Positions 1-48,163 of a DNA stretch of 48,163 bases are shown here, in pieces. Each line of letters begins with the position of its first letter. Position 1 is the first letter of the stretch. Where the stretch lies: the NCBI GenBank assembly GCA_945892755.1, contig CAMDDO010000016.1:1-48163 (forward strand), in the 5' to 3' direction. Source of the DNA: Rhizobium sp. Q54. GTDB lineage: Bacteria > Pseudomonadota > Alphaproteobacteria > UBA828. A program made the position numbers and the translations under genes. The notes beneath the pieces were generated by a model. The model searched no databases. It was not told the DNA's origin and saw nothing but the letters and a program-made list of their open reading frames with translations.

Positions 1-414
1 AAGCCCGCTCGGAAACTGCTCACCGCTATTGCGCTGACCGCAAGCGTGATCTCGACTGTCGGCACCGGGCGCGCCGATGACGCAGCGAGCCTCGATCCGG
101 CGGCGCTCGATGCCACATGGCGCGCCGCGCCGGTCGCGGTGGTCGATGCGACGTTCCTGTTCAGACTGCCGGCCATGGCGGGTGAGCCGGCCTGGCACAA
201 GCTCTCCTTCGGGCTGGAGAACGGTGCCGTGCTTGAGCTCTGCGCGTTGCGCGGCACGATCGAGGCCCGCGTTCTGCTCGAGGATCTCTGGATCGCGGTA
301 GGACCGATCGGCAACGATTCGCCTTCGGGCCCCTGCGTTCTGGTCTCGGGCCAAAGAGTGCTTGTCGCCAATAGCGTCGACCAGCAGACCACCGGTCGCG
401 CCACGCCCAAATAA
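1..414 (+). CDS. Partial secreted small protein (5' end outside window)
   Basis: The reading frame is open from the first base, so the start codon lies just upstream of the window. The visible N-terminus is a signal peptide: two basic residues (R, K), then a hydrophobic run (LLTAIALTASVIS) and a probable signal peptidase site after Gly-Arg-Ala, followed by Asp-Asp. The mature part is about 110 residues with no family I recognise. It has three cysteines (in ELCAL and GPCVL contexts and none in the signal), a Gly/Ser-rich turn and a polar tail. The GTG at 46 is inside the signal sequence and is not the start. Secretion is well supported; function is unknown. The next gene starts 57 bp downstream on the same strand. 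Confidence 0.6.
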   Translation, partial: KPARKLLTAIALTASVISTVGTGRADDAASLDPAALDATWRAAPVAVVDATFLFRLPAMAGEPAWHKLSFGLENGAVLELCALRGTIEARVLLEDLWIAVGPIGNDSPSGPCVLVSGQRVLVANSVDQQTTGRATPK

Positions 415-471
415 CGGGGAGGCTTGCGGGTTTTCGCAACTCGTTGCAGAAACCGATCGAGGGAGGGGTCT

Positions 472-1659
472 ATGGCCATCCTGCGGCTATCGAGCGTAAA
501 GAGCGTTCTCTACGCCACCAGTGCAAGGGGTGAGCTGGTTCACGAAAAATATTCAGCCGCAAAGGCCGAGGGCGGCCTCGGCACCTATGTGCGGCCGCCG
601 GAGGACGCTAAGGGGATGGTCCCCGAGGGCGACGCCTTTTCGCCCAAGATCAGGCAGCACTTCGACGCGATATGGCCGCGCGTCACCAAAAACTTAAAGC
701 CGACCGCGCCAGTCGTGGTCTTGGTACATGGTTTTCTGTTCGATCCGCGCATTGCTTGGAGCCCGAACCCGGCGGATTCGGACAATCCGCATTGCCGCAT
801 CTATCATTTCGCCGATCTCGGCATGCAGAGCGAGATCAGGGAGCACACCACCGGTTGGCCGCTCCAGCTCGGCTTCAGGGAGGACGATGGCGGCAAGGAG
901 GGCCTGGCGCTTGCCTTTGGCTGGCACAGCCAGCCTGGCTTCGCGCGCTCGCTGATGGAGCGGTTTCAAAATTTCTACGCGCGCGCCTATGACAACGCGC
1001 ATGAGACCGCATGGTCGCTGGTCTGTGTCTTGCACAGTTTGGCGGCCAAGCTGCCGGCCAGTCAGCCGATCGACATTTTTTGCCACAGCCTCGGCTCGAG
1101 CGTCGTGGTGCGCGCGCTGGCGATGGCGGCGAAATACCGTTATGGCCTGGTCCATCGGATCGGCCGGGTCGTCATCCTCGGCGGCTCGGAATATACCGGC
1201 GAGGCTAATCTACTCTACAGCCGCTTGCTCGAATGCGACGCGCATTTCAAGCGCGCGCCGAGCGAGCCACCGCACGTCTACAACATCGTCAGCCGTGAGA
1301 ACGACGTGCTCGACAAGCTGGGGGAAAATTTCGGCCCCAAATCGTTTTTCTCGACCACGCAGGTGATCGGCCACAATGGTCTGGAGGCACGCAAGGGCGC
1401 CCCGAAGTGGATGGATATTCAGATCGACGGCGGCCCGATGCGCGAATGGATGGCCAAGCACAGAGACGTCGCCATCTCCGGCGACGATCCGGGGAGCATC
1501 TGGGACCATTGGTATTACTATACGCATCGCGGCAACATGGCGCTCTATCGCAACATTCTGCGCGACCGACCGAGCTGGGATTTCCCTTTGCTGCGCAAGG
1601 CGACCAAGACCCAGAAAGCCATTCCCGAAGGCGTCGCTCTCGGTTTCTTCGGGGATTGA
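472..1659 (+). CDS. Alpha/beta-hydrolase-like protein, 395 aa
   Basis: Residues 81-92 read VVVLVHGFLFDP, the strand-turn with an oxyanion-hole HG typical of alpha/beta hydrolases. Residues 204-208 form CHSLG, a nucleophile-elbow variant of GxSxG with Cys in the first position and Ser206 as the likely nucleophile. The region after it (VVVRALAMAAKY) is the expected nucleophile helix. No signal peptide or membrane segment is visible, so it is probably cytosolic. I chose ATG 472 over an upstream in-frame start at 424 because a GGGAGGGG ribosome site (461-468) sits just before it. A C-terminal half rich in Trp and His (roughly 320-370) is not explained by the fold. The substrate cannot be predicted; esterase or lipase-like activity is an inference. 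Confidence 0.7.
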   Translation: MAILRLSSVKSVLYATSARGELVHEKYSAAKAEGGLGTYVRPPEDAKGMVPEGDAFSPKIRQHFDAIWPRVTKNLKPTAPVVVLVHGFLFDPRIAWSPNPADSDNPHCRIYHFADLGMQSEIREHTTGWPLQLGFREDDGGKEGLALAFGWHSQPGFARSLMERFQNFYARAYDNAHETAWSLVCVLHSLAAKLPASQPIDIFCHSLGSSVVVRALAMAAKYRYGLVHRIGRVVILGGSEYTGEANLLYSRLLECDAHFKRAPSEPPHVYNIVSRENDVLDKLGENFGPKSFFSTTQVIGHNGLEARKGAPKWMDIQIDGGPMREWMAKHRDVAISGDDPGSIWDHWYYYTHRGNMALYRNILRDRPSWDFPLLRKATKTQKAIPEGVALGFFGD

Positions 1660-1718
1660 CCGGAACAGCCAGCCGCAATCCGGCGCGAGACGCGAAACAT
1701 GGCGAAAGGCGTTTGATC

Positions 1719-2864
1719 ATGCGAGGCGCCATCCGGGTATTGGCGCTGCTATTGTGCGCCTGGTCACTTCTGGCGTTCGCCGCCACGCCTTCTGCCGCCG
1801 ATTCCCTCGCGCTGACGCCTGCCTTTGGCGGGCTCCGGTTCGAGAAACCCGTCGCGTTGGTTTCCTCGCCACGGCCACGGATGTGGTACGTCGCCGAACA
1901 ATCGGGAATCGTGATGCTCGTCGAGGAAGGCAAGGGCAAGGCGCTTCCGAGCGTGATGGCGGATCTCCGCGACCGCGTCGAATCCGGGCCAAACGAAGCG
2001 GGCCTCTTGGGCATCGCGCTGCATCCGGGTTTTGCCGAGAACGGCAAGATTTATCTTTCCTACACCGCGCCGGGTGCGCCATTGGTCTCGCGGATCTCGG
2101 AATTCGTCTCGCGCGATCGCGGCCTGACGCTCGATCCGGCAAGCGAGCGCATCGTGCTCGCGCTCGACCAGCCCTATGGCAATCACAATGGCGGCCACAT
2201 CGCCTTCGGGCCCGACGGCTTTCTCTATATCGGCTTCGGCGACGGCGGCTCAGGCGGCGATCCGCGGGGCAACGGTCAGAATCTCGATGCCCTGCTCGGC
2301 AAGCTCCTGCGCATCGACGTCGATGGCGGGACGCCCTACGCCATTCCGCCCGACAATCCGTTTGCCAACGGCGGCGGCCGTGCCGAAATCTATGCCAGTG
2401 GCCTGCGCAATCCGTGGCGTTTTTCGTTCGACCGCGAGACCGGCGCGCTGTGGCTCGCCGATGTCGGTCAAGAGCAGTGGGAGGAAATCAATCTGGTCGT
2501 ACGCGGCGGCAATTACGGTTGGAACCGCCGCGAGGGCGCGCACTGCTTCGAGACGGATGCCTGCCGAACCGACGGCTTGATCGACCCGGTCGCCGAATAC
2601 GGTCACGATGAAGGCTGCTCGGTAACCGGCGGTTACGTTTATCGAGGCAAAGCGATGAAGGCCCTCACCGGCGTCTATTTCTATACCGACTATTGCAGCG
2701 GCACGGTCTGGGGCTTGTTCCCGAAATCAGGCGGCGGCCATGAGCGACCGCGCGTCCTGCTCAAAACGGAGCGCCGCATTTCATCCTTTGGTGAAGGCGC
2801 CGATGGCGAACTCTACATCCTGGACCATGGCAAAGGTACGATCCAGAAAATCGTCGGCAAATAG
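1719..2864 (+). CDS. Secreted PQQ-dependent sugar dehydrogenase family protein (GSDH/YliI-like)
   Basis: A 381-residue six-bladed beta-propeller of the glucose/sorbosone dehydrogenase family. The N-terminus is a signal peptide ending TPSAA before Asp-Ser, so the protein is periplasmic. Family signatures include a GLLGIALHPGF strand, NHNGGHIAFGPDGFLYIG followed by the GDGGSGGD loop, GLRNPWRFSFD and WLADVGQ. Family members bind PQQ and Ca2+ and oxidise aldose sugars; whether this one is active on glucose or another aldose is not evident. ATG 1719 was chosen because it begins the signal peptide and is preceded by GAAAGG. It lies 59 bp behind the hydrolase gene and may share its transcript. It converges with groEL. 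Confidence 0.85.
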   Translation: MRGAIRVLALLLCAWSLLAFAATPSAADSLALTPAFGGLRFEKPVALVSSPRPRMWYVAEQSGIVMLVEEGKGKALPSVMADLRDRVESGPNEAGLLGIALHPGFAENGKIYLSYTAPGAPLVSRISEFVSRDRGLTLDPASERIVLALDQPYGNHNGGHIAFGPDGFLYIGFGDGGSGGDPRGNGQNLDALLGKLLRIDVDGGTPYAIPPDNPFANGGGRAEIYASGLRNPWRFSFDRETGALWLADVGQEQWEEINLVVRGGNYGWNRREGAHCFETDACRTDGLIDPVAEYGHDEGCSVTGGYVYRGKAMKALTGVYFYTDYCSGTVWGLFPKSGGGHERPRVLLKTERRISSFGEGADGELYILDHGKGTIQKIVGK

Positions 2865-2875
2865 CCTGCCGCGCC

Positions 2876-2907
2876 AAACAAAAACGGGCCGCAGCGCTGC
2901 GGCCCGT
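2876..2907 (-). terminator. Intrinsic terminator of groESL
   Basis: A perfect 12-bp self-complementary arm pair (ACGGGCCGCAGC / GCTGCGGCCCGT, 2884-2907). Read on the minus strand it is followed by TTTTTGTTT, the U tract of an intrinsic terminator. Read on the plus strand there is no U tract, so it serves groEL mainly. It may also fold at the end of the convergent sugar dehydrogenase transcript, which stops 19 bp away. Confidence 0.85.
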
Positions 2908-2972
2908 TCCGTGACAAGCAATCGAAGACGCGGGCGGCCGAGAGGTTGGCCGGCCCGCGTCTCGTTTTTCGC

Positions 2973-4643
<1,671 letters not shown>

Positions 4644-4692
4644 CTAATGCTTGAGCGCCTCGCGCGGCTTCCTCGGCTGAGCCAAGGCGCGC

Positions 4693-5019
4693 TCAGGCGG
4701 CCTTCTTGCTTTTCGCTTTGCCTTCGGCGGCACCTTCGATGATCGCCATGATGTCGGACTCCTTCATGATCAGGAGCTCCTCACCGTCGATCTTGGTCTC
4801 GGTGCCCGACCATTTGCCGAACAGGATGCGGTCGCCGACCTTGACATCGAGCGGCACGACCACGCCCTTTTCGTTGCGCGCGCCCGGACCGACCGCGACC
4901 ACTTCACCTTCCTGCGGCTTTTCCTTCGCGCTATCAGGAATGATGATGCCGCCGGCGGTCTTTTGTTCCTCTTCGATCCGCTTGACCACCACGCGATCAT
5001 GTAACGGCCTGAATTTCAT
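4693..5019 (-). CDS. groES: Co-chaperonin GroES, 10 kDa
   Basis: A 108-residue GroES that forms the heptameric lid of GroEL. It begins [14 protein letters not shown] and contains the mobile-loop region [14 protein letters not shown] and the roof segment [13 protein letters not shown]. It is about ten residues longer than most GroES proteins because of a C-terminal tail of Lys, Ala and Ser ([10 protein letters not shown]); such tails occur in some alphaproteobacteria. A strong GGAGG site precedes ATG 5019. It is the first gene of the groESL operon. Confidence 0.98.
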
Positions 5020-5080
5020 TGGCTTTCCTCCACTTTTTGTCGTTCACACCAAGCGAGCCCGCGCCGCATCCGGCGCGAGA

Positions 5081-5107
5081 TTGGCACTCGCTCCAGGAGA
5101 GTGCTAG
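5081..5107 (-). promoter_or_regulatory. CIRCE operator (HrcA-binding inverted repeat)
   Basis: TTGGCACTC-N9-GAGTGCTAG. The consensus CIRCE is TTAGCACTC-N9-GAGTGCTAA; this copy matches 16 of 18 arm positions and has the exact 9-bp spacer. It lies between the heat-shock promoter and groES, 61 bp before the groES start, where bound HrcA repressor would block groESL transcription. hrcA itself is not in the window. Confidence 0.95.
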
Positions 5108-5112
5108 CAGCC

Positions 5113-5140
5113 ATTTGGGGAGGCTTGCAAGGGTTTCAAG
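5113..5140 (-). promoter_or_regulatory. RpoH (sigma-32) type promoter of groESL
   Basis: On the minus strand: CTTGAAA (5134-5140), 13-bp spacer, CCCCAAAT (5113-5120). The sigma-32 consensus is CTTGAA-N13-15-CCCCATNT, so both boxes and the spacing fit. The CIRCE arms begin 5 bp downstream of the -10 box, so repressor and polymerase would overlap. The predicted transcript starts inside CIRCE. Confidence 0.8.
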
Positions 5141-5267
5141 GGGCAACCCCCGCTTGGCTGTTAGCAGTCTTGGGTCGACGGCTGCTACGCCATTGAAATA
5201 ATTAGGTTAATTTCTTGTTTCGTTAACGCCGGCGGGGCACTGTTGAGGCGCGGGGTAGGAGGTTCAG

Positions 5268-5534
5268 ATGACAACCGCTCTTGAGCTTCAACTTCAGGGT
5301 TACCGCCTCACCACGGCGGAGATCCTCTATCACTTGCCAGACCACGAAGGCCTCTTGCAGACCTTCATCTGGCAAGATTACGACATCTCCCCGCGTTTCC
5401 CGGTCCTCCAGAGGTTTCTGATGTTCTGGGAAAAGAACATCGAGGGGCGCCTGCATTCAGTGCGCGTCGCCCATGTGCCGCTGATCCGGCCCGCCGAAGT
5501 GCGTCACGCCGCCTCGCTCGGCTATCTGCACTGA
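5268..5534 (+). CDS. usg: Usg family protein, 88 aa
   Basis: A complete member of the alphaproteobacterial Usg family. Diagnostic stretches are GYRLTTAEILYHLPDHEGLLQ, FIWQDYDISPRFPVLQRFL, LHSVRVAH and LIRPAE. The family is known from genes near tryptophan or purine genes, and its biochemical function is not established. Start ATG 5268 has an excellent AGGAGG site. No membrane segment is present. It is divergent from groES; the 160 bp between CIRCE and this gene contains an AT-rich patch (5189-5223) that could hold its promoter. Confidence 0.9.
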   Translation: MTTALELQLQGYRLTTAEILYHLPDHEGLLQTFIWQDYDISPRFPVLQRFLMFWEKNIEGRLHSVRVAHVPLIRPAEVRHAASLGYLH

Positions 5535-5617
5535 GCCCGGTGCAGAAAAGGGCGAAACCAACGCTTTGCTCGAATGTTCGCGGCCTCACCCGCATGTGAT
5601 CGGCTTGAGCCGTGCCG

Positions 5618-7021
5618 TCATTTGGCCGCGAACATCACGCCAGGATTGAGAATGCCATTCGGGTCGAGGGTCGCCTTGAGCCGGCGCATCGTGGCGATCT
5701 CGGCTTCGCTCCGTGAATGGCCGAGATAATCGCGCTTCATCACGCCGATGCCGTGCTCAGCGCTGACGCTACCGCCGAGCGCCGCGACCTCGCCGTAGAC
5801 CCGATCGGCGATCGCCTTCTCGGCGGCATAGAACGCTTCCTTGGTAAGGTGGCGGCCCTGCACCATGTTGACGTGGACATTGCCGTCGCCGAGATGGCCA
5901 TAGAGAAAGAGGCGGAAACCCGCATAATCTTTCGCCATCGCTTCGATTTCGTCGCAAAAGCGCGGAATGTCACCCTGCGGCACGGTGACATCGAATTTGT
6001 GGGTTAGCCCGGTGCGGCTGATCGCTTCGGTCGGCCGCTCGCGATAGCCCCATAGTTCGCGCGTCCTGGTCTCTGAATCAGCGACGATCGCGTCGGCGAC
6101 CAGGCCCTGACTCAAGAGCTTGTCGAGACGATCGGCGAATTCTTCGCGCGCGACCGGTCCTTGCCCGGTCTCCTCCTCGACGACGACGTAGACCGGATAG
6201 ATTTCCTTGAAGGGTTCGCGTACGCCCGGATCAACCTCGCGCAACAGGTCGATCGCGTCGCGCACGATGAATTCGAGCGACGAGAGACCGCGGAACGAGG
6301 CGCGCACATTCTTGAGCAGCGCCGGCAAAGTCCGCCGCTCCTCGAGCGCCAAGAGCGCGGTCTCGAGCGACGGCGGCTTGGGCACGACCTGCAGAACCGC
6401 GCGGGTGATGATACCGAGAATGCCCTCGGAACCGACGAACAGGTGCTTGAGGTCGAGGCCGGTGTTGTTTTTCTTCAGCTTGTTCAGATTGGACAGTACC
6501 GTGCCATCGGCCAGCACCACCTCGAGCCCGCGCAATTGATCGCGCATATGGCCATAGCGCAGAACGCGGAGACCGCCGGCATTGGTCGCGATCATGCCGC
6601 CGATCTGACACGAGCCGCGCGCCCCGAGGTCGACCGGCATGAAGAAGCCCTCGGCGGCGACCGCCTCGTTGAGCGTCTGAAGGACAACGCCGGCCTCGAC
6701 CTGGACCGTACCGGCGATCGGATCGAAGCTCTCGATCCGATTCATGCGCGAGAGGTTGATCACGACCTCGCCGCCGCGCGGCACGCCGCCGCCGACCATC
6801 CCGGTGTTGCCGCATTGGGGCACCACCGGAAGCCCGTGCCGATCGCAGGCGGCGAGCAGCTTCGCAACCTGCTCGGTGCTGCGCGGGCGCGCCACCAGGC
6901 TCGGCGCGCCGCTAAACTTCCGGGTCCAGTCCGTGCTGTATGGCGCGAAGTCGGCCGGGCTGTCGAGATAGAGGCCAGGGCCGTCGAGCGCGGTGCGAAG
7001 TCGGGAAACGGCGGTGTCCAA
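5618..7021 (-). CDS. FAD-binding oxidoreductase, GlcD / D-2-hydroxyacid dehydrogenase type
   Basis: A roughly 467-residue flavoprotein of the VAO/PCMH fold. The FAD-binding half has VVPQCGNTGMVGGGVP and DLGARGSCQIGGMIATNAGG. The C-terminal cap has the metal-ligand motif GHLGDGNVHVN and the closing signature SAEHGIGVMKRDYL followed by DPNGILNPGVM. This pattern belongs to D-lactate, glycolate (GlcD) and D-2-hydroxyglutarate dehydrogenases; which 2-hydroxyacid it oxidises is open. The frame is open for 218 more codons upstream, but that part is antisense to pxpA. I therefore place the start at TTG 7021, eight codons before the conserved domain, with GGAG 9 bp upstream. It is divergent from the pxpA operon. 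Confidence 0.85.
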   Translation of the reverse strand: MDTAVSRLRTALDGPGLYLDSPADFAPYSTDWTRKFSGAPSLVARPRSTEQVAKLLAACDRHGLPVVPQCGNTGMVGGGVPRGGEVVINLSRMNRIESFDPIAGTVQVEAGVVLQTLNEAVAAEGFFMPVDLGARGSCQIGGMIATNAGGLRVLRYGHMRDQLRGLEVVLADGTVLSNLNKLKKNNTGLDLKHLFVGSEGILGIITRAVLQVVPKPPSLETALLALEERRTLPALLKNVRASFRGLSSLEFIVRDAIDLLREVDPGVREPFKEIYPVYVVVEEETGQGPVAREEFADRLDKLLSQGLVADAIVADSETRTRELWGYRERPTEAISRTGLTHKFDVTVPQGDIPRFCDEIEAMAKDYAGFRLFLYGHLGDGNVHVNMVQGRHLTKEAFYAAEKAIADRVYGEVAALGGSVSAEHGIGVMKRDYLGHSRSEAEIATMRRLKATLDPNGILNPGVMFAAK

Positions 7022-7213
7022 GGATCGATGCTCCGTGAATCGCGGCGGCCAGCGCCCAGTATTTGTTGCTTCGCCCCGCCGGGTCAAACCGAGTGACGCA
7101 GCCGCAAGAAAATGGCTGCCTTGGCAGCGACGGGGCCGGCCCGTAAACTGCCGATCGGACTGGCGGCCGCCCCTCGGGGCAAGGCCGGCGGATTCGGCCT
7201 CGGGGAGGGCGCG

Positions 7214-7942
7214 ATGGCGATCGATATAAATTGCGACATGGGTGAGTCTTACAGCATTTATCACTGCGGTGATGACGAGGGGATCATGCCCTACATCACC
7301 TCGGCCAATGTCGCGTGCGGCTTCCATGCCTCCGACCCGAGCGTGATGCGCAACACGGTCCGGTTGGCCAAGAAGCACAAGGTCAGGGTCGGCGCCCATC
7401 CCTCCTTCCCCGACCGTCAGGGCTTCGGCCGGCGCTACATGAAAATGTCGCGCGATGAATTGACCGACTGCATCGTTTACCAGGTCGGCGCGCTCAAGGC
7501 CTTTCTCGACGCCGAAGGAATGCCGCTCAACCACGTCAAGCCGCACGGCGCGCTCTATGGCGCGGCCTGGACCGACGAGGACGTCGCGACCGCGTGCGCC
7601 CAGGCCACCGCGACCTTCAAAGTGCCGATGTACGGTACCACTGGTACGCTGCACGAGACCCTGTGGCCGAAGCACACCAAAGTGCTATGGGAAATCTTCG
7701 CCGACCTCGACTATGACGACCAGGGCCGCTGCATCATCACCCGTCACCATACGCCCGTGACGCCGGAAAAGGCTGTCGAGCAGGTCATGCGCGTGGTCAA
7801 GGAAGGTAAGGTCCGTTCGATCAATGGCAAGGATGTGCCGACCAAGGTCGATACGATCTGCGTGCATTCCGATACGCCGGGCGCGGTCGCGGTTGCCAAG
7901 GCGGTGCGCGACGCGATTGCGCCCTATCTCGTGAAGAATTGA
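7214..7942 (+). CDS. pxpA: LamB/YcsF family protein, 5-oxoprolinase subunit A-like
   Basis: A 242-residue LamB/YcsF protein. Signatures are DINCDMGES at residue 4, TSANVACGFHASDP, VGAHPSFPDRQGFGRR, HVKPHGALYG and CVHSDTPGAV near the end. PxpA works with PxpB and PxpC in ATP-dependent opening of 5-oxoproline (pyroglutamate) to glutamate; it is a cytosolic TIM-barrel-like protein. ATG 7214 was selected over an upstream in-frame start at 7112 because the conserved IDINCDMGES begins there and a GGGGAGGG site precedes it. It is the first gene of a five-gene operon, with a 16-bp gap to the next. Because its partners here look like urea carboxylase rather than ordinary PxpB/C, the actual substrate may not be 5-oxoproline. 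Confidence 0.9.
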   Translation: MAIDINCDMGESYSIYHCGDDEGIMPYITSANVACGFHASDPSVMRNTVRLAKKHKVRVGAHPSFPDRQGFGRRYMKMSRDELTDCIVYQVGALKAFLDAEGMPLNHVKPHGALYGAAWTDEDVATACAQATATFKVPMYGTTGTLHETLWPKHTKVLWEIFADLDYDDQGRCIITRHHTPVTPEKAVEQVMRVVKEGKVRSINGKDVPTKVDTICVHSDTPGAVAVAKAVRDAIAPYLVKN

Positions 7943-7958
7943 GCGCCGCGCCGCCCCG

Positions 7959-9320
7959 ATGAAGAAGGTTCTCATCGCCAATCGCGGCGAAATCGCCTGC
8001 CGCGTGATCCGAAGCTGCCGCGCGCTCGGCTTGAAGACGGTCGCGGTCTATTCCGATGCCGATGCCGGGAGCCTGCATGTCTCGCTTGCCGACGAGGCTC
8101 TCCACATCGGCCCGGCCCCGGCCAAGGACAGCTATTTGATTGGCGCCAAGATCATCGCAGCCGCCAAGGCGAGCGGCGCCGACGCGATTCACCCGGGCTA
8201 TGGCTTCCTTTCCGAGAACGAAGACTTCGCGGCCGAGGTGCTAAACGCCGGGGTCAAATGGATTGGACCGAATTCGCGCACCATCGCCGACATGGGCGAC
8301 AAGGAGCGCGCGCGTCGCCTGGCCCACGGCGCCGGCGTGCCGATCGTGCCCGGCACGGGGCGCTTTCTGCCGACCGATCTTTCGGGCCTGGAGGACGCCG
8401 CGCTCGGCGTCGGATTTCCGCTCCTGGTCAAGGCCTCGGCCGGCGGCGGCGGCATCGGCATGAAGCGCGTCGACCGTCTCGAGGATTTGCGGGCCACTGT
8501 CGAATCGACCCAAACGCTGGCCGCGAAGGCGTTCGGCGATGGCGCGGTCTATCTCGAGAAGCTCGTTTTGCAGCCGCGCCACGTCGAGATTCAGGTGTTC
8601 GGCTTCGGCGATGGCCGCGCGGTCCACATGTACGAGCGCGAATGCTCGATCCAGCGGCGCTTCCAGAAGGTCGTCGAGGAATCGCCGGCGCCGAGCCTGC
8701 CCGACGCGACGCGGCGCGCGATGGGCGATGCCGCCGTCGCGCTGACCGGCCAAGAGCGCTATCACGGCGCCGGCACCATCGAGTTCATCGTCGATCCCGC
8801 CGGCAACTATTATTTCCTCGAGATGAACACGCGCATCCAAGTCGAGCATCCAGTGACGGAAATGAACACCGGTCTCGATCTGGTCGAGCTACAGATCAGA
8901 TTCGAGCGCGGCGACGATCTTTCGGCGCTCACCCAAGACTCGATCAAGCCGCGCGGCCACACGATCGAGTGCCGCATCTATGCCGAGAACCCGGACAAGA
9001 ATTTCCTGCCCTCGCCCGGGCCGCTCACGGTCTTCCAGCCGCCGCGCGAGGGTGATGGCATCAGGCTCGACACCGGCTTTCGTCAGGGCGACAAGGTGAC
9101 GTTCTATTATGATCCGATGATTGCCAAGCTGATCGCCCATGGCGCCGACCGCGACGCGGCGATCGAGAAATTACTTGGCGCGCTCGGCTCGTTCCGCATC
9201 GAGGGCATCGCCACCAACATCCCCTTCTTGCGTCGCGTGATCGACCATACGGCGTTCCGCGCCGGGCAGACCCACACCGGCTTCGTCGATCTCCACCGCA
9301 ACGACCTGATCAGGTCCTAG
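7959..9320 (+). CDS. Biotin carboxylase subunit (AccC-like)
   Basis: A 453-residue ATP-grasp biotin carboxylase that uses ATP and bicarbonate to carboxylate biotin on a carrier protein. It starts MKKVLIANRGEIACRVIRS. It has AIHPGYGFLSEN, the ATP-binding loop KASAGGGGIGMK, and the catalytic strand LEMNTRIQVEHPVTE with the biotin/bicarbonate-binding Arg and Glu. The C-terminal segment ECRIYAENPDKNFLPSPG is standard. The length matches a stand-alone subunit. It sits between pxpA and the two carboxyltransferase genes, with the biotin carrier at the end of the operon, so it most likely charges that carrier rather than the acetyl-CoA carboxylase carrier. Confidence 0.92.
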   Translation: MKKVLIANRGEIACRVIRSCRALGLKTVAVYSDADAGSLHVSLADEALHIGPAPAKDSYLIGAKIIAAAKASGADAIHPGYGFLSENEDFAAEVLNAGVKWIGPNSRTIADMGDKERARRLAHGAGVPIVPGTGRFLPTDLSGLEDAALGVGFPLLVKASAGGGGIGMKRVDRLEDLRATVESTQTLAAKAFGDGAVYLEKLVLQPRHVEIQVFGFGDGRAVHMYERECSIQRRFQKVVEESPAPSLPDATRRAMGDAAVALTGQERYHGAGTIEFIVDPAGNYYFLEMNTRIQVEHPVTEMNTGLDLVELQIRFERGDDLSALTQDSIKPRGHTIECRIYAENPDKNFLPSPGPLTVFQPPREGDGIRLDTGFRQGDKVTFYYDPMIAKLIAHGADRDAAIEKLLGALGSFRIEGIATNIPFLRRVIDHTAFRAGQTHTGFVDLHRNDLIRS

Positions 9321-9350
9321 AATGCGACGCCGCGTCGGGAGCGCGTTTTC

Positions 9351-10220
9351 ATGATCTATGATGAACCGAGATTTCTGCCGGGCGGTGATCGCTATGTGCT
9401 GATCGAATTCGGCAACGAGATGAACCTCGAGCTCAATTTCCTGGCCCAAGGCCTGGCCAGCGCGATCGCGCAAAACAAGACCAAGGGCGTGGTCGAGACC
9501 GCGCCATGCTTTGCCTCGATGCTGGTGCACTATGAGGCGGACCAGATCAGCTACGCCGATCTGGTCAAGGAATTGCGCGGGCTGATCGGCAATCTCGGGT
9601 CGCCCGAGAACATCGAGCTCGACAGCCGGCTGTTCTATTTCGAGACCATGTACCTCGATCCGTGGACCAAGGCCTGCATCGAGGACTATTCGGCGAAGAT
9701 CACGCCGAAGGAATACGACCCGGCGTTTGTTGCGCGCATCAACGGCCTGAAGGACGAGCACCAACTGGTGCGCGTACATTCGGGCACCGAGTATTGGGTC
9801 GCTTCGCTTGGCTTCTGGCCGGGCCTGCCCTTCCTGATGCCGCTTGATCCGCGCGCCATGATCACCTGCCCGAAATACAATCCGCCGCGTACCTGGACGC
9901 CGCAAGGCACCGTCGGCATGGGCGGCTCGGCTTCGGCGATCTATCCGGTCGCGACGCCCGGCGGCTATCAACTCTTCGGCCGCACACCGGTGCCGATCTG
10001 GGATTATGAGCGGCGCTTCGAGGCGTTCGGCGATTCGATCGTGCTGTTTCGCCCGGGCGACCGCATCAAATTCGTCACCGTGGACAAGGCGCAATATGAC
10101 GACGTCGAGGCGCGCGTGAAGGACGGCAGCTATATCCACAACATGGTCGGCTACCAGAAGTTCTCGGTGAAGAACTACAAGGCCTGGGTCGGTTCGCTCG
10201 ACCGCAGCCAGCGGTTTTAG
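9351..10220 (+). CDS. pxpB: Carboxyltransferase C_D subunit, PxpB/KipI family, urea-carboxylase-like
   Basis: A 289-residue CT_C_D (AHS1) domain protein. It is about 50-70 residues longer than typical PxpB/KipI. The extra length contains a YLDPWTKACIEDYSAK-to-INGL segment that I recognise as the urea-carboxylase form of this domain. The core reads KYNPPRTWTPQGTVGMGG and then YPVATPGGYQLFGRTPVPIWD, again closer to urea carboxylase than to PxpB, where this region usually has RATPRTRVPAGSVGI. The protein is probably one half of a carboxyltransferase site, with the next gene as the other half. It has a GGGAG site in front of ATG 9351 and ends 11 bp before the next gene. Confidence 0.85.
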   Translation: MIYDEPRFLPGGDRYVLIEFGNEMNLELNFLAQGLASAIAQNKTKGVVETAPCFASMLVHYEADQISYADLVKELRGLIGNLGSPENIELDSRLFYFETMYLDPWTKACIEDYSAKITPKEYDPAFVARINGLKDEHQLVRVHSGTEYWVASLGFWPGLPFLMPLDPRAMITCPKYNPPRTWTPQGTVGMGGSASAIYPVATPGGYQLFGRTPVPIWDYERRFEAFGDSIVLFRPGDRIKFVTVDKAQYDDVEARVKDGSYIHNMVGYQKFSVKNYKAWVGSLDRSQRF

Positions 10221-10231
10221 GGGGGCGCGCG

Positions 10232-11200
10232 ATGCTCGAAATCATCAAGCCCGGCCTCGAAACCTCGATCCAGGATTATCCCGGCCGCATCGGCTATTGG
10301 AACCAGGGCTTCCCGCCCTCGGGGCCGATGGATTCCTGGTCGTTCCGCCTCGCCAATCTGTTGGTCGGCAACGCGGCCGGCGCGCCAGGCATCGAGGCGC
10401 AATATATGGGCCCGACCATCAAGTTCGGCGCCGACGCGACCCTTGCGGTTACCGGCGCCGACATGCGCCCCAAGCTCGACGACAAACCGATCCCGATGTG
10501 GGAAAGCCTCGCGGTCAAGACCGGGCAGATGTTGACCCTCGGCCCGGCCGTCAACGGCGCACGCGGTTATGTCGCGTTCGCCGGCGGCATCGATGCGCCA
10601 CTCATGCTGGGCTCGGCCTCGACCTTCCACAAGGCCGGCGTCGGCGGCCTCGACGGGCATGCGCTGAAGGCGGGTCAATCCGTCCCCGTGAAGCGCGCCA
10701 ATGGCACGCCGGGCAAAAAGGTGAAAGCCGAGCGCCGCCCGAGTTTCACGTCCGACAAAAATTGGAAGGTCGAGGCGGTGCGCGGGCCGAATGACGATTG
10801 GGTAGACGCGGCGGGGCACAAGCAATTCCTGAGCTTCGCCTGGAAGCTCTCGGCGCGCTCGGACCGCACCGGCTATCGCCTTGAAGGGCCCGATTGGACG
10901 TTCACCGAGAAGGCGACCAACAAGGCGCCCGAGCACGGCAATTTTCCGTCCAACATCATCGACCAGGGCTATCCCTTGGGCGCGGTCAATCTCGGCGGCC
11001 AGACGCCGATCATCCTGGTCAATGACGGCCCAAGCATGGGCGGCTTCATCTGCCCGTGGACGATTCCCTCCGCCGCGTTCTGGAAGCTCGGTCAAGCCAA
11101 GCCCAATGAATTCTTCCACTTCAACGAAATCTCTGTCGACGAGGCGCAGGCGCTCCGGCGCAAGCTCGACGCCATCTGCTCGCCCGACAGCATCGAATAA
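10232..11200 (+). CDS. pxpC: Carboxyltransferase A_B subunit, PxpC/KipA family, urea-carboxylase-like
   Basis: A 322-residue CT_A_B (AHS2) protein. Family signatures are LETSIQDYPGRIGYW, PPSGPMDSWSFRLANLLVGN, the TGADM strand, GYVAFAGGID and the later GNFPSNIIDQGYPLGAVN, ILVNDGPSMGGF and CPWTIPSA. The wording QDYPGRIGYW, SGPMD and SNIIDQGYPLGAVN matches the corresponding half of urea carboxylase. With the preceding protein it should build the carboxyltransferase that moves the carboxyl group from biotin to a nitrogen-containing acceptor. It has a GGGGGG site before ATG 10232 and ends 17 bp before the carrier gene. Confidence 0.88.
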   Translation: MLEIIKPGLETSIQDYPGRIGYWNQGFPPSGPMDSWSFRLANLLVGNAAGAPGIEAQYMGPTIKFGADATLAVTGADMRPKLDDKPIPMWESLAVKTGQMLTLGPAVNGARGYVAFAGGIDAPLMLGSASTFHKAGVGGLDGHALKAGQSVPVKRANGTPGKKVKAERRPSFTSDKNWKVEAVRGPNDDWVDAAGHKQFLSFAWKLSARSDRTGYRLEGPDWTFTEKATNKAPEHGNFPSNIIDQGYPLGAVNLGGQTPIILVNDGPSMGGFICPWTIPSAAFWKLGQAKPNEFFHFNEISVDEAQALRRKLDAICSPDSIE

Positions 11201-11217
11201 ACAAGGAGACCGACACC

Positions 11218-11433
11218 ATGGCCGAAGACGTGATGACCCAGGCGCCCGGCAATGTCTGGAAGGTGCTAGTCAAGGAAGGCGATGCCGTGAAGCCCGGCGA
11301 CGTGCTCTTCATCCTCGAGGTGATGAAGACGGAAGTGCCGCATACCGCCGAGAGCGCGGGCACCATCAAGAAGCTACACATCAAGGAAGAAGACGCGGTC
11401 GATGTCGGTCAACTCGCGGTCGAGATCGGTTGA
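11218..11433 (+). CDS. Small biotin carboxyl carrier protein, 71 aa
   Basis: A free-standing biotinyl domain. The motif EVMKTE holds the lysine that receives biotin, near residue 37. The strand GNVWKVLVKEGDAVKPGDVLF before it is the urea-carboxylase style of carrier (NVW in place of the acetyl-CoA carboxylase wording), and the C-terminal half (AGTIKKLHIKEEDAVDVGQLA) completes the flattened barrel. There is no Pro/Ala-rich linker or N-terminal dimer part as in AccB. It is the last gene of the pxpA operon, with an AAGGAG site. It supplies the mobile biotin for the carboxylase and carboxyltransferase encoded directly upstream. Confidence 0.92.
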   Translation: MAEDVMTQAPGNVWKVLVKEGDAVKPGDVLFILEVMKTEVPHTAESAGTIKKLHIKEEDAVDVGQLAVEIG

Positions 11434-11483
11434 GGGCGCCGCCGAAGCGCCGCTCCATTCGACTCCGAACGGATCAACGATAT

Positions 11484-13529
11484 TCAGGGCTGCGTTGCAA
11501 TCTCGATCCGCGCTCGAACCGCGGCGCCGGTCGCGTCGATCACGGAGACCGTATAAAAGCCGGGTCCCGGCGGCCGCCACGCCGTGCGCCGATTGGATAG
11601 TCCGACGACGACCGGCACGCCCTCGACCAACCACGTGAACGGCCGCCTCCCTCCCTCTACCTGAAGCGGCAGATCCTTAGGGGTACTTCCGATCACGACG
11701 AGAGCGCCGTCGAGCGGAAAACGAAGCTTCAGGGCATCCAAGCCCGACTTCGCCGAGGAAACATAGGCCAAATTGGCGGGCGGCGTGTCGCTCGTCGGCG
11801 CATTCAGAATCGTCAAGCTCCGCGCGCCCCCGCCTGGCAGCGCATCGAAAATACGAAACAGCAAGGGCGCGGCGGCCGAGAGACCGGTGACGCCCGGCAT
11901 CGGCGTCGCATCGGGTCGGCCGACCCAGACGCCGACGGTAAAGCGCCCATCAAAGCCGATCGCCCAGGCATCGCGATAGCCATAGGACGTTCCAGTCTTG
12001 AACGCGATGCTGCCGCTATCGGCCGCGCCGCGTGCGGCCGGGCGTGGCGCGCCGCGCAGAATGTCAGCGACCAATGCCGCCGCTTCGGGTTCGACCAATC
12101 GGCCGCCCTTCAAAACCTCCGTTTCGAACGCGACGGCCAGCGGCCTCACCTCGCCGCCGCGCGCCAGGCCGGCATAGAGCGCGACCAGATCCTCGAGCGA
12201 AAGCGCGGCGCCGCCGAGCGCGAGCGCGAGACCCGGGCCATCATCGCCCAGCGGCAGATCAGGCGTTATGCCGGTCTCCGCCAGCCGCGCCAGCAACCGG
12301 CGCGGGCCGATCGCCTCGAGCATTTCGACCGCCGGCACGTTGAGCGAGCGCTGCAACGCAAAGCGCGCCGTCACTTCGCCGCTGAATCCGCCATCGAAAT
12401 TGCTCGGCGCATAGGCGCCGAAACGCTGCTCCACATCGGCCAGAATCGTGCCCGGATGGGCGCGATGCTCGTCGAACGCGATGGCGTAGAGAATCGGCTT
12501 CAAGGCCGAGCCGGGCGAGCGCCGCGCCATGGCGAGATCAATCTGACCGGCACGGCGCGTCGAGAAGAACGCCGCCGACCCGACATGACCGACCACGCGA
12601 CTGGTCGCGGTTTCGACCACCACCGCCGCGATATTGGCGCGCGCGTCGATCACGCCGAGTTGCTCGCGCGCCAAACGTTCGAGCGGACTCTGGATCGCGG
12701 GCTCGATGAAGCTTCGATGCCGCAAGCGCGCCGGCGCGGCCGCAACCAGGCGCTGCGCGAGATGCGGCGCGAGAAACGGCAACGCCTTGCGCGTTTGGCG
12801 CACCGGCGTCGCCGCGGCGATGCGCGCGGTCGCCGCGTCGATCTCCCCAGCCTCGACCAACCGGTCGAGCACCTTGGCGCGCGCGGCCAAGGCGGCCTGG
12901 TTCGAACGATCCGGCCGCGTAAGCGAGGGCGATTGCGGCAACGCGACCAGAAGCGCCGCTTCGGCCTCGGTCAATACGCGCGGTTCCTTGCCCAAATAGG
13001 CGAGGCTCGCCGCGCGCACACCTTCGAGATTGCCACCGAACGGCGCTAGCGTGAGATAAAGGTCGAGGACCTCGGTCTTGCTGTAGCGCCATTCGAGTTG
13101 CAGCGCGCGCGCCATCTCGATCAGCTTGGCGCCAAGCGTGCGAGGGAGCGGTTCAAGCAGACGCGCCACTTGCATGGTCAGGGTCGAGGCGCCCGAAACC
13201 GCGTGGCCGTCACTCAGGGCTTGACCCAGCGCCCGGGTCAAGGCCAGCGGATCGACGCCCGGATGATGCGCGAAGCGCTTGTCCTCATAGGCGGCGAGGT
13301 AGCGGATATAGCGTGGGTCGACTTGCTCGACGGTGGTCTTCAGGCGGATCAAGCCTTGATCGGTCGCGAAGACCCGAAGCAGCGAGCCATCGGCCGCCTC
13401 GACCGTGCGCGCGAGCTCGTGGTAACGCGACAGATCAGGCGGGAAGGCGCGGTCGAGCAGGAAGCCGGCGAGCGCAAGCGCGCCCGCGAGCCCGCCACCG
13501 ATCAGTCCGAAGCGTCCAATCCAGCGCAT
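11484..13529 (-). CDS. pbpC: Penicillin-binding protein 1C (bifunctional peptidoglycan synthase)
   Basis: A 681-residue inner-membrane class A penicillin-binding protein. An N-terminal membrane anchor is followed by a glycosyltransferase-51 domain with the catalytic Glu in AYEDKRFAHHPGVD (near 82) and GASTLTMQVARLL. The transpeptidase domain has the SxxK motif SALK at Ser341 and the KTGT motif at Lys511. A C-terminal BiPBP-type beta domain closes the protein. It extends glycan strands and has a predicted peptide cross-linking activity. Its start codon overlaps the stop of the alpha-2-macroglobulin gene (TGATG), the arrangement found in many proteobacteria, where the two proteins are thought to cooperate in envelope repair and defence. 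Confidence 0.95.
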   Translation of the reverse strand: MRWIGRFGLIGGGLAGALALAGFLLDRAFPPDLSRYHELARTVEAADGSLLRVFATDQGLIRLKTTVEQVDPRYIRYLAAYEDKRFAHHPGVDPLALTRALGQALSDGHAVSGASTLTMQVARLLEPLPRTLGAKLIEMARALQLEWRYSKTEVLDLYLTLAPFGGNLEGVRAASLAYLGKEPRVLTEAEAALLVALPQSPSLTRPDRSNQAALAARAKVLDRLVEAGEIDAATARIAAATPVRQTRKALPFLAPHLAQRLVAAAPARLRHRSFIEPAIQSPLERLAREQLGVIDARANIAAVVVETATSRVVGHVGSAAFFSTRRAGQIDLAMARRSPGSALKPILYAIAFDEHRAHPGTILADVEQRFGAYAPSNFDGGFSGEVTARFALQRSLNVPAVEMLEAIGPRRLLARLAETGITPDLPLGDDGPGLALALGGAALSLEDLVALYAGLARGGEVRPLAVAFETEVLKGGRLVEPEAAALVADILRGAPRPAARGAADSGSIAFKTGTSYGYRDAWAIGFDGRFTVGVWVGRPDATPMPGVTGLSAAAPLLFRIFDALPGGGARSLTILNAPTSDTPPANLAYVSSAKSGLDALKLRFPLDGALVVIGSTPKDLPLQVEGGRRPFTWLVEGVPVVVGLSNRRTAWRPPGPGFYTVSVIDATGAAVRARIEIATQP

Positions 13530-16500
13530 CAGCGGACCACGTTGAGCACCCCCGCCGCCCCGACGCCGTTGACATCGGCCCGATACATGCTCTCGCCATA
13601 AGGCGCCGGCAGGCCATAGAGGCCCGGCGTAACCGCGCGCGCCAAATACGCGACCTCGAAGCCTGTATCGCCGGCAAGCCTCAAGGCGGCTACGAAACGG
13701 TCGTCGCGGGCGGCGGTGTGTTCGACGACACTGAGCGCGCTGAGCCAGGGCAGGTTTTTCGCGATATCCTCGCCACCCAAGCGCGGGTTCTCGATTTCGA
13801 GACCGGCCGGCAAAAGATTGACCAGCAGGACATGGTGGTTACCGGGACTCGTCACCCGTCCGAACAACCGAACCACGATGAGCTCGCCCTGCTTGATCGG
13901 CGCCTGACCGAGAGCGCTGCCGTCAAGCCTGAGGAACTGACGCTCGATCGAAAGCCCGCGTGCGCTCGGGGGCGGCGGCGTCAGTGGCACCCCGACGCTG
14001 TCAAGCGCACCGAAGAGCGCGCGCTCGCCCTCGTTGACGACGACCAGACCGGCCTTCGCCTGAGCCTCGCTCAACCGCTCGACCAGCGAGCCCATGAAGC
14101 GCGTCGTCGCGGTATCGAGCCGCACGTTTGCCTCGCCCGCATTGCGCGCGTCGAGTGCCGCGGCGGCGCGTACCAGCCAGGCGGCCTCCTGCGTCGAGAA
14201 CCGATCACGCGGGCCGGCCATGCCGCGCAACGCGTCGATCAAGGGTGGCAGGCGGTCGTCGAGCACGCCGGCCTCGGCCAGCAGTGCGATCACGGCGGCG
14301 CGCTCACGAATTTCCGAGCCGTACCAATCGCCTTCGTATGGACGCGGTGTCCCCTCGGTCGCCCGTCCAAACGCCGCGATCGCGAGGTCGCGCTCGCCAA
14401 AACGCGCGAGGGCCGCGCCGATCAACGCGGCGTCCATCGAGCCCGGCAACGCCTCGAGATTGGTCGTCGCGAAATGACGCAGCCGTCCCAAATCAGCCTT
14501 GCCGGCACGCGCGAGCACATAGTGCGCGTAGGCGAGCGCGGACAGCTCGGCGTTCGATTGGCCCGGCTGCGCCACCGAATTCGCGAGCCAGGTCAGCGCA
14601 TTGTTGTAGGGCACGTCGGGCACCGCGTAACCAGCCTCGCGCGCGCGGACCAAGACTTCTGTCGCATAGGCACTGAGCCAGCTCTCGGTGTCGGCGCGGC
14701 TCGACCATAGGCCGAAGCTGCCGTCCCAGCGTTGCAGCGATATGACGCGCGCAATGGTTGCCTCGATTTCGCTCGCGGCGTCATCCCGCCACTTGCCGCC
14801 CGCGAGCAGCCCCATGCCACGGCTCGAACTTTGTTCGAGGCAGCGATAGGGATAGTCGTAAAGGTCGCCGACATGGTTCGCCGCGCCGAAATCGGGCGCC
14901 GTGCCGAGTGATAGCGTGGCACGCCCGCTGCCTTCGACGATGCCATCGAGAAGGCCGCCCGGCACGACGAAGGATTGGCCAGGCTGAAGAGCGAACAGCG
15001 TGCTGCGCCGAACGCGGTTGACGGTCGGACGCACGGCGAGGTCATAGTGCCGCTCGGCATGAAAGCCCTCGGGCCCATCGAGCACGAGCGTCAGGCTTGC
15101 GACGCCCGCCGCCGCGCCTTTGAGCGAAACCGGCAAGGCCGCGCGACCGCCGCGCGCCAGCATCACCTTGCTCCCCTGTCCGAGCAAGGCGACCACCGGC
15201 CCGCTCGTGTTCAGCGCGACGGTGTATTCACCGTCCGGCGCATCGAGATTTTCCAATCCGAGGACGGTTTCCGACGCATCGCCCGGCGCGAGGAAGCGCG
15301 GTAGCGAGAGGGTTGCCACCACCGGGTCGCGCACCGTCACATCGGCCTCGGCGTGGCCGAGCCGCTCGGCGCTCCACGCCACCGCCATGACGCGCAGACG
15401 GCCAGCGAAGTCAGGCACGTCGAGCGTCACGCTCGCCGCGCCGTTTTCATCGAGCGCGACGATGCCGCTGAACAGGCTGACGATGCGTGTCGAACGCACT
15501 GATAACGAAGTGTCGAGCCCGGCGACACCATCGCCGCCCGTCTTGAGCACGCCGCGTGGCGCATCACGTGGGTCGATCAGGCGACCGTAGGTGTCGCGGA
15601 TTTCATAGCCGAGTTTGCGTTGCGCCATGACATAGCCGAGCGGGTCGGGTGTCTCGTAGCCGGTCATGCCGAGCACCGCGTCATCGACCGCGGCGATGAC
15701 CGCATAGGCCGAGCGCCCGCCCTCGCCGGCCTTGAGCGTGACCGCGAGCGGCATACCGGGGCGCATTTGCTCAGGCGTCTCGACCTCCAGTTTGAGATCG
15801 CGTCGCTCGGGATTGGCGGCGAGCCAGGCGATGCCGAGCGCGCGCGCCGGCATGGCGATGCTCAAATCCTGCCCCGGACGATAGACCGCCGCGAGCACAT
15901 AGGCGCCCGGACCATCGAGCCAACCGGGCGCGAGCGTGAGCGGAATGGTCGTGCCCGCGGCCTCGATCGGGCCGCTATGGACGACCTCAAGCGTCGTACC
16001 GGCGCGCAGCAACACAAGTTGCCCGGCATAGGGCGGCTCGACATGGATCTGGGCGACGTCGCCCGCGCGATAGCCGGTCTTGTCGAGCGTCACGTGCACC
16101 AGGTCCGGCCGTCCTTCGGCGCCCGGCGCCACCCACCAGCCCGCGGTGAAGCGGTAGCTCGTAGCGGCGCCCGATTGAGGGTCGACGATCTCCAGCCGGT
16201 AGCGCCCCCAATCGACATCGAAGCTCAAGGCCGATGGCGCCTCGGACTTGAGATCGAGTATGCCGCGCGCGACCGTGTTGTCGCTGACCGAGACCTCATA
16301 GTCCCACGAGTCATAGCGTTTGAACCAAACATAGCTCCAGTCCTCGCGATAGAGCGCATAGGCGATACCGGGGCGTGCCAGCGCGGTGCCATCGGACCCG
16401 AGCGCAACGATCTCGAAGCCGGCCGGCGTTCCGTCTCCGACACTTGCGTCGGCGAAGCTCGGCTTCACGCCGAGCGCGAGCGACTGATGAAGGAAAGGCA

Positions 16501-18865
16501 CGACCAGCGTGGTCGTCACCGGCCGACCGCTAACTTGGAAAACCGAGACCGCGATCTCGGCCTCGAGCGGATGCGTTGTATCTGGCTGTAGCGCGATCGT
16601 CGCGCCAAGCGGCGCACGACCGGCCGCGTCGGTCTGAGCGCTGCCGAGCGGCACGAGGCGCGGCGACCAGGGCTCTTCTTCCAAGCCGAAGCGATAGCCG
16701 TCATAGCCGGGGAACGGCCTTTCGGCCGCGCGCAGCGTGGCGCGCGCATCGACGCGGAGCGCACCGGCCGGCGCACCGAAGAAATAATCGGCCTGAACGT
16801 TGACGGTGATCGGCTGGTTCGGCTCGGCGCTCGGAGCGCTCGACGCCGCCTTGACCTCGATGGTCGGCGGCACGAAGTCCTCGACCACGAAGCTGGCGCG
16901 GCCGATCGCGGCTTGCTCCGGGTCGAGATGCGCCGAGACGGTCCATTCTCCCGTCATGCTGTCGGGCGCGAGCGTGAAGTCCGTGCCATAGCCGCCAGCA
17001 CCGCGGTCCGTCTGTGTGGTGCGCGTAACCTCGATGCCGTCCGGACGTTCCAACTTGAGCGTGAGTGGCAGACCCGCCAATGCCTGCCCGCCGCCGTCGC
17101 GCAGAAGCGCCGTCAGGTGCACGGTTTCGCCGGGCCGGTAGGCTCCGCGCTCCGCGAATACGAAGCCATCGACGGCGCCAGGATCGTCGCGCCCAGCAAT
17201 ACCGCGATCGCTCAGATCGAACGCGCCTTGCGCGAACGGCAGGAAGGTGAAGCCGAGCGCCGTCGCCTCCGCCCTGACATAGACGGGCGCGGCGCCGGCG
17301 CTGCCTTGCACGAGCGGCCGTGCGAACAGCGCGTGGCCGGCGGCATCGGTCTTGGCGCTTGCCAAAACGCGATTGCTCTGTGCGACCAGCGTCACCTCGA
17401 CGTCTGGCAAGGCGCCGGCGCTGGCGAGAGAGCGGGTAAAGACATGGAGCCCGTCGGGCCCCTGCAAGAGGTTGAGGCCGATATCGCTAACCACGAGCCA
17501 TTGCGTGGTTTCAACCACGAAATTGCCATACTGCGCCTCGGCGCCGACGGCATTGGCGGAGATCAAATAGACGCCCGGATCGAGCGGCCCGCCGATCAAT
17601 TCCGAAACGGCGAGGCCCGTGGTGACCGTGCGGTTCTGCTCGCCGCCGAGGGCGACCTCGCCATCGAAGACCTGCTCGGCCGCGCCATAGGCAAGATTGG
17701 AAACCTGCCATTCGCGCTGTTGCGCTGGAAACTCGCTTTGCAGCGCCGCGATCAGATTGCGCTCGACGATGCGGAAGACGCGGACGCGCGCCGCCGCGAC
17801 ATTGACCGATTCAAGCGGCACGAGCTGTGGGCCCTGGCTCGGCAAGACATAGCCGCGCTCGCGGAAGCGCAGCGTCGCGGCACGCTCCGGCACGGTGACC
17901 TCGAAGCTCGCCGCACTCTCAAGCTTGTGCTCGCCAACACCGGGCAGACCGGGACGCAGATTCAACGTCACCGTCTGGCCGAACGGGATTCCTTCGGCGC
18001 ACAGCCGGCGCCCCGACGCGACCAAGGCAATGTCATTCAGGTGGGGCGTCACCTCGACATAATCGTCATAGCGACTGACGCGTGGGCGAACCAACGGGTG
18101 GGTAAAGCTCACGCAGGCGCTACCGCCCGAGGCATTGGCGATACCCTCGCTGCGCAGCGCAACGAATTCGGCCGGGTAGTTCGTCTTAATTGCGTCGATC
18201 CGCGCCTCGATCGCGGCACGATCGGCAAGCGCCAGCGCCTGCTTTTCGACCCCGAGCGGATCGCCCGAAACCTCGCGGCCGATCCAGAGCGCGACCGCGC
18301 GATCCACATCGTCGGCCGCGGTGCGCCAGGCATGATAGGCGGCGGCGCGGGGGACCTTGTCTTCTTCCTCGCCGCGATAGCTGATCGAGAGCCCGATCAA
18401 CACCCAGCCGGCATAGTCGTCCGGCTCATCGGCGAGAATTTTCTCAAGCGTGTAGCGCTCGTCCCAGGCGTTACCGCTGATCAAGAACTCGCGCACGGCG
18501 ACACGCCGCTCGGCGATCGTTATGGCGTCGACGTGTTCGGCATTGCTGCTCAGATTCTCAAGGTATTGGAGCGAATCAGGCGCGCTCTCCGCGAGCCAGA
18601 CCGGCCACGCTGGCTTGGCCACTTCTGCCATGGCTTCGGCGGTGCCGCCCTCGCCGCCATCCTCCGACTGGAACCCGTCTTCCGACATGTCGGCGGGCTC
18701 CTCGTCGGGCACGCTCATTTCTTCCTCTAGACCGGACGGCTGGTCGATCGTCGGCCGCGTCTCCGTCTCGATTTTAGCGGCCTGGCTGGGATCCGCGAGG
18801 GCGCCAGCCAGCAAGAGCGCAAGGACGGAGGCAACGGTAAACCGGAAGGGCAACCGAGCGATCAT
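13529..18865 (-). CDS. Bacterial alpha-2-macroglobulin family protein, 1778 aa
   Basis: A very large secreted protease trap of the YfhM type. The signal peptide (MIARLPFRFTVASVLALLLAG, cut near SQAA) has no lipobox cysteine, so unlike E. coli YfhM it is not an obvious lipoprotein. It carries many macroglobulin domains, a bait region, and the thioester CLEQ (Cys1342), so covalent trapping of attacking proteases is expected. The acidic N-terminal tail after the signal (MSVPDEEPADMSEDG) is rich in Asp and Glu. ATG 18865 was preferred over an upstream frame start because the signal peptide begins there. It is translationally coupled to pbpC and divergent from the SPFH gene. Confidence 0.93.
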   Translation of the reverse strand: MIARLPFRFTVASVLALLLAGALADPSQAAKIETETRPTIDQPSGLEEEMSVPDEEPADMSEDGFQSEDGGEGGTAEAMAEVAKPAWPVWLAESAPDSLQYLENLSSNAEHVDAITIAERRVAVREFLISGNAWDERYTLEKILADEPDDYAGWVLIGLSISYRGEEEDKVPRAAAYHAWRTAADDVDRAVALWIGREVSGDPLGVEKQALALADRAAIEARIDAIKTNYPAEFVALRSEGIANASGGSACVSFTHPLVRPRVSRYDDYVEVTPHLNDIALVASGRRLCAEGIPFGQTVTLNLRPGLPGVGEHKLESAASFEVTVPERAATLRFRERGYVLPSQGPQLVPLESVNVAAARVRVFRIVERNLIAALQSEFPAQQREWQVSNLAYGAAEQVFDGEVALGGEQNRTVTTGLAVSELIGGPLDPGVYLISANAVGAEAQYGNFVVETTQWLVVSDIGLNLLQGPDGLHVFTRSLASAGALPDVEVTLVAQSNRVLASAKTDAAGHALFARPLVQGSAGAAPVYVRAEATALGFTFLPFAQGAFDLSDRGIAGRDDPGAVDGFVFAERGAYRPGETVHLTALLRDGGGQALAGLPLTLKLERPDGIEVTRTTQTDRGAGGYGTDFTLAPDSMTGEWTVSAHLDPEQAAIGRASFVVEDFVPPTIEVKAASSAPSAEPNQPITVNVQADYFFGAPAGALRVDARATLRAAERPFPGYDGYRFGLEEEPWSPRLVPLGSAQTDAAGRAPLGATIALQPDTTHPLEAEIAVSVFQVSGRPVTTTLVVPFLHQSLALGVKPSFADASVGDGTPAGFEIVALGSDGTALARPGIAYALYREDWSYVWFKRYDSWDYEVSVSDNTVARGILDLKSEAPSALSFDVDWGRYRLEIVDPQSGAATSYRFTAGWWVAPGAEGRPDLVHVTLDKTGYRAGDVAQIHVEPPYAGQLVLLRAGTTLEVVHSGPIEAAGTTIPLTLAPGWLDGPGAYVLAAVYRPGQDLSIAMPARALGIAWLAANPERRDLKLEVETPEQMRPGMPLAVTLKAGEGGRSAYAVIAAVDDAVLGMTGYETPDPLGYVMAQRKLGYEIRDTYGRLIDPRDAPRGVLKTGGDGVAGLDTSLSVRSTRIVSLFSGIVALDENGAASVTLDVPDFAGRLRVMAVAWSAERLGHAEADVTVRDPVVATLSLPRFLAPGDASETVLGLENLDAPDGEYTVALNTSGPVVALLGQGSKVMLARGGRAALPVSLKGAAAGVASLTLVLDGPEGFHAERHYDLAVRPTVNRVRRSTLFALQPGQSFVVPGGLLDGIVEGSGRATLSLGTAPDFGAANHVGDLYDYPYRCLEQSSSRGMGLLAGGKWRDDAASEIEATIARVISLQRWDGSFGLWSSRADTESWLSAYATEVLVRAREAGYAVPDVPYNNALTWLANSVAQPGQSNAELSALAYAHYVLARAGKADLGRLRHFATTNLEALPGSMDAALIGAALARFGERDLAIAAFGRATEGTPRPYEGDWYGSEIRERAAVIALLAEAGVLDDRLPPLIDALRGMAGPRDRFSTQEAAWLVRAAAALDARNAGEANVRLDTATTRFMGSLVERLSEAQAKAGLVVVNEGERALFGALDSVGVPLTPPPPSARGLSIERQFLRLDGSALGQAPIKQGELIVVRLFGRVTSPGNHHVLLVNLLPAGLEIENPRLGGEDIAKNLPWLSALSVVEHTAARDDRFVAALRLAGDTGFEVAYLARAVTPGLYGLPAPYGESMYRADVNGVGAAGVLNVVR

Positions 18866-19024
18866 GACAGCCTCATCGGGAAAGACAGGCGCGGGTGGCG
18901 ACGAGCCTAGCGCGCGGCTTGGAGCGAAGCCAGACGGCGCGCGAGCCCTTCCCTTATGCCGCCAAATCGCGGCGCTTTGAGGGCGGTCCGCCACGCACGC
19001 CCTGTCAAAAATCGCGCGACGGCG

Positions 19025-19030
19025 TACTAT
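19025..19030 (+). promoter_or_regulatory. Candidate -10 box before the SPFH gene
   Basis: TACTAT is the best -10 match upstream of the SPFH gene, 60 bp before its ATG. A weak -35 match (CTGTCA, 19002-19007) lies 17 bp upstream. This is a pattern call only. The rest of the 224-bp gap between the alpha-2-macroglobulin and SPFH starts shows no other clear signal. Confidence 0.3.
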
Positions 19031-19089
19031 GCCGCCCGGCGCAGCCCTAAGTTTCAGGCCGTTCGACGCGACGCCCAGGGAGAGACCGG

Positions 19090-20058
19090 ATGGAATCCAG
19101 TAGTATTCTCGTCATCGTCGTCGCCGCGGTCGCGGTGATGATTGTTTTTCTCGGCGTCAAGATGGTGCCGCAGGGGCGCGAATGGACGGTGGAGCGCTTC
19201 GGCCGCTATACCCGGACCCTGCCGCCCGGCCTCAGCCTGATCATGCCGTTCGTCGATCGCATTGGCGCCCGCATCAACATGATGGAACAGGTGCTCGACG
19301 TGCCGACCCAGGAGGTCATCACGCGCGACAATGCGATGGTCAGCGTCGATGGCGTGATGTTCTTTCAGGTGCTCGACGCGGCGAAGGCAGCCTATGAAGT
19401 GAGCAATCTCGACAACGCCATGCTCAATCTGGCCATGACCAATATCCGTACCGTGATGGGCTCGATGGATCTGGACGAGCTGCTTTCGCAGCGCGATAAG
19501 ATCAACGCCAAGCTTTTGGCCGTGGTCGACGAGGCCACCGGGCCCTGGGGCATCAAGATCACGCGTGTCGAGATCAAGGACATCTCACCGCCGCGCGAAA
19601 TGGTCGATGCCATGGCCCGTCAGATGAAAGCCGAGCGCGACAAGCGCGCCGCCGTACTCGAAGCCGAGGGCCTTAGACAGGCCGCGATCCTGAAGGCCGA
19701 GGGCGAGAAACAGGCGGCCATTTTGTCGGCCGAAGGCCGCCGCGATGCGGCGTTCCGCGACGCGGAAGCGCGCGAGCGCGGCGCCGAGGCCGAGGCCAAG
19801 GCGACCTCGATGGTTTCGGAGGCGATCGCAAAGGGCGACGTGCAGGCGATCAACTATTTCGTCGCGCTCAAATATGTCGAGGCCATGAAAGAGATTGGCG
19901 GCGGACACAATCACAAGCTGGTGTTCATGCCGATCGAGGCGACAGGCTTGATCGGGGCGATCGGCGGAATCGCCGAGCTGGCCAAGAAGGCGGCCGACAA
20001 GCCGCCCGGCGGCCCGTGGGAGAAGACGACCCCGACAAACCCCGGCCCGACGAATTGA
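19090..20058 (+). CDS. SPFH/band 7 (stomatin-like, QmcA-type) membrane protein
   Basis: A 322-residue protein with one N-terminal membrane helix (residues 5-22) and a band 7 domain (about 24-200: RFGRYTRTLPPGLSLIMPFVDRI, then QEVITRDNAMVSVDG and AMTNIRTVMGSMDLDELLSQRD). A long Ala/Glu/Arg-rich coiled coil follows (200-255), with heptads of EAEGLRQAA, KAEGEKQAA and SAEGRRDAA. SPFH proteins form large oligomeric cages that organise membrane microdomains and shield or recruit membrane proteases. It is followed 4 bp later by nfeD-like DNA, its usual partner, so the two are an operon. The AGGGAGAG before ATG 19090 is a good ribosome site. Confidence 0.92.
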   Translation: MESSSILVIVVAAVAVMIVFLGVKMVPQGREWTVERFGRYTRTLPPGLSLIMPFVDRIGARINMMEQVLDVPTQEVITRDNAMVSVDGVMFFQVLDAAKAAYEVSNLDNAMLNLAMTNIRTVMGSMDLDELLSQRDKINAKLLAVVDEATGPWGIKITRVEIKDISPPREMVDAMARQMKAERDKRAAVLEAEGLRQAAILKAEGEKQAAILSAEGRRDAAFRDAEARERGAEAEAKATSMVSEAIAKGDVQAINYFVALKYVEAMKEIGGGHNHKLVFMPIEATGLIGAIGGIAELAKKAADKPPGGPWEKTTPTNPGPTN

Positions 20059-20062
20059 CGCC

Positions 20063-20506
20063 ATGTTCAGCGAGCTCCAGTTTTGGCATTGGCTGATCGC
20101 GGGCGCGCTGCTCGCCGGTCTCGAGCTGGTCACGCCTGGCGTGTTCTTGCTCTGGATCGGCGCCTCGGCCTTCATCACGGGCGCGGTGATGGCGATCTGG
20201 CCCGAGCTCGACTGGCGCTACGCCGTAACGATCTTCGGCGCACTATCGGTCGCCAGCGTGGCGATCGCGCTCCGCTTCCGTCTCATTCGCACGCCCATCA
20301 GCGATCGCCCGACGCTCAACAAGCGCGCCGAGCAATATCTCGGTCGTCTGATCACGCTTGACGAGCCGATCGTCGATGGCCGCGGCACGATCAAGCTCGA
20401 CGATACGCGCTGGCGCGTGAGCGGCCCTGATCTGCCGGCAGGCGCGCATGTTGTGATCAGCGGCGTCGACGGCTCGACGCTCGTGGTCGCGCCGCGCGCC
20501 AGCTGA
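20063..20506 (+). CDS. NfeD family membrane protein, 147 aa
   Basis: A short NfeD-type protein. Residues 8-70 hold two to three membrane helices (WLIAGALLAGLELVTPGVFLLW, ASAFITGAVMAIW and GALSVASVAIALRF). The C-terminal half is a small soluble beta domain with the OB-like phrase GRLITLDEPIVDGRGTIKLDD, then RWRVSGPDLPAG. It lacks the ClpP-like protease part found in long NfeD proteins. It follows the SPFH gene by 4 bp; NfeD proteins bind and modulate their SPFH partner. Its stop codon lies 11 bp before the long inverted-repeat element. Confidence 0.9.
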   Translation: MFSELQFWHWLIAGALLAGLELVTPGVFLLWIGASAFITGAVMAIWPELDWRYAVTIFGALSVASVAIALRFRLIRTPISDRPTLNKRAEQYLGRLITLDEPIVDGRGTIKLDDTRWRVSGPDLPAGAHVVISGVDGSTLVVAPRAS

Positions 20507-20517
20507 TCAGCCGGCCC

Positions 20518-20844
20518 AGAGCATATTCCGATCAAAGTGACTCAGTTGCGTTGCGTCGTGGCGAGGCGATTCGCCAGGCGCGGCGCGTCGTGCGCCAGTG
20601 CGCACGCAGGGCGTGCGACGAGCGATGCGGGGCCATCGGTCAAGCGGCGCAACGCCGCGAGCGCCCGCCACGGCGCAACCCTTAGGGCTGGGGCCTTTTG
20701 CGACGCGGGTTCGTCGAGCGCCACGCGCTCGCGGAGCGCGATGCAGGGCTCGCCCGTAGGCGCCGCTACGCGCTTCGCCCTGCTCCTGCCCGCGGCGCAA
20801 AATTCCTCCGGCGCAACTGGGTCAACTTGGTCGGAACATGCTCT
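20518..20844. repeat. 327-bp MITE-like element with 33-bp terminal inverted repeats
   Basis: The outer arms are 20518-20550 (AGAGCATATTCCGATCAAAG...) and 20812-20844, whose reverse complement begins AGAGCATGTTCCGACCAAGT and also ends CAGTTGCG. They agree at 28 of 33 positions, and weaker similarity continues a few bases outside. The interior is GC-rich with small internal dyads such as CGTGCGC...GCGCACG, and no coding bias or ribosome site. It contains no transposase. The right end overlaps the last two bases of the regulator's stop codon. No clear target-site duplication is visible. It is best read as a non-autonomous mobile or repeat-family element. Confidence 0.6.
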
Positions 20845-23017
20845 AGGACGGCAATCCGGCGCGCACCAGCAAAGCAAGCTCCGCATCGGCGACCGCGCGA
20901 TCGGCGTAGGGCTGTACCGCCAGCCAGCGCGCCGCCGAAAAGTGCGGCTCGACCGCCCGGATCGCGTCGGCCTCGCGGCGCGCGCGATCGACATCGTTGA
21001 GCTCGACCAGCGCCATGATCAATTCAATCCTGGGCGCGAGCGCCTCGTCGCCGGCCTTGAGATGCCCATCGAGCAATGGCACGGCGTCTTTCGCGCGGCC
21101 GAGCATGCGGTAGATGCGCGCGAGATTCCAGGCGTACCAGTCCGGAAACGATGGGCTGAGCCGCATCGCCTTCTCCATCACGACCAGGCCGCGCTCAAGG
21201 TTCCCCGTATAGGTCAAGGTATTGGCAAGCAGCGCCATCGCTTCGGAATCGTTCGGACTGAGCTGGATGGCGCGTTCGCCAAGTTCGACCGCCCGGGCGT
21301 GGTTGCCGCCAATCAGGGTGAGGCTGCCGAGCAGGCTGTAGGCGCGACCGCGCGTCGGATCGAGCGCGATGGTTTTCTCGGCGAGCGCCGCCGCGGTGGC
21401 TAGCGATGCCACCGGATCCGGGCTCCAATTGAAGCGCACATCGACATAGTGGGTCCACGCCAGACCCTCAAGCGCTCCGGGGTAGTCTGGATCGATCTCC
21501 GTTGCCTCCAAATAGAGCGCGCGGGCGCGGGCGTTTTCCGCCTGCGTCAGGCGCCGAAGCGCGCCAAGACCTTCGCTCGCCGCGAGCCACGCCTCGAGAT
21601 CGCGCGTGCCATGAGACGGCGTGCGTTGCGGTGCTTCGCCGCGCGCCATGGTCACTTCGAGCGTCGCCAGGACTTTGAGCGTGATCTCATCTTGCAGCGC
21701 GAAGACATCCTCGATCGCGCGGTCATAGCGGTCGGCCCAGACCTGCGCGCCACGCAACGCGTCGGAGAGCTGGACCGAGATGCGCACGTGCTCGCCGACC
21801 CGCTGGACGCTGCCATCGAGCACCCAGCGCACACCCAACGCCTCGGCGATGCGGCCCGGCGGTTTGTTCTGATCGGCGAAGGGCCGCGCCGCGGCGGGCG
21901 CGATTACGAACATATCCGGCATCACCGAGAGCGCGGTCGTGATGTCCTCGGCCATGCCCTGGGTCAATCCGGACGGCGCGGCGCCATCCGAAAGGTCGCG
22001 AAACGGCAGCACCGCGATCGAGGGCTTGTCCGGCAGCGCGAAGGCCATGGCCGAGGGATTGGCCGGCTCGATCGGCTCGCCGCCGCCGAACAGGAGCGCC
22101 GCGACAACCGCCACCGCCGCGACGAGCGCGCCGGCACCCGCCGCGATCGCTAGTCGCCGGCGGCTGTTTCGATTCGGCGCCGCAAGGATAGGCCGAGGGT
22201 CGAGCGGCGCGCCGACCGAGGGCGAGCGATCCAATGATGCCGCAGGGACGGACGTCGCCTCGGTTTGGACCGGCCTCGCCACGTCAACGCCGCCCGAACG
22301 GCGCAGCTCGTCAAACAGCTTACGGGTCTCGGCGTCGGGCTCGGCGTCAAGCTCGCGCTTCATCGCATCGAAACAGTGCTGGTACTGGCGCAGCGCGTCG
22401 GCGCGCCGACCCATGCGACCATAGAGCCGCATCAGCGCGCGATGCGCCTCTTCATTGGCCGGCTCGACCGCGAGCAGCCGGCGTGCGGCGTCCGCCGCCG
22501 TCTCGAAGTCACCGGCGGCGTCGGCGAGGCCCACCAATTTGATCGCGCATTCACCGAAGCGGCGGCGCCACTGGGCCCGCTCCACCGCCAGCCATTCCTC
22601 GAAGCCTTCCGAACGGAGCGACAAGCCGGCGGCGAGCTCGCCCCTATAGAGCGCGACCGCCCGGCGCAAGGCATCAAGGCTGCCCTCGCGCGCCAGGCGA
22701 TCGAATTCCCAAGCATCGACATTGAGTCGATCCGAATCGAGCCGAACCTCGTCATGGCTGGCGACGACCGGCGGACCATCGGCTTCGCCGAATTCCTTGC
22801 GCAGGCCGAGCAGGCATTGGCGCAGCGAATGGCGGGCCTGTTCCTCGCCCCGGTCCGACCAAAGGAGGCCCGCTAGCCGATCCCGCGCCAAGGTGTTGTT
22901 CGGGCTCAAGGCAAGCACGAGCAAGGCAGCGCCGGCGTGACGGCCAGGCGACGGCAAAGGCGCGCCACGACCATCGCTAAACGCCAGCGCGCCCAAGACT
23001 TCGATTCGAATCGTCAG
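20843..23017 (-). CDS. BTAD/TPR transcriptional regulator with membrane helix and TolB-like domain
   Basis: About 724 residues. The N-terminus (VLGALAFSDGRGAPLP ... RDRLAGLLWSDRGEEQARHSLRQCL) is a short winged-helix-type region typical of SARP/BTAD proteins. A BTAD domain follows at 100-245 (YRGELAAGLSLRSEGFEEWLAVER; DALRQYQHCFDAMKRELDAEPDAET), then a single membrane helix at about 288-311, a TolB N-like domain at 330-450 (SIAVLPFRDLSD; VRWVLDGSVQRVGEHVRISVQL), and TPR repeats. This domain order is known from adenylate-cyclase-like and CadC-like sensors. The first in-frame ATG/GTG/TTG is TTG 22996, but a GGGGAGG site sits 7 bp before an in-frame CTG at 23017, giving LTIRIEVLGAL, the normal start of this family. 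I take CTG as the start. Confidence 0.75.
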   Translation of the reverse strand: MTIRIEVLGALAFSDGRGAPLPSPGRHAGAALLVLALSPNNTLARDRLAGLLWSDRGEEQARHSLRQCLLGLRKEFGEADGPPVVASHDEVRLDSDRLNVDAWEFDRLAREGSLDALRRAVALYRGELAAGLSLRSEGFEEWLAVERAQWRRRFGECAIKLVGLADAAGDFETAADAARRLLAVEPANEEAHRALMRLYGRMGRRADALRQYQHCFDAMKRELDAEPDAETRKLFDELRRSGGVDVARPVQTEATSVPAASLDRSPSVGAPLDPRPILAAPNRNSRRRLAIAAGAGALVAAVAVVAALLFGGGEPIEPANPSAMAFALPDKPSIAVLPFRDLSDGAAPSGLTQGMAEDITTALSVMPDMFVIAPAAARPFADQNKPPGRIAEALGVRWVLDGSVQRVGEHVRISVQLSDALRGAQVWADRYDRAIEDVFALQDEITLKVLATLEVTMARGEAPQRTPSHGTRDLEAWLAASEGLGALRRLTQAENARARALYLEATEIDPDYPGALEGLAWTHYVDVRFNWSPDPVASLATAAALAEKTIALDPTRGRAYSLLGSLTLIGGNHARAVELGERAIQLSPNDSEAMALLANTLTYTGNLERGLVVMEKAMRLSPSFPDWYAWNLARIYRMLGRAKDAVPLLDGHLKAGDEALAPRIELIMALVELNDVDRARREADAIRAVEPHFSAARWLAVQPYADRAVADAELALLVRAGLPS

Positions 23018-23100
23018 CGTCCGGCCTCCCCGAAGACTTGGTTAATCAAATCTTACCTCGGCGGGCTCGCCGGCGCGACCGACGCGTTGATTGTACTTAT

Positions 23101-23148
23101 TTGACGCCGATTTCGTTCGATTTGACAAAGCGTTGACGGATTTCTGAC
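23101..23148. promoter_or_regulatory. Four TTGAC-type repeats spaced 21, 11 and 11 bp
   Basis: TTGAC occurs at 23101, 23122 and 23133, and CTGAC at 23144. Starts are separated by about two, one and one helical turns, so all four lie on the same DNA face. The array lies in the 234-bp gap between the divergent BTAD regulator and the 32-residue peptide gene. SARP/BTAD activators bind short direct repeats at 11-bp intervals, so autoregulation is a possible reading. TTGACA at 23122 could alternatively be a -35 box, but there is no good -10 box 17 bp downstream. Confidence 0.45.
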
Positions 23149-23251
23149 GGGCGGATCACGAGGCCCCTTCAGTCTGACCTCATTCAGGGTGACACGCGTT
23201 GGACCGATACCGACCCAAGGCCCTCACCCCCTAATCAAGGAGTACCGCCCG

Positions 23252-23350
23252 ATGACCAGGGAAACCCACGAGCTCCCCCACTACCGGCATGCGCTGGCAG
23301 GCTTCGCAGTGGTGATCTTCCTCCTCGCGGTCCTTGGCTTGGCGGTCTGA
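23252..23350 (+). CDS. Small single-helix membrane peptide, 32 aa
   Basis: An ATG at 23252 with an AAGGAG site 9 bp upstream opens a 32-codon frame. The N-terminal half is polar and His-rich (MTRETHELPHYRH). The second half is one uninterrupted hydrophobic helix (ALAGFAVVIFLLAVLGLAV) ending at the stop. The charge pattern predicts the N-terminus in the cytosol. It is too short for homology by eye; small cytochrome-oxidase accessory subunits and type I toxin-like peptides share this shape, but nothing here proves either. It is divergent from the BTAD regulator and followed by a structured RNA tail and terminator, so a complete small transcription unit is plausible. Confidence 0.6.
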   Translation: MTRETHELPHYRHALAGFAVVIFLLAVLGLAV

Positions 23351-23422
23351 CCGAATTTTCGAGATGGGTGGGGAGACGGGGACTCAAAGAAAAACCTCGG
23401 GAGGACCAGTTTTCTCCACCCT

Positions 23423-23524
23423 GGCGCCGCTGGCCAGGTAGGCCGCGGCGCCAACGACCCCAAACAAGGGTCGCACGTTCCTCCGCCTGGCGCCGCTGGT
23501 CATGTAGACCGCGGCGCCCTTTTT
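23423..23524 (+). ncRNA. Three-hairpin structured RNA tail with tandem covarying stems
   Basis: Hairpin 1 (23423-23452) is GGCGCCGC-U-GGCC, loop AGGUA, GGCC-GCGGCGCC. Hairpin 2 (23455-23473) is CGACCC, 7-base loop, GGGTCG. Hairpin 3 (23489-23518) repeats hairpin 1 exactly 66 bp later but with GGTC/GACC in the upper stem and loop ATGTA. One base pair has changed as a pair (C-G to U-A) while the bulged U and the lower stem are kept. The flanks CTCC-CC before each copy are also similar. The unit follows the 32-residue peptide gene and ends with a U tract. It may be the 3' end of that transcript or an independent small RNA. Confidence 0.5.
23489..23524 (+). terminator. Intrinsic terminator after the peptide/RNA unit
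   Basis: A 12-bp stem with one bulged U (hairpin 3 of the structured RNA) followed on the plus strand by CTTTTT. The minus strand has no U tract there, so the direction is from the small peptide gene towards the GMC gene. Confidence 0.75.
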
Positions 23525-23551
23525 CGCTCCGAAAGGGCGGGCCGCGCCGGC

Positions 23552-25150
23552 TCAGGCGCGGGCCGCGCGCCGGATCATGTCGGCGGCTTTTTCGGCGATC
23601 ATGATGACCGGCGCGTTGGTATTGCCCGAGGTCAGGCGCGGCATGATCGCGGCATCGACCACGCGAAGCCCGCCAATCCCTCGGACACGCAGTTCCTCAT
23701 CGACCACCGCCATGGGGTCCGCGCCCATCTTGCACGTGCCAACCGGGTGATAGAGCGTCGCGCCGGTGCGCCGGGCGTAGTCGAGGAGCTCATGGTCGCT
23801 CGTGCAAGTCGCGCCGGGAACGTCTTCGGCCACGATGAAATCGCGCAGGGCCGGGGCGGCGGTAATCGCGCGCGCGATCTTCAGGCCCGCGACCAGCGTA
23901 CGACGGTCGAGCTCGTCGGCCAGGAAATTGGGCCGGATCGCCGGCGGCGCGAAAGGATCGGCGGACTTCAGGTGGATCGTGCCGCGGCTCTCGGGCCGCA
24001 TCTGGCACGGCCCGATGGTGAGGCCGGGAAATTTGTCGAGCGTGCGCTTCTTCGGGTCGCGGAAACTGGCATGCGCGATGTGATATTGTACGTCGGGCGT
24101 CGCGAGCTCGGGCCGCGTCTTGACGAAGCCGCACAGCACCCCGGCCGTGAGGGTGAGCCCACCGCGCTTGAACAGATAGTATTTCAGGAGCTCGCCGAGC
24201 ATCGGCAGGCCGCGCATCCGCTCATTCAGCGTCACCGCGTTCCGCACGCGCCAGACCATGCGCGCGACATAGTGATCCTGATAGTTCTCGCCGACTCCCG
24301 GCAAAGCGTGGCGGACCGCGATGCCATGCGCCTTCAAGACCTCGGGCCTGCCGATGCCGGACAATTCCAGCAATTGCGGCGATTGCACCGCGCCGGCGCT
24401 TAAGATCACTTCGCGCGCGGCGCGCGCCGCCGCGCTCTTGCCATGGCGCACATAGGTCACGCCGACAGCCTTCAGACCGTCGAATAGAATGCCGCTCGCC
24501 TGCGCTTCGGTCACGACGTCGAGGTTGGGCCGCGAGCGCGCCGGATGCAAATAGGCATCGGCCGCGCTCCAGCGCGTTCCGCCCTTCTGCGTCACCTGGA
24601 AATAGCCGAAGCCGTCCTGTGTTCCGCTATTGTAGTCCGGCGTGCGCGGAAAGCCGGCCTGGGCCGCGCCGTCCATCAAGACGTCGAGCAACCGATCGGT
24701 CTCGCGCTGATTTGCCACGTTGAGCGGACCGCCGACGCCGCGGTGCGGCCCTTCGGGGTTCTCGCGGTTCTCGGCTTTCTTGAAATAGGGCAACACGTCG
24801 TCATAGGACCAGCCGCGATTGCCCGCTTGAGCCCAGCCATCATAGTCCGCCGCCTGGCCGCGCACATAGATCATGCCGTTGATCGAACTCGAGCCGCCGA
24901 GCACGCGGCCGCGCGGAATCGGGATCGCGCGGTTGTGAGTGGCGGGCTCGGGCTCGCTGTCAAAAAGCCAATTGACGGTGGGGTCGACCATGGTCTTGAC
25001 ATAGCCGGCGGGGATTTTGATCCAGCGATTGGTATCGGCCCCGCCGGCTTCGATCAGCAATACGCGTACCTGGCCGTCTTCGCTCAAGCGATTGGCCAGG
25101 ACACAGCCGGCTGAGCCCGCGCCGACGATGATGTAGTCGTAATCCGCCAA
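23552..25150 (-). CDS. GMC family FAD oxidoreductase (choline dehydrogenase-like)
   Basis: A 532-residue GMC oxidoreductase. It has the N-terminal Rossmann motif DYIIVGAGSAGCVLANRLSED, the GMC signature GGSSSINGMIYVRGQ, a second signature GAVQSPQLLELSGIG, the active-site segment LYHPVGTCKMG with the catalytic His, and a C-terminal FAD contact GNTNAPVIMIAEKAAD. Family members oxidise alcohols such as choline, alkanols or polyethylene glycol; the substrate is not evident. I start it at TTG 25150, directly at the FAD motif, with GGGGGA 6 bp upstream; the longer open frame adds only low-complexity antisense sequence. It is divergent from the AtuA pair. Confidence 0.9.
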   Translation of the reverse strand: MADYDYIIVGAGSAGCVLANRLSEDGQVRVLLIEAGGADTNRWIKIPAGYVKTMVDPTVNWLFDSEPEPATHNRAIPIPRGRVLGGSSSINGMIYVRGQAADYDGWAQAGNRGWSYDDVLPYFKKAENRENPEGPHRGVGGPLNVANQRETDRLLDVLMDGAAQAGFPRTPDYNSGTQDGFGYFQVTQKGGTRWSAADAYLHPARSRPNLDVVTEAQASGILFDGLKAVGVTYVRHGKSAAARAAREVILSAGAVQSPQLLELSGIGRPEVLKAHGIAVRHALPGVGENYQDHYVARMVWRVRNAVTLNERMRGLPMLGELLKYYLFKRGGLTLTAGVLCGFVKTRPELATPDVQYHIAHASFRDPKKRTLDKFPGLTIGPCQMRPESRGTIHLKSADPFAPPAIRPNFLADELDRRTLVAGLKIARAITAAPALRDFIVAEDVPGATCTSDHELLDYARRTGATLYHPVGTCKMGADPMAVVDEELRVRGIGGLRVVDAAIMPRLTSGNTNAPVIMIAEKAADMIRRAARA

Positions 25151-25312
25151 GGCCGTTCCCCCGCATCTCCGGTACCGCGGCGGCGAGACTAGGACAAAGG
25201 ACGCCAGAGCAACAGACCGGTTATGGCGGGCCCCTTGCGGCCAACCCCATAGTTGACGCACGGTAATTGAGTCAAACGTCTCGGCATAGCGCGGCGAGCA
25301 CAAAGATCATCC

Positions 25313-26659
25313 ATGGCGAAACAGAGCGTGCGCATTGGCGCCGGCGCCGGCTTTGCCAGCGACCGCTGGGAACCGGCGGTCGAGCTGATTGAACAGGGCG
25401 GCATTGACTACATCGTGTTCGAGTGCCTGGCCGAGCGCACGATCGCGCGCGAGACGCTGGCCCGACGCAAAGACCCGAACGGCGGATACAACCCAAGGCT
25501 CGAGCCGCGCATGACCGACGTGCTGCCGGCGTGCGTCGCGCATGGCGTGCGGCTGGTCACCAATCAGGGCGCCGCCAATCCGCTCGGCGCGGCGCGTAAG
25601 ACCTGCGACATCGCCGAGGCGAGCGGCCTTCACGATATTCGCTGCGCGGTGTTGCTGGGCGATGACGTGACCGAGCTGATCGCGGCGCGGCCCGGGCTTC
25701 GCCTGCTCGAGAGCGGCGATCCGGTCGAAAGCATTCTACCCGGCCTCGCGGCCGCGAACGCCTATTTGGGCGCCGACGGCGTGCGCGATGCGCTGGCGAC
25801 GGGTGCCCAAGTCGTGATCACCGGGCGCGTCGCCGATCCGTCGCTGTTCATTGGGCCGATGCTCTTTGAGCTCGGCTGGTCCTATGACGACTACGCTATG
25901 CTCGCTCACGCCTCCGCGGCCGGTCATTTGCTCGAATGCGCCGGCCAGGTGACCGGCGGCTATTTCGCCGACCCGGGCCCGAAGGACGTGCCTGCCCTCG
26001 CCCGCCTTGGCTTCCCGTTCGCCGATGTGAGCGCCGCCGGCGCGGTCATCATCGGCAAGGTCGAGGCGGCGGGGGGCCGGGTCGATATCGCGACCTGCAC
26101 GGAACAGCTCCTTTATGAAGTGCATGATCCGAGCGCCTACATCACGCCCGATTGCGTGCTCGACGTGACGGCAATCGAGCTGCACGCCGTGGCCAAGGAT
26201 CGCGTGCGCGTGACCGGTGCCCGCGCAAGGCCGCGCACCGCCAGCTACAAAGTGAGCATCGGCTATCTCGATGGTTATCTCGGCGAGGGCCAGCTCTCCT
26301 ATGGCGGGCCGAATGCGGTGGCCCGTGCGCGGCTCGCCGGCGAAATTGTGCGCGAGCGCCTCAAACTGCGCGGGCTGCACTATGACGAGCTCCGAATCGA
26401 GCTGATCGGTGTCGACAGTCTGCACGGTCCCGCCGCCGACCGACCGGAGCCCTATGAGGTCAGGCTCCGGGTCGTCGGGCGCACGCGCGAGCGGCGCCTC
26501 GCGGAGGAGATCGGCTGGGAGGTCGAGGCGCTCTACACCAACGGGCCATCGGGCGGCGCCGGCGAATCCCGCCAGGTGCGCGACGTCCTCGCGGTGCAGT
26601 CGGTGCTGCTGCCGCGCGAACTGGTCAAAACCCGCATCGAGCTGGTCGGGCCGCGATGA
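25313..26659 (+). CDS. AtuA-type acyclic terpene utilization protein (DUF1446), main domain
   Basis: A 448-residue DUF1446/AtuA protein. It begins with VRIGAGAGFASDRWEPAVELIEQGGIDYIVFECLAERT and has TNQGAANPLGAARKT and VVITGRVADPSLFIGPM, which are characteristic of the family. AtuA is essential for growth on citronellol and geraniol in Pseudomonas, though its reaction is not defined. In many homologues this domain is fused to a C-terminal ferredoxin-fold part; here that part is a separate gene that overlaps by 4 bp (ATGA). The start ATG 25313 has only a weak GAGC-rich context. Terpene use here is inferred, not shown. Confidence 0.85.
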   Translation: MAKQSVRIGAGAGFASDRWEPAVELIEQGGIDYIVFECLAERTIARETLARRKDPNGGYNPRLEPRMTDVLPACVAHGVRLVTNQGAANPLGAARKTCDIAEASGLHDIRCAVLLGDDVTELIAARPGLRLLESGDPVESILPGLAAANAYLGADGVRDALATGAQVVITGRVADPSLFIGPMLFELGWSYDDYAMLAHASAAGHLLECAGQVTGGYFADPGPKDVPALARLGFPFADVSAAGAVIIGKVEAAGGRVDIATCTEQLLYEVHDPSAYITPDCVLDVTAIELHAVAKDRVRVTGARARPRTASYKVSIGYLDGYLGEGQLSYGGPNAVARARLAGEIVRERLKLRGLHYDELRIELIGVDSLHGPAADRPEPYEVRLRVVGRTRERRLAEEIGWEVEALYTNGPSGGAGESRQVRDVLAVQSVLLPRELVKTRIELVGPR

Positions 26660-27009
26660 GGCTCACTGTCCGCGACCTCGCGCATTGCCGAGCGGGCGAC
26701 AAGGGTCACGCGGTCAACATCTCGGTGATCGCCTATGAGCCAGCCGGCTACGAGCGACTGCGGCGCGAGTTGAGCGAGGCGCGCGTGATGGCCGCGTTCG
26801 CCGCGCTCGCCGAGGGGCCGGTGACGCGCTACGAACTGCCCCGACTGAACGCCCTCAATTTCGTGATCGAGCATCTGAAAGGCGGCGGCGTGACCGCGAC
26901 CGCCGCGCTGGACATTCATGGCAAGAGCTTGAGCGGGCTCGTGCTCACGATCGAGCTACAAGGCAACGAGCCGGCAGCGGTCGATCACGGCCTCACCGGT
27001 AGCGAATGA
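26656..27009 (+). CDS. AtuA C-terminal ferredoxin-fold domain protein, 117 aa
   Basis: The phrase LAHCRAGDKGHAVNISVIAYEP is the AtuA C-terminal domain signature (usually L-H-R-SGDKG-N-NIG). The middle segment RYELPRLNALNFVIEHLKGGGV is also typical. In fused AtuA proteins it follows DUF1446 directly. Here it is its own cistron, translationally coupled through ATGA to the preceding gene, so the two chains most likely form one complex. Its 3' end overlaps the convergent ABC permease gene by 17 bp. Confidence 0.8.
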   Translation: MRLTVRDLAHCRAGDKGHAVNISVIAYEPAGYERLRRELSEARVMAAFAALAEGPVTRYELPRLNALNFVIEHLKGGGVTATAALDIHGKSLSGLVLTIELQGNEPAAVDHGLTGSE

Positions 27010-27748
27010 CACGCGATTCGACCGCCACGACGATCAGGAACAGTGCGATGGCGAGCGACGAGGAAACCACGATAGCGGCATAAAGTCGGTCCGACTGATA
27101 GTTGAAGGTCGATTGGATGATCAGCGCGCCGAGCCCCTTGTCCGACCCGATCCATTCGCCGACCACCGCACCGATCACGGCGGTGGCGGACGCGATGCGG
27201 AGCGAGGCGAACAGGTACGGCATGGCGCGCGGCAGCCTGAGACGCCAAAACACTTCGGCGCGGGTCGCCGAGAGAACGCGGAACAGCTCAAGCTCGCTGG
27301 TCGAGACCGCCTGGAGCCCGCGGATCATGTTCACCAGCGTTGGGAAGAAGCAAATCACCGCGGCGATGATGATCTTGGGCAGCATGCCGAGTCCAAAAAT
27401 CAAGATGATCACCGGCGCGAGGGCAAGGACCGGGATCGTGTTGAAGAACAGCACGACCGGAAAATAGGCTGCCTCGAACCTGCGATTATAGACGAACAGC
27501 ACAGCGAGCAGGACGGCCACGCTGTTGCCGAGCGCGAAGCCGGCGATGCTCTCAAGTAGAGTCGGCACGAAGCCACCCCAGAGCAGCGACCAATCGTGCG
27601 CGAAGACGGCGGCGACCCGCGCGGGCGTCGGCACGATATAGGGCGGCACGCCGGCCGCCGGAATCAGGAATTGCCAGAACAGCAAGATCGAGGCGGCGCC
27701 GGCGAGGGGCAGGACGAGCCGCCAGCGGCGAGCGAACGGCTTGCTCAT
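26993..27748 (-). CDS. ABC transporter permease (TauC/SsuC type)
   Basis: A 251-residue inner-membrane permease with about six helices (LVLPLAGAASILLFWQFLIPAAG, SIAGFALGNSVAVLLAVLFVY and later IIIAAVICFFPTLVNMIRGL, the coupling-loop region ending EVFWRLRLPRAMPYLFASLRIA). The EAA-type coupling loop contacts the ATPase. ATG 27748 was chosen because the longer frame upstream is antisense to the ATPase gene and the membrane part starts here. It lies 7 bp after the ATPase gene and is the last cistron of a three-gene transporter operon. Confidence 0.9.
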   Translation of the reverse strand: MSKPFARRWRLVLPLAGAASILLFWQFLIPAAGVPPYIVPTPARVAAVFAHDWSLLWGGFVPTLLESIAGFALGNSVAVLLAVLFVYNRRFEAAYFPVVLFFNTIPVLALAPVIILIFGLGMLPKIIIAAVICFFPTLVNMIRGLQAVSTSELELFRVLSATRAEVFWRLRLPRAMPYLFASLRIASATAVIGAVVGEWIGSDKGLGALIIQSTFNYQSDRLYAAIVVSSSLAIALFLIVVAVESRVIRYR

Positions 27749-27755
27749 GCCGTGT

Positions 27756-28526
27756 TCATTCGCGTGCAAGCTCCTGACGCAGGCGTCCCATCGCCTCGAC
27801 CAAGGCCGGCGCCTCGCGCGGACAATGGCCGGTCGCGTCCTTGGACAGGCGCAGATCGAGAATCGTTTTGACCCGGCCGGGATTGGCGCCCAGCACCAGC
27901 ACGCGCTGGCCCATATAGGCCGCCTCCATGATCGAATGCGTGACGAACAGGATCGTCGCGCCGGTGCGCCGCCAAAGCCGGAGCAGCTCATCGTTCAATC
28001 GATCGCGCGTCATCTCATCGAGCGCGCCGAATGGCTCGTCCATCAGAAGGATGCGCGGGTTGCAGAGCAACGCGCGGGCGATCGCGACACGCTGGCGCTG
28101 GCCACCCGAAAGCTGATGCGGAAATCGATTTGCAAGCTCGGCAAGCCCGACCAGCGCAAGCAACTCATCGACACTCGTCGTTATCTGACGGCCCAGACTC
28201 CGGCGGCCGACCAGAAGCGGCAACTCGACATTGCCGCGTACGGTACGCCAGGGTAGCAGCGTCGAATCCTGAAACACGAAGGCCACGTCGCGACGCGCAC
28301 GCACCGCGGCCGGTGTTTCGCCAAGCACCTGAAGCGCGCCGCCCAGCGGCTCCAATAGATCGGCGATGACACGCAAGAGGGTCGATTTGCCGCAGCCCGA
28401 GGGCCCGAGGATCGTAAGAAACTCACCCTCGGCGATGGTCAGGTCGAGACTGCCGAGAACCGAGAGCGGGCCGGTCTCGAGTTCGTAGCCGATCTCGAGA
28501 CCGCGCGCCCGTATGGCCTCGGCCAT
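27756..28526 (-). CDS. ABC transporter ATP-binding protein (TauB/SsuB type)
   Basis: A 256-residue ATPase with Walker A GPSGCGKST, Q-loop FVFQDSTLLPWRTV, signature LSGGQRQRVAIARAL, Walker B LLMDEPFGALD and switch His in VTHS. This FGALD form is characteristic of nitrate/sulfonate/taurine-type importers. It energises the permease encoded 7 bp downstream, with the substrate-binding protein encoded 9 bp upstream. Its N-terminus reads MAEAIRARGLEIGYELETGPLSVLG, a normal start for this family. Confidence 0.94.
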   Translation of the reverse strand: MAEAIRARGLEIGYELETGPLSVLGSLDLTIAEGEFLTILGPSGCGKSTLLRVIADLLEPLGGALQVLGETPAAVRARRDVAFVFQDSTLLPWRTVRGNVELPLLVGRRSLGRQITTSVDELLALVGLAELANRFPHQLSGGQRQRVAIARALLCNPRILLMDEPFGALDEMTRDRLNDELLRLWRRTGATILFVTHSIMEAAYMGQRVLVLGANPGRVKTILDLRLSKDATGHCPREAPALVEAMGRLRQELARE

Positions 28527-28535
28527 ATCGCGGGG

Positions 28536-29588
28536 TCAGGCCTTGGCCCCGAGCTTTGGCCGCACATCCGCCGTCTTGGTCAGCACCGCGTCGGTGTAGA
28601 CGTCAGCGAGCTTCGGCCGGCCATCCTTGTACTGGCCGATCGAATCAAAGATCGCGAGCTGCTCTTCGAGCGAGGCCGGGCTGAAGGTGCCCCAGCCGTC
28701 CTTCGCGGTCTCGGCATCGAAGCTCATCTTCAGAATGAGATCGATGGTCTTGAGCTCCCAATTGAGGTCGAGCTCGGGGTAGGCCGCGACGGTTCTTTTC
28801 ACCGCCTCTTCGGGATTGTTGTAGGTCCATTCCCAGCCGCGCGCGACCGCGCCGATGAACCTGGCAAGCACATCGGCATTGTTTGCCGCGGCCTCGTCGG
28901 AAGCGAAATAGACGTTCGCATAGGATGGCAGGCCAAGATCGCGCACGAGAAGATCGATGCGGTCGTCGCCCACCACCGAGAGCGCCTGCGTGTTGGTGAT
29001 CCAGCCGCCGATCGCATCGACCTCACCGCGCACGAGCGGCGCCTTGTCGAAGCCGACATTGACGATGGTCACATCGGCCGGATCGATCTTCGCCTTGGCG
29101 AGGATCGCATCTATCAGAAAACGCGCGGTCGGCTGCATGCCGATCTTCTTGCCTTTGAGGTCGGCGGTCGAACGGATCGGCGCCTTGGGCAAGGATGTAA
29201 ACGCGTAAGGCCCGGTGCGAAAGCCGCAGGCAAGAATCTTGACCGGCACGCCCGAGGCGCGCGCATTGAAGAGCTGTGACGTTTCGGAGAACTGGCCAAG
29301 TTGTGCCGCGCCTGAGATCACCGGCGGCACGGTCGATGAATTTGGCCCGCCCGGGCTGAACGAGACCTCGATCCCGGCGTCCTTGAAATAACCGCCCTGG
29401 ATCGCGACCACATCGCCGATCTGGCCATTTGACATTAGCCAGTCATATTGAATGACGACCTTCGCGCTATCGGCGGCGTGGCCGGCGCGTGACACCATGA
29501 GTTGCATGCCCGGCGCCAGCGCCGCGACGGCGAAGGCGCCGGCCTTGAGCAGGGTTCGACGATCGGGACCGGACATCGGCTTGGACAT
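28536..29588 (-). CDS. Tat-exported ABC substrate-binding protein (NMT1/TauA/SsuA family)
   Basis: A 350-residue periplasmic binding protein. The N-terminus has a twin-arginine signal (GPDRRTLLKAGAFAVAALAPG) cut before the mature start near HAADSAKVV. The binding-protein fold shows VVIQYDWLMSNGQIGDVVAIQGGYFKDAGIEVSF, then STADLKGKKIGM and ARGWEWTYNNPEEAVKRTVA, typical of the NMT1/TauA group. Ligands in this group include sulfonates, nitrates, pyrimidines and small aromatic compounds. Use of the Tat pathway suggests it folds in the cytosol, perhaps around a cofactor or a tightly bound ligand. First gene of the transporter operon. Confidence 0.92.
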   Translation of the reverse strand: MSKPMSGPDRRTLLKAGAFAVAALAPGMQLMVSRAGHAADSAKVVIQYDWLMSNGQIGDVVAIQGGYFKDAGIEVSFSPGGPNSSTVPPVISGAAQLGQFSETSQLFNARASGVPVKILACGFRTGPYAFTSLPKAPIRSTADLKGKKIGMQPTARFLIDAILAKAKIDPADVTIVNVGFDKAPLVRGEVDAIGGWITNTQALSVVGDDRIDLLVRDLGLPSYANVYFASDEAAANNADVLARFIGAVARGWEWTYNNPEEAVKRTVAAYPELDLNWELKTIDLILKMSFDAETAKDGWGTFSPASLEEQLAIFDSIGQYKDGRPKLADVYTDAVLTKTADVRPKLGAKA

Positions 29589-29661
29589 GGCGTGCTCCTT
29601 CTCCTATGGCGTTCATTCTTAGTTTCGATCAAACCACGCTCCGCTGGCGCGGCGGACCGGT

Positions 29662-30102
29662 CTAGGCTCTCGCAATGTCGTGAGCGGCCTCGGGCCCGCC
29701 TTCGAGCCAAGCGTAGACTTCCCAGACATTGTCGTCGGGATCGCTGAAATAGATGCAGCGCGCGTTCCACGGATAATTCGTCGGCGGCGCCTGGATCGCG
29801 ACGCCCGCGGCATTCAGCTCGGCATAGATCGCATCGATGGTCGCGGGCGGCGCGACCTCGACCGCCGCGATCACCTTGCGGGCGCCCGGCGCCGCCCGGC
29901 GATTGGGTACGCTGGTGGTGCGGCTCATATGGTCCGCCTCCCAAACCGCAAGCGTCAGTCCGGCGCCCGAAAAATCGGCGAAGCCCTCGGCGCGCCGGCG
30001 CAGCTTGAAGCCGAGCTTATTGACGTAGAAGTCGATCGCGCGATCGGCGTTCTCGACCAGGAAGCAGACATCAGTGATCGCATGAGCTTGGGCAAATCGC
30101 AT
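29662..30102 (-). CDS. VOC family (glyoxalase-fold) protein, 146 aa
   Basis: A small vicinal-oxygen-chelate protein with two beta-alpha-beta-beta-beta units. It reads AHAITDVCFLVENADRAIDFYVNKLGFKLRRRAEGF, then TLAVWEADHMS, and ends CIYFSDPDDNVWEVYAWLEGG, the metal-ligand strand with the Glu in VWEVY. The first metal-binding position (His 7 or nearby) is plausible. Start ATG 30102 was preferred over an in-frame start 11 codons upstream because the fold begins here. It lies 74 bp upstream of the transporter operon in the same direction. Which of glyoxalase, dioxygenase or resistance functions applies cannot be told. Confidence 0.8.
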   Translation of the reverse strand: MRFAQAHAITDVCFLVENADRAIDFYVNKLGFKLRRRAEGFADFSGAGLTLAVWEADHMSRTTSVPNRRAAPGARKVIAAVEVAPPATIDAIYAELNAAGVAIQAPPTNYPWNARCIYFSDPDDNVWEVYAWLEGGPEAAHDIARA

Positions 30103-30267
30103 GGCGCCCCGTCCCCGACATGGAGAAGCCGACAAGCCACGATGCTAACACGAAAGGCCCTTGGATCAAGCGCGATTGAGCGGCCTTCTGCCGCTCCACC
30201 CAGGTTGATGGGCGAACCGAGCGTGACAGCGTCCGGGTCCTGGCCTAAATTCCTGCGGTGACGTGCC

Positions 30268-30282
30268 TTTCGATGATCGAAA
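30268..30282. promoter_or_regulatory. 15-bp perfect dyad, operator-like
   Basis: TTTCGAT-G-ATCGAAA, a perfect 7-1-7 inverted repeat 70 bp upstream of the ring-cleaving dioxygenase gene and in the divergent gap with the VOC gene. Symmetry and length match operators of MarR/TetR/GntR-family dimers. In Bacillus the related dioxygenase MhqO is controlled by the MarR-type repressor MhqR, so a similar control is a reasonable guess. No regulator gene lies adjacent. Confidence 0.45.
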
Positions 30283-30351
30283 CGGATTCGCGTTCGGTCG
30301 CTGGGGTAAGCACGCCGCGCGCCCGACAAGCCTAAACACAGCGAGGCAGCG

Positions 30352-31302
30352 ATGAGCAATCTCGTGCAAGGCCACCACCATGTGACGCTGTGTGTCGGCG
30401 GCGCCCAGGAGGATTACGCGTTCCACACCAAGCTGCTCGGCTTGCGCAGCGTCAAGAAGACGGTGCTGTTCGATGGCTCGACGCCGATCTACCATTTGTA
30501 TTACGGCAATCATCGCGGCGACCCGAGCACGCTGATCACCACCTTCCCGTTCAAACACACCGGCATCGAAGGCCGGCGCGGCTCGGGCCAGATCAAGACC
30601 ATTCAATGCAGCGTGCCGCCCGGCGCTCTTGGCTTCTGGCAGAAGCGATTGAAGGACCATGGCATCGCGTCGAGCATGGCCACGCGCTACAATTTGAACC
30701 GCCTGCACTTCGCGCACCCGTGCGGCATCGAATACGAGCTGGTCGAGATCGCGGACGACAACCGGCCGCCGATCACCAGTGACGAGGTCGGCCCCAAAGT
30801 CGCGCTGCGCGGGGTCTACGGCATCGAAGTCTCGGTGCGCGACAAGGACAGCATGGAAGAGTTTCTAGAGCGCGGCTTCGGCTATGCGAAGACCGGCGCG
30901 GAAGGCTCGCGCGTGCGCTACGAGACGCGAAACGCCAAGACCGGCAACGTCATCGAGCTTGTGCATGAGCCCGATTTGCCGCAAGGCACCTGGACCTTCG
31001 GCGCCGGCACGGTGCATCACTGCGCCTTCAAGGTGAACAATCACGACGAGCAGACCCAGGTGAAGGCCCAGCTCGAAGGTCTCGGCTTCACCGATGTCTC
31101 AGATTCGAAGGACCGCAAATATTTCCATTCGGTCTATTTCCGCACGCCGGGCGGTGCGCTGTTCGAGGCGGCCTATTCGATTCCGGAATCGTTCGAGATC
31201 GACGAACCGATGGACAAACTCGGCACGGAATTTCAGCTGCCGCCCTGGCTCGAGGACAGAAAGGCCGAATTGCTCGCCAAGCTCGAGAAGATCGACTTCT
31301 GA
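30352..31302 (+). CDS. Ring-cleaving dioxygenase-like VOC protein (MhqO/LinE type)
   Basis: A 316-residue two-domain vicinal-oxygen-chelate protein. The first domain starts GHHHVTLCVGGAQEDYAFHTKLLGL with the first metal-ligand His, and continues YHLYYGN and TTFPFKHTGIEGRRGSGQIKTI. The second domain reads VHHCAFKVNNHDEQ (second metal His) and ends YFRTPGGALFEAAYS (metal Glu). This domain order, with HHVTL at the start and PGG..FE near the end, is that of the hydroquinone-type ring-cleaving dioxygenases such as MhqO, which oxidise aromatic rings or detoxify quinones. Actual substrate unknown. A dyad operator-like site lies 70 bp upstream. Confidence 0.8.
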   Translation: MSNLVQGHHHVTLCVGGAQEDYAFHTKLLGLRSVKKTVLFDGSTPIYHLYYGNHRGDPSTLITTFPFKHTGIEGRRGSGQIKTIQCSVPPGALGFWQKRLKDHGIASSMATRYNLNRLHFAHPCGIEYELVEIADDNRPPITSDEVGPKVALRGVYGIEVSVRDKDSMEEFLERGFGYAKTGAEGSRVRYETRNAKTGNVIELVHEPDLPQGTWTFGAGTVHHCAFKVNNHDEQTQVKAQLEGLGFTDVSDSKDRKYFHSVYFRTPGGALFEAAYSIPESFEIDEPMDKLGTEFQLPPWLEDRKAELLAKLEKIDF

Positions 31303-31311
31303 GGGTCGCGT

Positions 31312-32904
31312 CTAGGATGCGCCCGGCTCCGCGTCGAGCATCCGGCGTAGCTCGGTCTTGAGTACCTTGCCATTGGCGTTTCGCGGCAATGGCTGATCGA
31401 GAAACGTAAGCCGGTCCGGTACCTTGTAGTCGGCCATGCGCTCGGCGCAGAATGCTTTCAGCGCGGTCTCGTTGGTGCCGCCGTGCTTCAGCACGACGAA
31501 CGCATGGACCCGCTCGCCGAGCACCGCGTCGGGCCGCCCGACCACGGCGGCCTCGGTGATCGCCGGATGATGGCTCAGCACGTTCTCGACCTCGATCGAA
31601 TAGATCTTGTAGCCACCGCGGTTGATCATGTCTTTCTTGCGGTCGAACACGCGAACAAAGCCTTCGTGGTCGATCGAGCCGAGGTCGCCCGAGTGCCAAT
31701 AGCCATCGGTGAAATTTTCCGCCGTGGCCTCTGGGTTGTTCCAGTAGCCTGGCACGACCATGGCGCCCGCGATCCACAACTCACCGGGCGCGCCGGGCGC
31801 GACGTCGCAGCCCGCTTCATCGACGATCCGGATTTCGGCGCCGTGGACCGCCCTGCCAACGCTATCGGCTCGCCTGACGCCCTGCCCCGGCGGCATGATG
31901 GTGACCGGGCTCGTCGTCTCGGTCGCGCCATAGGCGTTATAGAGAGTGAGGCCGGGCAATTCGCGCGCGAGCCGCTTGATGGTGGCCTCCGGCATCGGCG
32001 CGCCGCCATAGCCGCCCACGCGCCACGACGAAAGATCGAAGCGCGCGAATTCGGGCTCGAGCAGACACAAGTTGTACATCGCCGGCACCATGAGCGTGTG
32101 GGTCACGCGCTCGGCGGACATGAGTCGGAGGAAATCTCGCGCCTTGAATGCCGCGATCAACACCGTGCAACCGCCGACCCGAATCATCGAGAAAATGATC
32201 GCTGCGAGGCCGGTCACGTGCGAAGCCGGCACAGCCAGCGCCGAGCGCTCACCCGGCCCAAGCGACATGGTTTGCTCATAATTGAGGCAGGTATGGATGA
32301 GGCTGAAATGGGTAAGGATCGCTCCCTTCGGCTGACCGGTCGTGCCTGAGGTGTAGAGAATGCAAAACGGCTCATCCTCGTGAATTTCGGCCCGCCGCGA
32401 CGGCGCCACGGGCGCGTGCAAAGCTTCGTAACCGATCGAGCCCTCGATCGAGCCATCGACCACAAACCGATGACGCAAGGCCGGCGTCCGCGACGGCTCG
32501 GGTAGAACGGGCGCGAGCGCGCCGTCATGAACAAGCGCGACCGCGCCGGAATGAGCCAGCACGAATTCGTTCTCCGACCGGCGGTGCCTGATATTGATCG
32601 GGACCAGAATGGCCCCAAGCCGCGCGCAGGCGAGACAGATCTCGACGAACGCCGCCTGATTGCCTAGCAGGGTGGCGACCCGATCGCCCTTGGCGACGCC
32701 GTGACGCGCCAAATTCCCCGCCACCCGGTCGACGGTCGCGTCGAGCTCGCCATAGCTGATCCGCTGGTCGCGATCGACCAGCGCCAACGCGGCGGAATCG
32801 CGCGCGACCGCGTCGGTGAACATCGCATCAAGGTTCGCCGGTCGCACCTCGAAGGCGCGCACCATGCGTTTACCATAATGCAGTTCGGTGCGTAGGGTCG
32901 GCAT
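31312..32904 (-). CDS. Acyl-CoA ligase (class I adenylate-forming, AMP-binding)
   Basis: A 530-residue AMP-binding protein that activates a carboxylate to acyl-AMP and then acyl-CoA. The P-loop LYTSGTTGQPKGAILTH lies near residues 180-195. The adenylate motif YGATETTS is followed by the hinge region HSGDLGSIDHEGFVRVFDRKKDMINRGGYKIYSIEVE. The C-terminal Lys in RNANGKVLK (about 513) is the acylation lysine. Homologues include cyclohexanecarboxylate, benzoate and medium-chain acyl-CoA ligases; the residues lining the pocket do not let me choose. It is convergent with the dioxygenase gene (gap 9 bp) and divergent from the small hypothetical protein. Confidence 0.9.
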   Translation of the reverse strand: MPTLRTELHYGKRMVRAFEVRPANLDAMFTDAVARDSAALALVDRDQRISYGELDATVDRVAGNLARHGVAKGDRVATLLGNQAAFVEICLACARLGAILVPINIRHRRSENEFVLAHSGAVALVHDGALAPVLPEPSRTPALRHRFVVDGSIEGSIGYEALHAPVAPSRRAEIHEDEPFCILYTSGTTGQPKGAILTHFSLIHTCLNYEQTMSLGPGERSALAVPASHVTGLAAIIFSMIRVGGCTVLIAAFKARDFLRLMSAERVTHTLMVPAMYNLCLLEPEFARFDLSSWRVGGYGGAPMPEATIKRLARELPGLTLYNAYGATETTSPVTIMPPGQGVRRADSVGRAVHGAEIRIVDEAGCDVAPGAPGELWIAGAMVVPGYWNNPEATAENFTDGYWHSGDLGSIDHEGFVRVFDRKKDMINRGGYKIYSIEVENVLSHHPAITEAAVVGRPDAVLGERVHAFVVLKHGGTNETALKAFCAERMADYKVPDRLTFLDQPLPRNANGKVLKTELRRMLDAEPGAS

Positions 32905-33134
32905 GGGTCCGGCGGCTGTTGTGGCGTCTTCCCATACCCTGCCCCGGCCGAGCCGACCAGTCCCCGGGTCGAGGGATTGGCGCCATGCGCGCGGCCGAAA
33001 CCAGGCCGGAACGCCGGCCCTTTAGGAAACGTAAACGTCGCCAGGGTTCAATGGCGTCGCGCGAAGGGCGCAAATCGTCGCGCCACGGCCGCGGCTTTTC
33101 GTACGCCGGCCGAGCCGAACGAAAGGACCAAAAC

Positions 33135-33485
33135 ATGACCGTCGAACATCGACAGATTATTTTCTCCCGTCAGGAAATGCTACACGCGATCGTGAATTTC
33201 GATGCGGCCATGCACGTGTTGCCGGACGGCACGATCGTCGATGCGAACGTCGTGGCGCACGACGGAGGTGTCACCGTCGCGGTCAGAATCTCGCCCAATG
33301 GCGACGACGCGCCGTCCGAAGTCACACTGCCGCCGGCAACCGCCTGTTCCGCCCTGATCGCGTATTGCGGCATCGAGGGCATTCCGCTGCCACGCAAAGC
33401 GTCTAAGCGGCTAACCCGATCCGGCGACGGGCTCGCGCTCCAGCTCGAATTGAACACCGCCGGCACACCCTATTTGCTGACCTGA
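33135..33485 (+). CDS. Hypothetical protein, 116 aa
   Basis: A well-formed gene: ATG 33135 follows GAAAGGA at 7 bp, and the codon use matches its GC-rich neighbours. The protein opens TVEHRQIIFSRQEMLHAIVNF, contains a beta-rich middle (DGTIVDANVVAHDGGVTVAVRIS) and ends LTRSGDGLALQLEL. There is no signal peptide or membrane segment, so it is cytosolic. I recognise no domain. It stands alone between the acyl-CoA ligase and a stretch of repeats. Confidence 0.65.
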   Translation: MTVEHRQIIFSRQEMLHAIVNFDAAMHVLPDGTIVDANVVAHDGGVTVAVRISPNGDDAPSEVTLPPATACSALIAYCGIEGIPLPRKASKRLTRSGDGLALQLELNTAGTPYLLT

Positions 33486-33486
33486 G

Positions 33487-33568
33487 AGCAGGCCTCGATG
33501 ATCGAGACCGATCATCGCGTTGTTTCCAGCGTAATAGCAGGCCTCGATGATCGAGACCGATCGTCGCG
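33487..33568. repeat. Two 33-bp direct repeats, each a hairpin, 49-bp period
   Basis: AGCAGGCCTCGATGATCGAG... starts at 33487 and again at 33536, each 33 bp, differing at one base. Inside each copy GATGATCG-AGAC-CGATCATC forms an 8-bp stem with a 4-base loop. In the second copy the one changed base turns a U-A pair into U-G, so the hairpin is kept. The first copy begins 2 bp after the stop of the hypothetical gene. The repeats may act as a processed or terminating 3' end, but no U tract follows. Confidence 0.6.
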
Positions 33569-33729
33569 ACGCCCTCAAGCGTTGGGCGCTCGCGCTTCGC
33601 GCCCCGTCATACATCATCCGGCTTGCCGAACCGCAGGGTGAAAGTTGGTGGACCAACCAGGGTCAAACTGGGCACTGGGTCCTGGAGGTAGCGATCACGG
33701 CCAAACCACGGAAACTTCGTGCCCCTTAA
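33547..33729 (+). CDS. Possible small ORF, 60 aa (doubtful)
   Basis: A 60-codon frame begins at ATG 33547 inside the second 33-bp repeat. The peptide is basic with several tryptophans (SWWTNQGQTGHWVLEV). No ribosome site is visible before the ATG and no family is recognisable. The remainder of the gap to the methyltransferase (33730-33823) shows no gene; it carries a GTGTCCGCTT motif at 33763. I list the frame only so it is not lost; the repeat itself is the better supported feature. Confidence 0.2.
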   Translation: MIETDRRDALKRWALALRAPSYIIRLAEPQGESWWTNQGQTGHWVLEVAITAKPRKLRAP

Positions 33730-33823
33730 AAAAGGCCGAGACTTGTCGATGCCGGTGATTTAAGTGTCCGCTTTCGACCTCCAAGCTGCGATCGTGGCCA
33801 TATCAGAAGGGGTATCCCAACAT

Positions 33824-34636
33824 CTAAACCACAGCCACGATTACGTGTGCCTGAATTTTGGCAGCAACCTCGCCACTGCCGTGTCTTTCCGCAATCTCGG
33901 ATGCGGCGTAGTCGGTTGCAGCTTCCAGTTTACCGGCGTCTCTGGCCTCGATTTCGGTGCGAAGAGGCGTTCCCTGACAGTAAGCAATGGCAGGATGGCG
34001 CGGTGAGGATGCGCGGCTTTGTTCGGCTCTAGTCTCGATCACCACACGGGAGAAACCTGCGTCCTCCAGCTCGCTACGGATCAGTGCCGTATCGTGGTAG
34101 CCGTGCGGCGTGCGTGCCAGAAAGCGCGGCGGATCGTTCGGAAAAATCTTTGCGAGAGCATTCGTCACATCATCCGCAAAAACGTTCTCCTCGATGCGAT
34201 CCCATACGTTGAACAAAAAATATCCTCCGGGTTTCAGGACTCGCTTTGCTTCACGGTAGCCCGATATGCGGTCGGGAAAGAACATCGCGCCGAACTGGCA
34301 ACAAACGAGATCGAAGGCCGCATCTTCAAATGGGAGCGCCAGAGCATCCGCTTGGCGCCATTTGATGCGTCTGTCGGGAGCTTGTCGCGAAGCGGCGTAG
34401 TCGAGCATCGGCTGATTGAGGTCGGTTACGATATAGCTCGCGCCCAGGGCCAGTCTTGGCGCCAACGCGCGGGTGACAACCCCGCTGCCCGCGGCGGTTT
34501 CCAAAACGGCGCTTGGCGACAAGGACGCCGCTCGATCTGCAATATCTGCGGCGAACGGCTCGAAAATCAATGGCACCATATAGCGGTCGTAGTTTTCCGG
34601 AATCGAGCCACCGAACATCTTATCAGTTTCCGACAT
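33824..34636 (-). CDS. Class I SAM-dependent methyltransferase (UbiE/COQ5-like)
   Basis: A 270-residue Methyltransf_11-type protein. SAM motif I is VLETAAGSGVVTRALAPRL near residue 44, motif II/III is QADALALPFEDAAFDLVCCQFG, followed by REAKRVLKPGGYFLFNVWD. N-terminal Tyr/Asp-rich sequence (FGGSIPENYDRYMVPLIFEPFA) is common among ubiquinone/menaquinone and small-molecule methyltransferases. The DNA is visibly less GC-rich and richer in codons ending A/T than its neighbours. GTCCGCTT motifs lie at 33763 and 34687, on both sides of the gene. The ribosome site is weak. Acquired DNA is plausible; the substrate is unknown. Confidence 0.85.
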   Translation of the reverse strand: MSETDKMFGGSIPENYDRYMVPLIFEPFAADIADRAASLSPSAVLETAAGSGVVTRALAPRLALGASYIVTDLNQPMLDYAASRQAPDRRIKWRQADALALPFEDAAFDLVCCQFGAMFFPDRISGYREAKRVLKPGGYFLFNVWDRIEENVFADDVTNALAKIFPNDPPRFLARTPHGYHDTALIRSELEDAGFSRVVIETRAEQSRASSPRHPAIAYCQGTPLRTEIEARDAGKLEAATDYAASEIAERHGSGEVAAKIQAHVIVAVV

Positions 34637-34968
34637 TGCTTATCAGCCCTCGCCCGCTTGATAGCTTGCATCACTAGCCTATAATCGTCCGCTTCGGGCC
34701 GAAATGAGAAGACCGACCAGGAGCAGGGCACAGCCCGCCCTTCCGCCAGGAGCGGACTATCTACTCTACCGGAAATCACCTCTGTCGATGACCGCCATAG
34801 AGGGAGACAACCGAGCTAGCCCGGAGGCAAGCTGAACGGTGTCCGTGGCAGCGCATCGGCAGCGCCCGCGGCCAGAACTCGGAGGGTGGCGATTGCGCCC
34901 TGTCGCGCAGGCGGCCTAACTCGCTTCGAAAGTGAATAGCGCTGAATTTGTAATGTACATTCCAGCGA
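34637..34968. other. 332-bp gene-free gap before tRNA-Lys
   Basis: No reliable gene is visible. The gap contains the second GTCCGCTT motif (near 34687) and AATGTACATT, a perfect 10-bp palindrome at 34952-34961 just past the tRNA 3' end. A 70-residue frame on the minus strand (34567-34779) runs into the methyltransferase start region and looks like chance. Confidence 0.5.
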
Positions 34969-35044
<76 letters not shown>

Positions 35045-35158
35045 GCGCGGGGCGCTCGGTATCGCAGAGGCCCCCGCCTTTGTCAAACATAACGGCGCCG
35101 TCCGCGCATTCCGACGAACAGCGTCCACAGGCCGAGGCCAAAAGCGCCTGATCCGGCC

Positions 35159-35809
35159 TCAGTTCGAGCCGAGCGTGCGGGCCGTCGCCTCGGTCCGGTT
35201 GGCCACGCCGAGCGCCTTCAAGATCGCCGAGACATGGATTTTCACCGTGCCCTCAGCAAGGCCGAGCGCCTGCGCGATATCTTTGTTGGAACGGCCAAGC
35301 GAGAGCAGCTCGAGCACTTCCTGTTGACGCTTGGTCAGGTGGCGCAGGGCACCGGGCAAAACATCCTGGCGGGATACGACCGGTTCACGCCGGCGTGGTC
35401 CACGCTGACGCAACATCGTCGGGGGCAGATACATGCCGCCTGACAGCACCAGCCCAATGGCACCGAGTATGAGGTCGCGGCTCGAGGAATTAGGCAAATA
35501 ACCGAGCGCACCGGCGGCCATGCAGGCTTCGACGCTGCGCGAATCGTCTTGCTCGGCTATGACGACGAGGGGCGCGCGCCCGCCGCGCTCAATCAATGCC
35601 TTCAAGCCCGCCGCGGCGTTCAGGTTCGGCAGATTGAGATCAACCAGCATCAGATCAAACGGCTCACGCCCGTCGCGCGCGTGAAGGGCCTGAAGCGCTT
35701 GCTCGAGCGTATCGGCTTCCGTCACCTCGACGTCAGCCGCAAGCGCCTTGAGCACTTGGACGAGCCCGCTACGGATCAGAGCGTGGCTATCGGCGATCAG
35801 AATTCGCAT
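35159..35809 (-). CDS. LuxR/NarL-type response regulator with degenerate receiver
   Basis: A 216-residue two-domain regulator. The receiver opens MRILIADSHALIRSGL with phospho-acceptor Asp57 in LMLVDLNLP. Three usual pocket residues differ: the second N-terminal acid is Ser8, the Thr/Ser position is Ala85 and the conserved Lys is Asn107 (GYLPN). The C-terminal domain is a typical LuxR helix-turn-helix (LTKRQQEVLELLSLGRSNKDIAQALGLAEGTVKIHVSAILKAL). ATG 35809 was chosen as the family start; a TTG 27 bp upstream is possible, and no good ribosome site supports either. No histidine kinase is adjacent, so it is an orphan. Phosphorylation may be weak or absent. Confidence 0.85.
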   Translation of the reverse strand: MRILIADSHALIRSGLVQVLKALAADVEVTEADTLEQALQALHARDGREPFDLMLVDLNLPNLNAAAGLKALIERGGRAPLVVIAEQDDSRSVEACMAAGALGYLPNSSSRDLILGAIGLVLSGGMYLPPTMLRQRGPRRREPVVSRQDVLPGALRHLTKRQQEVLELLSLGRSNKDIAQALGLAEGTVKIHVSAILKALGVANRTEATARTLGSN

Positions 35810-35924
35810 CCGGGACCAACGTCGGCATTCCTCCAACCTCGCCAGCGACCGCGGCGCCGCTCGCCCAGTGGCCCATACACGGCGGAGCGAATGTAAATAT
35901 CCTTGTTAAACATGCGAGACTGAG

Positions 35925-35950
35925 AAAAGGCAGGCGTCCCGCCTCTTTTT
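35925..35950 (-). terminator. Probable terminator between rodA and the regulator gene
   Basis: GGC-A-GG-CGT-CC-C-GCC (35929-35943) forms a stem with one A/C mismatch. On the minus strand it is followed by TTTT, and on the plus strand by TCTTTTT, so it could act in both directions. It lies 134 bp past the rodA stop and would separate the rod-shape operon from the regulator gene. Confidence 0.5.
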
Positions 35951-35988
35951 CATCGCACATACCCCCGACAACGCTCCCGTTCGAGCAA

Positions 35989-36007
35989 ATGTATGGTGCG
36001 TATACAT
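35989..36007. promoter_or_regulatory. 6-bp inverted repeat, possible LuxR-type site
   Basis: ATGTAT-GGTGCGT-ATACAT, a perfect 6-bp inverted repeat with a 7-bp spacer in the gap upstream of the regulator gene. It resembles operators of NarL/LuxR dimers in being two short half-sites. Because it lies about 180 bp before the regulator start and behind a terminator-like hairpin, autoregulation is only one possibility. Confidence 0.35.
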
Positions 36008-36042
36008 AACACGCCGCGAAAATGCAAACATGGCGATATCCA

Positions 36043-36077
36043 CGCCGAAGGATGGCCTGTTCGGGAATGCTTCGGCG
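36043..36077 (-). terminator. Stem-loop just past the rodA stop
   Basis: CGCCGAAG (36043-36050) and CTTCGGCG (36070-36077) form a perfect 8-bp stem with a 19-base loop, 7 bp past the rodA stop. No U tract follows, so it may stabilise the mRNA 3' end rather than terminate. Confidence 0.4.
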
Positions 36078-36083
36078 CTTGTC

Positions 36084-37235
36084 TTAGCCGGCCGCGTTCT
36101 CGGGTCGTCGGCCGATTTGAAGATCTCGAAAGATATGAACGTTAAGGATGAGGCCGAACCCGGCCATCAGCGTCAGCATCGCGCTGCCGCCATAGGAGAT
36201 CAGCGGCAACGGCACGCCGACCACGGGCACGAGCCCGGTCACCATGGCGACATTGATGAACACGTAGAAAAAGAACGTGGTGGCGATGCCCAACGCGAGC
36301 AGGCGGCCGAACTGATGGCGCGAACGCAAGGCGATGATCAGGCCGCCCCCAATGATGAAGACGTAGAGCAATAGGAGCCCGACGCTACCGACCAGGCCGA
36401 ACTCCTCGGCGAGCATCGTGAAGATGAAGTCGGTTTGCTTCTCGGGCAGGAAATTGAGGTAGCTCTGGCTGCCCTGCATGAAGCCCTTGCCGGACAGGCC
36501 GCCCGAGCCGAGCGCGATTTTCGATTGCAGAATATGGTAGCCGGCCCCGAGCGGATCGTCCTCCGGGTTCAAGAACGTGAAGACGCGTCGCTTTTGATAG
36601 TCGTGCAGGAACTGCCAGGCGACCGGCATGGCTCCGAGCAAAAGGGCAGCGCCGAGGCCAAGCATCCAGAGCCTGATGCCGGCGAGGTAGAGCATCACGA
36701 CGCCGCCCAGCGTGAGCAGCGCGGCAGTGCCGAGATCCGGCTGCTTGAGCACGAGCCCGGCCGGTAGGACGATCATCACGATCGGGAGGATGACGCGCGT
36801 CGGCCGACGGACCTCCTCGATATCGAGGCCGTGGAAATACCGGGCCAGCGCCAGCACGAGCGCGACCTTCATCAACTCCGACGGCTGCAACTGAACGATC
36901 CCGACGTCGATCCATCGTTGCGCGCCCATCGCTATGTCGCCGATCAACTCGACCGCAAGCAGCAGCACGAAGGCGATACCGTAGATCGGATAGGCCGCGC
37001 GCATCCAGAACCTGATGTCGACGAGCGCGATGATCAGCATCAGAACGCCGCCGATCCCGAAGCGGACAAGTTGGCGCGACGCCCACGGATCAAAGGAGCC
37101 GCCGGCCGCGGAATACAACATGGCGCAGCCGACCGCGACGGGCAGACTGACCAGAAAGACGAAGCCCCAATTGAGCTGCAGGAGTCGCCCGGCGATCCGG
37201 CGATCGAGACGAAGAATTTCCGCGGCGCGCGCCAT
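36084..37235 (-). CDS. rodA: Rod shape-determining protein RodA (SEDS glycosyltransferase)
   Basis: A 383-residue polytopic membrane protein of the SEDS family, with about ten helices. It polymerises lipid II into glycan strands for side-wall growth, together with PBP2. Signatures include WIDVGIVQLQPSELMKVALVLALARY, LKQPDLGTAALL, NFLPEKQTDFIFTMLAEEFGLVGS and VPLPLISYGGSAML. It is the last gene of the rod-shape operon, 9 bp behind mrdA. Confidence 0.96.
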   Translation of the reverse strand: MARAAEILRLDRRIAGRLLQLNWGFVFLVSLPVAVGCAMLYSAAGGSFDPWASRQLVRFGIGGVLMLIIALVDIRFWMRAAYPIYGIAFVLLLAVELIGDIAMGAQRWIDVGIVQLQPSELMKVALVLALARYFHGLDIEEVRRPTRVILPIVMIVLPAGLVLKQPDLGTAALLTLGGVVMLYLAGIRLWMLGLGAALLLGAMPVAWQFLHDYQKRRVFTFLNPEDDPLGAGYHILQSKIALGSGGLSGKGFMQGSQSYLNFLPEKQTDFIFTMLAEEFGLVGSVGLLLLYVFIIGGGLIIALRSRHQFGRLLALGIATTFFFYVFINVAMVTGLVPVVGVPLPLISYGGSAMLTLMAGFGLILNVHIFRDLQIGRRPENAAG

Positions 37236-37244
37236 GGCGATGCC

Positions 37245-39128
37245 CTACCCGACCACGCGACCGGGCGCCGCAAGCGCCGGACCGGTGCGTCGCGCCGGAT
37301 CGCGCCGCTGCACCTCGCGCAGCACATCGCGCGCGATCGGCGCCGCCGTCGCGGCGCCGCCACCACCGTGCTCGACCACGACGGCGACCGCGTAGCGCGG
37401 CTCGGATACCGGCGCATAGCCGACGAAAAGCGCGTGATCGCGGTCCTTCCACGGCCGGTTTTCGTTCTTGATCACGCCGCGCTCCCGTTCCGCCTTCGAG
37501 ATGCGCTTGACCTGTACGCTGCCGGTCTTGCCGGCCATGGCGAACTCGGGCTCCTCGATGCGCGCGCGATAGGCGGTTCCCCGCTTGTCGTTGGTGACCC
37601 GGTTCATGCCATCGCGCACGAGCGCCATGTGCTCGGGCTTCAAGCCGAGCGAGGCGAACTCGCGTGGCGTCGCGACCTGCGTTCCATCCCGCCGCCTGAT
37701 CTCGCGCACCAGCGTCGGCGTCACCGCATAGCCGCCGTTCCCGATCCGCGCCGCCATCACGGCGAGTTGGAGCGGCGTCGTCAGCATATAGCCTTGGCCA
37801 ATGCCGATCACCACAGTGTCGCCCTTCTGCCAAGGCACGCCATAGGTCGCGAGCTTCCATTCCGATGTCGGCACCAGACCGGCTTTCTCGCCCGGCAGTC
37901 CGATGCCAAGAATTTCGCCGAAACCGAAGCGACGCGACATCGCTGCGATATTGTCGACGCCAACGCGGCGCGCGACCTCGTAGAAATAGACGTCGCACGA
38001 CTGCATGATGCCGTCGATCATCGCCATGCTGCCGTGGCCGCCCTTCTTCCAGCAATGGAATTGCACATTGCCCATGCGCATGAAGCCGGGGCAAAACACC
38101 CACTCTCCAGGCGACATGTGGCCGCCCTCGAGCGCGGCGAGCGCGACGATCATCTTGAAGGTCGAGCCCGGCGGATACTGGCCCGAGCACGATTTGTTGG
38201 AGAGCGGCGCGCGCGGGTTGCGTATGAGTTCTTCCCATTCCGGATTGGTGACGCCGCGCGCGAATACGTTGGGGTCGTAGGCCGGCACCGAGGCGAGCGC
38301 CAGCACTTCGCCATTCACGACGTCGATCACCGCGCAGCTTGCGCTATGATCCTCGAGCCGGGCGCAAACATATTCCTGCAGGCCCATGTCGAGGCTGAGG
38401 ATGTGGTCATCGCCCGGCACGCCATTATCGCGCGCGAGCTCCCTGATCACGCGGCCATAGGCATTGACCTCGACATGGCGCGAGCCGGCACGGCCGCGAA
38501 GCGCGCCTTCGAACGTCCGCTCGCAGCCGTTCTTGCCGATGCGAAAGCCGGGCAGCGACAGAACCGGGTCGCTATTGCCCTCTACGTCCTTCTCGGACAC
38601 CGCGCCGACATAGCCGACGACATGCGAGGCGAGCGCGCTATAGGCGTAATGGCGCCTCTGCCCAACCTCGACCGAGAGCCCGGGCAGATCGGGCATGTTG
38701 ACCTCGATACGGGCGACCTCGTCCCAGGTCAGATTCTCGCGCACGGTGATCGGCACGAAGCCCCGGTTGCGTTTGGCCTCGAGCCGGATGCGCTCTTCCT
38801 CCTCCGGACTCAGCGACAGGAACGCGCGCAACGCCGCCAGCGTCTCGGCCACGCCGCTCGCCTGCTCCGGCACCAGCACGACACGATAGTTGAGTTGGTT
38901 GGCCGCAAGCGGCTGGCCGAAGCGATCGAAGATGCGCCCGCGCTCGGGCGCCAGAAGTTGCAGATTGATCCGGTTTTCGTCCGCCAGCATCGCATAACGA
39001 TCGGCCTCGACCATCTGGAGCTGGTAGAGCCGCCCGGCCAGCACGCCAAACACGGCGGCCTGGACGCCGCCCAGGACCAGGGCACGTCGCGTGAACAGCC
39101 GGCTGCGGCCCGCTTCGGTCTTCTTCAT
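37245..39128 (-). CDS. mrdA: Penicillin-binding protein 2 (MrdA), elongasome transpeptidase
   Basis: A 627-residue class B penicillin-binding protein with one N-terminal membrane anchor (ALVLGGVQAAVFGVLAGRLYQL). The dimerisation region shows ERGRIFDRFGQPLAANQL. The transpeptidase domain has SxxK as STFK with Ser322, SxN-type SCD, and KTGS with Lys534. It cross-links new wall with RodA. A mobile C-terminal tail is rich in Arg/Pro/Ala. It overlaps mreD by ATGA and precedes rodA by 9 bp, so the set is translationally coupled. Confidence 0.96.
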   Translation of the reverse strand: MKKTEAGRSRLFTRRALVLGGVQAAVFGVLAGRLYQLQMVEADRYAMLADENRINLQLLAPERGRIFDRFGQPLAANQLNYRVVLVPEQASGVAETLAALRAFLSLSPEEEERIRLEAKRNRGFVPITVRENLTWDEVARIEVNMPDLPGLSVEVGQRRHYAYSALASHVVGYVGAVSEKDVEGNSDPVLSLPGFRIGKNGCERTFEGALRGRAGSRHVEVNAYGRVIRELARDNGVPGDDHILSLDMGLQEYVCARLEDHSASCAVIDVVNGEVLALASVPAYDPNVFARGVTNPEWEELIRNPRAPLSNKSCSGQYPPGSTFKMIVALAALEGGHMSPGEWVFCPGFMRMGNVQFHCWKKGGHGSMAMIDGIMQSCDVYFYEVARRVGVDNIAAMSRRFGFGEILGIGLPGEKAGLVPTSEWKLATYGVPWQKGDTVVIGIGQGYMLTTPLQLAVMAARIGNGGYAVTPTLVREIRRRDGTQVATPREFASLGLKPEHMALVRDGMNRVTNDKRGTAYRARIEEPEFAMAGKTGSVQVKRISKAERERGVIKNENRPWKDRDHALFVGYAPVSEPRYAVAVVVEHGGGGAATAAPIARDVLREVQRRDPARRTGPALAAPGRVVG

Positions 39129-39646
39129 GACGGCGGTTGCAGCACCTTCTGCTGAAGCCAGCCGAAGATGCCGCCGAACAAGGGATAGAACAGCACCGTG
39201 ACAACGGTCTGCACCGCGACCGGCAGGACCGGGATGAAGGCGTCACGCGTGATCGAGGCGATCGCCCAGGCGATCACGCCGCCAAGCGGCGCGACCATGG
39301 CGAAGCCCCACCAGACGACGAGAAACGGCTTGGCGATAAAGAACCGGCGCTGCGAAACCACGAGGCCTTGAATCAGGAGAAGTCCGAGCGCGCCCTGGCC
39401 GATCGGCATGCCGAGCAGTAGATCCTGCAGAACACCGATCAGGAAGGTGACCCAATAAGGCAGGCGGTGCGGCTGGTAGATACTCCAAAAGAAAATCGCG
39501 ATCAGTGTGAAAGCCGGCGTGATCACCGCCAGACCGGGCAAATGCCAGGGGATCAGCCCGAGAATCACCAGAAAAAAAGTGGTGAGCGCCGGCAGCAGGC
39601 CGCGCGCCTGAAGGTCGAGGCGCTGAAACAACGGCGTCGGTCTCAC
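39125..39646 (-). CDS. mreD: Rod shape-determining protein MreD
   Basis: A 173-residue membrane protein with about five helices (LPALTTFFLVILGLIPWHLPG, PAFTLIAIFFWSIYQPHRLPYWVTFLIGVLQDLLLG). The YQPHRLPYWVTFLIGVLQDLLLGMPIGQGAL region is the conserved MreD feature. It is an elongasome scaffold. It begins with GTG at 39646, overlapping the mreC stop by GTGA, and ends by overlapping the mrdA start. Confidence 0.92.
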   Translation of the reverse strand: MRPTPLFQRLDLQARGLLPALTTFFLVILGLIPWHLPGLAVITPAFTLIAIFFWSIYQPHRLPYWVTFLIGVLQDLLLGMPIGQGALGLLLIQGLVVSQRRFFIAKPFLVVWWGFAMVAPLGGVIAWAIASITRDAFIPVLPVAVQTVVTVLFYPLFGGIFGWLQQKVLQPPS

Positions 39647-40524
39647 GGCAACGCTCCGAAGCGGCCGGCGCGGCGGGTCGCGGGCAGCGGCGCCGGCAGC
39701 TCGTAATCGAGCACGCTGACGAACTCAAGGCTGTCCCATGCGGCATAGGGCCTGACCGCGGCCTGACCTTCACCAATCTCGCCGACGACGCCAACCGGCA
39801 GACCTGGCGGGAACAGGCCGCCCTCGCCCGAAGTGACGATGCGATCACCCGGCGCAATGCGCGCCTCCGCGGCCAGAAACTCGAGGCGCGGGGTATCGGA
39901 ATTGTCGCCCGCAAGGACGGCCCGCTCACGATGAGGTTCGATAAACACCGGCACACGGGAATTGAGATCGGTGATCAGCAGGACGCGCGCGCTGCCGCTG
40001 CCGACATCGACGATACGCCCGATCAGCCCATGGCCGCCGAGCACGGCTTGGCCCTTTTTTATCCCGTCACGTTCCCCCGCGCCGAGCAGCGCCGTGCGCA
40101 CGAACGGGCCCCCCGCCTCGCCCGCGATCCGCGCCGTGACGTAGGTTGCACGCGGGTCGGGCACCACTTTGAGCGCCTGGCGCAATTCATCGTTCTCGCG
40201 CTGAAGCCTGAGTGCGAGTGACTGCCAACGCATCAACCGGTCATTCGATTCGCGCAGCGAGGCATTCTCGGCCTTGATCGAGGCCAGCGATTCGACTCGC
40301 TCGACGACGTCGGCCACGGTCGCGCTCGGTCGCGAAAAGAATGCGACGATCGGCGTCACCACGTCGGTCACGCCCGAGCGAAGGCGCTCGAGGGCACCCG
40401 GCTCGGATTGGCTGATGATCATGAGCGCGATCGCAGCGGCGATCAGCAGCGCGAACGCAAATCGTTGGACCAGCGCCCTGGCGGGCATGATGAACGAGAG
40501 CGGTCGTCCTCGACTGAACCTCAC
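39643..40524 (-). CDS. mreC: Rod shape-determining protein MreC
   Basis: A 293-residue bitopic membrane protein. One membrane helix (FAFALLIAAAIALMIIS), then a coiled coil with ASIKAENASLRESNDRLMRW and LQRENDELRQAL, followed by two beta domains (GGPFVRTALLGAGERDGIKKGQAVLG and DRIVTSGEGGLFPPGLPVG). It couples MreB filaments to PBP2. The start is GTG 40524. It lies 176 bp after mreB, the only large gap in the operon, and the gap is structured. Confidence 0.95.
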   Translation of the reverse strand: MRFSRGRPLSFIMPARALVQRFAFALLIAAAIALMIISQSEPGALERLRSGVTDVVTPIVAFFSRPSATVADVVERVESLASIKAENASLRESNDRLMRWQSLALRLQRENDELRQALKVVPDPRATYVTARIAGEAGGPFVRTALLGAGERDGIKKGQAVLGGHGLIGRIVDVGSGSARVLLITDLNSRVPVFIEPHRERAVLAGDNSDTPRLEFLAAEARIAPGDRIVTSGEGGLFPPGLPVGVVGEIGEGQAAVRPYAAWDSLEFVSVLDYELPAPLPATRRAGRFGALP

Positions 40525-40572
40525 CGTCGTCCCACCGGTCCAAATACTCGAAGCGTAAGCCGCCTGATTGCC

Positions 40573-40620
40573 CCGGCGCCGCGCATTTGCGCGGTCGCCT
40601 GCCCGATCGAGCGGCGCCGG
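40573..40620 (-). other. Structured mreB-mreC spacer hairpin
   Basis: CCGGCGCCG (40573-40581) pairs perfectly with CGGCGCCGG (40612-40620); inside lies GCGC-ATTT-GCGC. No U tract follows in either direction. The structure could pause or process the mRNA and adjust MreB relative to the downstream membrane proteins. Confidence 0.4.
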
Positions 40621-40700
40621 CCAATGCTCCGGTCGCCCTGGCGCCGCTCGTTGAAGTCAGCGCGGATTTCGCCGCGCCGTTCGTCCACTACCTCAGTGCC

Positions 40701-43392
<2,692 letters not shown>

Positions 43393-43440
43393 TTCCTGAT
43401 CCTCGGACTGGACAATTGACGGTGCCGGCTCGGCGAGGCT

Positions 43441-43503
43441 CCCCCAGGCGAACGACGCGAAACGCGCCGGGCACGCCTAGGGGCGGCTAAGCAGGAGCCC
43501 GCC
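43441..43503 (-). promoter_or_regulatory. Candidate leuA attenuator stems
   Basis: On the minus strand, CCCCTAGGCG (43474-43483) can pair with CGCCTGGGGG (43441-43450) in a 10-bp stem with one U-G pair. An alternative stem, GGCG-G-GCT to AGC-CGCC, covers 43482-43503 and shares two bases with the first, so the two weakly exclude each other. The leader peptide's Leu codons and stop codon lie in this region. No U tract follows the large stem. Confidence 0.35.
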
Positions 43504-43593
43504 GAGACGCCCATCCACCGCAATGCGCACGCGGGCAAGCGGCCGAATTCGGTTCGGCAGGCGCGTTGTGCGATTGCGGCGGTCGGCCATCAT
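43477..43593 (-). CDS. Candidate leucine leader peptide, 38 aa
   Basis: A short frame starting ATG-ATG at 43593 and ending at TAG 43479, between the ilvC and leuA genes. The peptide is Arg-rich (MMADRRNRTTRLPNRIRP) and ends VDGRLGGLLLSRP, with six Leu codons in all, four clustered in the last nine residues. The Leu cluster falls inside the smaller of two alternative stems. Ribosome stalling at Leu codons is the classic attenuation trigger. Against it, the ribosome site before ATG 43593 is poor and the peptide is longer than many leaders. Confidence 0.4.
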   Translation of the reverse strand: MMADRRNRTTRLPNRIRPLARVRIAVDGRLGGLLLSRP

Positions 43594-43643
43594 CGTCGTC
43601 AAACGTCACGTCCCAAGGACTTGAGTTCGCTGACACTTTGCCC

Positions 43644-43678
43644 GATCAGCGGTTAACTCCAGGTTAACCAAGCTGATC
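43644..43678. promoter_or_regulatory. Long dyad upstream of leuA
   Basis: GATCAGC-GGTTAAC-TCCAG-GTTAACC-AA-GCTGATC. Both halves pair perfectly, 14 bp in total, with one two-base insertion. It sits where the leuA promoter would be, so an operator is likely, although plus-strand ATTTT follows and a plus-strand terminator cannot be excluded. Confidence 0.5.
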
Positions 43679-43823
43679 ATTTTCGATCGCGAGCCCGGAT
43701 GGTTAATTTCTACGTTGACTCATCCCGAATCCGCAACAGCCATGAGGCCATGCGCGGCACAATTCGCAAGAATCTCTCGCCGCGAGGGATCAGCCCGATG
43801 GGCGCCGCTTGGTGCCGAGCGAA

Positions 43824-43851
43824 GCCCGATCCCTCCGACTTCAGATCGGGC
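43824..43851 (-). terminator. Stem-loop 16 bp past the ilvC stop
   Basis: GCCCGATC (43824-43831) and GATCGGGC (43844-43851) form a perfect 8-bp stem with a 12-base loop. There is no U tract, so a Rho-dependent end or mRNA 3' protection is more likely than simple intrinsic termination. Confidence 0.4.
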
Positions 43852-43867
43852 CAGAAAGTTGGTCGGC

Positions 43868-45468
<1,601 letters not shown>

Positions 45469-45490
45469 GGCACGAAGCCTCTTCGCCGCC

Positions 45491-47281
45491 TCATACCAGC
45501 ACCATGCCCTTATCCGTGGTCTCTTTCAGCTCGCCATGATCGGGGCCGAGCTTCATCTCGTAATGCGCGGCGCCGCCGGGGATCATCGGATAGACGTTCT
45601 CTTCCTGGTCGACCAGGATATCGGCCAGCACCGGGCCCGGGGTCTCGATCATGGTTCGGATTGCTTGATCGACCTCTTCGGGCTTGGTCGCGCGAACGCC
45701 ATTCGCGCCAAACGATTCCGCCAGCTTTACGAAGTCAGGCAGCGAATCCATGTAGCTCTCGGAATAGCGCCCGCCATGGAAGAACTCCTGCCACTGGCGC
45801 ACCATGCCCATGTACCGGTTGTTCAAGATGAACGCCTTCACCGGCAGGCGGTATTGCATCATGGTCGAGAGCTCTTGCATGTTCATCATGAACGAGGCCT
45901 CGCCCGCGACATCGATGACCAGCGCGTCCGGATGCGCGACCTGCACGCCCATCGCCGCCGGAAAGCCATAGCCCATGGTGCCAAGGCCGCCTGAGGTCAT
46001 CCAGCGCTTCGGCTCCTCGAACTTAAGGAACTGCGCCGCCCACATCTGGTGCTGGCCGACTTCGGTGGTGAAGTAGACGTCCTTGCCCTTGGTCGCCTCA
46101 TAGAGCCGCTGCAAAGCGTATTGCGGCTTGATCACATCGGCGCTCTGGCGATAGCGCAGGCAATCCTTGGCGCGCCACGTGGCGATCTTGTCCCACCATG
46201 CACCCAGCGCGCCGGCATCGGGCTTGTGGCGCCGCTTTTTCCAGAGCTCGACCATGGCCGCGAGCGCCCGGCCGCAATCGGCCACGATGCCGAGCTCGAC
46301 GCGCACGTTCTTGTTGATCGACGAAGGGTCGATATCGATATGGATCTTCTTCGACCCCTTCGAAAAATCGGTCAGCCGCCCGGTCACGCGGTCATCGAAG
46401 CGCGAGCCGATCGCGATCATCAAATCGCACTCGGCCATCGCCAGATTGGCCTCGTAGGTGCCGTGCATGCCAAGCATGCCGAGGAACTGCTTGTCGGATG
46501 CCGGATAGCCGCCGAGCCCCATCAAAGTATTCGTGATCGGATAGCCGGTCAGGCGCACGAACTCACGGAGCTTTTCGACCGCCTGCGGGCCCGAATTGAT
46601 GATGCCGCCGCCGGTATAGAAGAGGGGCCGCTTGGCGCTGGCGATCATCTCGATCGCCGCCTCGATCTTGGCCCGGTCGGGATCGAGCTGGGGCCGATAG
46701 GAGGCGTGACGCGGTTCATCGAGATTTGTCGGCGCGACGTATTCGCCCGCCGCCATCACGACGTTTTTGGGCAGATCGACAACCACGGGGCCGGGTCGGC
46801 CCGAGCGCGCGATATAGAATGCCTCGTGCACGATGCGCGCCAGATCATCGACCTGTTTGACCAAATAATTGTGTTTGGTGCACGGGCGCGTGATGCCGAT
46901 CGTATCGGCCTCTTGGAACGCGTCATTGCCGATCATGTGGGTCGGCACCTGCCCGGTGAGACAGACCACGGGCACGCTGTCCATCAAGGCGTCGGTCAAA
47001 CCAGTCACGCAATTGGTCGCGCCCGGGCCCGAAGTCACCAAGACGACCCCGACCTTGCCGGTCGAGCGCGCATAACCCTCGGCGGCGTGCACCGCCCCCT
47101 GCTCGTGACGCACCAGAATGTGACGCACCCGGTTCTGACGGAACAGCGCGTCATAGATCGGCAGGACCGCGCCACCCGGATAACCGAATACGACCTCGAC
47201 GCCCTGATCCGCCAGTGCTTGAACGAGGATCTCGGCGCCGGTCATGGCCTGGGTCTCGGTCTTGGTCGGGACGGTCGTCAC
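45491..47281 (-). CDS. ilvB: Acetolactate synthase large (catalytic) subunit
   Basis: A 596-residue thiamine-diphosphate enzyme that condenses pyruvate to acetolactate. Signatures are VVFGYPGGAVLPIYDAL, the catalytic Glu in VRHEQGAVHAAEGYARSTGKVGV, a FAD-binding middle domain, and the TPP motif GEASFMMNMQELSTMMQYRLPVKAFILNN (GEA in place of the common GDG or GDA). I start at GTG 47281, seven bp after GGAGG; an upstream in-frame extension of 16 codons overlaps an attenuator-like T-run. Confidence 0.95.
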   Translation of the reverse strand: MTTVPTKTETQAMTGAEILVQALADQGVEVVFGYPGGAVLPIYDALFRQNRVRHILVRHEQGAVHAAEGYARSTGKVGVVLVTSGPGATNCVTGLTDALMDSVPVVCLTGQVPTHMIGNDAFQEADTIGITRPCTKHNYLVKQVDDLARIVHEAFYIARSGRPGPVVVDLPKNVVMAAGEYVAPTNLDEPRHASYRPQLDPDRAKIEAAIEMIASAKRPLFYTGGGIINSGPQAVEKLREFVRLTGYPITNTLMGLGGYPASDKQFLGMLGMHGTYEANLAMAECDLMIAIGSRFDDRVTGRLTDFSKGSKKIHIDIDPSSINKNVRVELGIVADCGRALAAMVELWKKRRHKPDAGALGAWWDKIATWRAKDCLRYRQSADVIKPQYALQRLYEATKGKDVYFTTEVGQHQMWAAQFLKFEEPKRWMTSGGLGTMGYGFPAAMGVQVAHPDALVIDVAGEASFMMNMQELSTMMQYRLPVKAFILNNRYMGMVRQWQEFFHGGRYSESYMDSLPDFVKLAESFGANGVRATKPEEVDQAIRTMIETPGPVLADILVDQEENVYPMIPGGAAHYEMKLGPDHGELKETTDKGMVLV

Positions 47282-47293
47282 GGTACACCTCCG

Positions 47294-47328
47294 AAAAAAA
47301 GGCACGCGGCTCCGTCGGCTAAGCCACA
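47294..47328 (-). promoter_or_regulatory. Possible ilvB attenuator
   Basis: On the minus strand, a small stem (TGGCT...AGCCG) and GC-rich sequence is followed by seven T residues, directly in front of the ilvB ribosome site. There is no room for a promoter between T-run and GTG, so ilvB transcription must pass it. A nearby frame, 47319-47354, would encode MQRVRRRPNVA, which has two Val codons but no Ile or Leu. The stem is only about 5 bp, so this is tentative. Confidence 0.3.
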
Positions 47329-47379
47329 TTCGGCCGCCGGCGAACCCGCTGCATCGCCTCGCAAGCGAAGCTGTTGAGC

Positions 47380-48163
47380 CTAGCGCCGCGGCGCAGCCTT
47401 GGTCAAGACCGCGACGCGCCCCACCAGACGCTCGATACCCCCAAGCAATTCAGGTGTATAGAGGGCAGGAATGCGCTCGGCGCCGGGCATTTGGTGACGG
47501 AACCACGTTTGCTGGCGCTTGGCATATTGGCGGGTCGCGGCCTGGGCGTCGCGGATCGCGTGCTCAAGACTGGCGGGTCCGGCCAGATAATCCCCAAGCT
47601 CACGCACGCCGAGCGCCTTCATCGCCGGTAGCGCAGGGTCGAGGTTGAGCGCAATCAGCGCCTTGATCTCGTCCAGCGCACCCCGCTCGAGCATCGCCAA
47701 GAAACGCGCGTCGCAGGCGGCACGGAGAGTCTCGCGCGGCGGATCGAGCACGATGCGGATCGCCCCGTCGCTGGACGGCGCGGCGTTGCTCGGCCGCTGA
47801 AAGCCCGCCAGCGAACGCCCCGTGGCCTCGATCACTTCGAGGGCTCGAATCTGGCGCTGCGTATCGCTCGGGCGGAGCCGCGCCGCCATCTCGGGATCGA
47901 GCGAAGCGAGCCTTGCACGAATGGCGGCGAGCCCGCCCGCCTCTTTCAAGGCGTGCACCCTTGCCTTCACCGCCAGCGGGATCTCGGGGGTTTCGGACAG
48001 GCCGTCGAGCAGCGCGCGCAAATAGAGCCCGGTGCCGCCGACCACGATGGGTCGCAGACCGGTCTTGCGCGCCACGTCGATCGCCTCGATCGCGGCCGCA
48101 CGCCAACGCCCGGCACTGCACCGATCAGCCGCGTCAAGAAATCCAAAAAGCGCATGCGGCGCA
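47380..48163 (-). CDS. miaA: tRNA dimethylallyltransferase, 5' end outside window
   Basis: The visible part is the C-terminal about 260 residues of MiaA, which attaches dimethylallyl to A37 of tRNAs reading UNN codons. The frame continues past the window edge: the first visible segment is APHALFGFLDAADRCSAGRWR, followed by RPIVVGGTGLYLRALLDGLSETP and RQIRALEVIEATG. A frame start at 48075 is a mid-gene GTG and is not the start. It is upstream of ilvB in the same direction with a 98-bp gap. Confidence 0.92.
   Translation of the reverse strand, partial: APHALFGFLDAADRCSAGRWRAAAIEAIDVARKTGLRPIVVGGTGLYLRALLDGLSETPEIPLAVKARVHALKEAGGLAAIRARLASLDPEMAARLRPSDTQRQIRALEVIEATGRSLAGFQRPSNAAPSSDGAIRIVLDPPRETLRAACDARFLAMLERGALDEIKALIALNLDPALPAMKALGVRELGDYLAGPASLEHAIRDAQAATRQYAKRQQTWFRHQMPGAERIPALYTPELLGGIERLVGRVAVLTKAAPRR

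Follow-up and report, generated by a model that had tools for sequence, protein, structure and literature searches.

Two near-identical tandem hairpins behind a putative small membrane-peptide gene are most likely a locally duplicated terminator

A tandem pair of near-identical hairpins on the plus strand of a 48,163-nucleotide stretch of DNA (the window) is a real sequence feature, and its function is most likely an ordinary one. Since the hairpin occurs at a single place in the genome and in no relative searched, the pair most likely represents local duplication of a terminator and not a functional RNA of a new kind. We consider it probable that a short plus-strand mRNA for a 32-amino-acid membrane peptide ends in this structured unit, the last hairpin acting as its intrinsic terminator and a duplicate of that hairpin lying upstream. 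The anatomy gives good support to a folded 3′ end that includes an intrinsic terminator, but nothing in the analysis shows the structured RNA of the original prediction to be a separate functional molecule.

Repeat search and folding recovered the two predicted 30-nt stems 66 bp apart, with the same bulged U and a paired change from C-G to U-A. These stems are the cores (23423–23452 and 23489–23518) of 33-nt direct repeats at 23420–23452 and 23486–23518 that share 91% identity at a spacing of 66 bp. Each core, also found by a hairpin scan, comprises 8 bp, a bulged U, 4 bp and a 5-nt loop, in the common order GGCGCCGC, bulged U, GGYC, loop, GRCC and GCGGCGCC. Copy 1 reads GGCGCCGC-U-GGCC-AGGUA-GGCC-GCGGCGCC and has no U tract; copy 2 reads GGCGCCGC-U-GGUC-AUGUA-GACC-GCGGCGCC and is followed by a C and a U5 tract (23519–23524). 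Folded alone, the cores of copies 1 and 2 reach −26.0 and −23.9 kcal/mol, respectively. The predicted third stem is likewise present between the copies as a 6-bp middle hairpin (23455–23473; CGACCC-CAAACAA-GGGUCG, −8.6 kcal/mol), followed by the linker CACGUUCCUCCGCCU (23474–23488), which is partly unpaired in the folds and resembles an anti-Shine–Dalgarno sequence. All three hairpins are kept when folded in a 335-nt context, and none of 200 dinucleotide shuffles matched the native stability of either 23412–23528 (z-score −4.98) or 23360–23530 (z-score −5.88). Minimum free energy folds of 23360–23530 and 23190–23524 further predict a possible long-range plus-strand stem at 23365–23421, in which GGGUGGGGAGA would pair with UUUUCUCCACCC. 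Only six hairpins of at least 11 bp occur in the 48-kb window, two of them being copies 1 and 2. Beyond TTYCTCC, the flanks of the two copies show no significant likeness, indicating that the duplicated segment is short; the two copies probably arose by a local duplication of about 33 nt.

Copy 1 begins 76 nt past the stop codon of a small plus-strand ORF (23252–23347; MTRETHELPHYRHALAGFAVVIFLLAVLGLAV), which, judged from its sequence, is likely an unannotated gene for a hydrophobic peptide of 32 amino acids with a probable single transmembrane segment. The Shine–Dalgarno sequence AAGGAG (23237–23242, plus strand) stands 9 nt before the ATG, and the codon score of 14.1, compared with 15.0 ± 6.0 for true genes of the window, is reached by 0.3% of false-frame windows. 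A small protein gene has thus likely escaped annotation next to the terminator. The peptide has no Pfam match, and a search of 191 genomes returned no convincing homologue. A 75% likeness over 24 codons (E 0.015) links it to part of a longer transporter-like protein from another genus, the segment 'SELPAYRHAGRAVLIFLAVVGLAA'; this likeness is probably due to chance, as the homologue of that protein in the same genome (G000:C81) is less similar to the peptide. Two ORFs that run through the hairpins themselves, a 78-amino-acid plus-strand frame (23368–23604; codon score −64) and a 60-amino-acid minus-strand frame (23281–23463; codon score −29), are not likely genes.

Copy 2 has the anatomy of an intrinsic terminator. 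Its stable GC-rich 12-bp stem (energy as above) is followed by CUUUUU, and it lies 3′ of the small ORF, facing a convergent GMC oxidoreductase gene on the minus strand (23552–25168; Pfam GMC_oxred_N/C) with its stop codon at 23552–23554. The terminator said to close the unit is therefore present, although not as a fourth element: it is copy 2 together with the U tract. Against this assignment, a single C intervenes between the stem and the U tract, U5 is modest and an automated terminator scan did not list copy 2, an omission probably due to the bulge in the stem. A minus-strand terminator for the GMC gene was rejected, as neither hairpin has a T run behind it when read on that strand. Upstream of the unit, a divergent gene at 20843–22996 encodes a BTAD-type (BTAD/SARP) regulator with TPRs (Pfam).

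The terminator format, a stem followed by 1–2 nt, T5 and CG, is similar to that of a hairpin at 2926–2962, which carries CGTTTTTCG and makes up, with 2883–2908, the window's one further pair of closely spaced hairpins. That pair lies between a convergent 485-amino-acid ORF (1407–2864, plus strand) and a minus-strand ORF (2973–4625) that we call GroEL-like by the GGM tail of GroEL, so that a hairpin pair with a T5 tract at a gene's 3′ end has a precedent within this DNA. Its hairpins, of 11 and 14 bp, look like one terminator per strand, one having AAAAAC on its left (a T run on the minus strand) and the other being followed by CGTTTTTCG. A separate 13-bp imperfect palindrome, CGGTCTCGAGTTCG..CTCGAGACCG, lies at 28472–28503 and has no T run.

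From this arrangement we infer that the unit is transcribed and that transcription ends at 23520–23524, where RNA polymerase would be released at copy 2 and the U5 tract as at a classical intrinsic terminator. Copy 1 could not act alone in this way, because it has no U tract; together with the middle stem it would make up a cluster of hairpins upstream, with possible roles in pausing, in protecting the RNA from 3′ exonucleases or in insulating the convergent GMC oxidoreductase gene.

Searches for relatives led back to this one locus. Across the 3.27-Mb genome, the only sites recovered, both by a pattern allowing three mismatches and by a covariance model built from the hairpin (R1), were the two adjacent copies already known; the R1 runner-up scored 26 bits against 56 bits for the hairpin, and the six weaker matches examined all lie in open frames of 250–370 codons. 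The covariance search proposed in the original prediction yielded only weak matches, both with R1 in 21 genomes of the family and with a model of the whole unit (R2) in 289 genomes of the class, where the best outside match scored 27 against 149 bits and all 14 inspected matches fall within open frames of 127–808 codons. A DNA search of 95 genomes gave only matches of 24–40 nt that resemble coding or repeat coincidences, and BLAST of the unit against retrieved loci, including 80 GMC loci with flanks of up to 4 kb, found nothing significant outside the source genome except two short coding matches, the same as in the 95-genome search. Rfam 15 at the gathering score places no family on the unit, its sole match in the window being a tRNA-Lys at 34972–35044. 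Plasmids gave three weak partial matches (E at least 0.03), phages gave no match to the unit and viral contigs gave none to the exact pattern.

The sister species G002 carries an orthologous GMC gene with 81% identity, at the 3′ end of which the repeated hairpin is absent. There, an unrelated terminator-like hairpin (GGTCGCATCGGG...CCCGGTGCGACC, with GGTTTTTT) faces a different convergent gene, by eye a methyltransferase-like frame, indicating that a terminator-like structure is maintained at this position although its sequence is not. In the same species (L121, G002:C88, about 1–1500), near the GMC 3′ end, the methyltransferase-like frame appears to come after a truncated endonuclease/exonuclease/phosphatase-like frame (by eye), an order suggesting a rearrangement or an assembly join at the GMC locus in the genus.

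Three substitutions distinguish copy 1 from copy 2. Two of them, C/T and G/A, face each other across the 4-bp stem, and the third, G/T, lies in the loop. The inner-stem pair is accordingly C-G in copy 1 and U-A in copy 2, which had been read as covariation with selection on RNA structure as its simplest reason. The compensatory change is real but amounts to just one pair in one comparison between two paralogous copies of one genome, and the term covarying does not apply in its comparative sense: the two paralogous copies are all that was found, with no homologous locus whose arms could vary. In simulations, three random substitutions on the hairpin produced a paired Watson–Crick double change in 2.8–4.1% of trials, and 1.0–2.0% of random placements gave a paired double change with all pairs retained. 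The difference may reflect selection keeping the stem or a template-switch event, as replication template switching can create or repair stems and give apparent compensatory changes (PMC8794818). Because terminators also need pairing and template switching can produce such changes, one paired change lends weak support to a functional RNA, and terminator function would by itself account for any selection on pairing. The covariation argument is thus suggestive but weak, a caution that a single paired change between adjacent copies is a weak sign of a functional RNA.

Among other explanations, the unit could be a regulatory sRNA, derived from the 3′ UTR or independently transcribed, with two repeated modules whose C/U-rich linkers (UUUUCUCCACCC and UUCCUCCGCC) act on Shine–Dalgarno sequences. 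We regard this as unlikely. The repeated module, the strong fold and the partly accessible UUCCUCC linker fit such a role, multi-hairpin sRNAs with anti-Shine–Dalgarno motifs are known in Alphaproteobacteria (PMC3927594) and sRNAs are transcribed there behind small-protein genes (PMC10253847). However, the R1 and R2 searches gave no homologue, the loops are AGGUA and AUGUA rather than CCUCCUCCC, and the longer fold encloses the first C/U motif in a stem. Autoregulation through pairing of the linker with the Shine–Dalgarno region of the small ORF was rejected, as the duplex with that leader is no better than those of shuffles, 21% of which pair as well. E. coli Hfq-dependent sRNAs need a long U tract of 7 or more after a moderate terminator hairpin (PMC5558911), and the U5 behind a very strong stem found here is the opposite of this E. 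coli-derived pattern. A scan limited to sigma-70-like promoters found none in front of the unit. A regulatory sRNA role is no more than possible, and we consider very unlikely its most specific form, a lineage-specific, Rfam-unlisted sRNA from the 3′ UTR of the new 32-amino-acid membrane-peptide mRNA whose two hairpin modules would offer C/U-rich anti-Shine–Dalgarno linkers to target mRNAs.

The double hairpin could also have no RNA function at all and be a GC-rich DNA palindrome that was copied locally and kept perfect by template switching rather than by selection. This would agree with its being unique to this genome and missing in G002, and with the capacity of template switching to make or repair stems and so mimic compensation (PMC8794818). 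We find it quite unlikely, however, given the U tract that follows copy 2 downstream of a plausible ORF, and the terminator appearance of a 12-bp stem with a U tract between convergent genes. Two DNA-level dyad binding sites for a regulator, for example the BTAD/SARP-type protein encoded nearby, are highly improbable, as is membership in a REP-like dispersed palindrome family: two dyads at a fixed 66-bp spacing and the nearby regulator gene would suit the former, but the position is downstream of the small ORF and not at a promoter, and the lack of any further genome copy (26 against 56 bits) indicates that the hairpin is not a dispersed repeat.

We return to a duplicated terminator as the preferred reading and compare it with known systems. 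Like REP-like palindromes, the hairpins are intergenic, GC-rich and imperfect and occur as two nearby copies; unlike them, they are not found in many copies, only as one adjacent pair. With the CcsR or 'cuckoo' sRNAs (PMC10253847) and SmelA075/SmelA099 of Rhizobiales (PMC3927594), the unit shares tandem hairpins behind a small-protein gene, a terminal terminator and C/U-rich stretches that resemble anti-Shine–Dalgarno sequences. CcsR RNAs are found behind DUF1127 genes (CIN1 locus; Rhodobacter, PMC10253847), whereas the small ORF here is not DUF1127, having no Pfam match; SmelA075-type sRNAs carry CCUCCUCCC in their hairpin loops (PMC3927594), a motif that the AGGUA and AUGUA loops lack. In further contrast to both, it is the stems and not the loops that are alike between the copies here, and the unit has no relatives in the collections searched. 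Hairpin clusters, described in a computational and RNA-seq study as common 3′-end termination units that lie mostly at most 80 nt from the stop codon (PMC8355165), share with the unit a GC-rich, short-loop stem followed by a U run and a close grouping of several hairpins about 80 nt or less from the stop codon. The 15-nt gap before copy 2 falls just outside the limit of fewer than 15 bases used for such clusters, and the pair described here differs from them in that its two hairpins are near-identical, with a U tract on the second only.
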